A stretch of 64,000 bases of DNA, taken from NCBI GenBank assembly GCA_945952585.1, contig CAMFII010000001.1:682001-746000 (forward strand). The letters are read 5' to 3'. The position numbers and the translations under genes are program-made. Of the stretch, positions 1 through 64,000 are shown piece after piece; position 1 is the first letter of the stretch; every line of letters begins with the position of its first letter. The notes under the pieces are model-generated. The model saw only the letters and a program-made list of their open reading frames with translations, was not told the DNA's origin and ran no database searches. This DNA comes from an uncultured Rhodobacter sp. GTDB taxonomy: Bacteria > Pseudomonadota > Alphaproteobacteria > Rhodobacterales > Rhodobacteraceae.

Positions 1-1
1 C

Positions 2-922
2 AGCCGGGCGCAGGAACTGAAGCGCAGCGTCGAACGCCTGCTCGAGGCTCGGGTGGGGGCAGGCAATGCGGTGGTCGAGATCACGGTCGACCTGGCAACG
101 GAACGCGAATCCCTCAGCGAGCGACGGTTCGACCCTGCTGGCCGCGTCGCCTCCTCGACGGACACCGAGGAAAAGAAGGAAAGTTCATCCTCGAACGGCG
201 GCACGGGGCAGGTGACGGTCGCTTCCAACCTGCCGGACAACCAATCAGCCAATGGGGACAAGAACCAAAGCAACCAGGCGAGCAACCGCGAACGCATCAC
301 CTATGAACTGTCAGAGACGCAGCGCCAGGTTGAGCGGGCACCGGGGGCGATCAGGCGGCTCAGCGTTGCCGTCCTGCTCAACGATCCGGCAAAGCCGGGC
401 GCGGATGGCGTTCCTGTTGCCGAGCCGCGCCCGCAGGAAGAACTCGACCTTTTGCGTGAGCTGGTTCAATCCGCCGTCGGATTCGATCAGGCCCGCGGCG
501 ACCAGATTACACTTCGCTCGATGCAGTTCCTTCCGCGCTCGCAGGAGGGGAGCGTGATCCAGGCAGGCCTGCTCGGTCGCCTCGACCTCGACTCGCTGGC
601 TCGCGGAGGAGTTCTGGCAGTCGTCGCCCTGATCCTCGGGCTCTTCGTCGTCCGCCCGATGGTGCTGGGCCGATCCGCGCAGCCCGAGGGTGCGGATGCC
701 CCCGCCCTGGCTCTTCCCGCCCCGGTCGAAGTCCTTTCACGACCGAACGTATTGACCGGCGAGATAGATGACAGCGGCGACTTTCCCCTAACCGCGCTCA
801 CTGCCGGCGAGGGTGATGGCACCGATCCGGTCGCGCGGCTCAGGCGTCTGATCGAACAGCGACAGGCCGAGTCGCTCGAAATCCTGCGCAGTTGGATGGA
901 CGATCGTGAGGAGAAGGTCTGA
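2..922 (+). CDS. fliF: Flagellar MS-ring protein FliF, C-terminal part
   Basis: FliF forms the membrane-embedded MS ring of the flagellar basal body. The frame is already open at the window edge, so the 5' part lies outside. The visible part opens with the charged stretch ERLLEARVGAGNAVVEIT, typical of the FliF C-terminal periplasmic domain, followed by a low-complexity Ser/Asn/Glu linker. One transmembrane helix (GVLAVVALILGLFVV) lies about 100 residues before the end, and the acidic cytoplasmic tail that would bind FliG follows. The stop overlaps the ATG of the next gene by one base, so fliF, fliH, fliN and fliP are translationally coupled. Confidence 0.9.
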   Translation, partial: SRAQELKRSVERLLEARVGAGNAVVEITVDLATERESLSERRFDPAGRVASSTDTEEKKESSSSNGGTGQVTVASNLPDNQSANGDKNQSNQASNRERITYELSETQRQVERAPGAIRRLSVAVLLNDPAKPGADGVPVAEPRPQEELDLLRELVQSAVGFDQARGDQITLRSMQFLPRSQEGSVIQAGLLGRLDLDSLARGGVLAVVALILGLFVVRPMVLGRSAQPEGADAPALALPAPVEVLSRPNVLTGEIDDSGDFPLTALTAGEGDGTDPVARLRRLIEQRQAESLEILRSWMDDREEKV

Positions 923-1518
923 TGCCGCCGCTGAAGCTCGAGGTCTTTGACAGCGACGACCGGCCAGCGCTTGAAGGGACGGTGCCCGTTGGTACCGATC
1001 TGGAGGAGTTGCGCCTGGCGGCCTACGAGTCCGGCTATGCCGCAGGCTGGGAAGACGCCGCGGCCACCGAAGCGGAAGAGCAGACCAAGTTGCGGGCGGA
1101 CATTGCCCGCAACCTCCAATCCCTGTCCTTCACCTATCACGAGGCACGGAGCCATATCCTGCGAGCCCTCGGCCCGCTCTTGCAGGAAATGGCCTGTCAT
1201 ATCGTCCCTCAGTTGGCGCGCGATGCCCTTGCGCCGACCGTCCTGGAAGCCCTCATGCCGCTTGCTGAACGTTCCTCCGACGTACCGGTGACGATCGTCC
1301 TCAACCCGGTGGCCCGTCCGGCGGTCGAGCCGCTGCTGGAGGCGACCGCGGGCTTGCCAGTCCGTATCCGCGAGGAGCCTTCTCTGGGCGAGGGGCAGGT
1401 CTTCCTGATCTTCGAGAATGGCGAGATGCGCATCGACCTGCAGCATGCCGCGGAAGAAATCACCACCAGCCTGCAGCGCTTCTATCAGGTTGTCGAAGGA
1501 GAGCGGAAATATGGATGA
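922..1518 (+). CDS. fliH: FliH-like flagellar export regulator
   Basis: This 198-residue protein is probably the FliH-type stator of the flagellar export ATPase. The call rests mainly on position between fliF and fliN. The sequence has a Glu/Ala-rich helical segment (about residues 35-80) and a C-terminal region with the DPSLGEG-like motif seen in FliH/YscL proteins (here EPSLGEGQ). No signal peptide or membrane segment is visible. The start overlaps the fliF stop and the end overlaps fliN by 8 bases. The family is very divergent, so the exact assignment is less certain than for its neighbours. Confidence 0.7.
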   Translation: MPPLKLEVFDSDDRPALEGTVPVGTDLEELRLAAYESGYAAGWEDAAATEAEEQTKLRADIARNLQSLSFTYHEARSHILRALGPLLQEMACHIVPQLARDALAPTVLEALMPLAERSSDVPVTIVLNPVARPAVEPLLEATAGLPVRIREEPSLGEGQVFLIFENGEMRIDLQHAAEEITTSLQRFYQVVEGERKYG

Positions 1519-1780
1519 CAATGGCGACCAGACTCCCTTCTCGCAGGTGCCGATCGAGGTCGTGATCTCGGTCGGTCGGGCGCGCCCACAGATCCGCGAT
1601 CTGTTGCGGTTGCAGCGTGACGCAGTCCTTGTCCTTGATCGCAGGGTCGATGACCCAGTCGAGCTTTATGTCGGTGATCGTCTGATCGCCCGGGGCGAGC
1701 TGACCGAACTGGACGGAGATCATGCCGGCCAGCTTGCCGTCCGGCTGACCGAAGTCGCCAACCTTCGCGGTGGCCTGTAA
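1511..1780 (+). CDS. fliN: Flagellar motor switch protein FliN
   Basis: This 89-residue protein is a short FliN, part of the cytoplasmic C-ring that binds CheY-P and sets rotation direction. It is essentially a single SpoA domain: VPIEVVISVGRARPQIRDLL near the N-terminus, then LDRRVDDPVELYVGDRLIARGEL, the usual FliN core with its LGxxxxVxLxVNxxxxArGEv pattern. The ATG at 1511 lies inside the end of fliH. An upstream in-frame start would read through fliH in another frame and was rejected. The stop codon TAA overlaps the next ATG (TAATG). Confidence 0.92.
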   Translation: MDDNGDQTPFSQVPIEVVISVGRARPQIRDLLRLQRDAVLVLDRRVDDPVELYVGDRLIARGELTELDGDHAGQLAVRLTEVANLRGGL

Positions 1781-2514
1781 TGACGAAACGGATGATGCTG
1801 GCCGCCGCAGCCCTGGCCGTCGCCCTGGTCGCAGCCGGTCCGGCGCTTGCCCAGCAGGTCACCGTCGATCTGGGCAGCGACGCCTCGCTTGCGGCGCGCA
1901 GCATCCAGCTCATCACGCTCGTGACCCTGCTGAGCCTTGCACCCGGTCTGGCGGTCATGGTCACCTGCTTCCCCTTCGTCGTGACCGTCCTGTCGATCCT
2001 GCGCCAGGCGATGGGATTGCAGCAATCGCCCCCGAACATGGTCATCGTCAGCCTCGCGCTGTTCCTGACCTGGTATGTGATGGACCCGGTTTTCACCCGG
2101 GCCTGGCAGGACGGGGCCCAACCGCTGATCGCAGGCCAGATCAAGATCGACCAGGCAATTCCCGCGGCTGTGACACCTTTTCGCGGTTTCATGGCCCTGC
2201 GCGTCAATCCTCAGACCTTTGCGACGCTGCGCGACCTGCGCCCGGTCGAGGGGGCGACCGCGATCGCCGACGCGCCGCTGTCGCTGCTGGTGCCCAGCTT
2301 CATGCTCAGCGAAATTCAGCGTGCGTTCGAGATCGGCTTCCTGATCTATCTGCCGTTCCTGATCATCGACCTGGTTGTGGCCGCGGTCCTGATGTCGATG
2401 GGCATGATGATGGTCCCACCGGCTGCTGTGTCGATGCCGTTCAAGCTGGCCTTCTTCGTCATTGCTGACGGATGGACGCTCGTATCTTCAGCGCTTGTTC
2501 GAGGTTATGGCTAA
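1780..2514 (+). CDS. fliP: Flagellar export gate protein FliP
   Basis: FliP is a core subunit of the membrane export gate (FliPQR) of the flagellar type III secretion system. The 244-residue product has a cleavable signal peptide (about residues 1-24, ending ALA-Q), as FliP is known to have. Recognisable FliP signatures follow: TCFPFVVTVLSILRQAMG, PSFMLSEIQRAFEIGF and MGMMMVPP. At least four hydrophobic segments are visible. It is the last gene of this flagellar block. FliQ and FliR are not next to it, and the next gene is convergent. Confidence 0.95.
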   Translation: MTKRMMLAAAALAVALVAAGPALAQQVTVDLGSDASLAARSIQLITLVTLLSLAPGLAVMVTCFPFVVTVLSILRQAMGLQQSPPNMVIVSLALFLTWYVMDPVFTRAWQDGAQPLIAGQIKIDQAIPAAVTPFRGFMALRVNPQTFATLRDLRPVEGATAIADAPLSLLVPSFMLSEIQRAFEIGFLIYLPFLIIDLVVAAVLMSMGMMMVPPAAVSMPFKLAFFVIADGWTLVSSALVRGYG

Positions 2515-2588
2515 ACCTGCCGTTTCGCGCACCGGAAGACACGCACTGGCATCCGAATGAGATGGCCTGTGCGTGCCCGATCCGAACG

Positions 2589-3494
2589 TCACTCCGCCGG
2601 CACCCAGCCGTCACCAGGATCGAAGCTGTCGATCGCCTCTGCTGCCGCCAAGGTGTCCGCGCCGAGGTCCTTTTCGTAGACGACGCCGTTTTCGCCAACG
2701 ATGAAGCTCATGATCCCGGTCTCGCCATAAGCGGCCGGATAGGCAAGAAGGGCGTGACCAGCGATCATGTTGCCCCCGATCAGGTAATCATGCGCCCCAC
2801 CCGGCGCGCCCGGTCCCTGCTTCTGCAAGATGCGGAAATAGTAGCCAAGATAGGGGTCCGGTTCCTCGTCCTTGCCGTCGACGCTGAAGCCGCTGTCTGA
2901 AGCGCGCGCCAGGAATTCCCCGATCGGGCTTTCTTCCGTCCCCGGCTCTGACGGCCAGTAAAGACCGTCCCGGTGCCCCGGCGTACTAAGGATCGACGAG
3001 GCGAATTCCATGACCCCGTCCCCGTCGTGATCCTTCTGCCGATAGGCGGACTGCACGGCGACGGCACGATGCATGAGGTCAATCACGTCAAGCTCGTTCA
3101 GGCCGATGCGCCGCATCAGAACCTCTTCGCGCGCCGCCGCGCCGTCGAAGGACCACGACCCGGAGGACAGCACGATCGGCGCTGGAAAGGGCCAGTCCTC
3201 GCGGCCGATATGAAGGATCGCGCGATCCGGCCCTTCCATCTCGATGCTGTGCCGGCGGCGATAGTCGCGCATGAACCCGGTCCAGATCTCGACATCCCGG
3301 TCGGTGTTGCCGGTAAAGGCAACATCCTCGTTCTCGGGACCGAAGACCGTAAGCAGGGCATCGCGGTCACGCGCCTCGAGTGCGGCGATGACAGCATCGA
3401 CGGCCGCGTCGGGCGAGGCATATCTCGCCGGTTCGGCCAGCAGGGGCGAGGCGGCGAGGACAAGGGCGGCGGAAACGCTGATGATGTGTCTCAT
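2589..3494 (-). CDS. DUF2950 family exported protein
   Basis: The 301-residue product begins with a signal peptide (MRHIISVSAALVLAASPLLA). The mature part matches the DUF2950 pattern as I know it: ASPDAAVDAVIAALEARDRDAL early, DHDGDGVMEFA near the middle, GYYFRIL, GIMSFIVGENGVVYEKDLG and a C-terminal FDPGDGWVP. The function of the family is unknown. It lies 4 bases downstream of the DUF3300 gene on the same strand, a pairing common in proteobacteria, so both are probably one periplasmic or cell-surface system. I chose the ATG at 3494 because it starts the signal peptide; the longer frame adds twelve unlikely residues. Confidence 0.8.
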   Translation of the reverse strand: MRHIISVSAALVLAASPLLAEPARYASPDAAVDAVIAALEARDRDALLTVFGPENEDVAFTGNTDRDVEIWTGFMRDYRRRHSIEMEGPDRAILHIGREDWPFPAPIVLSSGSWSFDGAAAREEVLMRRIGLNELDVIDLMHRAVAVQSAYRQKDHDGDGVMEFASSILSTPGHRDGLYWPSEPGTEESPIGEFLARASDSGFSVDGKDEEPDPYLGYYFRILQKQGPGAPGGAHDYLIGGNMIAGHALLAYPAAYGETGIMSFIVGENGVVYEKDLGADTLAAAEAIDSFDPGDGWVPAE

Positions 3495-3498
3495 GGTC

Positions 3499-4836
3499 TT
3501 ACCCCCTCCGGCCCGCACTGGCGCGTCCACGGTTGGACGCGGCCTTGGCCCTGCTGCCGCCCGTCCGTTCCATTGCCGAAGATCTGGTTGGCTTGTTCAC
3601 CGTGGTGGGGCGAACGGCATTGGCCGGCTTCGACACATTGGCGGGACGGCTGAGATTGGCGGGCTTATTGACCTTCGCGGGCAGCCTTGACGCTGCTGGC
3701 TTGTTAACCTTGGGCAGGGTGTTGTCCGGCCTGTTGATCTTGCCCGCCGCCGCTCCGGCAGCGGCACCTGCCGCCAGCCCTCCGCCTTCGGCGTTTCGCA
3801 CCCTTGCGACAGCCTCACCGGTCGCCTTGCGGTTTTCGATCTTGGCGCGAGCGTCCGCCCGGCGGTCGTCGCCCGGCTTGAAGCTGCCGTCGAATTGCCT
3901 GTCGAGCTGATTGCGATCAAGATCGCCGATCCTGTTGCCGGCGTTGATCTTGTCGCGGTCGATCTGGACGTTGTCGCGGTTGATGTTGGTGAAGCGGTCG
4001 TTGTCGATGTTGATGTCGCCATTGACGTTGATCCCCCCCGGCCGCGGGTAGAAATTGCCGTCGTTCCAGTCGATCACCGGCGGGCCGCGCCAGTAGTTGT
4101 CCCAAGGATCGTCATCGTCGAAGATCTCGTCCAGGATCATCGCCGTGCCGAAGACGATCGCACCAGTGGCCAGCGCATCGCCCCAGTCGGCGCCGTCCGA
4201 GATATATACGGGATTGGCCGGTGCGGGCTGGGTATAGACCACGTTGCTGTCATAGGTCGGCACATAGACAACATCCGGGTCGGCCGGCTGCACGACGATG
4301 GTGTTGTCATTCGTGACCTCGACGGTCTGCGCATCATTCGATTCCAGATAGCCGTTCGCCTTGGCCTGTTCCCGCAGCCGCTGCACGCTGTCGAGCACGT
4401 CGTCAGTCTGGGTCAGGACAGCCTGGCCCATCTGCTCGGTCCAATCGATGTTGTCCGCCATCCGCGAGACGACGTCAGGAAAACCGGCGGTCAACGCCTG
4501 GACACTCGGATCCCAGCTTTGGGCCTCGGCGCCGGCCGCGCGTTCCTTGTCGGCCAGATCGGGATTGTCGCGCAGGAACCTGTCAGCCTTCACGATGTCG
4601 ATGGGATAGGTCGAGGCCATCATGATCTGCGTGAGCAGGCTGTCCGGAAACAGCGCGACGGGGGCGGTCAGGGTGTCGAGATCCTCGGCGCTCAACAGGC
4701 CCTCGGTGGCTGCAGCCTGGTCAAGGCTGGCATCCGTGGCCTCCGTGGCAGAGCCGGTCGTTTCCGCAAGCGCGTTGCCGGGTTGCCAAGCCGCAAGGAC
4801 TGCGGCGAGAACCGCGGCAAGATGATCGTTTCGCAT
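3499..4836 (-). CDS. DUF3300 family exported protein with basic repeat tail
   Basis: The 445-residue protein has a signal peptide (about 25 residues, ending ALA) and a DUF3300 domain, recognised by LTAPVALFPDSLLTQIMMAS, the conserved PDVVYVPTYDSNVVY segment and a D/N-rich region around DDDDPWDNYW. After an Ala/Gly linker the C-terminal 80 residues are a basic Pro/Lys/Asn repeat. The ATG at 4836 has a good ribosome site (GGGAGGA, 8 bases upstream). The function is unknown; a cell-wall or surface location is my inference from the signal peptide and tail. It heads a two-gene unit with the DUF2950 gene. Confidence 0.8.
   Translation of the reverse strand: MRNDHLAAVLAAVLAAWQPGNALAETTGSATEATDASLDQAAATEGLLSAEDLDTLTAPVALFPDSLLTQIMMASTYPIDIVKADRFLRDNPDLADKERAAGAEAQSWDPSVQALTAGFPDVVSRMADNIDWTEQMGQAVLTQTDDVLDSVQRLREQAKANGYLESNDAQTVEVTNDNTIVVQPADPDVVYVPTYDSNVVYTQPAPANPVYISDGADWGDALATGAIVFGTAMILDEIFDDDDPWDNYWRGPPVIDWNDGNFYPRPGGINVNGDINIDNDRFTNINRDNVQIDRDKINAGNRIGDLDRNQLDRQFDGSFKPGDDRRADARAKIENRKATGEAVARVRNAEGGGLAAGAAAGAAAGKINRPDNTLPKVNKPAASRLPAKVNKPANLSRPANVSKPANAVRPTTVNKPTRSSAMERTGGSRAKAASNRGRASAGRRG
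3586..3738 (-). repeat. Degenerate VNKPA-type repeats in the DUF3300 tail
   Basis: About five imperfect copies of a short motif (KVNKPA, KVNKPA, NVSKPA, TVNKP, with RPAN variants) lie in tandem at 8-13 residue spacing. The tail is strongly basic and rich in Pro and Asn. This composition suggests an extended linker that binds polyanions or the cell wall. Copy number may vary between strains. Confidence 0.7.
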
Positions 4837-5055
4837 GACGTTTCCTCCCCCGCCTGGCTGCCCACCCCGTCTTGGGTCTGTCGGGGTTCGCAGCAGCGCT
4901 GTCTTCATCATGCCAGCTTGCCACAGGAATGCATCTTGAATTGGCCCGTTTCGCACAAACTTGGTGCGAAGTCGCAGGGTGACATGACGGTCCAAAATGC
5001 CATCTTTGTGTGCAAGCGAACCGCATTCCGCGGACCCAATTCATCCGAGGTCATC

Positions 5056-5979
5056 ATGACGAAGATCAGCATCCCCGGCATCCACCATGTGACGGCAATC
5101 TCCGGTCCGGCGCAGGCGAATGTCGATTTCTATACCGGCACCCTGAGACAGCGCCTTGTGAAGAAAACCGTGAACTTCGACGCGCCTGACACCTATCACC
5201 TGTACTACGGTGACAGGCGAGGCTCGCCCGGCACGATCCTGACGTTTTTCCCCTTTGCCGATGCCGGCCCAGGCCGGGCCGGACCAGGCATGGCCAGCGC
5301 CTATGCCTATTCAGTGCCAAAAGGGAAATTCACCGAATGGATGGAGCGTCTCGGCGATGCCGCCGTGGACTTTGCCGGAATCGACGAACGCTTTGGCCAG
5401 CAATACATCACGCTTCGTGACGCCGACGGCGCGCCGGTCGAACTGATTGAAACTGACCGGATCTCGGACGAGGCGCTTGACGGGTTCCATTCCGTCACCC
5501 TGTGGGAACGCGACATCGGCCCGACGGCGCGACTTCTGACGGAGGCGTTCGGCTACGAGGAAAAAGGTCACGAGACGACCGGCGGCCTCGAGCGGCTGCG
5601 CCTTGTCGCGCCCGGCGACGAGCGTGGCAACATCGTCGACCTGATCCGGTCGGACAAACCGTCGATCGGTCGCCCCGGTGCCGGCACAATCCATCACGTG
5701 GCCTTCCGCGCCCGCACCAATGAAGACCAGCGCGACTGGCAGGATCGGCTGTTGTCCTTTGGCCACCGCACCACGCCGGTGATCGATCGGCAGTATTTCA
5801 ACGCGATCTATTTCCGCGAGCCCGGCGGCGTCCTGTTCGAGATCGCAACCGATCCGCCCGGATTTGCCGTGGACGAGTCTGTCGCCACCCTTGGGCAGGC
5901 CCTGAAACTGCCGCCGCAATACGAGCCGATCCGTGACCGCATCGAGAGGATCCTTCCGCCCCTGAAGGTGGCATCGTGA
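5056..5979 (+). CDS. Ring-cleaving dioxygenase, MhqO-like (two VOC domains)
   Basis: The 307-residue protein has two glyoxalase-fold (VOC) halves. The first opens with IHHVTAISGPAQANVDFY and contains KKTVNFDAPDTYHLYYGD and LTFFPF. The second contains FHSVTLWERD, IHHVAFRA and the C-terminal FEIATDPPGF with a likely metal-binding Glu. These are signatures of MhqO-type dioxygenases, which open hydroquinone-like rings. The ATG at 5056 is chosen because homologues begin at this point; the frame extends 1160 bases upstream only as an antisense shadow of the DUF3300 gene. Its stop overlaps the start of the hydrolase gene (GTGA), so the two are coupled. Confidence 0.85.
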   Translation: MTKISIPGIHHVTAISGPAQANVDFYTGTLRQRLVKKTVNFDAPDTYHLYYGDRRGSPGTILTFFPFADAGPGRAGPGMASAYAYSVPKGKFTEWMERLGDAAVDFAGIDERFGQQYITLRDADGAPVELIETDRISDEALDGFHSVTLWERDIGPTARLLTEAFGYEEKGHETTGGLERLRLVAPGDERGNIVDLIRSDKPSIGRPGAGTIHHVAFRARTNEDQRDWQDRLLSFGHRTTPVIDRQYFNAIYFREPGGVLFEIATDPPGFAVDESVATLGQALKLPPQYEPIRDRIERILPPLKVAS

Positions 5980-6620
5980 GGCGCGCAGGCGCCGCGTCAG
6001 GGCAGGCCCGCTCCGGGCTTGTCCTGATGCACGGACGGGGGTCGAACTCGGCCGATATCCTGGGGCTGGTGCCGCATCTTGCCCTGCCCCAGGTCACGGC
6101 CATCGCGCCGGACGCCCCGGGAGGAAGTTGGTGGCCGGTCAGCTTCCTGGCGCCGGCCGCACAGATCGAGCCCTATCTGGCAAATGCGGTGGCCGAAGTC
6201 GGCAAAGCCATCCAGGCGCTGGAAGCAGACGGTTTGGCGAGGAACCAGATCTGGCTGGCCGGTTTCAGCCAGGGCGCCGTTCTCGCGCTCGAGGCCTTTG
6301 CGAGGCGCGGTGAGGGCCTGGCAGGTGCATTTGCCATGTCTGGTGCGCTTGCCGGAACCGGAGATGCGCCAGGTCCCGCGGACCCCGCCCTTTACGGTCA
6401 CAGGCCGAAGCTGTTCGATTATGAGGGGTCTCGTGCGGGCTCAAAGGTCTGGATCAGTGTTCACGCCCGCGATCCGCATATTCCGGTGCGCCGTGTCGAA
6501 GAGAGCGTGTCTGTCCTTCAAGGCCTTGGGGCGGAAGTCCGCCACCTTGTCTATCCGGGGGCGGGCCACTCGGTGATGCAGGATGATCTCGTCGCAATGC
6601 GCGGCTGGCTGAACGCGTGA
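5976..6620 (+). CDS. Alpha/beta-hydrolase (MhqD-like carboxylesterase)
   Basis: A 214-residue alpha/beta-hydrolase of the phospholipase/carboxylesterase family. It shows LVLMHGRGSN (oxyanion-hole region), the nucleophile elbow GFSQGA, an acidic region near HARDPHIPV and the catalytic His in YPGAGHSV. It starts with GTG inside the stop of the dioxygenase gene. The same pairing of a ring-cleaving dioxygenase with a small hydrolase is known from the mhq genes of Bacillus subtilis, which act in quinone resistance. I infer a similar role here. No MarR-type regulator is adjacent. Confidence 0.82.
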   Translation: MRRAGAASGQARSGLVLMHGRGSNSADILGLVPHLALPQVTAIAPDAPGGSWWPVSFLAPAAQIEPYLANAVAEVGKAIQALEADGLARNQIWLAGFSQGAVLALEAFARRGEGLAGAFAMSGALAGTGDAPGPADPALYGHRPKLFDYEGSRAGSKVWISVHARDPHIPVRRVEESVSVLQGLGAEVRHLVYPGAGHSVMQDDLVAMRGWLNA

Positions 6621-6629
6621 CTGTGCTGA

Positions 6630-6652
6630 GGCAGGCGGCGCGTTCGCCTGCC
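6630..6652. terminator. Hairpin between convergent genes
   Basis: A perfect 8-bp stem, GGCAGGCG and CGCCTGCC with a 7-base loop, lies in the 36-base gap between the convergent hydrolase and nagA genes. There is no T-run on either side, so its strength as a terminator is unclear. Confidence 0.5.
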
Positions 6653-6656
6653 CCGG

Positions 6657-7793
6657 TCAGAGCAGCTCTCTTCCCGCTTGCCAAACCTGCTGCAAACGCC
6701 AGTCAGGGGAGAGGTGGACAAGGTCGGCAGCGCTGCCCGGCCCGATCCTCCCTGCCCGTTCCTGCGCGCCGATCACCGCCGCAGGTCGGCTTGTCGCCAT
6801 GGCAAGCGCGACCTCGGGGGCCGCGCCAACCTCGGTGATCAGACAGCGGATGGCGTCTGGAAGGGTCAGGTCGGCCCCGGCCAAGGTTCCGTCCTCAAGC
6901 GTCAACCGGCCCTGACGGCGCAGGATGCGACGCCCGCCAAGGGTGAATTCCGTCAGGTCCGAACCGGCAACGCACATCGCATCGGTAACGAGGAACAACC
7001 CAATGGGGCTGGCCGCCATCGCGATCTTCATTGCGGCCGGATGAACGTGGATGCCGTCCGCGATCAGGCCGGCGGGGATCGCCTCGGCCAGGATCGTCCC
7101 CACCATTCCCGGCTCGCGATTGCCGAGCTGGCTCATCGCGTTGAACAGATGCGTGGCGCAGGTCGCACCAGCCGCGATGGCCTGCCGCACCTCTTCTGCC
7201 GTGGCCTCGGCATGGCCAAGACTGACGACTGCTCCAGCCGCACGCAGCGCCCGGATCTGTTCGGCGGTCGCGGCCACCGGGGCCAGCGTGACCATCAGCG
7301 CGGGCAGCCGTCGCGCGGCATCGCACAGGCGTTGAAGATCGGTCTCCTGCATTGGGCGGATCAACTGCGGGTCGTGCGCCCCCTTGCGGCGCGGGTCGAG
7401 ATGCGGCCCCTCGAGATGCAGGCCCAGGAAGCCGGGCACCTTGCGGCGGGCAGCTTCGATCCCGGCCTCGATCACCGCTGCGGTCGCCTCGGCCGTGTCC
7501 GTGATGAGCGTCGGCAGGATCCCCGTCGCGCCAAGACGGGCGTGGGCTGCGCAGATCTGCGCAAGCACTTCCGCCGTGGCGCGGCCATCCACCATGCGGC
7601 CTCCACCGCCATTGACCTGCAGGTCGATCAGGCCGGGCGCCAGCACGCCACCGTCAAGCTGTATCCTTTGCCCTGGCGGCGCGTCCGCCTCGGGAAGGAC
7701 GGACAGAACGCGACCGCCCTCGACCACGATGGCATGGTCCTCGTGAAAGTGCTGTCCATCGAACAGCCGCGCGCCGCTCAGGATCAGGGGCAT
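6657..7793 (-). CDS. nagA: N-acetylglucosamine-6-phosphate deacetylase
   Basis: NagA removes the acetyl group from GlcNAc-6-phosphate, giving GlcN-6-phosphate. The 378-residue protein has the amidohydrolase layout: LAPGLIDLQVNGGGG near residue 50, the metal-binding Glu in HLEGPHLDP, His in SLGHAEAT and ATHLFNAM, and the catalytic Asp in LVTDAM. The C-terminal AGRIGPGSAADLVHL is typical of the family. The start overlaps the stop of the upstream SIS-domain gene (ATGA type), so it is the last gene of the four-gene catabolic operon. Confidence 0.95.
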   Translation of the reverse strand: MPLILSGARLFDGQHFHEDHAIVVEGGRVLSVLPEADAPPGQRIQLDGGVLAPGLIDLQVNGGGGRMVDGRATAEVLAQICAAHARLGATGILPTLITDTAEATAAVIEAGIEAARRKVPGFLGLHLEGPHLDPRRKGAHDPQLIRPMQETDLQRLCDAARRLPALMVTLAPVAATAEQIRALRAAGAVVSLGHAEATAEEVRQAIAAGATCATHLFNAMSQLGNREPGMVGTILAEAIPAGLIADGIHVHPAAMKIAMAASPIGLFLVTDAMCVAGSDLTEFTLGGRRILRRQGRLTLEDGTLAGADLTLPDAIRCLITEVGAAPEVALAMATSRPAAVIGAQERAGRIGPGSAADLVHLSPDWRLQQVWQAGRELL

Positions 7794-8818
7794 CAGATCG
7801 TCTCCGTCACCTTGCGCAGATGCGGTGGGGTGTCGGGATCGAATCCGCGCCGCCGCGCAAGTTCTTCAATGAACTTGTAGAAGGCGACAACGGCGATCAG
7901 CGGCGCCACCAGCGGATGGAGACCCGAAACGAGCGGCAGCGTCACGGCTCCCTTCGCCGGAGCGCCGGTAATGAAGACGTCGGCCTCCTGAACAGCAAGC
8001 CGCTCCGCCGTGGCGACGACCTGCGCCTGCGCCGCATCTTCAACCGCGAGGGCAAAGACCGGGAAGCGGGCCTGAACGATTGCGGCGGGCCCATGAAGGA
8101 CCTCGGCGGCGGAATAGGCTTCGGCGTGCAGGCCGCAGGTCTCCTTGAACTTCAGCGCCGCCTCGTTCGCAATCGCGAAGCCGGGGCCACGACCAAGAAC
8201 GAAAAGCGACTGCGCCCGGACGAGGCGCGCAGAATGCGGCGACCAGTCGAGAGCAAGCGCCTTGGCAAAAGCCTCGGGCAGATCGGCCACCGCCGCGCGC
8301 AGCGAATTGTCCTGCTGCCATTCGGCAAGCAGCGCCAACGCGGCGAGCACCGAAGTGACGAAGGTCTTGGTTGCTGCGACGCTCTTCTCGGCGCCTGCCT
8401 GCAAGGGCAGGCAACGGTCCGAGGCAGACGCCATTGGCGAATCCGCGAAGTTGGTGATTGCGATGCTCAGTGCCCCGCCGGCGCTGGCAGCCCGCATCAT
8501 CTCGACAATGTCGGGGCTGCGGCCGGATTGCGAGATGCCGATGCAGGCCGCCCCATCCAGCCGAAGCGGCCGATTGTAGATCGAGGCGATCGACGGGCCG
8601 ACCGAGGCGACGGGTGCGCCGGCCAGCAACTCTACCGCATATTTCAGATAGGTCGCGGCATGGTCCGACGACCCGCGGGCAACCGTCACGATCAGCCGGG
8701 GATCGACCCGCCGCAACTCGGCTGCCGTTTCGGCGATGGCTTGTCCGGAAAGGTCCAGGAACCGCGCAGCGGCTTGCGGGATCTCGGCGACTTCGGCCGC
8801 CATGTAGCTTTGGGTCAT
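7793..8818 (-). CDS. SIS-domain glucosamine-6-phosphate deaminase (NagB-II type)
   Basis: The 341-residue protein has two sugar-isomerase (SIS) domains. The first shows VARGSSDHAATYLKY, ISQSGRSPDI and EKSVAATKTF. The second shows LGRGPGFAIANEAALKFKE and the AEAYSAAEVLHGP segment characteristic of the isomerase half of GlmS and of NagB-II/AgaS enzymes. In this context it should convert GlcN-6-phosphate to fructose-6-phosphate and ammonia, replacing the unrelated classical NagB. It overlaps both neighbours by one to four bases. An AgaS-like ketose/aldose specificity cannot be excluded from sequence alone. Confidence 0.85.
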   Translation of the reverse strand: MTQSYMAAEVAEIPQAAARFLDLSGQAIAETAAELRRVDPRLIVTVARGSSDHAATYLKYAVELLAGAPVASVGPSIASIYNRPLRLDGAACIGISQSGRSPDIVEMMRAASAGGALSIAITNFADSPMASASDRCLPLQAGAEKSVAATKTFVTSVLAALALLAEWQQDNSLRAAVADLPEAFAKALALDWSPHSARLVRAQSLFVLGRGPGFAIANEAALKFKETCGLHAEAYSAAEVLHGPAAIVQARFPVFALAVEDAAQAQVVATAERLAVQEADVFITGAPAKGAVTLPLVSGLHPLVAPLIAVVAFYKFIEELARRRGFDPDTPPHLRKVTETI

Positions 8819-9585
8819 GTGACGATCCTTTCCCCGTCGGGGGCAAGTTTCAGCTCCACGGCGAAGTCATAGGCATCGCCGCGATAGAGAGAGCGGGTGA
8901 ATTCCACGACGCGGCCAGAGGGCAGGTAGCTGATGCGCTCGATCCGCAGGCCGGCTACTCCTGGTGCCACGTTCAGCAGCGCCGCGTCCTTGGCGCCAAG
9001 ATTGGCCGCCGAAATGCGCTGGACGGCCCGCACGGGGCGCATTCCCCGCGCCTCGAGCGTCTTGTAGAGCGAGCCCTCGACCCCTTCGGGATCGGGCAAG
9101 ACCGAGGCGGGCAGCGAGGCCCGCTCGATGGCAAGCGGTACGCCGTCGCTGGACCGCACACGTTCCAGCCGAGCCACGCGATCTTCGGCACCGAGGCCCA
9201 GCGCCATCACCTCTTCCGGGGCCGGGGCCGCGAGGCCACGGGCGATCCAGACCGATTCCACCGTCCGGCCGCGCCGGGCCATGTCCTCGGTGAAAGAGGT
9301 CAGAAGCGACAGGGCCTGCTCCAGTTTCTCGACGCGCGGCGCAACGAAGGTGCCCGATCCGCGCTTCTGCAGCAGTTGTCCGCCTGAAACGAGCGCCTGC
9401 ACCGCCTTGCGGACTGTGACACGGCTTAGACCAGTAAGGGCCGCCATGTCCCGCTCGGGGGGCAGGCTGTCGCCGGGGACAAGGCGGCCCGAGGCGATCG
9501 CTTCCGAGATGCGTTTCTGAAGCTGGAGGTAAAGCGGTCCCGAACCCGTCTCGTCAAAGCCGTCCGGAGTGAAGATCAGGTTCAT
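8815..9585 (-). CDS. GntR/HutC-family regulator of the amino-sugar operon
   Basis: A 256-residue HutC-type regulator. The N-terminal winged helix (about residues 20-90) reads LQKRISEAIASGRLVPGD, LPPERDMAALTGLSRVTVRKA and VSGGQLLQKRGSGTFVA. The rest is a UTRA effector domain with LERVRSSDGVPLAIERASLP. It is encoded within the nag operon, between the deaminase and kinase genes, so it is likely a NagQ/NagR-like repressor answering to GlcNAc-6-P or GlcN-6-P. The repeated TTGGTATT motifs in the nagK-murQ gap are the best candidate operators. Confidence 0.88.
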   Translation of the reverse strand: MNLIFTPDGFDETGSGPLYLQLQKRISEAIASGRLVPGDSLPPERDMAALTGLSRVTVRKAVQALVSGGQLLQKRGSGTFVAPRVEKLEQALSLLTSFTEDMARRGRTVESVWIARGLAAPAPEEVMALGLGAEDRVARLERVRSSDGVPLAIERASLPASVLPDPEGVEGSLYKTLEARGMRPVRAVQRISAANLGAKDAALLNVAPGVAGLRIERISYLPSGRVVEFTRSLYRGDAYDFAVELKLAPDGERIVT

Positions 9586-10412
9586 GCCGCCTCCTCGCGC
9601 GCAAGTGCGACCGCGCCATCAAGCGCCGTGCCCATCGCGGGCTGGATCGTCCATCGCGGGGCGAGCAGGCGTGCGAATTGTTCGCCCAGCCCACCCAGAA
9701 GCACGACAGGCAATGGGCGTTCCGGCTGAAGAAGCGCGATCCAGGCTGCCACCTCTTCTGCGGCCGCTGCCATGACCCTGTGAGCGGCTTCGTCGTCGCT
9801 CGCCGCAACCCGTGGGGCGAGGCGTGCGAAGTCTGTCGGCCTTGCGTCGCGGGCAAAGGCGACGACACCATCAGGCCCACCATGTTCACGGATCAGGTCA
9901 CAGGTGAGATCGGTTTCAGTAAAAAGTCCATCCCGTGCGCGAAGGGCGTGGGCCAGGATCGCCCGACCGATCCATCCGCCCGATCCTTCGTCCCCGAGCA
10001 CGAGACCCCAACCGCCGACCTGGCAGTACTCTCCGCGCCATTGACGGGAGAAGACCGAGCCGGTGCCGATCGCCGCAACGATGCCATCCGCCGCCCCGAG
10101 CGCGCCGCGCGTCGCTGTCAGGGCATCCGACACGACCCGAATGCGCGCAAAGGGCAGCCCCGGCAACAGGCGCGCGACGCTGTCACGCACATTCGCACCG
10201 GCAAGCCCTAGAACGGCCTGCAACTCCGCGATCTCCGCGCCCTGGGGAAGGGCCTGCCGCGTCGCGGTCAGGATATTCGCGCAGGTGCCGTGACTATCGG
10301 TCGTGACATTGGCCGGGCCGGCAGCGCCTTCGCCCAGAGTACGACCGGCATCGTCCACGATCCGCGCCCGGCAGCCTGTGCCGCCCCCATCGATTCCCAG
10401 AAAAAGCCCCAT
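9582..10412 (-). CDS. N-acetylglucosamine kinase, BadF/BadG-type
   Basis: A 276-residue sugar kinase of the ASKHA fold. It begins with GLFLGIDGGGTGCRARIVD (phosphate-1 loop), then has VLGLAGANV, SDALTATRGAL and IGTGSVFSRQW (phosphate-2), WGLVLGDEGSGGWIG and a C-terminal VVLLGGLGEQF adenosine motif. This is the N-acetylglucosamine kinase/BadF group. In a PTS-free pathway it would phosphorylate imported GlcNAc (perhaps MurNAc) before NagA or MurQ. The ATG at 10412 is chosen because of the strong AGGAGG five bases upstream. It is the first gene of the minus-strand operon. Confidence 0.87.
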   Translation of the reverse strand: MGLFLGIDGGGTGCRARIVDDAGRTLGEGAAGPANVTTDSHGTCANILTATRQALPQGAEIAELQAVLGLAGANVRDSVARLLPGLPFARIRVVSDALTATRGALGAADGIVAAIGTGSVFSRQWRGEYCQVGGWGLVLGDEGSGGWIGRAILAHALRARDGLFTETDLTCDLIREHGGPDGVVAFARDARPTDFARLAPRVAASDDEAAHRVMAAAAEEVAAWIALLQPERPLPVVLLGGLGEQFARLLAPRWTIQPAMGTALDGAVALAREEAA

Positions 10413-10433
10413 CAGCGCCTCCTGTGAGTAAAG

Positions 10434-10453
10434 ATACCAAAACAATACCAAAA
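10434..10453 (-). promoter_or_regulatory. Candidate operator, nagK side
   Basis: ATACCAAAA occurs twice with an 11-bp period (10434-10442 and 10445-10453), which reads TTTTGGTAT twice on the minus strand. It lies 22 bases before the kinase start. The same element, TTGGYATT with an 11-bp period, appears in the opposite orientation on the murQ side. The regulator is inferred to be the GntR protein encoded in the operon. Confidence 0.55.
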
Positions 10454-10515
10454 GAAAAGGGAAAAGGGCGTTGCGTATGAAATTCGGCCATTTTCACAGC
10501 TATTTCATTGGACGC

Positions 10516-10543
10516 TTTACAATTGGTATTAATTTGGCATTAT
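10516..10543 (+). promoter_or_regulatory. Candidate murQ promoter with overlapping operator
   Basis: TTTACA (10516-10521) and CATTAT (10538-10543) have a 16-bp spacer and would start transcription just before the murQ ribosome site. The direct repeat TTGGTATT (10523-10530) and TTGGCATT (10534-10541), with an 11-bp period, lies in the spacer and -10 region, the position expected for a repressor site. Confidence 0.5.
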
Positions 10544-10565
10544 CAGTTTGGGAGGAGGGATTCGG

Positions 10566-11459
10566 ATGGCTGGACTCACGACGGAAGACAGAAATCCTTT
10601 GTCGCAAGGCTTGCAGGCCGTGCCGGCAGAGGTGGCGCTGTCGCGCATGCTCGATGCACAGCAAGGTGCCTTGGCCGCGATCCGCCCTGCCGTCCCGGCG
10701 CTGGCCCGCGCGGCCGAGATAGCCGCGAAGACGCTTCGGGGCGGACATCGCCTTGGCTACGCCGGAGCCGGGAGTTCCGGCCTCATGGCGCTGTCCGACC
10801 GGCTTGAGCTTGCAGGGACCTTCGGCATCGCGCCCGAACGGACACCGATGCTGTTCGCCGGCGGGAGCGCTGCGCTTTCGCATATGATCGGCGGAGTCGA
10901 GGACGATCTTGCCCTTGCCGGTCGCGACCTGGAGGCATCAGGACTTGGCGCAGGGGACGCAATCATTTGCCTGTCCGCTTCGGGACGCACACCGTACACC
11001 GTCGAGGTCGCCCGACAGGCGAAGGCCCGGGGCGTGACGGTCATCGCGTTCGCCAATGTGGCTGGCAGCCCGCTTCTGTCCGCAGCAGATGTCGCCATCC
11101 TGATCGAGACGGGGGCCGAGATCGTCGCGGGTTCGACACGGCTCGGTGCGGCGACGGCGCAGAAGGTGGCCCTGAACATGCTGTCGGTCCAGCTCGGGAT
11201 CGGGCTTGGCCATGTCCATGAGGGTTACATGGTCAATGTCGTGGCCGATAATGCAAAGCTTGTGGACCGGGCGGCGCGCATCGTCGCGGCGGTGTCGGGT
11301 GCCGGGCTGCAAGAGGCGCGCGCCGCCCTTGGCCAGACGGCAGGGGCAGTCAAGCCCGCCATCCTGATCGCGGCGGGTGCCGATCCTGCGCGGGCCGCCG
11401 AACTTCTCGACCGCCATGGCGGGCATCTTGGCCCCGCCCTGCGAGAGATCGGACGCTGA
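10566..11459 (+). CDS. murQ: N-acetylmuramic acid 6-phosphate etherase
   Basis: MurQ splits the lactyl ether of MurNAc-6-phosphate to give GlcNAc-6-phosphate and D-lactate, linking peptidoglycan-derived MurNAc to the nag genes. The 297-residue product opens with TTEDRNPLSQGL, has the SIS motifs YAGAGSSGLMALSDRLEL and CLSASGRTPYT, and the C-terminal helical domain with PAILIAAGADPARAAELLDRHGGHLGPAL. The ATG at 10566 follows GGAGGAGGG with good spacing; a TTG six codons upstream is less likely. It is divergent from the kinase gene and leads the operon that continues into the ABC transporter. Confidence 0.94.
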   Translation: MAGLTTEDRNPLSQGLQAVPAEVALSRMLDAQQGALAAIRPAVPALARAAEIAAKTLRGGHRLGYAGAGSSGLMALSDRLELAGTFGIAPERTPMLFAGGSAALSHMIGGVEDDLALAGRDLEASGLGAGDAIICLSASGRTPYTVEVARQAKARGVTVIAFANVAGSPLLSAADVAILIETGAEIVAGSTRLGAATAQKVALNMLSVQLGIGLGHVHEGYMVNVVADNAKLVDRAARIVAAVSGAGLQEARAALGQTAGAVKPAILIAAGADPARAAELLDRHGGHLGPALREIGR

Positions 11460-11507
11460 GAACGTAAAACCAGGGGCAGACCGCCCCGCAACAGGGAGAA
11501 ACGACCA

Positions 11508-12770
11508 ATGCATTCCAGACCGCTTCGCATCGCGCTCTTGACCAGCACGCTGTTGGCCAGTGCCTTTGCCGCCCATGCCGAGGACGTGACGCTGACCATC
11601 GAAAGCTGGCGCAACGATGACCTTTCGATCTGGCAGGACAAGCTTATCCCGGCTTTTGAGGCGTCGCATCCGGGGATCAAGGTTGTCTTCGCGCCGTCCG
11701 CGCCGACCGAGTACAACGCCGTGCTCAACTCCAAGCTGGATGCGGGGTCGGCGGGCGACCTCATAACCTGCCGTCCGTTCGACGCCTCGCTTGAGCTTTA
11801 CAACAAGGGCAAGCTGACGGATCTGTCGGGCCTCGCCTCGATGGCGAACTTCTCGGACGTGGCCAAGTCTGCCTGGTCGACCGATGATGGCAAGGCCACC
11901 TTCTGCGTGCCGATGGCCTCGGTGATCCACGGCTTCATCTACAACAAGGACGCCTTCGATGCGCTCGGCCTGACGCCGCCGACGACCGAGGAAGAGTTCT
12001 TCGCGGTCCTCGACAAGATCAAGGCCGACGGCACCTACATCCCGATGGCGATGGGCACCAACGACCAGTGGGAAGCCGCCACGATGGGCTACCAGAACAT
12101 CGGCCCGAACTACTGGAAGGGTGAGGAAGGCCGCCTGGCGCTGATCAAGGGCGAGCAGAAGTTGACGGATCCGCAATGGGTTGCGCCGTTCACCGAGATC
12201 GCCAAGTGGAAGCCCTATCTGGGTGACGGGTTCGAAGCGCAGACCTATCCCGACAGCCAGAACCTGTTCACCCTCGGCCGCGCCGCGATCTACCCGGCAG
12301 GGTCTTGGGAAATCTCGGGCTTCAACGCGCAGGCCCAGTTCAAGATGGGTGCCTTCCCGCCGCCGGTGCCGAAAGCAGGCGACGAGTGCTACATTTCGGA
12401 CCATACCGACATCGCCATGGGCATGAACGCGGCCTCGCCGCATGCAGATCAGGCCAAGGCCTTCCTCGAATGGGTCGGCTCGCCGGAATTCGCGACGCTC
12501 TACGCGAACGCGCTGCCGGGCTTCTTCTCGCTCAACAACACCCCGGTGAAGATGGAAGACCCGCTGGCGCAGGAATTCGTGAGCTGGCGCGAGAAGTGCA
12601 AGTCTACGATCCGCTCGACCTACCAGATCCTGTCGCGCGGCACACCGAACCTGGAAAACGAGACCTGGACCGCTTCGGCCAACGTCATCAAGGGCACCGA
12701 GACGCCCGAAGCCGCTGCCGCCAAGCTGCAGGAAGGGCTCGCTGCTTGGTACGCCCCGCAGCAGAAGTGA
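11508..12770 (+). CDS. Sugar ABC transporter substrate-binding protein (family 1)
   Basis: The 420-residue periplasmic binding protein has a signal peptide (ending AAHA-E). The mature protein opens with VTLTIESWRNDDLSIW and carries typical MalE/UgpB-fold segments such as GSAGDLITCRPFDASLELYN, FIYNKDAFDALGL, GRAAIYPAGSWEI and ADQAKAFLEWVGSPEF. The context (murQ upstream, two permeases, an ATPase and the divergent nag genes) points to GlcNAc, MurNAc or a disaccharide as ligand. The ligand is inferred, not shown by the sequence. A strong hairpin follows the gene. Confidence 0.9.
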   Translation: MHSRPLRIALLTSTLLASAFAAHAEDVTLTIESWRNDDLSIWQDKLIPAFEASHPGIKVVFAPSAPTEYNAVLNSKLDAGSAGDLITCRPFDASLELYNKGKLTDLSGLASMANFSDVAKSAWSTDDGKATFCVPMASVIHGFIYNKDAFDALGLTPPTTEEEFFAVLDKIKADGTYIPMAMGTNDQWEAATMGYQNIGPNYWKGEEGRLALIKGEQKLTDPQWVAPFTEIAKWKPYLGDGFEAQTYPDSQNLFTLGRAAIYPAGSWEISGFNAQAQFKMGAFPPPVPKAGDECYISDHTDIAMGMNAASPHADQAKAFLEWVGSPEFATLYANALPGFFSLNNTPVKMEDPLAQEFVSWREKCKSTIRSTYQILSRGTPNLENETWTASANVIKGTETPEAAAAKLQEGLAAWYAPQQK

Positions 12771-12800
12771 CGGGCGCCGCGCAGGTCTGATGCGACGGAA

Positions 12801-12823
12801 GCGGGGGGCTGTCTGCCCCCCGC
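12801..12823 (+). terminator. GC-rich hairpin between binding-protein and permease genes
   Basis: A 9-bp perfect stem, GCGGGGGGC and GCCCCCCGC with a 5-base loop, is followed by ACCCCCCGAGGATACTTTTC. The same style of element is common in Rhodobacteraceae intergenic DNA. Here it lies inside an operon, where partial termination or 3'-end protection would raise binding-protein mRNA over permease mRNA. Confidence 0.65.
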
Positions 12824-12872
12824 ACCCCCCGAGGATACTTTTCAACGGAAAATGAGCAGGAGGGCGCGGGCG

Positions 12873-13793
12873 ATGGCCGCACGCAAGCCGATCCGCTGGC
12901 ATATCCCGGTGTTCCTGGCACCGGCGGTGCTGGTCTATACCGCGATCATGATCGTACCGCTGTTCGGGACGCTGAACCTGTCGTTGTTCAACGTCAATGA
13001 AGCGCGGGAGACGGTCTTTGCCGGGCTGGACAATTTCCGCACCCTGTTCACCGATCCCCGCTGGTCGGCCTCGTTCTGGAACGCGCTGAAGAACAACACC
13101 TGGTTCTTCATCATCCACATGCTGGTCCAGAATCCGATCGGCATTCTGCTTGCCGCGCTCCTGTCGAGCCCGCGGCTGCGGATGGCGGCCTTCTACCGCA
13201 CCGCAATCTTCATCCCGACGATCCTGTCCTTCGTCATCGTCGGATTCGTCTGGAAGCTGATCCTGTCGCCGATCTGGGGGATCGCCCCGGGCATGCTGGA
13301 TGGCATCGGGCTGAAGTCGTTGTTCGCCCCTTGGCTCGGCAAGGAACAATACGCGCTGACCACCCTCGCGCTCGTGTCGGTGTGGCAGTTCATCGGCATC
13401 CCGATGATGCTGATCTATGCAGCCCTCCTGTCGATCCCCGACGAGGTGCTGGAAGCCGCCGAGATGGACGGCATCACCGGCGCTAGCCAGTTCTGGAAGA
13501 TCAAGCTGCCGCTGATCCTGCCGTCGATCGGCATCATCTCGATCCTGACCTTCGTCGGCAACTTCAACGCTTTCGACCTGATCTACGTGGCGCAGGGGGC
13601 GCTGGCAGGTCCGAACTTCTCGACCGACATCCTGGGGACGTTCCTGTACCGGACCTTCTTCGGGTTCCAGCTGCAACTTGGCGACCCGCATATGGGGGCG
13701 ACGATCGCGACCGCGATGTTCTTCATCATCCTCGTCGGCGTCTGCTTCTACCTGTTCACGATCCAGACGCGGCTCCGCCGCTATCAGTTCTAG
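12873..13793 (+). CDS. Sugar ABC transporter permease (MalF-like)
   Basis: About 306 residues with six predicted membrane helices, the first being VFLAPAVLVYTAIMIVPLFG. The conserved cytoplasmic EAA loop is EAAEMDGITGASQFWKIKLPL, the contact site for the ATPase. It is one of two inner-membrane subunits of the importer. I place the start at the ATG at 12873, which follows AGGAGGG by 8 bases; an ATG at 12852 would add seven residues. It lies 10 bases before the second permease gene. Confidence 0.92.
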   Translation: MAARKPIRWHIPVFLAPAVLVYTAIMIVPLFGTLNLSLFNVNEARETVFAGLDNFRTLFTDPRWSASFWNALKNNTWFFIIHMLVQNPIGILLAALLSSPRLRMAAFYRTAIFIPTILSFVIVGFVWKLILSPIWGIAPGMLDGIGLKSLFAPWLGKEQYALTTLALVSVWQFIGIPMMLIYAALLSIPDEVLEAAEMDGITGASQFWKIKLPLILPSIGIISILTFVGNFNAFDLIYVAQGALAGPNFSTDILGTFLYRTFFGFQLQLGDPHMGATIATAMFFIILVGVCFYLFTIQTRLRRYQF

Positions 13794-13803
13794 GGAGGTC
13801 CGG

Positions 13804-14643
13804 ATGGCTCAGGCCCGTTCCCATCTCGGCCGGACGATCGCGGCGCATGCGGTGCTCATCACCTATACGCTGATCGCGCTGTTCCCGGTCTTCGTGATCG
13901 TCATCAACTCGATGAAGACCCGCAAGGCGATCTTCGCCGAGCCGCTGGCCCTGCCGGGGCCAGAGACGTTCGATCTGGTCGGCTTCACCACGGTGCTGCA
14001 GCAGGGCGACTTCTTCCAGTACTTCCTGAACTCGCTGATCGTGACCGTCGCCTCGCTGTTCTTCGTGCTGCTGTTTGGAGCCATGGCGGCCTTTGCCCTG
14101 TCGGAATACCGGTTCAAGGGCAACACGCTAATGGGGCTTTACCTCGCGCTCGGGATCATGATCCCGATCCGGCTGGGGACGGTGGCGATCCTGCAGATGA
14201 TGGTAGCGGCGGGGTTGGTGAATACGCTGACGGCGCTGATCCTCGTCTACACAGCGCAGGGCCTGCCGCTGGCCGTTTTCATCCTGTCGGAGTTCATGAA
14301 GCAGGTCTCGGACGACCTTAAGAATGCCGGGCGGATCGACGGTTTGAGCGAATACCGCATCTTCTTCACCCTCGTCGTGCCGCTGGTTCGCCCCGCCATG
14401 GCGACGGTCGCGGTGTTCTCGATGATCCCGATCTGGAACGACCTGTGGTTCCCGCTGATCCTCGCGCCGTCGGAGGCGACCAAGACCATCACGCTCGGCA
14501 GCCAGGTCTTCATCGGGCAGTTCGTCACCAACTGGAACGCCGTGTTGGCGGCGCTGTCGCTCGCCATCCTGCCGGTCCTGATCCTGTACCTCGTCTTCTC
14601 GCGGCAACTGATCCGCGGCATCACAGCGGGAGCCGTGAAATGA
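13804..14643 (+). CDS. Sugar ABC transporter permease (MalG-like)
   Basis: A 279-residue permease with six hydrophobic helices. Key segments are ALFPVFVIVINSMKTRKAIF, the FFQYFLNSLIVT stretch and the EAA-type loop KNAGRIDGLSEYRIFFTLVVPL. The ATG at 13804 follows GGGAGGTCC; the longer frame upstream overlaps the first permease and is not used. Its stop overlaps the ATG of the oxidoreductase gene (ATGA), so the two are coupled. Confidence 0.92.
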   Translation: MAQARSHLGRTIAAHAVLITYTLIALFPVFVIVINSMKTRKAIFAEPLALPGPETFDLVGFTTVLQQGDFFQYFLNSLIVTVASLFFVLLFGAMAAFALSEYRFKGNTLMGLYLALGIMIPIRLGTVAILQMMVAAGLVNTLTALILVYTAQGLPLAVFILSEFMKQVSDDLKNAGRIDGLSEYRIFFTLVVPLVRPAMATVAVFSMIPIWNDLWFPLILAPSEATKTITLGSQVFIGQFVTNWNAVLAALSLAILPVLILYLVFSRQLIRGITAGAVK

Positions 14644-15665
14644 TCCGTGTCCTCGTCGCCGGTCTTGGCAACATGGGGCGCAGCCACGCGCTCGCCTATC
14701 ACCACAACCCCGCCTTCGAGATCGTCGGGCTGGTAAACCGGTCCGTCCCGGCAAACCTGCCGGACGAGCTGAAGCGCTACGCCATCACCGCCGATTTCCA
14801 CGAGGCGCTGGCGCGGCTGAAACCCGACCTCGTCTGTATCGCCACCTATTCCGACAGCCACGCCGACTATGCCGTGGCAGCGATGGAGGCGGGGGCGCAT
14901 GTCTTCGTGGAAAAGCCGCTGGCGACAACGGTGGCAGATGCGAAGCGTGTCGTGGCCAAGGCGGTCGAGACCGGGCGCAAGGTGGTCGTGGGCTACATCC
15001 TGCGCCATCACCCCAGCTGGATCCGGCTGATCGAGGAGGCGCGCGCGCTTGGCGGACCTTACGTGTTCCGGCTGAACCTGAACCAGCAAAGCTCCGGCCC
15101 GACCTGGGAGGTTCACAAGGCGCTCATGCAGACCACGCCGCCGATCGTCGATTGCGGGGTCCATTATGTCGACGTCATGTGCCAGATCACCGATGCACAG
15201 CCGGTCGAGGTGCGCGGCATGGGCCTGCGCCTGTCGGACGAGATCGCGCCGGACATGTACAACTACGGCCACTTCCAGGTGCTGTTCCAGGACGGCTCGC
15301 TTGGCTGGTACGAGGCCGGCTGGGGGCCGATGATGTCGGATACTGCGTTCTTCGTGAAGGACGTGGTCAGCCCGAACGGCGCCGTATCGATCCGGATGCC
15401 GGAAAGCGCTAAATCGGACGACATCGACACCCATACCAAGACCTCGCTTCTGCGCGTGCATCGCGTCGGGCGCGGGGACGAGGACCTGAGCATGGCCGAC
15501 GAGCCCGGCCACCAGGAGCTTTGCGACCGTGAGGCGGCCTATGTCGCCCGCGCGATCAACGACAACATCGACCTAACCCGCCACATGAACGATGCGGTCC
15601 AGTCGCTCGCCATCTGCCTTGCCGCGGATGAAAGCGTGCGCTCGGGCCGCCCCGTGAAACTCTGA
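14640..15665 (+). CDS. Gfo/Idh/MocA-family oxidoreductase
   Basis: The 341-residue enzyme has an N-terminal Rossmann fold ([19 protein letters not shown]) and the MocA-family EKPLATTV motif around residue 100, followed by the substrate domain with a conserved [10 protein letters not shown] (catalytic His region). It should be an NAD(P)-dependent sugar dehydrogenase. Within an amino-sugar transport operon it may act on GlcNAc derivatives or a related sugar, but the substrate cannot be read from the sequence. It is translationally coupled to the permease gene before it. Confidence 0.88.
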
Positions 15666-15676
15666 AGGAGCCGCGC

Positions 15677-16675
15677 ATGGGCGCCCTTACCCTTTCCGCC
15701 GTCACCAAGAGCTTCGGCGCCACCGACGTCATCAAGGGCGTCGACCTGACCGTGAATGACGGCGAGTTCTGCGTCTTTGTCGGACCGTCGGGCTGCGGCA
15801 AGTCCACGCTGCTGCGGATCATCGCGGGGCTTGAAGACGCGACCAGCGGCACCGTGTCGATCGACGGCAAGGACGTAACCCTGCTGCCGCCAGCGCGCCG
15901 CGAGATCGCGATGGTGTTCCAGAGCTACGCGCTTTACCCGCACCTGACAGTCCGCGACAACATGGGCCTAGCGCTGAAACAGGCGGGCGAAAGCCGCTCC
16001 GAAATCGCGCAGGCGGTGGACCGTGCGGCGGGGATGCTGTCGCTGGAGCAACTGCTGGACCGGCGGCCGTCGGAACTTTCGGGAGGTCAGCGCCAACGGG
16101 TGGCGATCGGGCGGGCCATCGTGCGGACGCCGAAGCTGTTCCTGTTCGACGAGCCGCTGTCGAACCTCGACGCCGCGTTGCGCGTGGCGACCCGGATCGA
16201 GATCGCACGGCTTCATCGCGAACTGAGTGCCACGATGATCTATGTGACCCATGATCAGGTCGAGGCGATGACGCTGGCCGACCGGATCGTGGTGCTGCGC
16301 GCCGGTAGGATCGAACAGGTCGGCGCACCGATGGAACTTTACAACAATCCGGCCAATACCTTTGTTGCCGGCTTCATCGGCTCGCCGCAGATGAACTTCC
16401 TGAAGTCAGACAGGCTCGGGCTGCGGTCGGAGACGGTGGGGATCCGGCCGGAGCACATGGCGATTTCGCGCGACGCCGGTCAGATCGCGGGCACGGTCAG
16501 CCATGTCGAGAAGCTCGGCGGTGAAACGCTGGTCTATGTGAATACGCCGGATCACGGGCTTCTGACGGTCAGGCTGTTCGGCGAACATGACTACAGCGTC
16601 GATGAACGTGTCCACCTTAGCCCCGACTCGCAGCGCGCCTTCCATTTCGATGGCGAGGGTCAGCGGCTCAGATAA
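15677..16675 (+). CDS. Sugar ABC transporter ATP-binding protein (UgpC/MalK-like)
   Basis: A 332-residue ATPase of the CUT1 importer group. Walker A is GPSGCGKST, the Q-loop is [18 protein letters not shown], the signature is [10 protein letters not shown] and Walker B is [16 protein letters not shown], with the H-loop in [14 protein letters not shown]. The C-terminal third is the TOBE/OB regulatory region ([10 protein letters not shown]). It completes the transporter and is the last gene of the murQ operon. The start ATG follows GAAGGAG. Confidence 0.94.
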
Positions 16676-16790
16676 GGTCGGCACGACGGGCTTCTGGCCG
16701 AAATTCGGGCAATCCTCCGCACCGCAACAGCCCTTCTCCGGCTTGCGACCGCCTGCCGTCATCGCTGCGGCGCCGCATTGACGGTCCTTT

Positions 16791-16813
16791 GACGTTGCCG
16801 TTACGGCAGCGTC
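16791..16813. other. Inverted repeat before the L7/L12-like gene
   Basis: GACGTTGCCG and CGGCAGCGTC, separated by TTA, form a near-perfect 10-bp inverted repeat in the 190-base gap between the ATPase gene and the next flagellar-locus gene. It could end the sugar operon or be an operator; no T-run is present. Confidence 0.35.
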
Positions 16814-16866
16814 ACGACACCGGATGCATGGTGAACCCAGCAGAACCGGAATGTCGGAGCGACCAG

Positions 16867-17739
16867 ATGAACGTGCAGACGTCAGAGCGGAGCTTTTGCA
16901 TCCACCTCATCGCGGCTTCCCCGGCCGCGTCGCTGGTGATCCCGTCCATCGCCAGCCTTCTCGGGATCGAGCCGTCCCAGGCAGCGGCCCGCCTGTCGTC
17001 GCTCCCCACGACGCTGGCGGACCGCCTGCCGGAACCGGAGGCCCGGCGACTTTCAGACCTTCTGACCCTTTTCGGTTTGATGGTCCGGCTCGATCCCGTT
17101 CTTTCACCACCGGCTGGCCCCCGCCTGGACCTTGCTGTCAGGCTTGCCAGCGACGCGGAATTCAGCGGGGACCATGCGTTTCTCGCCGATCAACTTGCGA
17201 TTCCGGCTAGCGAACTCAGTCGGCGGCTCGCCGGAGTCGAGGGCGCTGTCCTGCGTGGCGTCGATCCAGCCCAGGCCGAGGCGATCCGCAAGCGTCTGCA
17301 GCAGCACAAGTCGATGCGAGTCACGGTGTCCAATCCGGCGCAGGCGGAGCATATGCTGTTCTGCAGGACACGGCGCTCGCCCGCCTGGACCGAGGCGCGC
17401 CGGCTAGGACTTGCAGCCTGCAGGTTCACGGGGGCATCGGCGACGCAACTCGACCAGGCAACGGCCCGCCATCTGGAACGCTTCGCCGCACCCGCTGACA
17501 GTATCGTCAACCGCGATTTCCTGCGCGTCGATCTGCTCGCCGATGTGGAGCGCGAACTCGTCGGATCCGACGTCATGGATTTCCTTGCGACACGCCCTGA
17601 AAGCCGTAGCAGAAGAACGGCAGACGGGATGCTGCGCATCGAGTCCGATCTTGGTCTTACCAGTGCTTGGCAGTTTGCCAGGGACTATGCGGCCATCGGC
17701 CTGACGGTCCGATGCCGCATCCGGGGTCAAACACGCTGA
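16867..17739 (+). CDS. Unknown flagellar-locus protein with L7/L12-like repeats
   Basis: The 290-residue product is soluble, with no signal peptide or membrane helix. Residues about 10-75 follow the pattern of the ribosomal L7/L12 C-terminal fold: a hydrophobic strand, a helix (VIPSIASLLGIEPSQAAARL), a helix beginning PEPEARRLSDLL and a closing strand (LMVRLDP). A second, weaker copy runs from about residue 85 to 155. The C-terminal part has no recognised domain. It lies directly upstream of motB, so a flagellar assembly or motor role is plausible but inferred. The ATG at 16867 follows a GGAG. A strong terminator follows. Confidence 0.6.
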   Translation: MNVQTSERSFCIHLIAASPAASLVIPSIASLLGIEPSQAAARLSSLPTTLADRLPEPEARRLSDLLTLFGLMVRLDPVLSPPAGPRLDLAVRLASDAEFSGDHAFLADQLAIPASELSRRLAGVEGAVLRGVDPAQAEAIRKRLQQHKSMRVTVSNPAQAEHMLFCRTRRSPAWTEARRLGLAACRFTGASATQLDQATARHLERFAAPADSIVNRDFLRVDLLADVERELVGSDVMDFLATRPESRSRRTADGMLRIESDLGLTSAWQFARDYAAIGLTVRCRIRGQTR

Positions 17740-17763
17740 AGGCTCCCAAGGGCTTGACCCCCG

Positions 17764-17800
17764 GCGCCCCTCGTCCAGCCCACGAGGGGCGCATCCTTTT
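17764..17800 (+). terminator. Rho-independent terminator after the L7/L12-like gene
   Basis: A perfect 11-bp stem, GCGCCCCTCGT and ACGAGGGGCGC with a 7-base loop, is followed by ATCCTTTT. It separates the L7/L12-like gene from motB, so motB should have its own promoter. Confidence 0.8.
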
Positions 17801-17883
17801 CGCAGATCATTAAAAGGCCAACCGTTAAGCGCCGCTTCATTGCCTGCTCCTAATTCTGGGTCGGGGTGAAAGCGAGTGAAGGC

Positions 17884-18729
17884 ATGGCCGGGCAATCGAA
17901 CGCCGCGGCAGTCATCATCAAGCGCAAGAAGGTCGTGAAGGGTGACGGGCACCATGGTGGCGCCTGGAAGGTGGCTTATGCCGACTTCGTCACCGCGATG
18001 ATGGCCTTCTTCATGCTGATGTGGCTGTTGAACGCGACGACGGAAAAGCAGCGCAAGGGGCTGGCGGACTATTTCAATCCGACGATCCCGATCAATCGGA
18101 TCTCGGGCGGCGGCGATGGCGCCTTTGGTGGCGACAGCGTCTTTTCCGAACAGACATATACGCAAAGTGGAACCGGCGCGTCGCAGGACCGCGCGACACG
18201 CGACCGCAAGGCGCGCGGGCAGAATCCGCCCGCCAAGCCAGATCGTTGCAACGAGACCTCCGACGCGCAGTTGAAGGAATTCGAAAAGGCCCTGCTGGCG
18301 CGCAGCGGCGAAAGCATGACCATGGAACGGGCGATGCGCCATGTCGTGACCCGGGTCTCGGACGAAGGCCTGATCGTGGATCTGTTCGATATCGAAGGCT
18401 CGCCCCTGTTCGCCCCGGACGGCATCACGCCCGAACCGGTGCTGAACCAGATCCTTCCCGTCGTCGCTGAGGTCTTCGCGCTAGCGGCGAACAAGGTCGC
18501 CGTGCAGGGCCATGTCAGGGCCTATCCGATCACGTTGCGCCGCAACCCGGCCTGGGGGTTGTCCATCGACCGGGCAGATGTGGTCCGTCGCGGTCTTGTG
18601 GCCGACGGCCTGGCGCCGCAGCGCATGCGTCGGGTGGCGGGTCTGGCGGATACGCAGCCGGTGGCGGCGAACCCGATGGCCATCAGGAACAATCGTATCG
18701 AAATCATCCTGTTGCGCCGCGACCGCTAA
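17884..18729 (+). CDS. motB: Flagellar stator protein MotB
   Basis: MotB anchors the proton-driven stator to peptidoglycan. The 281-residue protein has the canonical N-terminus: a basic stretch (IKRKKV), HGGAWKVAYADFVTAMMAFF with the proton-carrying Asp in YADF, and one membrane helix. A long Gly/Ser/Asn linker leads to an OmpA-like domain. That domain keeps LSIDRADVVRRGLVADGL and NNRIEIILL but lacks the usual GHTD motif (here GHVRAYP). I chose the ATG at 17884; a GTG six codons upstream is possible. MotA is not in this window. Confidence 0.92.
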   Translation: MAGQSNAAAVIIKRKKVVKGDGHHGGAWKVAYADFVTAMMAFFMLMWLLNATTEKQRKGLADYFNPTIPINRISGGGDGAFGGDSVFSEQTYTQSGTGASQDRATRDRKARGQNPPAKPDRCNETSDAQLKEFEKALLARSGESMTMERAMRHVVTRVSDEGLIVDLFDIEGSPLFAPDGITPEPVLNQILPVVAEVFALAANKVAVQGHVRAYPITLRRNPAWGLSIDRADVVRRGLVADGLAPQRMRRVAGLADTQPVAANPMAIRNNRIEIILLRRDR

Positions 18730-18739
18730 CCCAACGGCA

Positions 18740-18754
18740 TTAGCCCGATCTTAA
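18740..18754. promoter_or_regulatory. CtrA-type box before flgE
   Basis: TTAG-CCCGATC-TTAA matches the CtrA consensus TTAA-N7-TTAA with one mismatch and exact 7-base spacing. It lies 60 bases upstream of the flgE start. CtrA control of flagellar genes is established in Caulobacter and several Rhodobacteraceae; use here is inferred. Confidence 0.55.
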
Positions 18755-18813
18755 GGCTGAGTCCGCAGGTTGGCCCCGAGCTGAATTCAAACCTGCCAGG
18801 GGGCACCTTCCGG

Positions 18814-20118
18814 ATGACCATCTCTTCGTCGATGAATGCCGGCGTTGCGGGGCTGAACGCCAACGCCACGCGGCTCGCCACGATTTCGGACAATATCGCG
18901 AACTCCGCGACCTACGGCTACCGACGCGCGGAAACCGATTTCACCGCGCTCGTGCTGCAGGGTTCCGATTCGTCGCGGTATTCGGCCGGTGGCGTACGCG
19001 CGTCAACGTCCCGCGCCATCGACGAAAATGGTCCGCTCATCAGCACCAGCAATGCCACCGACCTTGCGGTCGACGGGCGCGGGATGATTCCGGTCACCAC
19101 TTCGGCCGCCGCAGCCTCGGGCGGCGAAAGCTATCCGCTGCGCCTGATGACGACCGCATCCTTCAAGGCTGACGACCAGGGTATCCTTACCACCGGTTCC
19201 GGAATGGTGCTGCTCGGCTGGCCCGCCGACGCCGATGGCACCATCGACGCCTATTCGCGGGTCAGCGCGTCGGGACTGCAACCGGTGCGGATCAACTGGA
19301 ACCAGTTCGTCGCCAACCCCACGACCGAAGCCGCCGTGAAGGTCAACCTGCCGGCAACCTCCACGACGGCAGGGGCCACCAGCCCGGGCGAAAGTCTGTC
19401 GGTCGAGTATTTCGACTCTCTTGGCATGTCGCAGACCCTGGACATCTCCTTCGAGCCGACGGTGCCCGCATCGGGGTCATCGAATGAATGGACGATGACC
19501 ATCCGCGATTCAGCCTCTTCGGATGCCATCGTCGGCCAATACACCCTGACCTTCTCGGATGCCGCAGGGTCGGGCGGAACGCTGGAATCGGTCACCACGA
19601 CAAGCGGGGGCGCGTATGATCCGGCGACCGGCAAGGCGTCCATCGCCGTTGCCGGGGGCAGCATCGCACTCGACATCGGCACCTATGGCGCGATCGACGG
19701 CATGACGCAGCTGTCCGACACGTTCGCGCCGGTCACGTTGACGCGGAACGGTTCGGCCGTGGCCAGCGTGACCTCTGTCGAGATCGACGAGAAGGGCTAT
19801 GTCAACGCCATCTACGACCAGGGCTTCACCCGGCGCATCTATCAGATCCCGCTTGTAGACGTTGCGAACGTCAACGGCCTGAAGGCCGGAAGCAACCAGA
19901 CCTACGAAGTCACGCCGGAGAGCGGAGCGATGTTCCTGTGGGACGCGGGTGATGGCCCGACCGGCACCATCCAGAGCTATTCGCGCGAGGAATCGACCAC
20001 GGACGTCGCCAATGAACTGACCCAGCTGATCCGGACTCAACGGGCCTATTCCTCGAACGCGAAGGTCATCCAGACGGCCGACGAGATGCTCCAGGAAGCC
20101 TCGAGCCTGAAGCGATAA
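18814..20118 (+). CDS. flgE: Flagellar hook protein FlgE
   Basis: FlgE builds the hook joining basal body and filament. The 434-residue protein starts with the rod/hook N-terminal motif SSMNAGVAGLNANATRLATISDNIANSATYGYRRAETDF and ends with the matching coiled coil ANELTQLIRTQRAYSSNAKVIQTADEMLQEA. The centre is Ser/Thr/Gly-rich and carries the FlgE domain around SLSVEYFDSLGMSQTLDISF. No signal peptide, as expected for export through the flagellar apparatus. It starts the operon flgE-flgK-flgL-flgI, with 12 bases to flgK. Confidence 0.95.
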   Translation: MTISSSMNAGVAGLNANATRLATISDNIANSATYGYRRAETDFTALVLQGSDSSRYSAGGVRASTSRAIDENGPLISTSNATDLAVDGRGMIPVTTSAAAASGGESYPLRLMTTASFKADDQGILTTGSGMVLLGWPADADGTIDAYSRVSASGLQPVRINWNQFVANPTTEAAVKVNLPATSTTAGATSPGESLSVEYFDSLGMSQTLDISFEPTVPASGSSNEWTMTIRDSASSDAIVGQYTLTFSDAAGSGGTLESVTTTSGGAYDPATGKASIAVAGGSIALDIGTYGAIDGMTQLSDTFAPVTLTRNGSAVASVTSVEIDEKGYVNAIYDQGFTRRIYQIPLVDVANVNGLKAGSNQTYEVTPESGAMFLWDAGDGPTGTIQSYSREESTTDVANELTQLIRTQRAYSSNAKVIQTADEMLQEASSLKR

Positions 20119-20130
20119 GGGAGAAACCGG

Positions 20131-21579
20131 ATGAGTCTGTCCCTTGGTCTATCCAATGCCCTTTCGGGTTTGACGGCCAACAGCCGTGCGACAGAATTGG
20201 TCTCGTCCAACATCGCCAATGCGCTTACCGAAGGCTACGCCCGTCGCGAAATCCAGCTTTCGGCGCGGGGCAGTGCCGCCAGCGGGCAGGGCGTGACGGT
20301 CGCGGGCGTCCTGCGCGTGACGGACAGCGTCCTGATTTCCGACCGCCGCGCAGCAGAGGCCAACACCGCCGGAGCGAGGCAGGTGACCAGTTTCCAGCAG
20401 GCGATCGAGGCCGCGATTGGAACGCCGGCGACCGAGGGATCGATCGGTGCTGCGGCCAGTTCCCTCTCGGCGGCCCTGGTTGAGGCGGCAGCCACCCCGG
20501 ACTCGACGGCAAGTCTCGACGCCGTGCTGCGTGCTGCGCAGGATCTGGCAGAGAGGTTCGGAGCGGCGAGTGCGGAACTGCAACGGCAACGCGAACAGGC
20601 AGATGATCGCATCGCAGCATCGGTCGGGCAGTTGAACACGGCTCTCGGACAGATCGACGATCTGAACGCACAGATCGTCCGCCTGACCTCGGCAGACAGG
20701 GACGCATCCGGACTGATGGACCAGCGGCAGAAGCTGGTCGATTCCATCGCCGAGATCGTGCCGCTGCGCGAGATTCAGCGCGACAGCGGTGAGATCGCCC
20801 TTGTCTCGACCGGCGGCGCCGTCCTGCTCGACGGGCGGCCGGCGGTCTTCGGCTTCGTTCCCGCGGGAAAGATCACCGCCGACATGAGCCTATCCTCGGG
20901 GGCTCTGTCAGGGCTGACATTGAACGGCAAGGACATGACGCTAGGTGACGGCTCGAACCGGCTGGACGGCGGGACACTCGCCGCAGACTTTGCCATCCGC
21001 GACAGGCTCGCACCGGGGTATTCCGCGCAGCTCGATGCCGTGGCCCGTGACCTCGTCGAGAGGTTGTCCGATCCCTCGGTGGACCCGACCCTGGGCGGGG
21101 GCGCCGGGCTGTTCACCGATGCCGGCGGCCCGGTTGGCGCTACGGCTGGGCTGGCCGGGCGGATCATGGTCAACGCGGCGGTCGATCCAGACTCTGGCGG
21201 AGCACTCTGGCGCTTGCGGGAGGGGATTGGCGCCGCGACTGAATCCGCGACAGGGATGTCCGGTCTGCTGTCCAACCTGAATGCCGCCCTGACGCAGGCT
21301 TCGGTTCCAAGCGACCCCGCCGCGGGCACGTCGCCGCGGAGCTTTGACGGGCGGGTGGCCGATATGGTGTCCAATGTCTCGCTCCAGCGCGTTCGCGCAG
21401 AGGATGCCGAAAGCTACGCCTCGGCGCGGTATTCGGCGCTGCGTCAGGACGAACTGGATCAGGGCGTCGACACCGACGCCGAGGTTCAGGCCCTGATGGT
21501 CATCGAGCAGGCCTATTCCGCGAATGCCAAGGTCATCTCGACCATCGACGAATTGCTCAAGACCTTGCTGGAGATGTGA
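20131..21579 (+). CDS. flgK: Hook-associated protein 1, FlgK
   Basis: The 482-residue FlgK forms the first hook-filament junction layer. The N-terminal helix has LSNALSGLTANSRATELVSSNIANALTEGYARREIQLS, followed by a coiled coil (LGQIDDLNAQIVRLT... DQRQKLVDSIAEIVPL). The C-terminal helix ends DAEVQALMVIEQAYSANAKVISTIDELLKTLLEM, the classical FlgK end. The start has AAGGGAG upstream. One base separates it from flgL. Confidence 0.95.
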   Translation: MSLSLGLSNALSGLTANSRATELVSSNIANALTEGYARREIQLSARGSAASGQGVTVAGVLRVTDSVLISDRRAAEANTAGARQVTSFQQAIEAAIGTPATEGSIGAAASSLSAALVEAAATPDSTASLDAVLRAAQDLAERFGAASAELQRQREQADDRIAASVGQLNTALGQIDDLNAQIVRLTSADRDASGLMDQRQKLVDSIAEIVPLREIQRDSGEIALVSTGGAVLLDGRPAVFGFVPAGKITADMSLSSGALSGLTLNGKDMTLGDGSNRLDGGTLAADFAIRDRLAPGYSAQLDAVARDLVERLSDPSVDPTLGGGAGLFTDAGGPVGATAGLAGRIMVNAAVDPDSGGALWRLREGIGAATESATGMSGLLSNLNAALTQASVPSDPAAGTSPRSFDGRVADMVSNVSLQRVRAEDAESYASARYSALRQDELDQGVDTDAEVQALMVIEQAYSANAKVISTIDELLKTLLEM

Positions 21580-21580
21580 A

Positions 21581-22582
21581 ATGTCCGCTTCCGCGATTGG
21601 CGACAGCGCCAGAGGTTTCGTGCTTCGGCAGCAGACTACTGCTCTCAAGGCCGAACTCGATCGACGAAGTCTTGAATCAACGACCGGCCAACAGGCGGAT
21701 CTTGGCAGGGCCCTTCACGGAAATCTGGGGCCCCTGGCAGCGATAGATGCCTCGCTGGCCCGGGCCGAAGCGCATCTGTCGGCGGCTGCGACTGCAGAAA
21801 CCCGGGCGAATGCGACCCAGACCGCCCTGGAATCGCTGTCCAGTCTGTGTGAAGACCTTGCCGGGTCGCTGATCTCGGTGGGCACCGGAACCAGTTCGAC
21901 GGCGATCACCACTGTCGCTGGACAGGGACGTGTCGCCTTCGATGCGGCGCTTTCCACCCTGTCCAGCCGCATCGGAAACCGTTCGATCTTCGCCGGGCTT
22001 GAGACGCAGGGTGCCGCTGTCGCGTCGGCGGATACGATCCTCGATGCGCTCGAAGCAGCAGTGGGCGGCCTGACTTCGGCCGGGACGGTCGCAGCGGCAG
22101 TCGATGCCTGGTTCAGTGATCCGGCAGGCTATGCCAGCATCGGCTATCTCGGCGGTGGCGATCTGTCCGCGGTGGAGATCGCGCAGGGCGAAACTGTCGC
22201 TCCCGACGTGACCGCGCTCGATCCGGCCATCGTCGACACGCTGAAAGGGCTGGCACTGGCTGCACTTCTGGATCGCGGAGGCTTGTCGGGCAACACGGAG
22301 GAGCAGGCAGCCCTCGTCAAGTCAGCTGGCGAGTCGCTTTACGAGTCCGCGGCCTCGCGCACCGCGCTGTCGGCGCGCATCGGCATCGCGCAAGACAGGA
22401 TAGCCGATGCCCAGACCGGGACGGCAGCCGAAAAGACGGTACTTTCGTCCCGGCGCCTTTCGCTTGTCTCGACCGACCCCTACGAGGCGGCAACCGCGCT
22501 GACAGAGGCGCAGTCGCAACTCGAAACCCTTTATGCGGTGACTGCCAAGGTTCTGGGTCTGAAGCTTTCGGACTATCTCTGA
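21581..22582 (+). CDS. flgL: Hook-associated protein 3, FlgL-like
   Basis: The 333-residue protein is a flagellin-like hook-filament junction protein. It has a helical N-terminus (ARGFVLRQQTTALKAELDRRSLESTTGQ) and a C-terminal flagellin-type helix (DPYEAATALTEAQSQLETLYAVTAKVLGLKLSDYL). Position after flgK fixes it as FlgL rather than flagellin. The ATG at 21581 is one base after the flgK stop; the longer frame overlapping flgK is rejected. The stop overlaps the flgI start (TGATG). Confidence 0.88.
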   Translation: MSASAIGDSARGFVLRQQTTALKAELDRRSLESTTGQQADLGRALHGNLGPLAAIDASLARAEAHLSAAATAETRANATQTALESLSSLCEDLAGSLISVGTGTSSTAITTVAGQGRVAFDAALSTLSSRIGNRSIFAGLETQGAAVASADTILDALEAAVGGLTSAGTVAAAVDAWFSDPAGYASIGYLGGGDLSAVEIAQGETVAPDVTALDPAIVDTLKGLALAALLDRGGLSGNTEEQAALVKSAGESLYESAASRTALSARIGIAQDRIADAQTGTAAEKTVLSSRRLSLVSTDPYEAATALTEAQSQLETLYAVTAKVLGLKLSDYL

Positions 22583-23685
22583 TGAGGTGGATCGTCGTCC
22601 TGATCATGATCCTGGCCTTTGGTACGGCGCCCCTTTGCGCGGGCGAGATCCGGATCAAGGATCTGGTGGACTTCGACGGGGTGCGCAGCAACGATCTGGT
22701 CGGCTATGGCCTTGTGGTGGGACTGAACGGTACGGGCGACACGCTCCGCAATTCGCCCTTCACCGAAGAGATCATGTCGAACTTGCTGGAGCGTCTCGGG
22801 GTGAATGTCGCGGGCGAGCAGTTCCGGGCCAAGAACGTCGCAGCCGTCTTCGTCACCGCCAGCCTGCCACCGTTTTCGCGCGCGGGTTCCCAGATCGATG
22901 TCACCGTCTCGGCCATCGGCGACGCGCAAAGCCTGATGGGCGGGACGTTGGTGATGACTCCGCTGAACGGCGCGGATGGGCAGATCTACGCCGTGGCGCA
23001 GGGCACGGTCATCGCCGGCGGCGTCGTGGCGCAGGGCGATGCATCAAGCGTGACTCAGGGAGTTCCGACCTCGGGCTCGATCCCTGAGGGAGCCCATGTC
23101 GAGCGAGAGGTAGACTTCAACCTGTCCGGCCTGGCCGATGTCCGATTGGCGCTGCGCACGCCGGATTTCACCACGGCAGAGCGGATCGAAACGGCAATCA
23201 ATCGCGATCTGGGCCGGCGGGTCGCGACCATGCTCGATGCCGGAACCGTTTCGCTGAACGTGGCCGATGCCGGGATGCGATCCCCCGCGCATCTGCTCGG
23301 CCGGATCGAGAACATCGATATCGAGCCTTCGGTGCGGGCCAGGGTGGTGGTCGATCAGCGGTCAGGTACGATCGTGATGGGTCAGGATGTCCGGATCAGC
23401 GAGGTCGCGGTCGCCCAGGGTGGTCTGACCCTGCGCGTGCAGGAAGAGCCGCTCGCGGTTCAGCCCAACCCCTTTGCGCGCGGAGAAACCGTGGTTGTAC
23501 CACGGACCGATGCCTCGATCAGCGAGGCCCCGGGAACAGGGCTGGCTCATCTGACGGAAGGGACCAGCCTGGCCCAGGTCGTCGAGGGGCTGAATGCGCT
23601 CGGCGTGACCCCACATGACATGATCGACATCCTGAAAAGCATCAATGCAGCGGGCGCGCTCCATGCCGAATTCGTTGTCCAGTAG
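22582..23685 (+). CDS. flgI: Flagellar P-ring protein FlgI
   Basis: FlgI forms the P ring in the peptidoglycan layer. The 367-residue protein has a signal peptide (MRWIVVLIMILAFGTAPLCA) and the conserved sequence IRIKDLVDFDGVRSNDLVGYGLVVGLNGTGDT. The FlgI core continues with AAVFVTASLPPFSRAGSQIDVTVSAIGDAQSLMGGTLVMTPL and ends with LNALGVTPHDMIDILKSINAAGALHAEFVVQ. It is the last gene of the flagellar run. No clear flgJ-type rod gene follows. Confidence 0.97.
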   Translation: MRWIVVLIMILAFGTAPLCAGEIRIKDLVDFDGVRSNDLVGYGLVVGLNGTGDTLRNSPFTEEIMSNLLERLGVNVAGEQFRAKNVAAVFVTASLPPFSRAGSQIDVTVSAIGDAQSLMGGTLVMTPLNGADGQIYAVAQGTVIAGGVVAQGDASSVTQGVPTSGSIPEGAHVEREVDFNLSGLADVRLALRTPDFTTAERIETAINRDLGRRVATMLDAGTVSLNVADAGMRSPAHLLGRIENIDIEPSVRARVVVDQRSGTIVMGQDVRISEVAVAQGGLTLRVQEEPLAVQPNPFARGETVVVPRTDASISEAPGTGLAHLTEGTSLAQVVEGLNALGVTPHDMIDILKSINAAGALHAEFVVQ

Positions 23686-23905
23686 TGACCGGGAATGGAG
23701 AAGTTGGACGGGGCGTTCATGCCGATGGCAAGCCGATGGCCTGTTGCGTCGGGGATGGATCGAGACCTGTCTCACACGTGCGAGGCTGTCAGGCAGAAGA
23801 CCCCGGGCCAAGCGTCGGATGTAGGCGTCGACCAAAGGGGGCCCGCCTTGACTTCGGCCCTGGCGCAGGCGCTAGTGGCCGGGCAACAGCCCCAAGGTTT
23901 CCGGC

Positions 23906-24973
23906 ATGAACAAGACCCTGCCCGTTTTCGATGGACACAACGACTTTCTGCTTCGGCTCCAGACCGATCCGGACCGGCGCGAGGTCCTGTGGCTCGAGGG
24001 CGACGGCACCGGCCATCTCGACCTGCCGCGGATGCGCAAGGGCCATTTCGCCGGGGGCTTCTTTGCCATCTACATCCCGTCCCCGGCGGGCGCAGACTAC
24101 GACATCAACGATGCGCTGATGGACAATCCGCCCTATGACCTGCCGCTGCCGGATCCCATTCCGCTGGAACGGGCGCAGGTCATCGCGCTTTCGAAGGCCG
24201 GCCATCTGCTGTGGATGGAGCGCACCTCCGGCGGACGGTTCAAGGTCTGCCGCACGACCGCCGAGTTGCGAGCGGCGCTCGACGATGGCGTGGTTTCAGG
24301 GATCATGCACATGGAGGGTGCCGAAGCGATTGACCCAGCGCTCGATACCTTGCCCCTTTACTATGCCATGGGTCTTCGCTCGATCGGCCCGGTCTGGAGC
24401 CGCCCGACCGCCTTTGGCCATGGTGTGCCGTTCCGCTTTCCCGGAACGCCCGACACCGGGCCTGGACTGACCGATGCCGGTAAGGCCTTGGTCCGCGCCT
24501 GCAACCAGATGGGTATCATGATCGACCTGTCGCATCTGAACGAGGCCGGGTTCAACGATGTCGCCCGCATCAGCACGGCGCCTCTGGTCGCGACCCATTC
24601 CAACGCCCATGCGATTACGCAGACGACCCGCAACCTGACCGACCGTCAGCTGGGCATGATCCGCGACAGCGAGGGGATGGTCGGACTGAACTTCGCAACG
24701 GTCTTCCTGCGCCCTGACGGCCGCCAGTCGCCGGAGATGGATTGGGATCCCGTTCTGCGCCATCTCGATCACCTCATTGCCCATCTGGGCGAGGATCACG
24801 TCGGCTTCGGTTCCGATTTCGACGGAGCGACCGTGCCGCAGGGCATCGGCGATGTGACCGGGCTTCCGGCACTGCAGGAAGCCCTGCGCGCCCACGGCTA
24901 TGACGAGGCCCTGATGCGCAAGCTCTGCTACGAGAACTGGTTTGCGGTGCTGGACCGCACCTGGCATCGCTGA
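23906..24973 (+). CDS. Membrane dipeptidase family (M19) peptidase
   Basis: The 355-residue protein is a renal-dipeptidase-type metalloenzyme cleaving dipeptides. It shows the metal ligands of the family: FDGHNDF (HxD) near the N-terminus, Glu in IMHMEGAEAI, the IDLSHLNE motif, and ATHSNAHAI with HVGFGSDFDGA near the C-terminus. There is no signal peptide, so it is cytoplasmic like most proteobacterial homologues. The 220-base gap to flgI holds no convincing gene. It converges with the Crp-type gene. Confidence 0.92.
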   Translation: MNKTLPVFDGHNDFLLRLQTDPDRREVLWLEGDGTGHLDLPRMRKGHFAGGFFAIYIPSPAGADYDINDALMDNPPYDLPLPDPIPLERAQVIALSKAGHLLWMERTSGGRFKVCRTTAELRAALDDGVVSGIMHMEGAEAIDPALDTLPLYYAMGLRSIGPVWSRPTAFGHGVPFRFPGTPDTGPGLTDAGKALVRACNQMGIMIDLSHLNEAGFNDVARISTAPLVATHSNAHAITQTTRNLTDRQLGMIRDSEGMVGLNFATVFLRPDGRQSPEMDWDPVLRHLDHLIAHLGEDHVGFGSDFDGATVPQGIGDVTGLPALQEALRAHGYDEALMRKLCYENWFAVLDRTWHR

Positions 24974-24981
24974 CGGGCGCG

Positions 24982-25707
24982 TCAGTCGATGTCCGGGTCG
25001 GCCAGTTCACGCAGCCGCGCCGGATCGCAGATCAACACCTCGCCGGCGCGCTGGATCGCCTGATCCTCGATCAGAACCTGCAGTGCCCGGTTCACCTTTG
25101 GGCGGCTTGCCCCAAGAACCGCAGCAAGATCCGACTGGGTGATCGCCAGCCGAAGCCGTGCCTTCTCTGGCAGGTCGTCGCCGTGAATCTGGCGCAGGGT
25201 GAACAGAAGAAACCGGGCAAGCCGTGCCTCCAGCCCGTAAAGCGCGATCGACTCCAGCTTGTCATTCGTGTCGCGCAGCCTTCGGCAGAGAAAGCGCGCG
25301 ACGCCTTCCATGAGGTCCGGATGGCGTTCCGCGACCGAACGGAAGGCCGCGCGGCCCAGCACGTAACCGCTGGTGGCGCTCAGCGTGGTTCCGTCGGCCG
25401 ATCGCGGGTGATCGTCGAACAGGACCATCTCGCCGATGATGGTGCCGGGTTCGGCAATGGCAAGTGCCAGTTCACGCCCGCCCGGTGTCACCAGGGAAAG
25501 CTTCACCCGACCCTCTGCGATGGCCAGCAGGTAATCGCCCGGCTCTCCCCTCAGAAACAGGACGGCCCCGGCGGGCCAGTCCCGGGCGATGGCCACTTCG
25601 GACAGGGCGGCGAGGGTGTCGTCCCCGAGGTTCTCGAACATCGGAAAGGACCGCCAGAAAGCGTGGCCTGGCCGGGTCGCCAGGGATCTGGTCTGCCTGT
25701 CTGCCAT
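24982..25707 (-). CDS. Crp/Fnr-family transcription regulator
   Basis: The 241-residue protein has a cyclic-nucleotide-type sensor domain (about residues 25-145, with LFLRGEPGDYLLAIAEGRVKLSLVTPGGRELALAI and GEMVLFD) and a C-terminal HTH_Crp domain (LRLAITQSDLAAVLGASRPKVNRALQVL). There is no N-terminal Cys cluster, so it is not an oxygen-sensing FNR. I chose the ATG at 25707 with GGGAAGG upstream; an ATG eight codons earlier is possible. It is divergent from the SARP-like regulator gene, with a 306-base gap. Confidence 0.88.
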   Translation of the reverse strand: MADRQTRSLATRPGHAFWRSFPMFENLGDDTLAALSEVAIARDWPAGAVLFLRGEPGDYLLAIAEGRVKLSLVTPGGRELALAIAEPGTIIGEMVLFDDHPRSADGTTLSATSGYVLGRAAFRSVAERHPDLMEGVARFLCRRLRDTNDKLESIALYGLEARLARFLLFTLRQIHGDDLPEKARLRLAITQSDLAAVLGASRPKVNRALQVLIEDQAIQRAGEVLICDPARLRELADPDID

Positions 25708-26013
25708 AGTCGGGCCTTCCCGAACCTGCATTTCCGTAATGTCTAACGTCTCCGCCCGATCCTCTCCAGCCTCTTGCAGGGCATGGGAGCAAACGGATTG
25801 TGGTGGCGTCAGGGCTGGATGGGGTTTTCAATCCCGGGTTGAGACGCCGAGCCTGCCTGCCCCGGGCGAGGGCGGCGTCGCCGCGTTTGCCGCGGCCTGA
25901 ACCGGGAAAATTCGGGGGAGTCGTGGTGCAAGTTGCTCTTTTCCTTGGATTGCTCTTGCCGCGCCAGCGCGTCGCGGTAGACGTTGCGGCAATCACGACA
26001 TAATTCTGGGAAC

Positions 26014-27984
26014 ATGACCGACCGGTCCGCCACGTCTGACGTCCCGATGCCGCGAAGCGCGCTCAGCTTTCGCGTCTTCGATTCTTTCGAACTGCTTCTG
26101 AATGGCGTGGTGATCCCGCTGCGGCCGACGAAGGCCAAGGCGATCGTCGCCTGGTTCTGCTTCAGCGGGCAGACACGCATTTCGCGGGCGCGGCTGGCGA
26201 GCTTGCTCTGGTCGGGGGCGAACGAGGAGAACAGCCGCGGCTCCCTGCGCAACATCCTTTATGTTCTGCGTGATAACCCGCCGGTTCCGGGGATGGACCT
26301 GATCAGTTCGGACCGCGAAACGGTTACTTCGACGCTCGACCGAGTGCCGAACGAGGTGACAGCGGCGCTTGCCGCCCTGGATCGGGGGGAAGACGGGCCG
26401 CTGCGCAGCCTGTCGCTGGCCGAGGCCGACCTGCGCTTCGCGACTGACCTATTTGGTCTTGATCCGGAATTCGACACCTTCCTGCGCAACCAGTGTGCCC
26501 CGTTCATCGCCACGATGGCCGACACGCTGCGCGCGCGCCTTTTGCCGTCGAACCAGAGCGAGTCCACACGGGTCGTCGCCGAAAAGCTGCGCGAGCTGGT
26601 GCCACATGACGAAACCGCGACGCGGCATCTGATGCTGCTCGACATCGCCGCCGGCAACAGCGCCGCCGCTCTGGAACATTACAACCGGCTCTGGGCGCTT
26701 CTCGACGAAGAGTTCGATGTCGAACCTTCCGAGGCGACGCAGGCGCTGGCAGTCCGGATCAAGTCGCAGGGCGTCGTACAGACCGTTGCGCCGCAGCCGC
26801 TTGTCTCGCTGGCCCCCGCACAGGACCGCATCACCGTCTATCTGCGTCCGATCGCGGGCGACATGATGTCGGACGACAACCGGATCGTCGTGAACGGCAT
26901 GCAGGCCGAAATCGTCTCGTCCCTTCTGACCGTCGGCGACTGGATCGTCATCGAGGCCGACAGCGATACACCGCTCCCGACGACACGCGGCAATTTCGAG
27001 CTGCGCGGCGTCTTCTCGCCGGGCATCGGCGAGATGCGGGTCATCCTGACGCTGAAGGACACGCATTCAGGCCGGATCATCTGGACCAACGCCCTGCCAG
27101 TGAACCGCGGCGACTGGATCCGCAACAGTGAACTGGCCGTGCAGCGCCTGGCCGCGCATCTGATCGGCAAGGTCGAGTCGCACTACGTCACCAATCTCGA
27201 CTCGCTCGGGGATGAGGACCTGCCCGATTACGACAAGCTGGTGCGGGCGAGGTGGCTGATGAACGACTGGTCACCCGAGTCCGACCGCCGCGCCGAGGCA
27301 TTGATGCGGAGCGTCGCGACCAAGGGAGAAGTCGGCTTGCGGGCCCGCGTCATGCTGGCTGAACTGCTGAACAGCCGCAGCCTGGTCTTCCCCGGCCTCT
27401 ACGCGCCGCGTGAAGGCGTGGCCGAGGCCTATGACATCGCCGAAGGCTGCGTCCGCGATGACATGCTGCGGTCGGATGCCTGGCTGGCGCTGGCCTGGTC
27501 GGCGGTCCAGTCAGACCGTCTTGGCCGGGCTGTGATTGCCGCCGACCAGGCGATCCGCGGCAACCAGAGCAGCCCGCAGCGCATCGCCTCTGCGGCGGAA
27601 GTTCTGGCGCTGTCAGGTGAGGTGGCGCGGGCCGCCTCGCTATCGGATGCCGTCAGGGTCATGGACCCGGGCATCAGCCGCATGACACTTGCCTACCGGG
27701 TGCCGACGGCCCTGCTGGCTGGCGATTTCGAAGGCTGCATCGATCTCGCTGACAGGTCGGGCGGCGCGACTGTGGTCGATCACGCCTATGCGGCTGCGGC
27801 CGCCTCGATGATGGGTGACCGGAAACGGGCCGGCGATCTTTGGCAGCGGTTCTCGACCGATCTCGACCGACGATGGCATGGACGCAAGCCGCCTGACCAT
27901 CTGGAATGGTTCATGACGGCTGCGCCAATCAGTGCCAGCAAGGAACGCCATGCCGTAGCGGCCGCGCTAAGCGGCCTCGCCTGA
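26014..27984 (+). CDS. SARP-like regulator (wHTH-BTAD with TolB/TPR region)
   Basis: The 656-residue protein begins with an OmpR-type winged helix (about residues 15-105: LSFRVFDSFELLLNGVVIPLRPTKAKAIVAW and SRARLASLLWSGANEENSRGSLRNILYVLR). A bacterial transcription activation domain follows to about residue 230, with EDATRHLMLL-like helices and HYNRLWALLDEEFDVEPSEATQALAVRI. A TolB-like beta region (VYLRPIAGD to about residue 390) and degenerate TPR-like helices make up the rest. The architecture is SARP/DnrI-like. Targets are unknown. It converges with the unknown-protein gene of the YcaO/peroxidase operon. Confidence 0.78.
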   Translation: MTDRSATSDVPMPRSALSFRVFDSFELLLNGVVIPLRPTKAKAIVAWFCFSGQTRISRARLASLLWSGANEENSRGSLRNILYVLRDNPPVPGMDLISSDRETVTSTLDRVPNEVTAALAALDRGEDGPLRSLSLAEADLRFATDLFGLDPEFDTFLRNQCAPFIATMADTLRARLLPSNQSESTRVVAEKLRELVPHDETATRHLMLLDIAAGNSAAALEHYNRLWALLDEEFDVEPSEATQALAVRIKSQGVVQTVAPQPLVSLAPAQDRITVYLRPIAGDMMSDDNRIVVNGMQAEIVSSLLTVGDWIVIEADSDTPLPTTRGNFELRGVFSPGIGEMRVILTLKDTHSGRIIWTNALPVNRGDWIRNSELAVQRLAAHLIGKVESHYVTNLDSLGDEDLPDYDKLVRARWLMNDWSPESDRRAEALMRSVATKGEVGLRARVMLAELLNSRSLVFPGLYAPREGVAEAYDIAEGCVRDDMLRSDAWLALAWSAVQSDRLGRAVIAADQAIRGNQSSPQRIASAAEVLALSGEVARAASLSDAVRVMDPGISRMTLAYRVPTALLAGDFEGCIDLADRSGGATVVDHAYAAAAASMMGDRKRAGDLWQRFSTDLDRRWHGRKPPDHLEWFMTAAPISASKERHAVAAALSGLA

Positions 27985-28016
27985 GCGCCTTTGCGGCGGA
28001 TGGAGTCGCGCCCGCC

Positions 28017-28577
28017 TCAGCGGCAGTGCGACGTGGTGTAATCCGCGATGCGCGACCAGAGGTACTCCATCGTGGTCATCCCGGGCGAGTTGCGGAAGTA
28101 ATCGTAGTAGTAGGTCGGTCCGACGAATTTGTCGGTATCCCCGGCCACCGAAAGGATCCGGGCATCGTGCTCGGCCCCTGCCAGCAGGCCGGCGGCGGGC
28201 AGACGCATCACAACGCGATCCGTCCTGTGCTGGACCAGGTCGATCGCTGCGTCGCGCCGGATGTTACCGACCTCGATGTAGGGATGGACCATCCAGGTTC
28301 CGATTGCTGCCGGGCCGGTCTCACCCTGCGTCGCCGGCACGAACACCGCCGCTGCTTCTCCCTTGGTCCCCGCAACGTTCGGGGTCAGCTTGGGCGCGGG
28401 CATCTTGGGGTCGATGCGCTTGTCCGGATCCAGGAAATGGGCATTCAGATAGCCCGCGAAGGCCTGCATTAGCCCCTCGACCGTCTTGGGCCGATCGGCC
28501 TCTGGCAAATGGGTAAGTGCGGTCAGGAAGGCGCCAACGGGGCGCTGATGCGCGACGGTCATGCTGACTTCGGTCAT
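28017..28577 (-). CDS. Unknown protein in the YcaO/peroxidase operon
   Basis: The 186-residue product has no signal peptide and no domain I recognise. It is helical at the N-terminus (VGAFLTALTHLPEADRPKTVEGLMQAF) and richer in strands later (IGTWMVHPYIEV, TDRVVMRLPAAGLL), and ends in TTSHCR. It starts 14 bases after the peroxidase stop with a good ribosome site (GAGGAG), so it is the third gene of the operon. It could be a partner or substrate of the peroxidase or YcaO protein; that is speculation. Confidence 0.6.
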   Translation of the reverse strand: MTEVSMTVAHQRPVGAFLTALTHLPEADRPKTVEGLMQAFAGYLNAHFLDPDKRIDPKMPAPKLTPNVAGTKGEAAAVFVPATQGETGPAAIGTWMVHPYIEVGNIRRDAAIDLVQHRTDRVVMRLPAAGLLAGAEHDARILSVAGDTDKFVGPTYYYDYFRNSPGMTTMEYLWSRIADYTTSHCR

Positions 28578-28591
28578 TCTTGGTTATCTCC

Positions 28592-30103
28592 TCATTCCAA
28601 TGCCGTAAGGAATTCGATCAGTGGCCACATGCCCGGCGCGCGCCCCCCCGGCGGCGGGAAGATCGACCGCGCCCGGCCGATATTCGGTTGAGCCGCAATG
28701 AAGGAGCGGGCCCTCCGCAGGCGCGGCACCAGCACTTCGGCCACGAGGATTGAGCCAAGCGCCCCAAGCGTCCGTCCCTCGCCAAAGCCAAAGTCGGCAC
28801 CAGTCGCACCGGATTCGACCAGCAGAAACAGGTACAACGGCGGATCGAGTTGGAGGTGATCCGGCCTCTGGCCTGGCTGGACCGCGAGCCAATCGGCCAT
28901 CAGCGCCCGGCGCCCGGCCTGTGACCACAGCGTCCAGCCCGCGCAGGCGGCGTGGCTTGCCAGATGCGGAGCAAGCAGGTCAGCCAGCGCCGAGACGCTC
29001 TGCAGCCGGCCTGTGGCGCTGCTGGCCAGATCGCGCATCGCAAGGTCGCTCTTGCGACCGCCCGGTATAGCCCGGTTTTTGCCAACCCTTTCCAGATCCG
29101 GCGGAATGTCCGGCCCGATCCGCCGGGACATCTGCACGTGCGCACCCGGACCGAAAAACAACCGCCAGTCCACCCGCCAGAAGTTCGAGTTGCCGGCCCG
29201 GATGCCCGCGAGTTCTGGCGGAACTGGCCCGATCAGATCACCGAGGGACATTGTCGGGCTTCTGTCATTCAACAGGTAGGTCGAGCGCACCATCGCATGA
29301 CCGAAGCGGAAAGCCGCATTCGTGAACTCGACGGGAATGGCGAATCCCTCGCGCTCGGCCACCGTATCAACCGGATGCCAGCCGTTGGTCCGGACGATTG
29401 TCTGCACAGCCGGATGGAGCAAGCGGGGCAGCAGGTCGTACTCGATGATGTCGAGATAGGCCTCGGCCGTCAGGCAACGGGCAAGAAGCCGCACGTCCTG
29501 CGACGGAAACTCTGCAGCCAGCGCGGTCTCTGCCAGGTCGAAGTAACGGACGAACAGGGCAGAGAGCTGCGACAGGAACGGCGTGTCGCCATTGCGCGCG
29601 TCATGGACGTCGATCGCGTTGCCGGTCCAGACAAGGTCTGCCGCGACCGGCCGACCCGGGTCCGAGGCGGATGCACGGAACCGGTACAGCCGAGGCCTTG
29701 CCCGATCACCCGACAGCGGACCGAAAATCGAATCGAGCGTCAGGCCGTGGCTTCGCGCGGCATCCGGGCGAAAGGTCTCGTCGGGGCCGAGGGTGTGCGC
29801 GGCGACGTCATGGGCGACTAGCTGGGCAAGGAAGGTATAGCCGGCGGGCATGCTGCCCGGCAGGGCATCGACCTTCCAGGCGTCATCGACAAGCAGTTCG
29901 GCAACCGGTTCAAGGTGCCGCAGCGTCTGCGTGACCGAGCCGGCTCCAGCATAGATCCGCGACGGATCGGCTTGGGCCGCCTCGCACAGATAATTTCGCC
30001 GATCCGGGGGAAGGGCGGCCGCCCGTACAGCCCGCGCCGCGGTTTCCGCGCGCGCGTGGCCGCGGCGCTCGGTCGGGTCAGTCGGGTGGTCGTCGCGGGC
30101 CAT
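28592..30103 (-). CDS. Animal-type haem peroxidase family protein
   Basis: The 503-residue protein belongs to the peroxidase-cyclooxygenase superfamily. The distal motif is FLAQLVAHDV (Gln94, His98, Asp99) and the proximal motif is EFTNAAFRFGHAMV with His269, about 170 residues later, as in these enzymes. LLNDRSPTMSLGDLIG follows. There is no signal peptide, so the enzyme is probably cytoplasmic or exported by another route. It lies 49 bases downstream of the YcaO gene and just before the unknown gene on the same strand. Confidence 0.8.
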   Translation of the reverse strand: MARDDHPTDPTERRGHARAETAARAVRAAALPPDRRNYLCEAAQADPSRIYAGAGSVTQTLRHLEPVAELLVDDAWKVDALPGSMPAGYTFLAQLVAHDVAAHTLGPDETFRPDAARSHGLTLDSIFGPLSGDRARPRLYRFRASASDPGRPVAADLVWTGNAIDVHDARNGDTPFLSQLSALFVRYFDLAETALAAEFPSQDVRLLARCLTAEAYLDIIEYDLLPRLLHPAVQTIVRTNGWHPVDTVAEREGFAIPVEFTNAAFRFGHAMVRSTYLLNDRSPTMSLGDLIGPVPPELAGIRAGNSNFWRVDWRLFFGPGAHVQMSRRIGPDIPPDLERVGKNRAIPGGRKSDLAMRDLASSATGRLQSVSALADLLAPHLASHAACAGWTLWSQAGRRALMADWLAVQPGQRPDHLQLDPPLYLFLLVESGATGADFGFGEGRTLGALGSILVAEVLVPRLRRARSFIAAQPNIGRARSIFPPPGGRAPGMWPLIEFLTALE

Positions 30104-30152
30104 GCCTGCCGTTCCTGTTGCCTTTCCCTGCTCCTAGACTGGCATGCGTCAT

Positions 30153-31058
30153 TCAAACGTCAAAGGTGCCCCGAAGAAGCGGACGCCACCGCGGCAGGGT
30201 GGTCGAGACGGCCCTCCACACCGGCACGCCAAGCGCGGGGTTGGTCAGGTCGACGAGTGCCATGTCATGCCCGGCGCCCCGGCAGAGACCGACCAGATCG
30301 CCCACGGACAGAGCCGGGCCTTGTTGGGGCACGACTCGGCCCCTGGTCGTTCCGATGCGATTTTGCAAGGCGCGATCCATTGCCAGTGCCTGCCGGTGGT
30401 CCGGATGATCGGGTGGCGCGAGCAGCGCCACTTCCGACAGAAGCGCCTCGGCCAAGGCAGCCTCGCAGGCTGCGGCAGCCGTGTCTGCGGCGGCGCTGCC
30501 AAGGACCAGGCCCCCCCCGTTCACATCGCCGGTGATGACAAGGCAAGTGGCGATGCCGGGCACTGCGGCAACCTGCCAGCAGCGGCTCCAGCGCCGGGTT
30601 TCGCCTTGCCGATAGCGGGCCAGCAGATCCGGGTCGATGCCGATCTCGCTTGCCTCGGCCTGCCCCTGCCACCAGAGCGCCAGCGCGGCCCGTTCGATCC
30701 GTTCAAGAACGGCTCCCTTGCGGGCCAGGTCCGGATTTGAATGTGCCGCGCAACCTTCGCTGCCGAGATCGGTCGCGTCGGTCAGATCGCAGGCCCGCGC
30801 ATCCACGCGGCCAGCGTCAGTCGCGCCCCATATCGGCAGCGGATGTGCAGCGACGCCGATTGAAAGGTTCTCGACCAATTCACCAAGACAGCCCAGTCGC
30901 GCCGAGGCCGCATCGGGCCCTTTGCCGGTGGATAGCGGTGTCACCGGAATGCCTGTCCCAGTCCAGCGGCCGAAGGCGATATGCAGCCCCGGCGCGAGAG
31001 GCGAGCGCAGCTCTACGATGTCCAGATCTGCGGCAAGGCTTTCCAGGGAAACGGGCAT
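30153..31058 (-). CDS. YcaO-family protein
   Basis: YcaO proteins use ATP to activate amide backbones, forming azolines, thioamides or amidines; some act on non-RiPP targets. The 301-residue protein has the ATP-binding signature region PLSTGKGPDAASARLGCLGELVENLSIG and continues with ERIERAALALWW and an AACEAALAEALLSEVAL helix, as in the YcaO core. The C-terminal PxPxP motif is absent. I chose the ATG at 31058; an ATG at 31151, only 14 bases from the tRNA-Lys gene, would add 31 residues with poor codon usage. It heads the operon with the peroxidase gene. Confidence 0.72.
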   Translation of the reverse strand: MPVSLESLAADLDIVELRSPLAPGLHIAFGRWTGTGIPVTPLSTGKGPDAASARLGCLGELVENLSIGVAAHPLPIWGATDAGRVDARACDLTDATDLGSEGCAAHSNPDLARKGAVLERIERAALALWWQGQAEASEIGIDPDLLARYRQGETRRWSRCWQVAAVPGIATCLVITGDVNGGGLVLGSAAADTAAAACEAALAEALLSEVALLAPPDHPDHRQALAMDRALQNRIGTTRGRVVPQQGPALSVGDLVGLCRGAGHDMALVDLTNPALGVPVWRAVSTTLPRWRPLLRGTFDV

Positions 31059-31164
31059 TTCGCCGATCTGTCTGATTCGGTTCAGCGGAAAGGATAACGC
31101 CGCGGAACGTCCCGCACAGCCGCGAGCGGCTGTTGCAAGAGGTCCGGACATTCCGAGGAAGAAG

Positions 31165-31240
31165 TGGTGAGCCCAACAGGATTCGAACCTGTGACCCACT
31201 GATTAAAAGTCAGTTGCTCTACCAACTGAGCTATGGGCCC
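31165..31240 (-). tRNA. tRNA-Lys (UUU)
   Basis: The minus strand folds into a full cloverleaf. The acceptor is GGGCCCA paired with TGGGCTC, the D arm contains AGCTCAGTTGGTAGAGC, the anticodon loop is CTTTTAA with anticodon TTT, and the T arm is ACAGGTTCGAATCCTGT. The CCA end is encoded. Confidence 0.97.
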
Positions 31241-31346
31241 ACAACGCGGGCTTCCTATGGAGTTCAGCCCGGAGGGTCAATACCCTTTCCACAACTTTCC
31301 GGGCACATACTGGCAAATGCGGGGGCAGAGGCGTATATGCCTGCCC

Positions 31347-32189
31347 ATGAACGCGCGCATTGCAGATACCGGCCTGCCCTTCATGAAGATGCATGGGCTT
31401 GGCAATGATTTCGTCGTGATCGACTCGCGGGGACGCGGGGCGGCCGTGACGACGCCTGCGCTTGCGCGCGCCCTGGGGGATCGCAATCGCGGTGTGGGCT
31501 TCGATCAGCTGGCCGAGATTCGCGACAGCGATCAGGGCGACATCGGGCTCGACTTCTGGAACAGCGATGGCAGCCGCGCCGGAGCCTGTGGCAATGCCAC
31601 GCGCTGCGTCGCGGATTTCGTCATGCGCGACACCGGGCGCGACAGGATCATCATCCGGACGGCTCGGGGTGAGCTTCAGGCCCTGCGTCGCGCCGATGGT
31701 CTGGTCAGCGTCAACATGGGTCAGCCGCAACTGGACTGGGCCGAGGTCCCGCTGGCGCGGGCGACCGACACGGCGCACGTGCCGCTGGCGGGCGATCCCG
31801 TCGCGGTTGGCATGGGCAATCCGCATTGCGTGTTCTTCGTGCCGGATGCCGGCGCGGTCGACGTGGCCGGTCGTGGAGCGCAGATCGAACATGATCCGCT
31901 GTTCCCACAGGCCACGAACGTGGAATTCGCCAGCCTGACAGGTCCCGACCGCCTGCGCATGCGGGTCTGGGAACGCGGCACCGGCATCACTCTGGCCTGC
32001 GGATCGGGCGCCTGCGCGACTGCGGTTGCCGCCCATCGTCGCGGGCTGACCGGGCGGCATGTGCTGCTCGACCTCGATGGCGGCACGCTTGAGATCGACT
32101 GGCGCGACGACGGCGTCTGGATGACCGGTCCGACAGCGCATGTCTTCGACGCGGTCCTGACGCCGGCCTATCTGTCCGCGACGGCATGA
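31347..32189 (+). CDS. dapF: Diaminopimelate epimerase
   Basis: DapF converts LL- to meso-diaminopimelate for lysine and peptidoglycan synthesis. The 280-residue enzyme has the N-terminal [13 protein letters not shown] motif, the first catalytic Cys in GACGNATRC and the second in [11 protein letters not shown], with [10 protein letters not shown] between them. The ATG at 31347 puts the start 12 residues before the MKMHGLGND motif; an ATG at 31383 would begin at that motif and is also possible. The stop overlaps the mtaB start by four bases (ATGA). Confidence 0.96.
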
Positions 32190-33445
32190 GCGCGCCGCCC
32201 GTCTTCGCAACGCTCGGGTGCCGGCTGAACGCCTATGAAACCGAAGCGATGAAGGAGCTGGCCGCCTCGGCCGGGCTCGACGGCGCCGTCGTCGTCAACA
32301 CCTGCGCCGTGACCGCCGAAGCCGTCCGCAAGGCCAAGCAGGAAATCCGCCGCCTGCGCCGCGAGAACCCGGAGGCGATGCTCATCGTCACCGGCTGCGC
32401 GGCCCAGACCGAACCCGATACCTTCGCGGCGATGCCGGAAGTCGACCGGGTCATCGGCAACACCGAAAAGATGCAGGCCGCGACCTGGACCGCGATGGCC
32501 GCCCCCGACCTGATCGGCGAGACCGAGCGGGTCAAGGTCGACGACATCATGTCGGTCAAGGAAACCGCCGGTCACCTGATCGACGGCTTTGGCCGCCACC
32601 GCGCCTATGTGCAGGTCCAGAACGGCTGCGACCACCGCTGCACCTTCTGTATCATTCCCTACGGTCGCGGCAATTCGCGCTCGGTTCCTGCGGGCGCGGT
32701 GGTCGAGCAGATCAAGCGCCTGGTCGGCAAGGGCTTCAACGAGGTCGTGCTGACTGGCGTGGACCTGACCAGCTGGGGCGCCGACCTGCCGGGCGAGCCC
32801 CGCCTGGGCGATCTGGTCATGCGCATCCTGCGTCTCGTGCCGGACCTGCCGCGACTGCGGATCAGCTCGATCGACTCGATCGAGGCAGACGAGAACCTCA
32901 TGCTGGCCATCGCGACTGAGCCGCGCCTGATGCCGCATCTGCATCTGAGCCTTCAGGCCGGCGACGACATGATCCTGAAGCGGATGAAGCGCCGCCACCT
33001 GCGCGACGATGCCATCCGCTTTTGTGACGAGGCGCGGCGGTTGCGGCCCGACATCGTCTTTGGCGCCGACATCATCGCGGGTTTCCCGACCGAGACGGAC
33101 GCGATGTTCGAAAACTCGCTGAAGCTGGTCGAGGATTGCGGCCTGACCTTCCTGCATGTCTTCCCGTTCAGCCCACGCAGGGGAACGCCCGCCGCGCGGA
33201 TGCCGCAGGTCGCGGGTCCCGCTATTCGCGAGCGTGCGGCCCAACTGCGCAGCGCCGGGGATCGGGCGCTTTTGGCGCATCTGGCCGCGCAGGTCGGGCG
33301 GTCGCACCGTGTCCTGACCGAAGGCCCGCGTCTTGGCCGGACCGAGCAATTCACCGAGGTCGCGTTCGCACATGACATGCCGGAAGGCAGCCTGCTCGAC
33401 ATCCGTATCGCGGGACATGACGGAGGCCGTCTGATCGCCGCCTGA
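32186..33445 (+). CDS. mtaB: tRNA t6A37 methylthiotransferase MtaB
   Basis: MtaB is a radical-SAM enzyme adding a methylthio group to t6A37 of tRNAs. In the 419-residue protein the N-terminal UPF0004 domain supplies Cys12, Cys40 and Cys71 for one iron-sulfur cluster. The radical-SAM cluster motif is Cys148-x3-Cys152-x2-Cys155 (CDHRCTFC), followed by the [10 protein letters not shown] and [11 protein letters not shown] segments. A short C-terminal TRAM-like region follows. The gene is coupled to dapF and converges with the LacI-type gene. Confidence 0.95.
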
Positions 33446-33453
33446 ACGCAGGT

Positions 33454-34482
33454 TCAATTGCGGCGGATCGTGTCGCCCGGTTCCAGCGTCGGGGTCAGCT
33501 CGACGATCTCGCCGCCGATGATCCCGTCGCGGTGCTTGCCTGCCACGATCTCGGCCGCGATGCGCCCGATCTCGTATCGGCAGGCGTCCATCGTCGCAAG
33601 GCGCCGCGGCAGGCCATCCAGCAATTCGACGCCGTTAAAGCCGGCGAGGCCCAGCCGGTTCGGAATGTCTATCCCCGTTTCCAGGCAGTAAAGCAGGCCG
33701 CCGGCGCCGATCATGTCGTTTGAATAATACAAGAAATCGAGGTCCGGCGTTCGCGCAAGGATCGCCGCCGTCATCTCGCGCCCCTTGAGCAGGGCCGAAC
33801 CGCCCGAATAGAACTCGCGGTCCGCCAAGGTCAAGCCCGCCTTGGCCAGCCCCTCTTCGAACCCGGCAAGCCGCTTTCGCGCCCTGTGGTCATGGGGCAT
33901 CATCGTGCCCAGAAAGCCGATCCGGCGATAGCCGGCGGCGACGATCGCCTCGGCCATCTCGAGCCCGGCGCGACGGTGGGAAATCCCGACGGCGCTGTCG
34001 ACCGGGGTTCCGTCAATGTCCATCACCTCGACGATCGGGATGCCCGCATTTGCCAGCATTGCCTGCGACGCGTCGCTATGCTCGAGCCCCGCGATAATCA
34101 CCCCTGAGGGCCGCCAGGACAGCATCTCGTAAAGCACGGCCTCCTCGCGCTCGGGAGAATAGTTCGTAACGCCAACGACAGGCTGAAGCCCAGTATCATC
34201 CAGCGTTTCAGAGATTCCGGTCAGTACCTCTGGGAAAACCATGTTCGACAGCGAGGGGATGATGACCCCGACCAGGTTCACCCTTTGGCTGGCCAGTGCA
34301 CCGGCAATCTTGTTCGGTACATAGCCAAGCCTGCGCGCTGCATCCAGGACCCGCTCACGCGTGGTATCCGAAACATCCCCCCGGCTTCGCAGCACCCGGC
34401 TTACAGTCATTTCGCTGACACCAGAGGCTTCAGAGACGTCGCGAAGGGTCAGCGTGCGCTTCGGATCGGGAATGCGAGCCAC
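33454..34482 (-). CDS. LacI-family repressor, GntR (gluconate)-like
   Basis: The 342-residue repressor has a LacI helix-turn-helix (LRDVSEASGVSEMTVSRVLRSRGDVS) and hinge (LGYVPNKIAGALASQ), and a periplasmic-binding-type effector domain starting NLVGVIIPSLSNMVFPEVLTGI. The sequence around MTVSR and YVPN, and the LSNMVFPEVL segment, resemble the gluconate repressor of enterobacteria. The start is a GTG at 34482 after AGGAGA. A palindromic site of the type used by this family lies about 85 bases upstream and probably controls a divergent transcript. No gluconate genes are nearby, so the effector is unknown. Confidence 0.86.
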   Translation of the reverse strand: MARIPDPKRTLTLRDVSEASGVSEMTVSRVLRSRGDVSDTTRERVLDAARRLGYVPNKIAGALASQRVNLVGVIIPSLSNMVFPEVLTGISETLDDTGLQPVVGVTNYSPEREEAVLYEMLSWRPSGVIIAGLEHSDASQAMLANAGIPIVEVMDIDGTPVDSAVGISHRRAGLEMAEAIVAAGYRRIGFLGTMMPHDHRARKRLAGFEEGLAKAGLTLADREFYSGGSALLKGREMTAAILARTPDLDFLYYSNDMIGAGGLLYCLETGIDIPNRLGLAGFNGVELLDGLPRRLATMDACRYEIGRIAAEIVAGKHRDGIIGGEIVELTPTLEPGDTIRRN

Positions 34483-34540
34483 TTGGGTAGGTTCTCCTCA
34501 AACCTGCGGACTTATCCCTTGTTAGCGCCAAACTTCCCGC

Positions 34541-34569
34541 TTGTCCAAGCCGTCGGAAATCGCTATGTT
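34541..34569 (+). promoter_or_regulatory. Sigma-70 promoter of a divergent small transcript
   Basis: TTGTCC (34541-34546) and TATGTT (34564-34569) are spaced by exactly 17 bp. The -10 is overlapped by a perfect LacI-type palindrome. No gene start lies downstream before the hairpin at 34651. Confidence 0.6.
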
Positions 34570-34579
34570 ACCGCTAACA
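34566..34579. promoter_or_regulatory. LacI/GntR-type operator
   Basis: TGTTACCGCTAACA has perfect 5-bp half-sites (TGTTA and TAACA) around CCGC. It resembles the enterobacterial GntR operator as I remember it. It overlaps the -10 and start region of the small transcript. A second TGTTA half-site at 34520-34524, 46 bp away, may take part in looping or autoregulation. Confidence 0.65.
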
Positions 34580-34688
34580 ACTCCGGCGAATCCGGGGCTG
34601 GCGATATCCTGCGCGTCCTGCAAGCTCTCAACTCTGACGCAAGGGACCTGAAGGGGGAGTGGTGGGCCAAAAGCACTCCCCCTTTCCA
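34576..34688 (+). ncRNA. Candidate repressor-controlled small RNA
   Basis: A transcript of about 113 nt would start just after the TATGTT -10 and end at the strong hairpin at 34651-34684. It has no ATG or clear coding frame. It contains a small CCGG-CGAAT-CCGG hairpin and two CCUG-rich unpaired stretches (ATCCTG and GTCCTG) that could pair with ribosome sites. The arrangement, a regulator gene divergent from an RNA gene, is like sgrR-sgrS or gcvA-gcvB. No expression evidence is available here. Confidence 0.5.
34651..34684 (+). terminator. Strong hairpin ending the small RNA
   Basis: An 11-bp perfect stem, AAGGGGGAGTG and CACTCCCCCTT with a 12-base loop, is followed by a short T run. It stands alone between the LacI gene promoter region and tRNA-Arg, so it needs an upstream transcript to terminate. 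Confidence 0.7.
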
Positions 34689-34756
34689 TTTCCTGATCCC
34701 ACGCCAAGAGCGGTTGCGCTGAATCGCTTTTGCCCGCATTTAGGGCGCGGGTGAAC

Positions 34757-34832
34757 GGCCCCGTAGCTCAGGGGATAGAGCGACCGCCTCCTAAGCGGTA
34801 GGTCACAGGTTCGAATCCTGTCGGGGCCGCCA
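34757..34832 (+). tRNA. tRNA-Arg (CCU)
   Basis: A full cloverleaf: acceptor GGCCCCG and CGGGGCC, D arm AGCTCAGGGGATAGAGC, anticodon stem ACCGC/GCGGT with anticodon CCT, T arm ACAGGTTCGAATCCTGT, discriminator G and encoded CCA. tRNA-Arg genes are frequent integration sites, and decayed DNA starts right after it. Confidence 0.97.
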
Positions 34833-34859
34833 CCTTCAATCCTTCATGAATAACTAAAT

Positions 34860-35100
34860 CTATTCAATGGGTTGGAGAGCGGGTGGCTCGGGCTTCCCCA
34901 CATGCTTTCCCGACACATAGGTGTATCCGGTGTCTAGCCCGGCGCTTGGGAGGTCTGAGTCGAGAATGATGGTCTTTGGATGGCTCCTGCCCAAAGGTCA
35001 GGCCAAGAGCTGGTCCGGCCCATGCTCCCCCGGCTTGTAGTCACCAAAGAGCGGCACAACCTTGACTGCCATGTGCACATGCAAAAGGTAAAGGGCTTTG
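34860..35100 (-). pseudogene. Fragment of an unknown gene
   Basis: Reading the minus strand with one frameshift gives a plausible protein end: a segment with VVPLFGDYKPGEHGPDQLLA, then TIILDSDLPSAGLDTGYTYV and a stop at 34860. No start or complete frame is present. I do not recognise the family. It may be residue from an integrated element next to tRNA-Arg. Confidence 0.3.
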
Positions 35101-35163
35101 CTTTCGTGGCAGCAGGACCGGAAGGTCGAATGGCAACATGGCGCCCGGCAATCCCATGTGAGA

Positions 35164-35375
35164 CACGACTTGATCGAGAGCTTCAGTGGCCGTCTGCGGG
35201 ATGAGTGCCTCAACGAGCCCCTGTCCTCCAGCCTACGCCAGGCCCGTCACCAGATCGCGGCATGACGTGACGACCTGAACCATCACCGCCCGTATAGGAG
35301 CCTCAGGGGCTCACGCCGCAGGAGTTCTTCATGCGGTCAATAAAGGGCCAAACCCTGAACAGAACCAACTTCTGA
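35164..35375 (+). pseudogene. IS3-family transposase, 3' remnant
   Basis: Three frame segments together give the end of an IS3-type OrfB: LIESFSGRLRDECLNEPL, then RDDLNHHRPYRSLRG, then GLTPQEFFMRSI before a stop at 35373-35375. These match the region around the third catalytic acidic residue and the conserved end of such transposases. The frames are broken by indels and nothing of the 5' half remains. No inverted repeats were recognised. Confidence 0.7.
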
Positions 35376-35957
35376 ACGAGGATAAACTGACGAGCAGGTC
35401 ATGCCAAAGCCAAGAACCTTGTCACGAATCAACCTTGATCCATGCTGCTGCCGCCCTTGGCGTGGGTTTTGGCGGCAGGACTGGCAAATAGTGTCGTGTC
35501 GGGACGCTTTGAAATGCGATCCAGAACTGCTGTGGCGACAGCTTAGTGTTCCGCCGCGATGCTCCCTCGATTGTCACTTTGTGGCGGATCCCTTGAGATA
35601 CCTCAAAGCATGGTTGGCACCTCTGCTTCTGGCAAACCCCGTCGTCCGCTCGGCAACGCTCGGCATCGGGAAAACACACCTTTGCGCCAGATGCACAACC
35701 GCGATCACATTCACCTAGCAGTCGAGTCTCCCGATTTGCGAGTGTCAGAGCGTAAGTGTTCCTTCCGGAGGAACCCCGAAAAGATGGCCCTCATAAGCGC
35801 CAGTTTCTAAATAGAAATCTCACCATTTGCTTGGACCGCGCGCGGCAGTCGTCGCTCCACGTCTTGCCGAGTTTACACTTGTCCTCTCCGTTAATTACGC
35901 ATCTCGGTCCGATCGATGACGTAGCGTCAAGGCGACCAAGCGGATTCGAAGGTCGCC
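35376..35957. other. Intergenic stretch without recognisable genes
   Basis: About 580 bases with mixed composition and lower GC than the surrounding genes. Short open frames exist on both strands (for example 35401-35718 plus) but have unusual amino-acid composition, no ribosome site and no recognisable motif. It is best read as decayed DNA of the post-tRNA-Arg region. Confidence 0.5.
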
Positions 35958-36248
35958 ATGTCAAATCATCCAGTCGTGCCACCGACAGTCCTTCGGCATT
36001 TTGCCACGCTTCGCGACGAAGTGTTTGATCTGGCGGTTCGTGACCCAGCCTTTGGCGACATGTGCGAAGAGTTCGCAGAAGCCGAGGACGCGATGACGAG
36101 AATTGAACAGCTGCCTGTCGGATTGCGCGAAGAGCGCCTTGAGGAGTGCCAAGGATGGATTGAAAGCCTGATCGCAGAAATGGAACAGGCTCTTTTGACA
36201 GCCAAGGTGATACCGCTTCCGCACCGACCGGGGCAGCGGCTGCCATGA
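35958..36248 (+). CDS. Small hypothetical helical protein
   Basis: The 96-residue product is acidic and helical, with MCEEFAEAEDAMTRIEQLPVGLREERLEECQGWIESLIAEMEQAL forming most of its length. It has no signal peptide or membrane segment. Codon use fits the region and AAGG precedes the ATG at a usable distance. The family is unknown to me. It stands between the decayed region and the BKACE gene. Confidence 0.6.
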   Translation: MSNHPVVPPTVLRHFATLRDEVFDLAVRDPAFGDMCEEFAEAEDAMTRIEQLPVGLREERLEECQGWIESLIAEMEQALLTAKVIPLPHRPGQRLP

Positions 36249-36438
36249 AGGACCAGCGCGCTGAAATCGTCGCGGGCACGGGTTCGGTGCATCGCCGGAA
36301 CAAGACTTGGCCACATCGCGGCGAATGCACGACTGCCCCGCGACACAGGTCCTGGCCATCTCGATAGCCTTGCCGTCCCAGCTCGTCGGCAAGGTCGAAC
36401 GTTGACGCAAACAAGATCCGAAGCAACGGGAGACTGAC

Positions 36439-37608
36439 ATGTATTACACAGACGACTCTATTCTGCCCGAGAACATGGCGCCACTCATCATTACGGCCGC
36501 GCCCTACGGGCCGGCCTGGCTGCCTGGCGATGCGGCCGATATTCCGGTCACCTGGGATGAGCAGGTGCAGGCCGCGGTCGATTGCTACGAGGCCGGCGCG
36601 ACGATGCTGCACTTCCATGTGCGCAACCCGGCCACCGGCATGGGCTCGACCAACTTCGAGCAGTATTGCTACCTGCTGAAGCGCGTGAAGGAAGCCGTGC
36701 CGGACATGATCATCCAGGTCGGTGGTTCGATTTCCTTCGCGCCGCACACGGATGACGCCAAGGCCGCGTGGCTCGACTACGACACCCGCCATATGCTGAC
36801 CGAGTTGGATCCCAAGCCGGAATTCGTGACAGTGACGACCGGCACCACCTTGTGGGATGTCGCATCGGTCTTTTCGGCCGAGGACATCAAGGGCACCCAC
36901 ATGGAGGACCCGAAGGTACAGGCGGCATGGCAAGGAATGGTGGTTGACTCAACCCCCGCCTTCTACGTCGAACACCTGCGGCGCCTGCGCAAGAATGGAA
37001 TCCAGCCCTATTTCGTGCCGGGCCACGTGCATCAGTGGGAAATCATTGAGCGGCTGGTGCGCGCCGGTGTCTACATGGGCCCGCTGAACCTTGCGCTCTG
37101 CGGCTACGGCGGCGGCACGATGTGGCGCAACCCCTACGACTGGATGCATTTCCTGCAGCGCCTGCCCCAGGGCTCGGTCAATACCTTCTGGACCAGCATG
37201 AGGGGGCTGATCTCGATTTCGGCGATGTCCCTTGTGCTCGGTCAGCACATCCGTGTCGGCAATGAGGACAACCTCTGGGGCGCCGACGGGAAGCGGAAGA
37301 CGACGGTGGAACAGATCAAAGGGGTCGTCCGTCTCGCCAAGGAGTTCGGCCGCAAGGTTGCAACCGCTGAGGAAGCCCGCAAGATCATGAAGGTCGGCAC
37401 CTGGTACAACAGCGTCGAAGAGACTCTCCGCGCCGCCGACATGCCGCCCAATCCCACCTCGTTCAATCCGGGCTTCCTGACCTGGCCGACGGACGGGAAG
37501 ATCAAGCCGGCCGTGCTCGGGGGTGACTCGCACCCGATCGCTGCCTGCATGATCGCGCCCGAACCCGTTCGGGCTGCACAGGCAGCACTGATCGGCGGCA
37601 AGAAGTAA
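36439..37608 (+). CDS. BKACE-family beta-keto acid cleavage enzyme
   Basis: BKACE enzymes (DUF849) condense a beta-keto acid with acetyl-CoA to give acetoacetate and a new CoA ester; 3-keto-5-aminohexanoate cleavage is the known example. The 389-residue protein has LIITAAPYGPAWLP at the N-terminus and the Zn-binding motifs MLHFHVRNP and VPGHVHQWE, plus the EEARKIMKVGT region. It is longer than the typical 270-310 residues. The substrate cannot be predicted from sequence alone. It leads a run with a VOC protein, a Rieske ferredoxin and a CMD protein. Confidence 0.85.
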   Translation: MYYTDDSILPENMAPLIITAAPYGPAWLPGDAADIPVTWDEQVQAAVDCYEAGATMLHFHVRNPATGMGSTNFEQYCYLLKRVKEAVPDMIIQVGGSISFAPHTDDAKAAWLDYDTRHMLTELDPKPEFVTVTTGTTLWDVASVFSAEDIKGTHMEDPKVQAAWQGMVVDSTPAFYVEHLRRLRKNGIQPYFVPGHVHQWEIIERLVRAGVYMGPLNLALCGYGGGTMWRNPYDWMHFLQRLPQGSVNTFWTSMRGLISISAMSLVLGQHIRVGNEDNLWGADGKRKTTVEQIKGVVRLAKEFGRKVATAEEARKIMKVGTWYNSVEETLRAADMPPNPTSFNPGFLTWPTDGKIKPAVLGGDSHPIAACMIAPEPVRAAQAALIGGKK

Positions 37609-37681
37609 CTCAGGCCAACATCCCGTGGCCGGTGCCTTGGTGCCGGCCACCCATTTCAGCACGCATCAATGGGGGCAGACC

Positions 37682-38071
37682 GTGCCTGGCCGGACGACAC
37701 ATTTCGAAATCTACGGCGACAACCCGGAAAAGCTCGCCGCCTTCTACGCCAGCCTGTTCGGCTGGGCGATGGATAAGCTGGAGGGGATTGACTACTGGCG
37801 GATCCGTCAGGACCCGGCCGACACCGGCAAAGTGGATGGCGGCCTGACCTATCGCCCCCGAGCGGACCCGAAAGGCTGGCTGCAATTCATTGACGTCGAG
37901 TCGATCGATGCCTCGCTCGCTGCTGCGGAGGAGATGGGCGCAACTGTGGTCCGGCCCAAGACGGCCGTTCCCCGGACCGCCTGGGTCGCCGTCCTGGCCG
38001 ATCCCGCCGGCAACATGTTCGCGATCTGGCAGCCGGATGCGACCGCGATGCCGATGCCCGAACCCGATTGA
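37682..38071 (+). CDS. VOC-family protein
   Basis: The roughly 129-residue protein has one glyoxalase/bleomycin-resistance module: TTHFEIYGDNPEKLAAFYASLFGW, GWLQFIDVESIDASLAAAEEMGATV and VAVLADPAGNMFAIWQ. It may be a lyase, isomerase or small-molecule binding protein. I prefer the GTG at 37682, preceded by GGGGGC, because VOC proteins start close to this point; a GTG at 37625 would add 19 residues. It lies 74 bases after the BKACE gene. Confidence 0.75.
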   Translation: MPGRTTHFEIYGDNPEKLAAFYASLFGWAMDKLEGIDYWRIRQDPADTGKVDGGLTYRPRADPKGWLQFIDVESIDASLAAAEEMGATVVRPKTAVPRTAWVAVLADPAGNMFAIWQPDATAMPMPEPD

Positions 38072-38097
38072 TCCCACGCAAGAAGGAATGTGCCGAC

Positions 38098-38403
38098 ATG
38101 GCCGACTACAAGGAGACCATCCCGCTTGCCAAACTGCCGCCCGGAACCTCGACCACGGTCGAGGTGGACGGCAAATCGGTGGCGCTGTTCAACGTGAATG
38201 GCACCGTCCACGCGATTTCGGACACTTGCCTGCATGCCGGCCATTCTCTCGGCTACGGCGTCCTGGAGGGCAATGTCGTCCGCTGTCGCGGCCACGGTTG
38301 GCGCTTCGACGTTCGCACCGGCCTTGTCGTCGGAGCGGAGATCGGCGTGCCCTGCTACTCCGCCAAGGTAGAGGGCGAGACAATCTTCGTTGCCGTAAAC
38401 TGA
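38098..38403 (+). CDS. Rieske-type [2Fe-2S] ferredoxin
   Basis: The 101-residue protein is a soluble Rieske ferredoxin with Cys44-x-His46 (CLHAGH) and Cys63-x2-His66 (CRGH) as cluster ligands, in the pattern C-x-H-x16-C-x2-H. It can donate electrons to an oxygenase, but no oxygenase alpha subunit is nearby. The ATG at 38098 follows AAGGA. It is in the same orientation as the BKACE and VOC genes. Confidence 0.9.
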   Translation: MADYKETIPLAKLPPGTSTTVEVDGKSVALFNVNGTVHAISDTCLHAGHSLGYGVLEGNVVRCRGHGWRFDVRTGLVVGAEIGVPCYSAKVEGETIFVAVN

Positions 38404-38439
38404 CGGCGGCACCTTCCTGTTCATCGAAGGAGAGCGACC

Positions 38440-39183
38440 ATGTCCGGTACAGAGCATAATCCTTCATTCGGACCATGGTCCGAGGGCGTGCGCGAGATGC
38501 TATCGGAACGCGATGCCGTCTGGGCTTCGGCAATTGAGACGACCAGCCTGAGCAGTTGGCGCAGCGGGATCCTTTCGCCGCGTTTCGTCGAACTTGTCGC
38601 CGTAGCTGTCAATGTCGCGGTAACGAGCCTCGACGCTGACGCCACGCGGCGCCACATGCGGGCTGCGCTTGCCGCAGGCGCCAGTGAAGCGGAGCTTTTC
38701 ACGCTGATAAAGATGGGCACGGTCATGGCGCTGCATTCCGCAAGCCTGGGTGCACCGATCCTGATCGAGGAGGCCGGCGCTGAGGCGGTGGATGCCGCCG
38801 CGAGCCCCGCCGGCACCACGCCCTTCACCGACCGCATGAAGGCAATGGGCCAGTGGAATACCGCTTGGGATCCTTTCTTCGCGCTCGATCCCCTCTGGAC
38901 AGACGCTGTCATGGCCACGGGAGTAGGTATCTATGCCAGCGGGGTATTCGACCCGAAGGAAACCGAGCTTCTGAGCATCGCTTTCGACGCATCGATCACT
39001 CACATGTATGCACCGGGGACGCGGCGACACATCCGGGGCGCTCTTGCCGCCGGCGCGACCGTCTCTGAGATCATGGAAGTGCTGAAAATCTGTGTCTCTC
39101 GGGGCGTTGAGTCCTTGAACCTCGGCCTGCCGATCCTGGCAGAGGAGGTTGCACGAGCCCGGAAATCCGCGGGCAGGTCGTGA
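38440..39183 (+). CDS. Carboxymuconolactone-decarboxylase-family protein
   Basis: The 247-residue protein contains two CMD-type repeats, about residues 40-115 and 150-235. Each has a helix pair with RRHMRAALAAGAS or RRHIRGALAAGAT and then L/M...GLPIL. It lacks the CxxC motif of the AhpD peroxidase group and no catalytic residue of true carboxymuconolactone decarboxylase can be confirmed. GAAGGAG precedes the ATG. It ends the BKACE-VOC-Rieske gene set. Confidence 0.8.
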   Translation: MSGTEHNPSFGPWSEGVREMLSERDAVWASAIETTSLSSWRSGILSPRFVELVAVAVNVAVTSLDADATRRHMRAALAAGASEAELFTLIKMGTVMALHSASLGAPILIEEAGAEAVDAAASPAGTTPFTDRMKAMGQWNTAWDPFFALDPLWTDAVMATGVGIYASGVFDPKETELLSIAFDASITHMYAPGTRRHIRGALAAGATVSEIMEVLKICVSRGVESLNLGLPILAEEVARARKSAGRS

Positions 39184-39262
39184 GTCCCGCATAGCCACAA
39201 GTCAGTCGCCCTTTGGGCGCATCAGAAATGGAATCCCTGCAACAAATGTTGGAGTGTCCATC

Positions 39263-40036
39263 ATGAAATACCTCTCTTACGCAATTTCATTCGTTGCACT
39301 TGGCCTGGCGCTGGACTCGGTGGCCCTGCCACAACCAGCGCGGGCCCAGGACTTGGACGCGCAGCCTATCAAGTCCATCGGACAGGTCTCGCCGACCAGC
39401 CCGGTACCATCACTGTTCGTGCTGAACTCCGATGGTGCAACCCTGTCGGACGGCAAGCTCACGCTGACCGGCGTCTCCCCAAACTCGATCGTTTTCTCGG
39501 ACCGGCCGTTCCGAGCGGCCGGGCATCTTGAGACGAAGCAGTTCATCGAAACCTGGAGTCAGGGCGAAGACAATTTCGGCATCGACCCGCCAAACGCGAC
39601 GATCTCGCTGCTCGATGGCCCGAACGTCGCAGATGCCGTAGTGACCATCTCCGCTCCGGTGTTGAAGGCCGACACGCTGACGTTCACCGCGGTTTTGCTG
39701 GAAGGGAATCTCGACGGCGCTAAGGGCGCGGCAGCCTTGTTCATTGACGATCTCGGCGGTCGCGGTGCCGGCGGGGCCAGCTTTGCGGGCGGTGCGCGAG
39801 CGGATCATTTCAGCAACTACGCGCACGTCCAGAACCCACACGCCGCATACTACAAGACCAACGACACTGTGAACCGGACGGTGAACGTGGACGGAAGCGG
39901 CTATCACGGCTATGGCGGCTATCCGGTCGGGGCCGGGGCCGTAGGCCTCGCCACAGGCGCGGCCATCGGCGCGGCAGCGGCCGACAACTGGGCCGCACCT
40001 GCCTGTGGATACCCGCCCTATCCGCCCTGCTACTGA
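39263..40036 (+). CDS. Exported protein of unknown function, Gly-rich tail
   Basis: The 257-residue protein has a signal peptide (cleavage near ARA-QD). The mature part starts with a conserved-looking region: VPSLFVLNSDGATLSDGKLTLTGVSPNSIVFSDRPFRAAGHL, TKQFIETWSQG, NFGIDPPNATISLLDG and ADAVVTISAP. I believe this family is widespread in alphaproteobacteria but know no function. The tail is Gly/Tyr/Ala-rich and ends in a Pro-Cys-Tyr cluster. It starts the run of small membrane genes at 40099-41502. Confidence 0.65.
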   Translation: MKYLSYAISFVALGLALDSVALPQPARAQDLDAQPIKSIGQVSPTSPVPSLFVLNSDGATLSDGKLTLTGVSPNSIVFSDRPFRAAGHLETKQFIETWSQGEDNFGIDPPNATISLLDGPNVADAVVTISAPVLKADTLTFTAVLLEGNLDGAKGAAALFIDDLGGRGAGGASFAGGARADHFSNYAHVQNPHAAYYKTNDTVNRTVNVDGSGYHGYGGYPVGAGAVGLATGAAIGAAAADNWAAPACGYPPYPPCY

Positions 40037-40098
40037 AGCGTCCGATTGCCGGGGCGCGAACTGCGGCTCCCCGGCCAGGCCCAGAAGGGAATCAAACG

Positions 40099-40509
40099 AT
40101 GAGCCTTGAGGACTTTCTTGCGCGCGACTGGGCTTTGCTGGTCTTTCGTGACCATGGCCCGCTGAGCTTTCGCATGGTCATGCAGCCGTTGATGGCCGGC
40201 GCCTTGGCCATTCGCGCTGGATTGGGCGACTTCCGTGCGGACCGCAGACCATATGCCTGGCTGGTCGCGACTTCCGCGGGACATCGGAGCGAGTTGTTGC
40301 GGACAGGATGGTCGGACGTGAGCCGGCTTTTCCTGCTCGCAGTCGCAATGGACGCGATCTACCAGATGATCGTTTTCCGAACGATCCATGTGCTTCAGGC
40401 CCTGATCGTCGCATCTTTGCTGGCCTTTCCCACCTACTTCTTCCTGCGGGGCCTGACAAACCGAGTTGCCCGGCTGATGAGCCAGAGTAGCCGCAGGGGC
40501 AACCCATGA
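40099..40509 (+). CDS. Small membrane protein of unknown function
   Basis: The 136-residue protein has two or three hydrophobic segments, including VVMQPLMAGALAIRAGL-like and TIHVLQALIVASLLAFPTYFF. Its last codon overlaps the DUF202 gene start (ATGA-type), so the two are coupled. No domain is recognised. It may be a partner of the DUF202 protein. Confidence 0.65.
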   Translation: MSLEDFLARDWALLVFRDHGPLSFRMVMQPLMAGALAIRAGLGDFRADRRPYAWLVATSAGHRSELLRTGWSDVSRLFLLAVAMDAIYQMIVFRTIHVLQALIVASLLAFPTYFFLRGLTNRVARLMSQSSRRGNP

Positions 40510-40907
40510 CGGCGGCCGTCGCGCAGAGCGATACGAATGGCCGGCTCGCGCTAGTCCGAACGCGGCTCGCCCATGACCGCACGATGCTCGCGTGGATCAG
40601 GACCGCGACATCGCTCATCACCTTTGGTTTTGGCGTCCATCAGGTCTTCCGCATTCTTCCCGGATCGGGACCAACAGGACTTCGCGAGACGGCACCCTTC
40701 GCATTCGGGACAATGATGGTTGGTATGGGCCTGGTGGCGTTGATCCTTGCTGCACTCGAGAACCGAACCGCCACGGCGGCACTCACTGACTCTTTCCCGC
40801 CCGCAGCAGGCTTTCCGTCGCCGTCGCGATCCTATGCGCGCCTTCTGGGCATACTGATCTTCGCCCTCGGAGTGACAGCGCTGATTGTGATGCATCTCGG
40901 GACCTGA
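40506..40907 (+). CDS. DUF202-family membrane protein (YidH-like)
   Basis: The 133-residue protein carries the DUF202 signature LVRTRLAHDRTMLAWIRTATSLITFGFGV followed by two further helices, giving three membrane segments in all. DUF202 is the membrane domain of eukaryotic VTC polyphosphate polymerases as well as a family of small bacterial proteins. It is translationally coupled to the small membrane gene before it and lies 610 bases before a CYTH/VTC-like gene. The role is unknown in bacteria. Confidence 0.88.
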   Translation: MTAAVAQSDTNGRLALVRTRLAHDRTMLAWIRTATSLITFGFGVHQVFRILPGSGPTGLRETAPFAFGTMMVGMGLVALILAALENRTATAALTDSFPPAAGFPSPSRSYARLLGILIFALGVTALIVMHLGT

Positions 40908-40956
40908 TGCGGCAATGGACATTTTGCCGATGGATGCACAGCAACGGGAGATTGAG

Positions 40957-41502
40957 ATGGACCATTCATCGGGGAAACGGTCGGCCAGCAGAATGGAGTG
41001 GCTCAAGAAAGAGCTTCAACGCGGGCTGATACTGTTTCTCTACCTCTTCACGCTCCTGTTCCTGTTCGTGCTGAACGAGGACATCGCCACCAGGCAGATG
41101 GGCGAACGTTTCTTTTTTTCGGGCTTTGCCCTCATCAATGCCCTGATACTGACCAAGGTAATGATGGCCGCCGAGCATATCGACCTGGCCCACAGGCTTT
41201 CGACCTGGCGGCGTATCTGGGTGATCTTGGTCGAGGCGATTTTCTGCACAGTGTTGTTCGTGGTCGTTCACGCGCTTGAGCGGTCCGTGATCGGCCTCAT
41301 TCATGGCGAGACCCTCTCCGGCAGCATGCCGTCCTTCGGTGGTGGCGGAGTTCTCGGGCTGTTCATCGTGTCACTGATCTTCTTTGTATCCCTGCTGCCA
41401 TTCTTCACCTTCAAGAACGTGGCGCGGGCCGTCGGACCGGATCGGATCCTGGCGATCCTATTCAATCGACCTGAGACCTCCAAACACCGCGGAAGCGCAT
41501 AA
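40957..41502 (+). CDS. Membrane protein of unknown function
   Basis: The 181-residue protein has four hydrophobic segments: GLILFLYLFTLLFLFVL, FFFSGFALINALILTKV, IWVILVEAIFCTVLFVVVHAL and GLFIVSLIFFVSLLPFF. The N-terminus is charged. I prefer the ATG at 40957 because GGGAG lies six bases upstream; an ATG at 40915 would add 14 residues. It lies between the DUF202 and CYTH/VTC-like genes in the same direction. Confidence 0.65.
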   Translation: MDHSSGKRSASRMEWLKKELQRGLILFLYLFTLLFLFVLNEDIATRQMGERFFFSGFALINALILTKVMMAAEHIDLAHRLSTWRRIWVILVEAIFCTVLFVVVHALERSVIGLIHGETLSGSMPSFGGGGVLGLFIVSLIFFVSLLPFFTFKNVARAVGPDRILAILFNRPETSKHRGSA

Positions 41503-41517
41503 CGAAAGGACCCCAAA

Positions 41518-42411
41518 ATGGCGAAATCCACGACTATGACCCTGGAGCGGACCTATGCAGACGGCGCGCCGTTTGACGAGATCACCTATCTTGAGGCCAA
41601 GCTGATCCTGAAACCGGATCGCTTCACCTCGGTCAGAAGCTTTCAGGAATTTGGCAAGATTGTCCGCAAGACCGCCAAGGAGTGTGGGGTCGGGTTTGCC
41701 CCTGCAAAGGCCGAGATCCCCGAAGTGCGCGAGATCGTCTTTTTCGACACGCCGAACTTCGACTTCTACAACAATGCCTTCATCCTGCGGCGCCGGATCA
41801 CCTACGAACATGGCTTTCCGGTCGGCGATCCCGAGATCGTCTTCAAGTTCCGCCACCCGAACGAAGATTCAGCAACAGCCGTCGATGTCCGCCCCAAGAT
41901 CGACGGGGACTACCGGATCAAGTTCAAGGCTGAGGCCCTGCCGCTCAAGGATGACATCGGAAGTTATCGCCTTCTCTATTCGCACAACTGCCAATTCGGG
42001 CTGAGCCAGCTGCGAGAGGGCAACCGAACGTCAATGGAGACGCTGCACAAGATCTTCCCGGCCCTGTCTCGGCTGTCGGGCGTGGATACCGGCAAGGTCA
42101 AACTGGTGAACGAAGGGATCGTTGAAGAACTGCTCCTGCCGCTCGGAACGCTGGATTTCGGCGGCGGTCGCCTGGCAAAATGCGACATCTCGCTGTGGCG
42201 GACACGGGGAGCTCACCAGCCCTTGGTCGGCGAGTTTGCTTTCCAGGCGAAGTTCGACAGCCGCAAGAACGTCGCCGAGAAGCAGAAAAAGCTGGCGGCC
42301 GACTTCTACGTGAAGCTGCAATGGGCGCTGGAATCCTGGCTGGCACTCGGACTGACCAAGACGGCAATGGTCTATCGTCTGAACGGCGTGGCCCCGCAAA
42401 GCCATGAGTGA
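41518..42411 (+). CDS. CYTH/VTC-like triphosphate-tunnel-fold protein
   Basis: The 297-residue cytoplasmic protein shows the layout of triphosphate tunnel metalloenzymes. An ITYLEAKLIL strand near the N-terminus supplies the Glu/Lys motif. Basic strands follow in IVFFDTPNFDFYNNAFILRRRITYE (FDTpxxxfy...LRrR) and IVFKFRHP, and a late acidic strand GEFAFQAKF. This is the arrangement in CYTH enzymes and the VTC polyphosphate-polymerase domain. Which reaction it catalyses is not shown; polyphosphate or triphosphate chemistry is inferred. It overlaps the start of the chromate transporter gene by eight bases. Confidence 0.65.
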   Translation: MAKSTTMTLERTYADGAPFDEITYLEAKLILKPDRFTSVRSFQEFGKIVRKTAKECGVGFAPAKAEIPEVREIVFFDTPNFDFYNNAFILRRRITYEHGFPVGDPEIVFKFRHPNEDSATAVDVRPKIDGDYRIKFKAEALPLKDDIGSYRLLYSHNCQFGLSQLREGNRTSMETLHKIFPALSRLSGVDTGKVKLVNEGIVEELLLPLGTLDFGGGRLAKCDISLWRTRGAHQPLVGEFAFQAKFDSRKNVAEKQKKLAADFYVKLQWALESWLALGLTKTAMVYRLNGVAPQSHE

Positions 42412-42979
42412 CCCTGTGACCAAGGCCGATCCGCAGGCCGCCGTACCCGCCGGTGTGGTCTTCCGAGAGTTTCTGACCATCGGTGCGACCAGCTTCGGCG
42501 GGGCGGTCCCTTATCTTCGCCAGGGCCTGGTTACGCGCCGCGCCTGGCTCAACGAGAAGGAGTTCGTCGAACTTCTGTCGATCAGCCAGAGCCTGCCGGG
42601 ACTGAACGCTACCAACATGGCAATCCTTGTCGGCCAGAAGCTGGCAGGAAGGATGGGTGCGGCACTCGCAATCCTCGGGATGTGTTTGCCCGGCGCGATC
42701 ATCATGTTCGCCGTCGGTATCATTTACCGGACGTACGGAGACCATTCGATCACTTCAGCGGCACTCAAGGGCGTGGCCGCGGCGGCAGTCGGGCTGATCC
42801 TGGCGACAGTCGTGCAACTCGGGAAGAAGTCGCTGGTCGAATATGCCGACTACGTCTTCGTCGCGATCACGGTCGTTATGGTCAACAAGTTCCACCAATC
42901 GGTTCTGACCACGCTTGTCGTGGTCGGCCTCCTGTCGGTCCTGTGGCACCGGCCAGGCCGGTCGGCTGCAAAGGAGTAA
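42404..42979 (+). CDS. Chromate transporter, N-terminal half-type
   Basis: The 191-residue protein is a short-chain CHR-family subunit, with FLTIGATSFGGAVPYLRQGLV and SISQSLPGLNATNMAILVGQKLAGRMG as family motifs and about six hydrophobic segments. Short-chain CHR proteins work as pairs, and the partner follows. Chromate or sulfate anion transport is known for the family; specificity here is unproven. Confidence 0.88.
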   Translation: MSDPVTKADPQAAVPAGVVFREFLTIGATSFGGAVPYLRQGLVTRRAWLNEKEFVELLSISQSLPGLNATNMAILVGQKLAGRMGAALAILGMCLPGAIIMFAVGIIYRTYGDHSITSAALKGVAAAAVGLILATVVQLGKKSLVEYADYVFVAITVVMVNKFHQSVLTTLVVVGLLSVLWHRPGRSAAKE

Positions 42980-42984
42980 CGGTC

Positions 42985-43506
42985 ATGTCTGAAGTTCCCG
43001 CCATCATCCGGGTGTTCGCCTATCTTTCCCTCCTGACCGTGGGCGGAGGTATGGCGGCCTTCCCCGAGATGAAGACGCTGACGGTCGAGACGCACAACTG
43101 GCTGAGTTTCGACCAGCTCGTCCATCTCTACTCCGTCGGCCAGCTCGCACCCGGTCCGAACATGATGATGATCGTGCCGATCGGTGACTGGGCGGGCGGC
43201 CCACTTGGCGCAATTGCGGCACTCGTGGCGTTCTTTGGTCCGACAGCCGGCCTGACCTACGCCGTCGGAAGATGGTGGCAAAAACTCGAGGCCTGGCCTT
43301 GGCGCGCGTCAATCCAGAGCGGCCTCGCCCCCGTTTCGATCGGCCTTTTGCTGGCAGGTTGCTTCACTATGGCCAAGGGCGCAATCTTCGGTATCGACAC
43401 CGCAGCCATAGCGGTCGGCGTGCTGCTTGTCCTGATGCAGACCCGCATGAACCCTGCCCTGCTCGTGATCGCTGCAGCAATCGTCGGTATATTCTCTTTC
43501 CAATAA
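42985..43506 (+). CDS. Chromate transporter, C-terminal half-type
   Basis: The 173-residue partner of the previous gene has LSLLTVGGGMAAFPEMKT and the family motif LAPGPNMMMIVPIGDWAGGPLGAIAALVAFF. The ATG at 42985 follows AAGGAG. The frame extends upstream through the first subunit in another reading frame and is not real there. The gene converges with the regulator at 43545. Confidence 0.88.
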   Translation: MSEVPAIIRVFAYLSLLTVGGGMAAFPEMKTLTVETHNWLSFDQLVHLYSVGQLAPGPNMMMIVPIGDWAGGPLGAIAALVAFFGPTAGLTYAVGRWWQKLEAWPWRASIQSGLAPVSIGLLLAGCFTMAKGAIFGIDTAAIAVGVLLVLMQTRMNPALLVIAAAIVGIFSFQ

Positions 43507-43544
43507 GAGTGGCTTGCAATGGTCGCCGAGCCGGAGTCGACGTC

Positions 43545-45299
43545 CTACTGGTTGGGCGCAGGAATGCCCGCCTTTTCCAGCGAAACCAATATGCGATCCA
43601 CGTCTTCCTTACGCCCGATGCGGTAGGCGATCTCGGCACGAGCATCCTTGAAATACTGGGGGGCATGTAGGCGCAGCCAGTCCACTTCCGACGTAACTTG
43701 CGGATCGCCCAGTTCAGCAAAGATGATAGCCGCAATGGCGTGGTACTGCGGATTGTCGGTCATCGGATACTTGCGGATCCACGTCGCCGCCGTCGCATAG
43801 TCATTCAGCTGATAGGCGCATAGCGCAAGGGCTGCCTCGTAGGCGCCGGCCGGTCCCGGTTGACGCTTCCGCGCTTCGTCAACCAAAGCGCAACCCGCCT
43901 TCCAGTCGCCGGAAAGGGCCAGACGATATCCGTATTCGCCCATCAACTCGGTATCGTTGGGGTTTATCTCCAGCGCAGCCTTTCCAACCTGTATGGCCGC
44001 ATCCTTTTCACCCGAGAAATACAGTGCGAACATTTCTGCCTCTAACCCGCGGATGTTGCTCGGGTCCAGCGAAACAGCCTTGCGAGCCGCCAATTTAGCC
44101 TTCTCGATCGAGCTTGGCCCGTTGGCACTTTCCGGCGGAAAGCGGTAGCGCAGTTCATCGATGTACATCAGGGACAAGAGTCCCCAGGCTGTAGCGTAGG
44201 TTGGAAAACGTTCAACGGCATCCTCTAGACAGCTTCTGATCTCCGCGTGAGTAGAAGCATCAAATGTCAGGCGGTACGCATAATAGCCTAGCGTACAGGC
44301 ATAGGCCGTCCAGTCTTCGGGCGGGCTCACCATCTGCCGGGCGGCATCCTCCCGGAAGATCACGCCGTAGGGCTGAGCGAGCGCAGTCGCCACCTGGTCC
44401 GCGATCTCGCTTTTGATGCCGGTCACACTCGAGACGGACAGATCGCCCGCGTATTTGTTCGCCCAAAGCACAGCGCCGTCGCTACGTGAAACGAGCTGCG
44501 TCTGCAGGCGCAACGTGCTGCCATCAAGCTCGAGACTGCCGGACAGATTGTAGCGAGGCGAGTCCTGCACCGGCAGCACACCCAAGGCATCGGACAGCGG
44601 GCGGCCTTCTGCATCAGCCGCGATCACCACGATGTCGCGGAACTTTGATATCTGACCGATAATTTCCTGAGTGAGCCCACTCGCGAGGCGGGCTGAATTT
44701 CCGGACTGGGTCAGGTCTTCGAAGGGTTGCACCAGTATACGCGGGATATCGGGTCGGCTGGGCATGGCGCGGCCGGACCAGAGGCCATAACCCAGTCCGG
44801 CGCCGACGAACACGGCGAGGGCGACGCCGATCGGGATCGCCGCGCGACGTATCGTCCGTTCGGGGGCGGCCGGGATCGTCAGCTTAGGTATTGGTGTGGG
44901 CGCAGCCACCTCGCGAGACAAGAAGACCGGGGCATAACCGCCTTTGGGAATGGAGATTTCAACCGCCTCGTTGCGCCCTGCGGAGACGTAATAACCTGCT
45001 AGCGCGCGGCGTAGTTGTCCTGCCTCGACGCGCACGATCGGATCGCCGTGCGCGTCAAAGGAGGCTTCGCGACCGAATACTTCAGTTGCGATTGTATAGG
45101 CTTTGATCCTGTCGCCTCGACCATTGAGCGTTTCGGTTACCACGTAGGACAGGAAACGTTTGTTCCGGTCGGTTGCGTCGAACTCGGGCGAAGCTATGAT
45201 GCGATTGAGCGTTGCGAGAACTGCCTCGGCATCAGGGAGTTCCTGAACAGGGCCGTTTCTTTCGCTGGCCCCCGGACCTTGATGAGCTTCACCAGACAC
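43545..45299 (-). CDS. wHTH, TolB-like and TPR regulator-like membrane protein
   Basis: The 584-residue protein has an N-terminal DNA-binding-type domain (about residues 25-125: LNRIIASPEFDATDRNKRFLSYVVTETL, GDPIVRVEAGQLRRALAGYY, ISIPKGGYAPVF). A transmembrane helix lies at about 153-174. A TolB-like beta domain (about 185-310) and TPR repeats (about 330-560) follow outside. Such one-component membrane regulators are known in alphaproteobacteria; the target is unknown. The start is a GTG. An IS407-like element lies 178 bases upstream, so its promoter context may be altered. Confidence 0.75.
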   Translation of the reverse strand: MSGEAHQGPGASERNGPVQELPDAEAVLATLNRIIASPEFDATDRNKRFLSYVVTETLNGRGDRIKAYTIATEVFGREASFDAHGDPIVRVEAGQLRRALAGYYVSAGRNEAVEISIPKGGYAPVFLSREVAAPTPIPKLTIPAAPERTIRRAAIPIGVALAVFVGAGLGYGLWSGRAMPSRPDIPRILVQPFEDLTQSGNSARLASGLTQEIIGQISKFRDIVVIAADAEGRPLSDALGVLPVQDSPRYNLSGSLELDGSTLRLQTQLVSRSDGAVLWANKYAGDLSVSSVTGIKSEIADQVATALAQPYGVIFREDAARQMVSPPEDWTAYACTLGYYAYRLTFDASTHAEIRSCLEDAVERFPTYATAWGLLSLMYIDELRYRFPPESANGPSSIEKAKLAARKAVSLDPSNIRGLEAEMFALYFSGEKDAAIQVGKAALEINPNDTELMGEYGYRLALSGDWKAGCALVDEARKRQPGPAGAYEAALALCAYQLNDYATAATWIRKYPMTDNPQYHAIAAIIFAELGDPQVTSEVDWLRLHAPQYFKDARAEIAYRIGRKEDVDRILVSLEKAGIPAPNQ

Positions 45300-45537
45300 G
45301 ACACCTGATCCCCCCGCGCTTTGATGCTAACAAATTCGCATTGGCGAGTCATGATTGAACCTTTGACCAAAGCCCCTGCTCATCCTGCAGTTTCCGGTAG
45401 AGACCAGTCACAGCTATGACGGCCTCGGGATTCAGGGACGGATCGTATGCTTGTTTCTGCGGTTTTGGATGTGGCCTGCCCCCTGAAAAGTGGTCCTCCC
45501 TGAAGTAGGCTTTTTGAGCCAGATGGAGGACGAAGGA

Positions 45538-45875
45538 ATGCCCCAGAAGAAGCACAAGCCGGAGGAGATCGTCGCGAAGCTCCGGCAGGTAGACGTGTTG
45601 GTGTCGCAGGGCCGGCCGGTCTCGGAGGCCGTGCGGTCGATCGGCGTGACGCAGTTCACCTACTATCGGTGGCGGAAGGAGTTCGGCGGCCTGAAGACCG
45701 ACCAGGTGAAGCGGCTGAAGGAGCTGGAGAAGGATCGAGCCATTGTGGCGCCATTGGTTCGAGCCCAATGGCGAGGGAGCGTCTCCGGAAGGCCGTCTCT
45801 GACCTGACGCTGGAGAAGCTGATCCTGGCTGAGGCTGCACGGGGAACCGAAGGTCCGCGTCAGCGAAACTTCTGA
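45538..45875 (+). pseudogene. IS407-like orfA, disrupted
   Basis: The start MPQKKHKPEEIVAKLRQVDVLVSQ matches IS407-group OrfA, with GVTQFTYYRWRKEFGGLKTDQVKRLKELEK. At about 45735 a 37-bp net insertion (containing CCATTGTGG...CCAATGG) breaks the frame, which then stops at 45807. The rest of the normal end, RKAVSDLTLEKLILAEAARG, follows in another frame. A further 19-base insertion precedes the expected NF ending. OrfA should therefore be inactive, though it may reflect recombination within the element. Confidence 0.65.
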
Positions 45876-45982
45876 GCCCCGCCCGCCGTCGCGCTTGCAT
45901 CGAGCATGTCAGGCAGAGGTTCCGGATCTCGGAACGGCTCGCCTGTCGCGTACTCGGGCAGCACCGCTCGACCCAGAGGAAG

Positions 45983-46765
45983 GTGCCGCAAGGCCGGGCC
46001 GATGAAGAAGCCCTGACGGCGGACATCGTCGCGCTCGCCTCACAGTTTGGGCGCTACGGATACCGCCGGATCACGGCCCTGCTGCGTGAAGCCGGTTGGG
46101 CAGTGAACGTGAAGCGGGTCGAGCGGATATGGCGGCGGGAGGGGCTTAAAGTCCCACAAAAGCAACCGAAGAAGGGTCGGCTCTGGCTGAACGACGGGTC
46201 CTGCATCCGTCTCCGGCCCGAGCGCCCGAACCATGTCTGGTCCTATGACTTCGTTGAAAGCCGGACCCATGATGGAAGGAAGTTCCGCATGCTTAACCTC
46301 ATCGACGAGTTCACTCGGGAGTGCTTGGCAATCCGCATTGACCGGAAGCTGCGGTCGACTGACGTCATCGACGTCCTGTCCGATCTATTCATCCAGTGGG
46401 GCGTGCCCGCCCACATACGGTCGGACAACGGCCCGGAGTTCATCGCCGAGGCTGTGAGAGAATGGATCGCCGCCGTCGGAGCGCGAGCCGCCTACATCGA
46501 GCCTGGCAGCCCCTGGGAGAACGGCTACTGCGAAAGCTTCAACGCGAAGCTCCGTGACGAACTGCTCAACGGCGAAATCTTCTACAGCCTCGCCGAGGCA
46601 AAGATCATCATCGAGAGCTGGCGCCGCCATTACAACACAAAGCGCCCGCACTCATCACTGGGGTATCGCCCGCCAGCTCCCGAGGTCATCCAGTGGCCGG
46701 CTTCGCCATCCGGAACCGCTTCGCCGGCCACCCCCGCCGTAGCGCCAAGCCCCGTCATGCACTAA
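45983..46765 (+). CDS. IS407-like orfB (DDE transposase)
   Basis: The 260-residue frame is the integrase-like transposase: HRSTQRKV-type start region upstream, then GYRRITALLREAGWAVNVKRVERIWRREGLK, and the catalytic triad in HVWSYDFVESR (Asp), IRSDNGPEF (Asp) and YIEPGSPWENGYCESFNAKLRDE (Glu). The N-terminal part of the normal OrfB begins upstream (at about 45876, LSPARRRACIEHV) and would be produced by reinitiation or frameshifting. The ATG-less GTG at 45983 is only the nearest start of this frame. It is close to complete. Confidence 0.85.
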   Translation: MPQGRADEEALTADIVALASQFGRYGYRRITALLREAGWAVNVKRVERIWRREGLKVPQKQPKKGRLWLNDGSCIRLRPERPNHVWSYDFVESRTHDGRKFRMLNLIDEFTRECLAIRIDRKLRSTDVIDVLSDLFIQWGVPAHIRSDNGPEFIAEAVREWIAAVGARAAYIEPGSPWENGYCESFNAKLRDELLNGEIFYSLAEAKIIIESWRRHYNTKRPHSSLGYRPPAPEVIQWPASPSGTASPATPAVAPSPVMH

Positions 46766-46794
46766 GACTGAAACCGGACCACTCGATCGGGGCA

Positions 46795-47199
46795 GGCCAT
46801 ATAGGCGAAGATCGGGCCTTGTGAACTCAAATTTGGGAACCGAGTATCCGTCACCCGAAACCTTCGAGCACGACGTTTGTCTGTCTTAAGGGGCGGCCAT
46901 TCGGAGATCGGAGAGCGACGCCCTCGCACATAGATGCGGCCCATGGTCAAGCGGGAAAGAGGATCGCAGGCCGCTCCAGTCCAGACAATCGGTCTCTGTA
47001 TGCCCCGCCGACCTGATCGGCCCATAGCTGCCATTTCGTTTTGTTGAAGCAACAATGCGAAATACTGGTCCGGCCCTCGGCGTCGACATCGCCAATGCTT
47101 TCGTGAATGGTCAGGACAGGACTTGCGGCGGACAGCCAAAGTGTTGTTGGTACAGCCAAGGCTCCTCTCCCAGCATCAGCGTTTATGCTGAGACCCCGT
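46795..47199. other. Intergenic stretch with no recognised gene
   Basis: About 400 bases between the insertion element and the oligopeptide-type ATPase gene. Open frames on the minus strand (for example 46762-47139) are unusually Arg-rich and have no recognisable motif. The IS may have inserted into non-coding DNA, or into a degraded gene. Confidence 0.4.
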
Positions 47200-47997
47200 T
47201 CAATTCGACACCACACAAAGTCGTCTTGTCGCCTCCGTCTTGGGATCCCGGAGAAGCTCCAAAGGGCTGCCGATCTCGACCAGTTCGCCCTTCGCCATCA
47301 CCGCGGCCCGGTCGCAGAAGGCCTCGACCACCGGCATGTCGTGCGAGATGAACAGGATCGTCAGCCCGTGCTTCTGCTGGACCGACTTCAGCAGGTTCAG
47401 GACCTGGGCCTGTACCGAGACATCGAGCGCGCTGACCGGTTCATCCGCCACGATCAGCTCGGGCGACAGCATCAGGGCGCGGGCGATGCCGACGCGCTGG
47501 CGCTGGCCGCCGCTCAAGGATTTCGGCATTGCGCGGGCCATCCCGGGTTCCAGCCCGACATCCTCGAGCATGGCCAGCGCCCGGGCCTCGCGCTCCTCCG
47601 GGGTGCCGAGGCCGTGGATGCGCATCGGCTCTGTCAGGCTCCAGAGGATGGTATGGGCGGGGTGCAGGGTGCTGTTGGAATCCTGGAACACCACCTGAAT
47701 GCGGCGGCGCAGGTCGCGCCATGCGGCGCCGGTGCTGCGGGGCAGGGCCTGGCCGTCAAAGCGGATCGTCCCCGACAGCGCGGGCAGCAGCCCGAGGATC
47801 ACCCGGCCGAGCGTCGATTTCCCGCTGCCCGACTCCCCCAGAAGGCCCATGGCCTCGCCCCGGCGGACCGACAGGGTGATGTCGCGCAGCACCGGATGCT
47901 GAGGAGGGGACAACAGGCCGCCGCGCCGGTAGCCGGCACTGACATTCTGCAGGTCGAGGATCGGGGCTTCAGAGGGGGAAATGGCAGGCATATGCAT
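47200..47997 (-). CDS. ABC transporter ATP-binding protein (OppF-like)
   Basis: The 265-residue ATPase belongs to the peptide/opine/nickel importer group. Walker A is GESGSGKST, the Q-loop VFQDSN, the signature [11 protein letters not shown] and Walker B LIVADEPVSALD. The C-terminus is short, ending at LCVVSN soon after LLRDPKTEAT, and lacks the usual C-terminal extension. Its start overlaps the end of the OppD-like gene by 29 bases. Its permeases are probably those at 53568-55481. Confidence 0.9.
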   Translation of the reverse strand: MHMPAISPSEAPILDLQNVSAGYRRGGLLSPPQHPVLRDITLSVRRGEAMGLLGESGSGKSTLGRVILGLLPALSGTIRFDGQALPRSTGAAWRDLRRRIQVVFQDSNSTLHPAHTILWSLTEPMRIHGLGTPEEREARALAMLEDVGLEPGMARAMPKSLSGGQRQRVGIARALMLSPELIVADEPVSALDVSVQAQVLNLLKSVQQKHGLTILFISHDMPVVEAFCDRAAVMAKGELVEIGSPLELLRDPKTEATRRLCVVSN

Positions 47998-48925
47998 GGT
48001 TGGGCTCGATTTCCGTCAACTCGGGCAGGGTCTTGTGGCAGCTTTCGCCCGCGCGGGAGCAGCGCGGGGCGAAAGCGCAGCCGGGAAACTGTTCAGAGGG
48101 CAGGGGCGGGCGACCGGGAATGACCGGAAGCTCGCCTGCCCGCTGGCCCGGCTGCGGGCGCGCATTGAGGAGCGCCCGCGTATAGGGGTGGCGGGACCTT
48201 GCCAGGATGCGCTCGGCCGGACCGACCTCGACCATCCGCCCATGGTAGAAGACCGCGATCCGGTGGGCGACCCGCACCGTCTCGGCCAGGTCATGTGTGA
48301 CGAGCACGAGCGATGACCTGTCGGCCTCGGATTTCTGAACCAGCAGGGCAAGGATCTGCGCCCGGATGGAGGGATCGAGCGCGGTCGTCGGCTCATCGGC
48401 GACGATAAGCCCCGGATGGAGCGCGGTGGCCATCGCGATGACGGCGCGCTGCTTCATCCCGCCGCTCATCTGGTGGGGATAAAGGCCGATGATCCGGTCC
48501 GGATCGGCAAAGCCCATCGCCGCCAGTTGCTGAACCGCAAGCTGGCGCTGTTCGGCCCTGGGGCGGTCGTCATGGGCGCGGTAGACCTCGACCAGTTGCT
48601 CGCCGATGGTCAGGACGGGATTGAGCGCCCCTGCCGGATCCTGGAACACCATCGCGACCTTGCGGCCGCGGATCGTGTGCCAGTCGTCTTCTCCGGCGTC
48701 GGACAGGTCCTCGCCGTCGAGGGTCAGGGACCCGCTTTGCTGCATCACGTCGCGCGGCAGAAGGCCAAGGAGGGCAAGAGCGACGGTGCTCTTGCCGCTG
48801 CCGGATTCGCCGACGATCGCGATCCGTTCGCCGGGCTGCAGCTGCAACCCGACGCCCCGGACGATCGGATGGCCCCCGAGCGAGGGCTTGAGGCGCACCC
48901 AGAGGTCCTGGACGGCCAGCATCAT
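47969..48925 (-). CDS. ABC transporter ATP-binding protein (OppD-like)
   Basis: The 318-residue ATPase shows Walker A GESGSGKST, VFQDPAGALNPVLTIGEQL (Q-loop), MSGGMKQRAVI (signature) and LIVADEPTTALD. The C-terminal oligopeptide-type extension with GCAFAPRCSRAGESC is present, where the four-Cys motif is partly kept. It is coupled with the AguB gene upstream by overlap (its start ATGA lies in that gene's end). Together with OppF-like and the divergent permeases it makes a complete importer. Confidence 0.92.
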   Translation of the reverse strand: MMLAVQDLWVRLKPSLGGHPIVRGVGLQLQPGERIAIVGESGSGKSTVALALLGLLPRDVMQQSGSLTLDGEDLSDAGEDDWHTIRGRKVAMVFQDPAGALNPVLTIGEQLVEVYRAHDDRPRAEQRQLAVQQLAAMGFADPDRIIGLYPHQMSGGMKQRAVIAMATALHPGLIVADEPTTALDPSIRAQILALLVQKSEADRSSLVLVTHDLAETVRVAHRIAVFYHGRMVEVGPAERILARSRHPYTRALLNARPQPGQRAGELPVIPGRPPLPSEQFPGCAFAPRCSRAGESCHKTLPELTEIEPNHAYACHFPL

Positions 48926-49815
48926 GCCACCCGGGGCATCGGCGGCGGACCGGCGGGGGTTTGGGCCAGCGCGCCATAGATCTGCGGCCGCCGGGTCTGG
49001 TAGACGCCCCAGAAGTCGCGGTCGCGCGCCGCCTGCTCCAGATCCAGCGTGGCGAGCACGATCGCCTCTTCGTCGCGGCCCGCCTCGGCGATCACCTGCG
49101 CGCGCTGGTCGGTGCAGAAGGACGTGCCGTAGAACTTCATCTCGACGCCGTCATCAAGCTCGACCCCGATGCGGTTCGAGGCGAGCACCGGCACGAGGTT
49201 CGACGCCGCGTGGCCGCGCATCGCCGCCCGCCACTGTGCCGCGCTGTCCCAGTCGGTGCGGACCGTCTCGGATCCGATGGCCGTGGGATAGACCAGCAAT
49301 TCGGCCCCCATCAACGCCATCGACCGGGCGAGTTCCGGGAACCACTGGTCCCAGCAGATGCCGACGCCGAGCATCAGGTAGCGGGTCTTCCACACTTTCG
49401 GCCCTTGCGTGGAGGGCAGGAAGTAGTCGGATTCGCGATAGCCGTCGAATTGCGGGATGTGGCACTTGCGGTAGATGCCGAGCACTTCGCCATCGGCGTC
49501 GATCACCGCCGCCGAGTTGAAAAGCCCGTCCTCGGCCCGTTCGTAGAACGACACCGGGACCACCACCTGACGGTCACGGGCGAAGCGCCGGAAGGCTTCG
49601 ATCGTCGGGTGATCGGCGGCAGGCCGGGCCAGTTCCTTGTAGCGGTCGTCGGCGACCTTGCAGAAATAGGGCGTCTCGAACAGTTCGGACGGCAGGACGA
49701 GGCGGGCGCCCTGATCTGCGGCCTGATGGGCGAGGGCGAGCATCCTTTCGACATTGGCGGCCTTGTCCCAGCTCATGCTGGTCTGCAGGGCGGCAACGGT
49801 CAGATTGCGGCTCAT
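48922..49815 (-). CDS. aguB: N-carbamoylputrescine amidohydrolase
   Basis: The 297-residue nitrilase-family enzyme has the catalytic triad Glu44 (LPSELFETPYF), Lys117 (YRKCHIP) and Cys154 (GICWDQWFPE), typical of AguB. AguB hydrolyses N-carbamoylputrescine to putrescine, CO2 and ammonia, completing the agmatine route. Divergently transcribed aguA supports this. Stop and start overlap both neighbours, so it shares an operon with the LysR regulator and two ATPases. Confidence 0.93.
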   Translation of the reverse strand: MSRNLTVAALQTSMSWDKAANVERMLALAHQAADQGARLVLPSELFETPYFCKVADDRYKELARPAADHPTIEAFRRFARDRQVVVPVSFYERAEDGLFNSAAVIDADGEVLGIYRKCHIPQFDGYRESDYFLPSTQGPKVWKTRYLMLGVGICWDQWFPELARSMALMGAELLVYPTAIGSETVRTDWDSAAQWRAAMRGHAASNLVPVLASNRIGVELDDGVEMKFYGTSFCTDQRAQVIAEAGRDEEAIVLATLDLEQAARDRDFWGVYQTRRPQIYGALAQTPAGPPPMPRVA

Positions 49816-50747
49816 GGGTGGATCTCCTTGGTTGGATTGGGGGCGTGGCGGGCGACCCAGCTGCGCGTCTGTGCAGCCTGATCGTCCAGCCAGCGGCGGA
49901 ATTTCTGGACTTTCTCGAGCCCGGCGACGCGTTCGCTCACGCAGGCGAAATAGCCTTCACCGGGCACGATCACCTCGGGGAATGGGGCGGCGAGGCGGCC
50001 GGCCGCGACCTCGCCCGCCGCAAGGACCATGCTGCCGAGGCAAAAGCCGAAACCGGATGCGGCGGCTTCCAGAAGCATGCCGGAGTCGCTGAAGTTGTAG
50101 CCCTGGACCGGGTTGGCTTCGATGCCGGCGGCCTCGAACCACATCGCCCAATCCTCGCGCCGCTCGTCATAGAGAAGCGGTGCCTTCAGGACGTCGGCGG
50201 GAGTGCCGAGCGCGCTTGCCGCGATCCGGCCGGGTGCGCCGTAAACGGTGAGCGGATCGGCAAAGAGTTCCCAGCATTCGATGTCTGGGGCGGTCGGGCG
50301 ACCGCGGCGGATGACGACGTGGAACTCGCCCCGGGCGATGTCGACATCGTCGTTGGTGGTGTGCAGCCAGACGTCATGGCCCGGGCATTGGGCGTGGTAG
50401 CCATCAAGCCGCGGCATCAGCCAGCGCCCGGCCAGCGACGGCGGCATGCAGACGATCACCTGGTTCGGTTTCTTGTACTGGTCGAGCCGCTTCAGCCCGG
50501 CCTCGAGCCGCTGGAAGCAGTCGCGGACGGTGAATTGCAGGTCCCGCCCGGCATCGGTCAGGACGGCGCTGCGGTGCAGCCGGTTGAACAGCGGCTGGCC
50601 CACCTGATCCTCAAGCGAGCGGATCTGATGGCTGATCGCCGACTGCGTCATCCCCAGTTCCTGGGCGGCCAGCGTGAAGCTCTCCAGACGCCCGGCGGCC
50701 TCGAAGGCGGCAAGGGCGCGGGTCGATGGGAGCATCGCAGTTCGCAT
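49812..50747 (-). CDS. LysR-family regulator (GcvA-like)
   Basis: The 311-residue regulator has the LysR N-terminal helix-turn-helix (LPSTRALAAFEAAGRLESFTLAAQELGMTQSAISHQIRSLEDQVG) and a substrate-binding domain with VVIRRGRPTAPDIECW. It belongs to the GcvA-like subgroup. It is divergent from aguA with a 102-base gap of low GC. TTCGATGTGGAACTCGA and TCGATTCTCGA are visible there as candidate sites. Agmatine or carbamoylputrescine is the likely effector, by inference. Confidence 0.88.
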   Translation of the reverse strand: MRTAMLPSTRALAAFEAAGRLESFTLAAQELGMTQSAISHQIRSLEDQVGQPLFNRLHRSAVLTDAGRDLQFTVRDCFQRLEAGLKRLDQYKKPNQVIVCMPPSLAGRWLMPRLDGYHAQCPGHDVWLHTTNDDVDIARGEFHVVIRRGRPTAPDIECWELFADPLTVYGAPGRIAASALGTPADVLKAPLLYDERREDWAMWFEAAGIEANPVQGYNFSDSGMLLEAAASGFGFCLGSMVLAAGEVAAGRLAAPFPEVIVPGEGYFACVSERVAGLEKVQKFRRWLDDQAAQTRSWVARHAPNPTKEIHP

Positions 50748-50849
50748 GAGTTATTTTGCTTTCTGACTTGAGAATTTCGATGTGGAACTCGATTTCCATC
50801 ATTTCTACACTCGATTCTCGAACGAAAAGCAATCGGAATCTTAATTGAC

Positions 50850-51884
50850 ATGAACAGTATCGATACGAAGACCCAACTTGGTGCCGCCGCCAAACCGCGC
50901 TGGCCGGCCGAGTGGGAACCGCATGAGTGCTGCTGGATGGTCTGGCCTGACAGCGCCGGCTGGGGGCAAAGGCTTGAGGCGGTGGAGCGCGAATACGTCG
51001 CCGTCGCCCATGCGATCGGTCGTTACGAGCCGGTGCGGATGATCGCCAACCCGCGATCGGCCGCGAAGGCGAAACGCATGCTTGGCGCCGGTGTCGATGT
51101 GGTCGAGTTGCCGGTCAGCGACTCGTGGTTCCGAGACAGCGGCCCGACCTTCGTCAAGCAGCCCGATGGCGGCGTTTCCGGTCTGTGCTGGCGGTTCAAC
51201 GGATGGGGAGGGGCGGCGCCCGACTTTACGGATGATGCGCGGCTGGCGCGACGGCTGGTCTCCGGTCTCGGCCTGGACGCGGGCACTTCAGCGATGGCGA
51301 TGGAGGGGGGCGCGATCTTTTCCGATGGCGAGGGCACCTTGCTGACGACTGACACCGTCGTCTTCAACCCCAACCGCAATCCGGGCCTGACCCGCGAGCA
51401 TGCCGAGGCCGAGTTCCGCCGCACGCTTGGGGTCGAGAAAGTCATCTGGCTCCCTGGCAATGACGCCGAGTTCGGCACCAACGGCCATATCGACGGGATC
51501 GCGACCTTCGTCCGGCCCGGGGTGGTCCTGTTCGAGCTGAGTTCCGAAGACTCCGGTCCGTCCTTCGAGACGACCATGAAGAACCTCCGCGCGCTGGAAG
51601 GCCAGACGGATGCGAAGGGGCGGAAGCTGGACCTGCTGTTCATCCGCGAGGGCGAACGGCTCCGCGCTGGCAATGGCGACTGGGGCTACTCGATTTCCTA
51701 CGTCAACTTCTACATCGCCAATGGCGGTATCGTCATGCCGCGCTTCGACTTGCCCGGCGATGACGCGGCCCGGGATGCCGTCGCGGCCGCCTTCCCCGAT
51801 CACGCGATCACCCAGGTCAACATCGCGACCATCGCCGCAGGCGGCGGCGGGATTCACTGCATCACCCAACAACAGCCGCGCTGA
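50850..51884 (+). CDS. aguA: Agmatine deiminase
   Basis: AguA converts agmatine to N-carbamoylputrescine and ammonia. The 344-residue enzyme shows the guanidine-modifying-enzyme signatures: ECCWMVWPD near the N-terminus, DSWFRDSGPTFV (Asp), MEGGAI, FGTNGHIDG (His-x-Asp) and the catalytic Cys337 in GGGGIHCITQQ. The ATG at 50850 has no strong ribosome site, but the homologous start matches. It leads the divergent operon with a binding protein and two permeases. Confidence 0.95.
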   Translation: MNSIDTKTQLGAAAKPRWPAEWEPHECCWMVWPDSAGWGQRLEAVEREYVAVAHAIGRYEPVRMIANPRSAAKAKRMLGAGVDVVELPVSDSWFRDSGPTFVKQPDGGVSGLCWRFNGWGGAAPDFTDDARLARRLVSGLGLDAGTSAMAMEGGAIFSDGEGTLLTTDTVVFNPNRNPGLTREHAEAEFRRTLGVEKVIWLPGNDAEFGTNGHIDGIATFVRPGVVLFELSSEDSGPSFETTMKNLRALEGQTDAKGRKLDLLFIREGERLRAGNGDWGYSISYVNFYIANGGIVMPRFDLPGDDAARDAVAAAFPDHAITQVNIATIAAGGGGIHCITQQQPR

Positions 51885-51932
51885 CCCTGCGCTGGCACAT
51901 GGCCGATCCGGCCCGAAAAAGGAGCGATCAGA

Positions 51933-53564
51933 ATGGACGACCTCTCTCGAATTTCCCGGCGCCGCATGCTGCACGGCCTGATGGCAGGCGGCGCGGCGGT
52001 AACGCTTCCCGGCCTGTGGTCGCTTGCGCGGGCCCAGGTCGCGATCTCGGCCGGGCGTGACCCGGACACGCTGGTTGTCGCGACCGAGGCGGCGGTCGAC
52101 AACCTTGATCCGGCGACGAACATCGACTGGGCGATGGGGCTGGTGCCGGTCTACGAGACGCTGACGGTCCTGAAAGGCACGTCGACCACGGAAGTCGCGC
52201 CAGCGCTTGCCTCGTCCTGGACGAAGAACGCCGATGCCAGCCGCTGGACCTTCGAGATTGCGGCGGGGGCCAAGTTCCACGACGGGACGGTTTGCGACGC
52301 GGCGGCGGTCAAGGCCGCGATCCTGCGCACGCTCACGCTCGGCTCGGGCAATGGCTATGTCTGGGGGATCGCTGATGGCGAAAAGCAGATTCTCGTCGAG
52401 GAGGGCAATCGCATCACCTTCGATCTGGGCGCGCCGCGCGCCTATTTCGACGTGCAGGTCTCGGGGCAGTATGGCTTCTGGATCGCCAGCGCCGCCGCCG
52501 CCGCGGCACATTCCACCGGACCGGACGACCAGGGCAGCGCCTGGCTGCAGAGAAATCCCGTCGGCACCGGGCCTTATCGGCTCGTCTCGCTCGAGCCCGG
52601 CCAGCAGGCGGTCTACGAGGCCGATCCCGGCTATCGCGGCGGCTGGAAACCCGGTCAGTTCAAGAAGATCGTCATCCGGGCCGTGCCGGTGGAAAGCAGC
52701 CGGCTGCAGATGCTGGAAAGCGGCGAGGCCGACGTGATCTTCCCCCTGCCGCCGGAAGAGACGATCGCGCTCCGCGACGCGGCGAAGTTCACCGTCTCGA
52801 ACAGCGAGACGCTGACGATGAACTACATCGCGCTTGGCTGTTACGGCCCGCTGGCGGATCCACGCGCACGTCAGGCGATGAACCACGCCTTCGACGCGGC
52901 GTCCTATCGCGACCAGATCCAGCTTGGGCTGAAGGACCCGGCGCATGGCTGCTTCCCCGTGGGCCTGTCGGGCGCGAACCCGGAACAGACCGTGCCGGGC
53001 TTTGATCTGGCCAAGGCGCAGGAACTGTTCGCCGCCGCGGGTGTCGCGCCGGGGACCGAGCTGAGCTTCCTCTTCTACGAAGGCATCGGCAAACAGGCCG
53101 GGGAGCTTCTGCAGGCCCTGCTCGGCTCGGTCGGCATCACCCTGACGCTGGTCGAGAAAAGCTACAGCGCCTTTGCGGCGGATTACTTCGGCGATGCCCC
53201 GCCCGAGCAGCGCTACAACATGTACGCCTTTTCGTGGTGGCCGAACTTCAACCATCCGAACGAATATGCGCGCCCGCTGTTCCATTCCGCCTCTGCGGGG
53301 TCGATGGGCGGCAATGCCGGGTTCTACAAGAACGACGAGGTCGACCGCATCCTGACCGAGACAAAGGATGCCGCAATCGACGCGGCGCTGTTTCAGAAGA
53401 TGAAGCGCCTGCAAGAGATCGTCGCGGTCGAGGATCCGGCCTGGATTCCGATCTTTCAGGACCGCACCGCGATGCCCTATCGCACTGATGTGATAGGCAT
53501 GGACCTGAACCCGGCCTATGCGCTGACCCTGCCGTTCTACGGAATGACGCGCGGCGGGGCCTGA
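51933..53564 (+). CDS. ABC transporter substrate-binding protein (family 5)
   Basis: The 543-residue lipid-free periplasmic protein has a Tat-like signal (SRRRMLHGLMAGGAAV, with twin Arg). The family 5 signature follows: VVATEAAVDNLDPATNID, VAPALASSWTKNADASRWTFEI, KFHDGTVCDAAAVKAAI and GTGPYRLVSLEPGQQAVYEA. These proteins feed oligopeptide-type importers. Here the ligand is likely agmatine or another guanidino or polyamine compound, judged by the aguA context. It is 48 bases downstream of aguA. Confidence 0.88.
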   Translation: MDDLSRISRRRMLHGLMAGGAAVTLPGLWSLARAQVAISAGRDPDTLVVATEAAVDNLDPATNIDWAMGLVPVYETLTVLKGTSTTEVAPALASSWTKNADASRWTFEIAAGAKFHDGTVCDAAAVKAAILRTLTLGSGNGYVWGIADGEKQILVEEGNRITFDLGAPRAYFDVQVSGQYGFWIASAAAAAAHSTGPDDQGSAWLQRNPVGTGPYRLVSLEPGQQAVYEADPGYRGGWKPGQFKKIVIRAVPVESSRLQMLESGEADVIFPLPPEETIALRDAAKFTVSNSETLTMNYIALGCYGPLADPRARQAMNHAFDAASYRDQIQLGLKDPAHGCFPVGLSGANPEQTVPGFDLAKAQELFAAAGVAPGTELSFLFYEGIGKQAGELLQALLGSVGITLTLVEKSYSAFAADYFGDAPPEQRYNMYAFSWWPNFNHPNEYARPLFHSASAGSMGGNAGFYKNDEVDRILTETKDAAIDAALFQKMKRLQEIVAVEDPAWIPIFQDRTAMPYRTDVIGMDLNPAYALTLPFYGMTRGGA

Positions 53565-53567
53565 CCG

Positions 53568-54584
53568 ATGCTTGCACAGCTTCTGGGGCTGGTCGCGCGC
53601 CGGCTGTTTGCCGCCAGCTTCCTTCTGGTCGGCATCGTGTTCATGACCTTCGCCCTCTCCCGGCTTTTGCCGGGGGATCCCGCGCGGATGTATGCAGGTG
53701 CCCGGGCAACGCCCGAGGCTGTCGCGCTGGTGCGACAGCAGCTCGGCCTTGATGCGCCGGTCCTGACGCAGTTCCAGACCTATGTCGCCGCGCTGGCCCA
53801 TGGCGATCTCGGGCTGTCCATCGTCACGCGGCGCCCGGTCGTGGAGGATGTGATCTCTTTCCTTCCCGCCACGATCGAGCTTGTGCTTGCCGCGGCCGTG
53901 ATCGGCATCCTGGCAGGCACGGTCCTTGGCACCTGGGCCGCCTGCCGGCAGGAGCGGCTGCCGGATTATTCGGCACGCGGCCTTGCCGTTCTGGGGCTGT
54001 CGTTGCCGGATTTCTGGCTGGCGATCCTGATGCAGCTCATCTTCTTCTCGGCGCTCGGCTGGCTGCCGCTCGGCGACCGTCTGAACCTCGACACGCTGCC
54101 GCCGCCGACGGTGACCGGGCTACTTCTGCCGGACGCGCTTCTTGCCGGGAACCTGCCACTCGCGTGGGAAATCCTGCGCCACCTTGCGCTGCCGGCGATT
54201 GTCCTGAGCCTGCCTCTGGCGGGGCTTCTGACCCGGACGACACGGGCCGCAACGATCGAGGTGCTGGGCAAGGACTACATCCGCCATGCGCGGGCCAAGG
54301 GCCTGTCGCGGCGGCGAATCCTGGTACGGCATGTCATGCGCAATGCGATGATGCCGGGCGTCACGGTCATCGGGCTGCAACTGGGCTTCATGATTTCCGG
54401 CGCGGTGTTGGTCGAGACGGTGTTCAACTGGCCCGGAGTCGGCCGCTATGCGGCACAGGCGATCCGGGCGGTCGACTACAACGCCATCATGGCCATGACG
54501 CTGATCCTGTCCTGCGCCTATGTGCTGATCAATCTCGCCGTCGATCTGGCCTATGTCTGGCTTGATCCGCGGCTTCGGTCCTGA
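53568..54584 (+). CDS. ABC transporter permease (OppB-like)
   Basis: The 338-residue permease has six hydrophobic helices and the family features LLVGIVFMTFALSRLLPGDPARMYAG at the N-terminus and RTTRAATIEVLGKDYIRHARAKGLSRRRILVRHVMRNAMMPGVT as the cytoplasmic EAA-type loop. It begins 3 bases after the binding-protein stop and ends 9 bases before the next permease. Confidence 0.93.
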   Translation: MLAQLLGLVARRLFAASFLLVGIVFMTFALSRLLPGDPARMYAGARATPEAVALVRQQLGLDAPVLTQFQTYVAALAHGDLGLSIVTRRPVVEDVISFLPATIELVLAAAVIGILAGTVLGTWAACRQERLPDYSARGLAVLGLSLPDFWLAILMQLIFFSALGWLPLGDRLNLDTLPPPTVTGLLLPDALLAGNLPLAWEILRHLALPAIVLSLPLAGLLTRTTRAATIEVLGKDYIRHARAKGLSRRRILVRHVMRNAMMPGVTVIGLQLGFMISGAVLVETVFNWPGVGRYAAQAIRAVDYNAIMAMTLILSCAYVLINLAVDLAYVWLDPRLRS

Positions 54585-54593
54585 GGGAGTCGC

Positions 54594-55481
54594 ATGTCAT
54601 TTCCTGCCGTTGAACTGGCTCAACCCCAAAACTCCCGCGCGCTGGCCATGCTTCGCCTTGTCGGCGTGCCGGGCCTGATCGCGCTGGTCCTGCTGGCCTG
54701 CATCGCAATCGGAGGTCTTTGGCGGCTGACGGGGCTGGTCCCGACGCCCTACGACCCGGTGGCGCTGGACCTGTCGAGCCGGCTCTTGCCGCCATCGGGG
54801 CTGCATCCCTTCGGCACCGACAGTCTTGGCCGGGATGTCCTGTCGCGGGTGGTGGCGGGCGCGTGGTTCTCGCTCATGACCTCGCTGGCCGTCATCGCCA
54901 TTGCCGCGACCATCGGCACGCTGACCGGCGCCGTCGCCGGGTTGCTGGGCGGGCTGGCCGACGAGGTGCTGATGCGGATCACCGATCTGTTCCTCGCCTT
55001 TCCCGCACTGGTGCTGGCCGCAGCCATCTCGGCCACGTTCGGCGGCGGGCTTGCCACGACGGCGCTGGCCCTCGCGGCGGTGTTCTGGCCCTGGTATGCC
55101 CGGATCGCGCGCGCCCGCATCCTTGGCCTGAAGAACCTCGATTTCGTCACGGCCGCGATCACGCTTGGCGCCAGCCGCCGCTATCTTCTGTTCGTCACCC
55201 TGCCGCCGCTGCTGGCGCCGACAATCCTGGTGCAGATGACGATGGACGTGGCCTTTGTGACGCTTTCGCTTTCAAGCCTGTCCTTCCTTGGGCTTGGCGT
55301 CCAGTCGCCGCTGCCGGAATGGGGTGGGATGATCTACGAGGCGCTTCCGTCGCAGCCGCGCGCCTGGTGGCTGGCGGCTTTCCCGGGCGGAGCGATTGCC
55401 ATGACGGCGCTGGCCTTCAACCTGCTGGGCGACCGGTTGCGGGACAGACTCGATCCGGACTCGAAGTCGAGAGGAGTTTGA
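54594..55481 (+). CDS. ABC transporter permease (OppC-like)
   Basis: The 295-residue partner permease has HPFGTDSLGRDVLSRVVAGAW, a hallmark of DppC/OppC, and ARARILGLKNLDFVTAAITLGASRRYLLFVTLPPLLAPT as the cytoplasmic loop. With the preceding permease, the binding protein and the two ATPases it makes a five-part importer divided between two operons. Decayed mobile DNA follows directly. Confidence 0.93.
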   Translation: MSFPAVELAQPQNSRALAMLRLVGVPGLIALVLLACIAIGGLWRLTGLVPTPYDPVALDLSSRLLPPSGLHPFGTDSLGRDVLSRVVAGAWFSLMTSLAVIAIAATIGTLTGAVAGLLGGLADEVLMRITDLFLAFPALVLAAAISATFGGGLATTALALAAVFWPWYARIARARILGLKNLDFVTAAITLGASRRYLLFVTLPPLLAPTILVQMTMDVAFVTLSLSSLSFLGLGVQSPLPEWGGMIYEALPSQPRAWWLAAFPGGAIAMTALAFNLLGDRLRDRLDPDSKSRGV

Positions 55482-55889
55482 AGTCACGAAAGGGCCCCAT
55501 CAAAGTAACCTAGACGGTAGCGCCGCAACCCGCCCTTCGCGACCTGTCGACGATCCCGGCCCTTCGCTACCAACAAACAGCCCGACGCGATCGGCCCATA
55601 GCGGACTGTCGACACGATGGATGTCAGCGGCAGCTCTGCGGAGGTTCGGCGTCTCTCCTGCGCTCGTTCCGAATGCTGGATGTGACGGTGGTGACGTCGA
55701 ACCTTGTCCGCCGTCAAGAGCGTTGAACAGATCCTGCCTTTTACAGAGTGTGAAATGGCCATTTGTTGAGCCGACTCAAGGCATCGACTGCCGAACTTCA
55801 AGAGGCTTGCTGGCCTCGATCGGAAGGCCGTCGATCCAAGAGAGGGGCATTTGTTTGTGGCGGTGGCCACCGCCGATCGCCCGTCAAGA
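55482..55889. other. Gene-free stretch before an IS3 element
   Basis: About 400 bases with no recognisable gene. The minus-strand frame covering it overlaps the IS and shows no motif. The composition resembles that of the IS-flanking DNA near 46795-47199, and the phrase CGGCCCATAG occurs in both. Confidence 0.4.
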
Positions 55890-55945
55890 TGACTAGCCCC
55901 ATGTTTCGTGGACGCCTTCTTCGCTAACTTTGAGGCAAGGAGGCT

Positions 55946-56219
55946 ATGATGGGCGCTGGCAATTTCACAGACGAGTTCAAGCGTGACGCGGTCGCGCAAA
56001 TCACGGAGCGGGGCTACCCGATCAAGGAGATTTCGGAGCGGCTCGGGGTCAGCCTGCATTCGCTCTATGCGTGGAAGCGCAAGTTCGCGAAGGCGGCCAC
56101 CGGCGAGACCGAGAAGGATGTCGAGATCCGTCGGCTAAACCGCGAGTTGGCACGGGTGTCGGAGGAGCGGAACATTCCAAGAAATGGCCACCGCGTACTT
56201 CGCCAGGGATGCAAGGTGA
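55946..56219 (+). pseudogene. IS3-family orfA, frameshifted
   Basis: The N-terminal helix-turn-helix is clear (FTDEFKRDAVAQITERGYPIKEISERLGVSLHSLYAWKRKF) and is followed by IRRLNRELARVSEERNI. After this the frame shifts: one extra base turns the expected ILKKATAYFARDA into a nonsense tail, and the normal stop at 56217-56219 lies in the other frame. Confidence 0.75.
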
Positions 56220-57091
56220 GATACGCGTTCGTGGCCGAGCATCGAGGGCAGTTTTCCGTCCGGGCCATGTGACGGTGCCTGCGTATCCAGCCGAGCGGGT
56301 TCTATGCATGGCTTCAAGCTCCGCTGAGCCATCGGGCGAAGGAAGACACGCGCCAGACCAAGATGCTGCTCAATGCCTGGACCGATAGCGACAAGGTCTA
56401 CGGCCATCGCAAACTGCACGACGATCTTCTGGAGCAGGGAGAACGTATCTGCCCGAACCGCGTGGCCAGGCTGGCACAGCTTGCAGGGATCAAGGCGCAG
56501 ATCGGCTACAAGCGACGTCCGGGCAGCTATGGCGGCAAGCCTTCGGTGGTGGTCGACAATATCCTCGCCAGGCAGTTCGACGTCGAAGCGCCGGATCGGG
56601 TCTGGGGGAAAGACATCACCTACATCCGGACGCAGGAGGGTTTTGCCTATCTCGCGGTGGTCATCGACCTCTATTCCCTGCGCGTGATCGGATGGTCGAT
56701 GCAAAGCCGCCAAACCACGGATGTCGTCTTGCAAGCCCTGCTCATGGTGGTCTGGCGACGCAAACCCAAGGCAAAGGTGCTTATCCACTTCGATCAGGGC
56801 AGCCAATTCACCAGCATCGACTTGGCCGCCTTCCTGCGCGCCCACAACCTTGAGCACTCGATGAGCCGCCGGGGAAACTGCCACGACAACGCGGTTGCCG
56901 AAAGCTTCTTCCACCTGCTCAAGCGGGAAAGGATCAGGCGGCGAACCTATCGGACCCGCGAATTAGCCAGGCAGGACGTGTTCGATTACATCGAGATGTT
57001 CTATAACCCCAAGCGTAAGCATGCGCGAAGCGGGATGCTGTCACCAGTCGAGTTCGAACGGCAGCAGAAGATGAGACACAAAGGCGTCTAA
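56216..57091 (+). pseudogene. IS3-family orfB, nonsense mutation
   Basis: The orfB frame starts RYAFVAEHRGQFSVRAM and then meets a TGA at 56270, where a TGC (Cys) is expected before RCLRIQPSGFYAWL. The rest is well conserved: VWGKDITYIRT (Asp), KVLIHFDQGSQFTS (Asp) and NCHDNAVAESFFHLLKRE (Glu), to the end ARSGMLSPVEFERQQKM. A single stop therefore inactivates an otherwise intact transposase, unless an internal start gives a shortened protein. Confidence 0.8.
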
Positions 57092-57128
57092 GAAACTCGA
57101 GGCTATTCAGATCATCTTTTGGCGGCCT

Positions 57129-57670
57129 GATTCAGCCACCGCAAGGAGACTGACCGATGAGCAATTTTTTTCTGGCTGACGGACGCGCAGATGGAGCGGC
57201 TGAAGCCATTCTTTCCAATAGCCATGGCAGGCCGCGTGTCGATGACTGGCGGGTTCTGAGTGGCATAATCCTCATCAATCTCAAAGGTTTGCGCCGGTGC
57301 GATGCGCCTCGGGAGTATGGTCCGCCAAAGACACTTTACAATCGTTGGAAACGGTAGAGCGACAAGGGCGTCTTCGCTCGCATGACGGATGGCCTGGCCG
57401 CCGAGGCCGCCGGTCCGAAGACGGTGATAATCGACGCGACATACCTGAAGGCGCACCGTAGGGCGACCAGCTTGCGGTCGAAAAAGGGGAACCCGGCGAC
57501 CAGAGGGGCCGTCTGATCGGCCGCACCAGGGGCGGCATGAACACCAAGCTGCATGCTGCCACCGATGCCCGAAAGTCATCCTCTCCGCCGTCGCCCTCGT
57601 GGCAACCGTGATGTTTTGGCTATCACGCGAGAACGAGTCCTGAGCCTAGAACGAGACGGTTGGCTGAGTG
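57129..57670 (+). mobile_element. IS5-family (IS427-like) remnant
   Basis: Near-matching ends (ATTCAGCCACCG and, rc, ACTCAGCCAACCG) flank a transposase remnant with a large internal deletion. It starts 20 bases after the right end of the IS3 element, so the two are nested or adjacent insertions. Confidence 0.65.
57157..57643 (+). pseudogene. IS5-family transposase remnant
   Basis: The first part reads SHGRPRVDDWRVLSGIILIN and APREYGPPKTLYNRWKR, then a stop; the next segment SDKGVFARMTDGLAAEAAGPKTVIIDATYLKAHR follows in frame, then frameshifts. The end ALVATVMFWLS is present but roughly the central half of the protein is missing. Multiple stops show it is inactive. Confidence 0.8.
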
Positions 57671-57717
57671 CGTGGTAGGCAGATCACAACAAGTTGGCTG
57701 TGACAAATCGCAAGCAA

Positions 57718-58398
57718 CTAACCCCGATCCAGGCGATGCTTCAAAGAAACAGCATCGATCACTTCAATCGTCCCGTAATGTTGCCGGATAATTCCCGCGG
57801 AGATTAACTCCCTCAACGCTGCCAGCGTCTGTCGACGGGACGTGTTCGCCATCAGGCCAATGCCCTCTTGGGTGAGATGCAGACGATAACCCGAATGTCC
57901 CCCACAAGCACGCTGGACCACTGCCCCGACGCGACGCGAGGCAGACGGCTCAAGCAGATCCACGACAGTACGAATAGCCAGATCGATGTTCAGCATGGCG
58001 ATACCGGCAAAGCTACGTTCGAACCGGCGGTCCTTTCCGGCAAGGACTTCCATGTCGGCCAATGGCAGGTTCGCTAGCAATGACTCGGATGCCGTTCTAA
58101 GCCCGATCCTCCTCGGCTCACCGGTCAGAAAGCCGCCCTCGCCGAACCAGGATCCCGGAACAGCAAGGTGCGCAACCGTCTGCGGACGGTCCATTGGTGG
58201 CAGCACGACCGCGATGCTTCCCGATACGATCCCGTAGACACCTCCCGGCGGATCGCCAACCAGATAGACATTCGTCTTTGGTGGATATCGTCTTAGGATA
58301 ATCCGGGGCAGCACGGCCTCTTGCATGTCTGGCGGCAGCCGAGACAGCCATCCACTTTTGGTGATCGTCGATCGCAAAAGGCGGAAGTCGTCATTCAT
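57718..58398 (-). CDS. Crp/Fnr-family regulator
   Basis: The 226-residue protein has a cyclic-nucleotide-like sensor domain (about residues 20-130: RYPPKTNVYLVGDPPGGVYGIVSGSIAVVLP, GSWFGEGGFLTGEPRRI) and a C-terminal HTH (RLHLTQEGIGLMANTSRRQTLAALREL). The sensor differs from classical Crp in its effector pocket. The frame runs far upstream only as an antisense shadow of the sulfatase. It is divergent from the sulfatase, with a 96-base gap, and may regulate it. Confidence 0.85.
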   Translation of the reverse strand: MNDDFRLLRSTITKSGWLSRLPPDMQEAVLPRIILRRYPPKTNVYLVGDPPGGVYGIVSGSIAVVLPPMDRPQTVAHLAVPGSWFGEGGFLTGEPRRIGLRTASESLLANLPLADMEVLAGKDRRFERSFAGIAMLNIDLAIRTVVDLLEPSASRRVGAVVQRACGGHSGYRLHLTQEGIGLMANTSRRQTLAALRELISAGIIRQHYGTIEVIDAVSLKHRLDRG

Positions 58399-58494
58399 CG
58401 CAAATATTCCGTTCGGGACAATTTTGCGCAACCAGAGCGCTATTCTCACACGATTATATATGGAATCACCATTTAGGAGAGGAGACTGCGGACG

Positions 58495-60078
58495 ATGTTG
58501 AAACAATTGCGATCGGCGGTCGTCTTTACGGCCCTGACCTGTGCGGTGCCAGCTTTCGGACAGGAAGCAGAACATCCGAACATTCTTGTCATTTGGGGCG
58601 ATGATATTGGATGGACCAACGTCTCGGCTTACGGGATGGGCGTTATGGGGTATACGACGCCCAACATCGATCGGATCGGCATGGAAGGTATCCGTTTCAC
58701 GGATCACTACGGCCAACCGAGTTGTACGGCGGGCCGCGCCTCGTTCATCACCGGCCAATATCCGATCCGGTCCGGCATGACGACGGTTGGACAGCCCGGT
58801 TCCCCACTTGGGCTTCAGGCTGCATCGCCGTCGCTGGCGGAAGAGTTGAAAGGGGTTGGCTATGCGACGGGCCAGTTCGGCAAGAACCACCTCGGTGACC
58901 GGAACGAACATCTGCCGACCGTACACGGCTTCGACGAGTTTTTTGGCAATCTCTATCATCTGAACACGCAGGAAGAATCCGAACAGCGCGATTACCAAAG
59001 GTTCGCCAAGGCTTATGCCGGGAGTGTCGAGAAGTATGACGAGATGTTCGGCACAAGGGGCGTCCTGCACAGCTATGCCACAGATGTTGACGATCAGACC
59101 GTCGATCCGCGGTTCGGCAAGGTCGGCAAACAGAAGATCGAGGACACGGGACCCCTGACACAGGAAAGAATGAAGGAGTTCGACTCCGCCGAGGTCATTC
59201 CCAAGGCCGAGGATTTCATGCTTCGCGCCAAGGATTCCGGAAAGCCGTTCTTCGTCTGGCTCAATACCAGCCGGATGCATCTTTATACGCGGCTCGACGA
59301 TCAATGGCGCTACGCTGCCGAGGACTTCACGTCCGAAGTAGACCTGCACGGATCCGGAATGCTCCAGCACGATCACGATATCGGGCAAGTGCTTGCTTGG
59401 CTGGAAAAGGAAGGTTTGGCAAAGAACACGATCATTTGGTACTCAACCGACAACGGACCCGAGCACGCGTCATGGCCCCACGGCGGCACAACGCCATTCC
59501 GCGGTGAAAAGATGTCGACCTATGAAGGTGGGGTACGTGTCGTATCGATGATCCGCTGGCCCGGCGTCCTCAAGCCTGGGACCGTTCTGAATGGCATTCA
59601 GGCCCATATGGACATGTTCACCACACTGGCAGCAGCGGCCGGAATTTCTGACGTGAACGCCAATGTCATGAAGGAGAAGCGCCAATTCATCGACGGCGTA
59701 AACAACCTGGATTATTGGGAAGGCAAGCAGAACCATTCGAACCGCGACACCTTCTTCTATTATTACGAGAGTGTGTTGTCGGCCGTCCGGATGGGACCGT
59801 GGAAATTCATGTTCTCCACCAAGGAAGACTATTACGCCAACCTCGTGCCGCGAACTGCTCCACTGGTGTTCAACCTGAGAATGGACCCCTACGAAAGCTA
59901 CTCCAGCACGGATAGTTACGGCCATCTGATGCAGAAGGTTTCGTGGTTGGTTCAACCGATGTCGGTCCTGATCAACCAGCATCTGCAAACTCTGGTGGAC
60001 TATCCGCCGGTTCAGGGCGGGGCATCGTTCGACCTGTCAAACGCGGTCGAAGACTTCATGAACAAGGCCGTTCAATGA
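58495..60078 (+). CDS. Arylsulfatase-type sulfatase
   Basis: The 527-residue enzyme hydrolyses sulfate esters. A signal peptide (about 22 residues, ending AFG-Q) exports it. The N-terminal metal site is [11 protein letters not shown] (Asp36, Asp37). The formylglycine motif is Cys77-Thr-Ala-Gly-Arg81 (CTAGR, the C-x-A-x-R variant of C-x-P-x-R). GKNHLGD follows at about residue 130, with STDNGPEH and a long C-terminal domain later. It is divergent from a Crp-type regulator. The maturase that makes formylglycine is not in this window. Substrate unknown. Confidence 0.88.
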
Positions 60079-60266
60079 GAAATTGACGGGGTGGTGACGA
60101 GGAAATTTGCCTCGCCGAATTCGAAAATTGGGGCGCGCTGAACAGCCCTGGTTTCGAGTGAGTGGATCGAACGAATTTGCAGCCTGTCGCGCGCGGCAGG
60201 AAAGAAAGAACATCCAATCGACCCGGTGCAAAAGCGACCGCGGCCATTACAGAAAAGGGGACCCTC

Positions 60267-60563
60267 ATGACAAAGCTTCACTATCTGGGAATGTTTGCGG
60301 CACTTACCCTGCTTGCTGCATGCGGGGGGATGAGCGAGAAAGTATTGCGCGTCGATTGCGGCGCCACAGACGTATTTGTGACGGAGACCGAAGCGCAAAG
60401 CATCCTTTCCGCAATGGGCGGCGACGCGCAAAGCTCTGCAATTGCCGTTTGCAAAACCTTCGGCAGTGTCGACGCATCGAATTATGAGCGTCCGACGTCG
60501 GTCAGCGTCAAGGCGCCCTCGGGCACAGAATACACGGCCAAGGTTCAGCGCAGCCTGAACTGA
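60267..60563 (+). CDS. Small lipoprotein
   Basis: The 98-residue protein has a lipoprotein signal with lipobox LLAAC (Cys19). The mature part contains two further Cys (VDCGATDVFV and AVCKTFG), possibly a disulfide. AAAAGGGG precedes the ATG. It lies 188 bases after the sulfatase in the same direction. No known domain. Confidence 0.7.
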   Translation: MTKLHYLGMFAALTLLAACGGMSEKVLRVDCGATDVFVTETEAQSILSAMGGDAQSSAIAVCKTFGSVDASNYERPTSVSVKAPSGTEYTAKVQRSLN

Positions 60564-60872
60564 TCTCGAGCCTGCGGTCCGAGCCAGTCCGACGTCTAAA
60601 CTCGTTGGAATGGCTCGTTTTGGCAGACCGGCTGACGATCGGAAAGCGGCAATGCCGGACGGCGCCGCGTAAGACGGTCTTCGAAAATCAGGGATCGCGG
60701 CCGGCCCGTTCGGCCGCCACGGAGTTAGGTGACCTCGCGATGCTATCCCTCGGAGCGATGGGCACCCAACCCGAGCCGCAACGGGCTCGGCCCGCTGGAA
60801 GGCCCACAAACTGGACGTCTGGTTCCCCCGAACCCAGACGTCCTTTTTCGTCAGACATGATGGATCTATGTG
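60564..60872 (+). other. Structured intergenic region
   Basis: This stretch has several stable inverted repeats: GCGGCCG/CGGCCGC, ATCGCG/CGCGAT enclosing it, CCGAGCC/GGGCTCGG and a terminator. It may encode a small RNA, but no promoter is clear. No gene is supported. Confidence 0.4.
60813..60848 (+). terminator. Rho-independent terminator
   Basis: A perfect 10-bp stem, GGACGTCTGG and CCAGACGTCC with an 11-base loop, is followed by TTTTT. It lies 250 bases beyond the lipoprotein gene, so it may end an unannotated RNA. Confidence 0.8.
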
Positions 60873-60878
60873 TATCAA

Positions 60879-61325
60879 TGCAATCCCACGCGCCATCAGC
60901 TCTGCTGCGATCGTCCTCAGCGAATGATGCCCCTGGGATCGGGTATCCGCGATGACTGGTGCGAGGTCATCTGCGACGGCCTGTGCGTTGGCTGATACGG
61001 CCGCCCGGAGCGCGTCACCGCCCTTGCCAGCCCGCCGCAGAGCCTCGGCGCCGTTGGGATTGCCGAGCTTCACGCCCCGTTCCTTGGCCATCGCCAGGGC
61101 CTCCTTGGTGCGCTTCGAGATCGCTTCCCGTTCGACCTGGGCGACCAGCGCCATGATCCCGACGGTGAGGTCGTTGGCCTCGGGCATGTCGCAGGCCAGG
61201 AAGCGGACGCCGCTGTCTCTGCGCGCCAGCCTGAAGGCCGCATTCCCGGAAAGCCAATCCAGCTTGGCGATGACCAGCGACGCGCCGGTGACTTTGGGGT
61301 GGTGCAGGGCTTTGGCGAGTTACGA
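60879..61325 (-). pseudogene. Serine recombinase (resolvase) fragment
   Basis: The minus-strand frame gives VTGASLVIAKLDWLSGNAAF, then RLARRDSGVRFLACDMPEANDLTVGIMALVAQVEREAIS and RTKEALAMAKERGVKLG, the core of a serine-recombinase catalytic and helical region. The N-terminal catalytic Ser and the C-terminal DNA-binding part are both missing. The end runs into unrelated sequence near 60879. It is the relic of an integrated element. Confidence 0.8.
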
Positions 61326-61353
61326 CCGTCCCTTCAGGCACGAAGCGGTTTTT

Positions 61354-61668
61354 CGCGGAACGGCTCAGAGCATGGTCGGCCCCCTAGCCGAAATCTATGA
61401 CGCGACCACGGCCAGCGGCAAGGCTGCGCTTTTTGGCTTTGCGGCCGTGCCGGCCGCCAACCGCGCCGCACTCGGCGAGGAGACCCTTACCCGCGCGGAG
61501 ATCCAGCAATTTGTGTGGCTCTTCGGGCCGGACGCCGCCGCACCCTACGCCACGCTGGTCAAGAACTGGACACAGGATCCGTGGACGGCAACAGCAGACG
61601 ACACCACGCCGACGGGACACCCGCCCTCATTTTCGGGAGAATGGGTGACGGGCGAATGGGGGGCTCCC
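61354..61668 (+). pseudogene. Flavin amine oxidase fragment
   Basis: GPLAEIYDATTASGKAALFGFAAVPA, ALGEETLTRAEIQQFVWLFGPDAAAPYATLVKNW and PSFSGEWVTGEW resemble an internal-to-C-terminal part of a flavin monoamine oxidase. The N-terminal FAD-binding domain and the true C-terminus are missing. It adjoins the recombinase fragment, and the two seem joined by deletion. Confidence 0.6.
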
Positions 61669-61920
61669 CATCATGGCGGGAAGCGAGGTAAGCCCATCAG
61701 AACCAGGATTCCTGGCTGGAGCCGCTATGGCATCTCAGCTTGCGACTGAAGATGTGGTTGCAGATTGACCCTACGGGACAGTTGGGACGGTGGGCGGCAA
61801 AGGTAATGGCGATCCTTGAGCGTCCGCTTCCCGCCCTTATCGGACATTTGATAAATGGCCTAGTCCGGTCCAAAGCAGGCGTTCGAACCTGCCAAGATCT
61901 GATCCCACCACTGCCAGCGG

Positions 61921-62544
61921 TTACCGTCCGAACCGCCCCTTAAAGCGAGCGAGTTCATTCGGCTTTGGGGGGCGGCCTGTATAGATCTCGACGTAGTTTG
62001 GGATGCGGGTCATGCGGGTTTCGAGCGTCTCATCCACCTGCATTGAAATATAGCCTATCTGGACAAGATAGATTGTCCGCGCGCGCACATCCGCATCCCG
62101 CGCGCTGTGGCCCCAGCGTTCGAGCATGGCACTGAGCGCACGCAGACGGCGGGCATCGGCATCGGCGATGCGGGCAAGAATTTCCTGGTCCTTCAGCCCC
62201 CAGCCGCGCATGGCGAATTCAAGCTTGGCGTCGAACGTGTCCGGGTGCAGGAAACAGCCAATGACGTTCAGCATCGCCTCGGTTTCCGTTTCGGCATATT
62301 CGGTCGTCGCGGCGACGAGAGGGGTGGTCGTGCGGGCCTCCCACATCTCGGCAAGGGAGGACAGGAGCGCCTCGCGATCCTTGAAGAACCAGTAGAAGCT
62401 GGTGCGGGACAATTTGAGACGTTCGGCCAGCGGCATGATCTTCACCGCATCCACACCTTCGGTCACGAGCGCGGCATAGGCGGCCTCGAGCCATCCTTCG
62501 CGCGACCCGCGCCACCCGGTTGCGGTCTTTTCCACCTGATCCAT
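61921..62544 (-). CDS. TetR-family regulator
   Basis: The 207-residue protein has an N-terminal TetR helix-turn-helix (WLEAAYAALVTEGVDAVKIMPLAERLKLSRTSFYWFFKDREALL) and a helical ligand domain. It is divergent from the flavoenzyme gene at 62660 with a 115-base gap, so it likely controls it. I chose the ATG at 62544; a TTG at 62580 would add 12 residues. Confidence 0.88.
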   Translation of the reverse strand: MDQVEKTATGWRGSREGWLEAAYAALVTEGVDAVKIMPLAERLKLSRTSFYWFFKDREALLSSLAEMWEARTTTPLVAATTEYAETETEAMLNVIGCFLHPDTFDAKLEFAMRGWGLKDQEILARIADADARRLRALSAMLERWGHSARDADVRARTIYLVQIGYISMQVDETLETRMTRIPNYVEIYTGRPPKPNELARFKGRFGR

Positions 62545-62659
62545 GACGCTGACGGTAGGGCGAACGGGGGCAGCGCGCAAGGAAATGTTCGCCTATGACT
62601 ATCAATTTGACACAGGTGCACATTTCACGGCAGATTGGTTAAAACGACAGGAGGCCTCG

Positions 62660-64000
62660 ATGTCAAACGATCCGCTGCTGCAGCCCTACAAGCTGAAGCA
62701 CCTCACGCTGCGCAACCGCATCATGATCACCAGCCATGAACCGGCCTACCCCGAGGACGGAATGCCCAAGGGGCGGTACCGCGCCTATCACGCGGAACGG
62801 GCCAAGGCCGGGGTTGCGTTGACGATGACCGCCGGATCGGCCTCTGTCGCCCGCGACAGCCCGCCGGTCTTCAACAACATCCTTGCCTGGAAGGACGAGG
62901 TCGTCGGCTGGATGAAGCAGATGGTGGACGAGTGCCATGATCACGGCGCGGCGGTGATGATCCAACTGACCCATCTGGGTCGCCGCACGCGGTGGGACAA
63001 ATCGGACTGGCTGCCTGTCGTGGCCCCCAGCCATGAGCGTGAAGCCGCGCACCGCGCTTTCCCCAAGCGGATCGAGGACTGGGACATGACCCGCATCGTC
63101 GAGGACTTCGCCGATGCGGCAGAGCGGATGAAGGCTGCAGGCGTCGACGGGATCGAACTCGAGGCCTATGGCCATCTGCTGGAACAGTTCTGGTCACCGC
63201 TGACCAACGACCTGGACCATCCCTATGGTGGCAGCCTGGACAACCGTCTTCGCTTTTCTTTCGACGTCCTGCGCGCGATCCGCGAGCGTTGCGGAAGCGA
63301 ATTCATCGTCGGTCTGCGCTACACGGGCGACCAGGACATGCCGGGCGGCATGACCAAGGCCGAGGGGATGGAGGTCAGTCGCAAGCTGCGCGACAGCGGT
63401 CTGGTCGACTTCCTGAACGTGGTGAAGGGTCATATCGACACCGACCCCGCGCTGACGGACGTGATCCCGATCCAAGGCATGAAGAACGCCCCGCATCTGG
63501 ATTTCGCCGGCGAGATCCGCGCAGCGACCGGGTTCCCCACCTTCCATGCTGCGAAGATTCCGGATGTGGCGACGGCACGTCATGCCATCGCGTCGGGCAA
63601 GCTGGACATGGTGGGAATGACGCGGGCGCATATGGCGGACCCGCATATCGTGCGCAAGATCATCGAGAAGCGCGAGGATGACATCCGGCCCTGCGTCGGG
63701 GCGAACTACTGCCTTGACCGCATCTACCAGGGCGGGCTCGCCTTCTGCCTGCACAACCCAGCCACGGGGCGCGAGGAGACGATCCCGCATCTGGTGCCTG
63801 CGGCGGCCGTCAAGAAGCGTGTCACCATCGTCGGCGCCGGCCCCGCCGGGGTGGAGGCCGCACGAGTTGCCGCCGAGCGCGGACATGAAGTGACAGTGTT
63901 CGAGGCCGCCGACCAGCCAGGCGGTCAGATCCGCCTGACGGCACAGGACGAACGGCGGCGCGAGATGATCTCGATCATCGCCTGGCGGATGCAGCAATGC
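62660..64000 (+). CDS. Trimethylamine/N-methylproline-dehydrogenase-like flavoenzyme (partial)
   Basis: The frame is open to the window end (447 codons seen). It has an N-terminal old-yellow-enzyme TIM barrel (LLQPYKLKHLTLRNRIMITSHE, MIQLTHLGRRTRW, GVDGIELEAYGHLLEQF) with FMN-binding features. Cys345, Cys351 and Cys363 lie in CVGANYC...C, a modified iron-sulfur motif with Ala348 in place of the second Cys. A Rossmann domain follows (VTIVGAGPAGVEAARVAAE). This fits the demethylase/dimethylamine-dehydrogenase group. AGGAGG precedes the ATG. The TetR gene is divergent. Confidence 0.85.
   Translation, partial: MSNDPLLQPYKLKHLTLRNRIMITSHEPAYPEDGMPKGRYRAYHAERAKAGVALTMTAGSASVARDSPPVFNNILAWKDEVVGWMKQMVDECHDHGAAVMIQLTHLGRRTRWDKSDWLPVVAPSHEREAAHRAFPKRIEDWDMTRIVEDFADAAERMKAAGVDGIELEAYGHLLEQFWSPLTNDLDHPYGGSLDNRLRFSFDVLRAIRERCGSEFIVGLRYTGDQDMPGGMTKAEGMEVSRKLRDSGLVDFLNVVKGHIDTDPALTDVIPIQGMKNAPHLDFAGEIRAATGFPTFHAAKIPDVATARHAIASGKLDMVGMTRAHMADPHIVRKIIEKREDDIRPCVGANYCLDRIYQGGLAFCLHNPATGREETIPHLVPAAAVKKRVTIVGAGPAGVEAARVAAERGHEVTVFEAADQPGGQIRLTAQDERRREMISIIAWRMQQC

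Follow-up and report, generated by a model that had tools for sequence, protein, structure and literature searches.

A small RNA (sRNA), probably controlled by CceR and released on sugar, is likely to bind two sites of the pckA mRNA and so to stop the translation of phosphoenolpyruvate (PEP) carboxykinase. Judging from comparisons among relatives, it is also likely that this new sRNA family is the post-transcriptional arm of the CceR switch, in which the loop of the sRNA would address a dedicated hairpin in the pckA leader, with a stem of free sequence and a fixed UUGGCCC loop, and a linear seed would close the ribosome-binding site (RBS), the elements of sRNA and leader being gained and lost together. 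The accessible portions of the literature on these alphaproteobacteria attribute the change between sugar synthesis and sugar breakdown to a transcription factor. If the proposal is true, a CceR-controlled RNA adds a fast layer against futile cycling, with PEP carboxykinase shut off, and the system provides a naturally replicated test case for target recognition at two points, a kissing loop and a ribosome site.

The window, that is, the whole stretch of 64,000 nucleotides analysed here, holds the predicted sRNA gene between a divergent LacI-family regulator gene and a tRNA-Arg gene (Table 1). All the elements that a first-pass annotation of this DNA had described are in place: the TTGTCC and TATGTT boxes with their 17-nt spacer, the perfect palindrome over the −10 box, a stretch free of ATG, the hairpin, whose stem covaries, and a neighbour of the LacI type, as borne out by its Pfam domains. 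The U-tract that follows the hairpin is weak (CCCCCTTTCCATTTCC). The palindrome CTTGTCCAAG (window 34540-34549) is shared by the sRNA and the regulator, whose −35 boxes overlap there, one on each strand, and the two promoters may be in competition for polymerase. An imperfect operator on the regulator side sits over the presumed −10 of the regulator. A small protein as the product is ruled out by the lack of an ATG in the RNA and by the varying RNA lengths, from 70 to 137 nt across 25 relatives.

Table 1. Features of the sRNA locus, with positions in the window (strand given as ".", where the feature has none).
Feature	Position	Strand	Basis or remark
Regulator gene, LacI-family, 342 aa, probable CceR/GapR ortholog	33454..34482	-	Pfam LacI + Peripla_BP
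Presumed −10 (CTAACA) of regulator promoter	34520..34525	-	Read from sequence
Imperfect operator, regulator side, TGTTAGCGCCAAAC, 3 mismatches	34520..34533	.	Presumed autoregulation
sRNA promoter −35 box TTGTCC	34541..34546	+	Sequence and conservation
Presumed −35 (TTGGAC) of regulator promoter	34543-34548	-	Read from sequence
sRNA promoter −10 box TATGTT	34564..34569	+	Spacer to −35 of 17 nt
Perfect palindromic operator TGTTACCGCTAACA covering sRNA −10	34566..34579	.	Sequence and conservation
Predicted small RNA (no ATG)	34576..34690	+	Start placed from −10, end from hairpin; conservation, no ATG, covarying hairpin
Linear seed CUGCAAGCUCUC, complement of pckA RBS GAGAGCUUGCAG	34618..34629	+	
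Terminator-like hairpin with covarying stem	34652..34683	+	
GGGCCAA within conserved loop UGGGCCAA	34664..34670	+	Complement UUGGCCC is the apical loop of the pckA leader hairpin in relatives
tRNA-Arg(CCT), downstream neighbour outside the sRNA unit	34757..34832	+	

The sequence alone proves little. A palindrome with at most two mismatches occurs once in the window and is present in 32 of 100 shuffles, the folding energy of the sRNA region is unremarkable (z −1.56; 13 of 200 shuffles are equally good), and the sRNA site is absent from the results of a mechanical scan for promoters and terminators; the palindrome over the −10 box is the sole perfect one in the genome. Conservation settles the matter: what was observed is genuine, and chance does not account for it.

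Recurrence in relatives was one of the two checks on which the first-pass annotation had staked its idea, and the idea survived it, since promoter, operator and hairpin recur beside the same LacI-type gene. A blastn search with the intergenic region matched 6 of 61 genomes, the genome of origin (G000) among them, and in the five other loci the same regulator adjoins the site. The hairpin pattern was matched in 47 of 394 Rhodobacteraceae genomes; 30 of these loci were fetched, of which 22 (the own locus included) adjoin the regulator, seven are chance matches and one (L023) is cut off by the end of its contig. A scan of a collection of species genomes for the regulator gave at least 584 relatives, and the best 80 of these, in which the regulator is 76-86% identical, were kept for locus analysis; they include Rhodobacter capsulatus SP108 (a 78% identical copy), Gemmobacter, Thioclava and Tabrizicola. 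Among these best 80 of at least 584, the exact GGTGGGCCA lies upstream of the regulator in 42 loci, and the hairpin, with loop variants allowed, is found in 52. In all, 77 hairpin loci were available, 25 from the first, unnamed set and 52 from the set of named genomes, with a few genomes common to both. A covariance model was built from 16 equal-length hairpins of these loci, MAFFT alignments having placed the loop gaps at the end; it matched at least 48 of the 394 family genomes and, across the class, at least one of 289 genomes, G000 being that one, and these counts are lower bounds because the scans used strict filters and scored 18-24 candidates per genome. The family scan led to 29 fetched loci; the regulator is in the flank in all 15 of those examined, in one case just 46% identical.

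Across the alignment of the 16 hairpins, pairing is kept in 95.8% of cells, and two-sided changes are seen at 9 of the 11 stem pairs, a covariation reached by 0 of 500 shuffles and confined to at most two pairs in slid controls, so that a chance hairpin is ruled out. The loop word UGGGCCAA is identical in the 39 hairpins compared, a constancy that is partly by construction, as the hairpins were first found by the loop core. Among the 29 matches of the structure model, one (L330) is unreadable on a short contig, and 27 of the 28 readable ones have UGGGCCAA, the exception (L351) having CGGGCCAA, with C for the first U. The loop word is also altered in L100 and in the decayed copies L088 and L123. 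Upstream, TTGTCC stands 24-28 nt before the operator in 55 of the 77 hairpin loci, at 25 nt in 43 and at 26 nt in 12. The unit presents several sequence marks of a trans-acting base-pairing sRNA: a promoter and a terminator of its own, a conserved non-coding body and a conserved complementarity to a target mRNA.

Two traces of decay were encountered among the relatives. L123 has kept promoter and operator, with loop and stem broken, and both pckA sites described below are absent from its genome; L088, in genome G429, has kept part of the seed, with a changed loop, and its genome has the pckA ribosome site alone.

The likely target, as suggested by base complementarity, is pckA, which encodes PEP carboxykinase. 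A single-stranded CGUCCUGCAAGCUCUC is conserved in many members of the sRNA family, and the seed core GCAAGCT is present in 51 of the 77 hairpin loci. In the own genome, the linear seed is perfectly complementary to the pckA RBS over 12 contiguous bp, ending 2 nt before the AUG. CCUG stretches had been proposed earlier as seeds, and one of them, CCUGCAAGCUCUC, is the likely seed, with the apical loop as a second and more conserved contact. The complement of the seed (14 nt, at most two mismatches) is not enriched genome-wide, with 36 places including the sRNA itself against 36 in the reversed control; among the three non-self places with one mismatch, the pckA RBS alone is at a start site. In 30 hairpin-bearing relatives, the pckA site often reads GGGAGCUUGCA before the AUG, and GGAGCTTGC before an ATG was met at 42 places in 8 genomes.

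The co-occurrence of sRNA and pckA elements was counted in 61 hand-picked genomes, namely G000, 30 hairpin genomes from the blastn and pattern searches, and the genomes of 21 of the 28 named loci without and 9 of the 52 with the hairpin; G427, in which pckA is split in two matches, was dropped before the counts, leaving 60. The RBS site is present versus absent in 19 vs 4 genomes with the seed and in 11 vs 26 without it (Fisher 7e-5), and within the hairpin genomes in 19 vs 4 against 6 vs 11 (p 0.003). Corrected for the tree, the association gives Pagel 0.016 and disjoint pairs of 5:1 with 6 ties. For the Pagel test we used a script written for this analysis and a tree built solely from PckA, and six pairings of sRNA and leader features were tree-tested, two of them against mere hairpin presence. 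At least one pckA site is found in 22 of the 23 seed-bearing genomes, and both in 15; three of the 22 (G019, G411 and G233) have the leader loop without the RBS match, and the remaining genome (G451) has the seed and neither site. Of the 17 seed-less genomes among the 40 with the hairpin, 10 have neither pckA site, as is the case in R. capsulatus and Thioclava. Six of the 20 hairpin-less genomes carry one pckA site or both, and one of the six is G429 with its decayed copy.

The sRNA loop gained meaning from the reading of the pckA leaders. In relatives, these carry a small hairpin about 45-75 nt before the AUG with the apical loop UUGGCCC, the exact complement of the sRNA loop GGGCCAA. UUGGCCC is the commonest 7-mer of pckA leaders in hairpin genomes, being found in 16 of 40 vs 1 of 20 without the hairpin, and the best of its other 209 anagrams reaches 4 of the 40 leaders. 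In the leader stem, as counted in the 15 equal-length hairpins of 22 leader hairpins, 93.3% of cells pair and 43 cells have two-sided changes; 0 of 500 shuffles reach either value, with averages of 55.7% and 12.9 cells, whereas for one of the five leader measures, the number of pairs that show any two-sided change (7 of 8), 166 of the 500 shuffles do as well. The leader hairpin of the own genome is GGCACC-UUCUGGCCCAG-GGUGCC, and its loop match is just 6 nt (UGGCCC). With the leader loop taken as UGGCCC or UUGGUCC, the leader window and the latter G-U variant having been fixed after seeing the data, the loop is present versus absent in 18 vs 5 genomes with the seed against 6 vs 31 without it (Fisher 2.3e-6); tree correction gives Pagel 2.2e-4 and disjoint pairs of 7:0 with 5 ties. 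Whether a genome has the hairpin at all predicts the pckA sites less well, with Pagel 0.009 and pairs of 2:0 for the leader loop and Pagel 0.051 and pairs of 5:2 for the RBS site. The contacts are collinear, with the seed 5' and the loop 3' in the sRNA and the loop 5' and the ribosome site 3' in the mRNA.

Interaction energies do not separate own from swapped pairs of sRNA and leader overall (−24.9 vs −24.4 kcal/mol, permutation p 0.16); seed genomes tested against foreign sRNAs give p 0.0098, and the 17 seed-less genomes go the other way. Screening for the exact loop complement TTGGCCCAC returned 13 non-sRNA sites in G000, 10 in G003 and 7 in G081, from which no target emerged; among the matches listed, two of the 13 sites in G000 match a G003 site by blastn, and both are antisense to genes. 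TTGGCCCAC is strongly under-represented in the G000, G003 and G081 genomes relative to the reversed control (14 vs 73 in G000), which perhaps reflects a general avoidance of GGCC words. A screen of six genomes for TTGGCCCA followed by an ATG gave 227 places, and the 18 stretches read contained just a weak lead at kynA. At L387 (G000:C2 near 526,017), TTTTGGCCCA lies about 28 nt upstream of an ATG, with a near-identical stretch in G003; the gene that follows, which we take to be tryptophan-dioxygenase-like, is a possible further target of the sRNA loop. Near-matches of the seed complement also stand at two other ribosome sites of G000, L208 and L199, which belong to genes that we take to be one of the acetoacetate CoA-transferase type and one of the SDR type.

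These RBS-proximal near-matches at the CoA-transferase and SDR genes and the upstream loop complement at kynA, together with sRNAs of the R. capsulatus and Thioclava type that keep hairpin and loop and miss the seed and both pckA sites, would fit a different account, in which the sRNA and its control by CceR are real and pckA is not the main target, or is so in some clades alone, the loop and seed serving other mRNAs. This account is unlikely, given that two separate elements of the sRNA each have a counterpart in the same leader, that their order is collinear and their co-occurrence survives tree correction, and that no gene besides pckA recurred among the 30 fetched of the 42 GGAGCTTGC places. 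In the Thioclava/Sinirhodobacter group (L108, L121 and L084, also L349), a conserved GTGTAGACTCCGATCGC replaces the pckA seed just upstream of the hairpin and is probably a different seed.

The regulator is probably the CceR/GapR ortholog, an identification that follows from the fit of its operator and regulon to those published. GntR and IdnR are the NCBIfam models that it matches best, none of them reaching the cut-off, and its paralogs in the own genome are at most 36% identical. In the accessible text of the sources, GapR/CceR (RSP_1663) is a Rhodobacteraceae regulator predicted to control zwf-pgl-pgi, edd-eda, gapA and pckA (PMC4052901; PMC4344238), its motif is GTT-N6-8-AAC (PMC4344238), its effector is 6-phosphogluconate (PMC4419725, citing Imam 2015), and deletion of cceR in Paracoccus denitrificans lowers PckA protein and raises the Entner-Doudoroff enzymes (PMC11323563). 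The own genome holds seven other operators with one mismatch besides the sRNA site, four of which stand at central carbon genes, upstream of edd, zwf and gap and at the gnd start, gene names that were assigned by reading translations; of the remainder, one is inside a gene and two are before other genes. Operators with at most two mismatches are not enriched genome-wide, at 28 sites vs 36 in the reversed control. Among the G000 operators with one or two mismatches are those at the start of a 6-phosphogluconate dehydrogenase-like gene (L040), before a short gene (L044) and before a phosphatase-like gene (L051), and these genes may be new members of the regulon. The sugar signal proposed by the first-pass annotation is made likely by the predicted regulon (edd, zwf, gap and gnd), with the published effector being 6-phosphogluconate and not gluconate; what it had called an RNA switch stands as a regulator-controlled small RNA, in which control would lie with the transcription factor and not with sugar sensing by the RNA itself.

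The pckA genes themselves carry related sites. In 19 of the 60 genomes, the published GTT-N6-8-AAC motif is no more than 220 nt away from pckA; in G000 it was not found in that range. A CceR-like site stands further upstream than the leader hairpin; in the 12 cases listed it is at −153 to −200 relative to pckA, and in most of them it reads TGRTTGCGCTAAC. The best CceR-like match in the pckA leader has at most three mismatches in 59 of 60 genomes vs 1 of 74 control windows. Such sites fit CceR as a direct activator of pckA.

At the sRNA locus, the operator with at most one mismatch is found in 50 of the 52 named hairpin loci and in 22 of the 25 loci of the first set, and in 1 of the 28 named regulator loci without the hairpin. 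When windows of equal size after TTGTCC are compared, such an operator is present in 34 of 37 loci with the hairpin vs 1 of 9 without it, and the sole hairpin-less locus with a near-perfect operator is the decaying copy L123. Of 74 control windows of the same length further downstream, one has three mismatches and the rest 4-7. The site on the regulator side has 1-4 mismatches in 35 of the 37 named hairpin loci with TTGTCC. As the near-perfect operator tracks the hairpin, the palindrome belongs to the sRNA, and the regulator side keeps a poorer site. It is therefore very improbable that the palindrome is the operator of the regulator alone, with the hairpin as a terminator or remnant that protects the tRNA gene and no regulatory RNA at all. 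Autoregulation is indeed common among LacI regulators (72% in the accessible text of PMC4052901), and 63 of the 77 loci have a tRNA-Arg on the same strand, at most 320 nt from the loop; yet the near-perfect operator follows the hairpin and not the regulator, a mere terminator needs no fixed loop, the seed core is kept in 51 of the 77 loci, and the sRNA unit persists in the 14 loci without a same-strand tRNA-Arg within 320 nt, of which one has it reversed and some may be contig ends. The same 63 loci would also suit an RNA that acts as leader or attenuator, either for the downstream tRNA-Arg(CCT) or for a short ORF, an account that is likewise very improbable in view of the same 14 loci, the ATG-free RNA and its variable length.

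Under the preferred reading of a CceR-controlled sRNA that acts on pckA, CceR in the absence of sugar would occupy the palindrome over the −10 box and keep the sRNA off, while activating pckA and repressing the Entner-Doudoroff genes. Sugar would raise 6-phosphogluconate, upon which CceR would leave the DNA and the sRNA would be transcribed. Its terminator-hairpin loop GGGCCAA would kiss the leader-hairpin loop UUGGCCC of the pckA mRNA, and single-stranded CUGCAAGCUC would pair with GAGCUUGCAG over the Shine-Dalgarno sequence and as far as the start codon. PEP carboxykinase would no longer be translated, and gluconeogenesis would quickly be off while sugar is burned, an arrangement that would constitute a coherent feed-forward loop.

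A regulator gene divergent from the sRNA that it controls is known from SgrR-SgrS and GcvA-GcvB. SgrR and GcvA belong to other regulator families, serve other targets and activate their sRNAs, whereas the regulator here would repress its sRNA. The contact of OxyS with fhlA in Escherichia coli is bipartite, combining loop-loop pairing with cover of the RBS. OxyS-fhlA is the nearest mechanistic parallel alongside RNAIII-coa and RNAIII-rot of Staphylococcus aureus, which likewise have two contacts per mRNA, loop-loop pairing and RBS cover (PMC8383071, in its accessible part); all are likened by mechanism alone, their targets and signals being others, and here the kissing loop is that of the terminator hairpin itself. 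The nearest functional parallel, likened by published function alone, is scr5239 of Streptomyces coelicolor, an sRNA dependent on a carbon regulator (DasR) that represses PEP carboxykinase post-transcriptionally by pairing at the translation start (PMC7025569). It differs in its unrelated phylum and regulator and in its single 8-nt site, located in a stem, and the accessible text describes no kissing with a leader hairpin (PMC7025569); the sRNA-pckA pairing would parallel the control of PEP carboxykinase in Streptomyces from an unrelated start. With the CceR/GapR regulon of Rhodobacteraceae, the system shares a LacI regulator, GTT-N6-AAC sites and control of zwf, edd, gap and pckA (PMC4052901; PMC4344238; PMC4419725; PMC11323563). 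The accessible portions of these papers tie no small RNA to the regulator, and the sRNA would be a new post-transcriptional member.

The sRNA family is new, and the kind of mechanism is already known. No Rfam 15 family matched the sRNA at gathering score, only two tRNAs in the window doing so, and the two weak matches over the sRNA region come from microRNA models and score far short of the respective cut-offs. The open-access literature, to which the search was mostly confined, yielded among the top entries listed no small RNA tied to CceR or pckA in Rhodobacteraceae. Published sRNA tables, such as that of Paracoccus with its 167 candidates (PMC5107571, as far as accessible), could hold this RNA unnamed.

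Just past the tRNA-Arg(CCT) gene, at window 35100-35400, broken fragments of an IS3-like transposase were recognised by eye. Insertions may favour this tRNA gene as a hot spot, a possible reason for losses of the sRNA.
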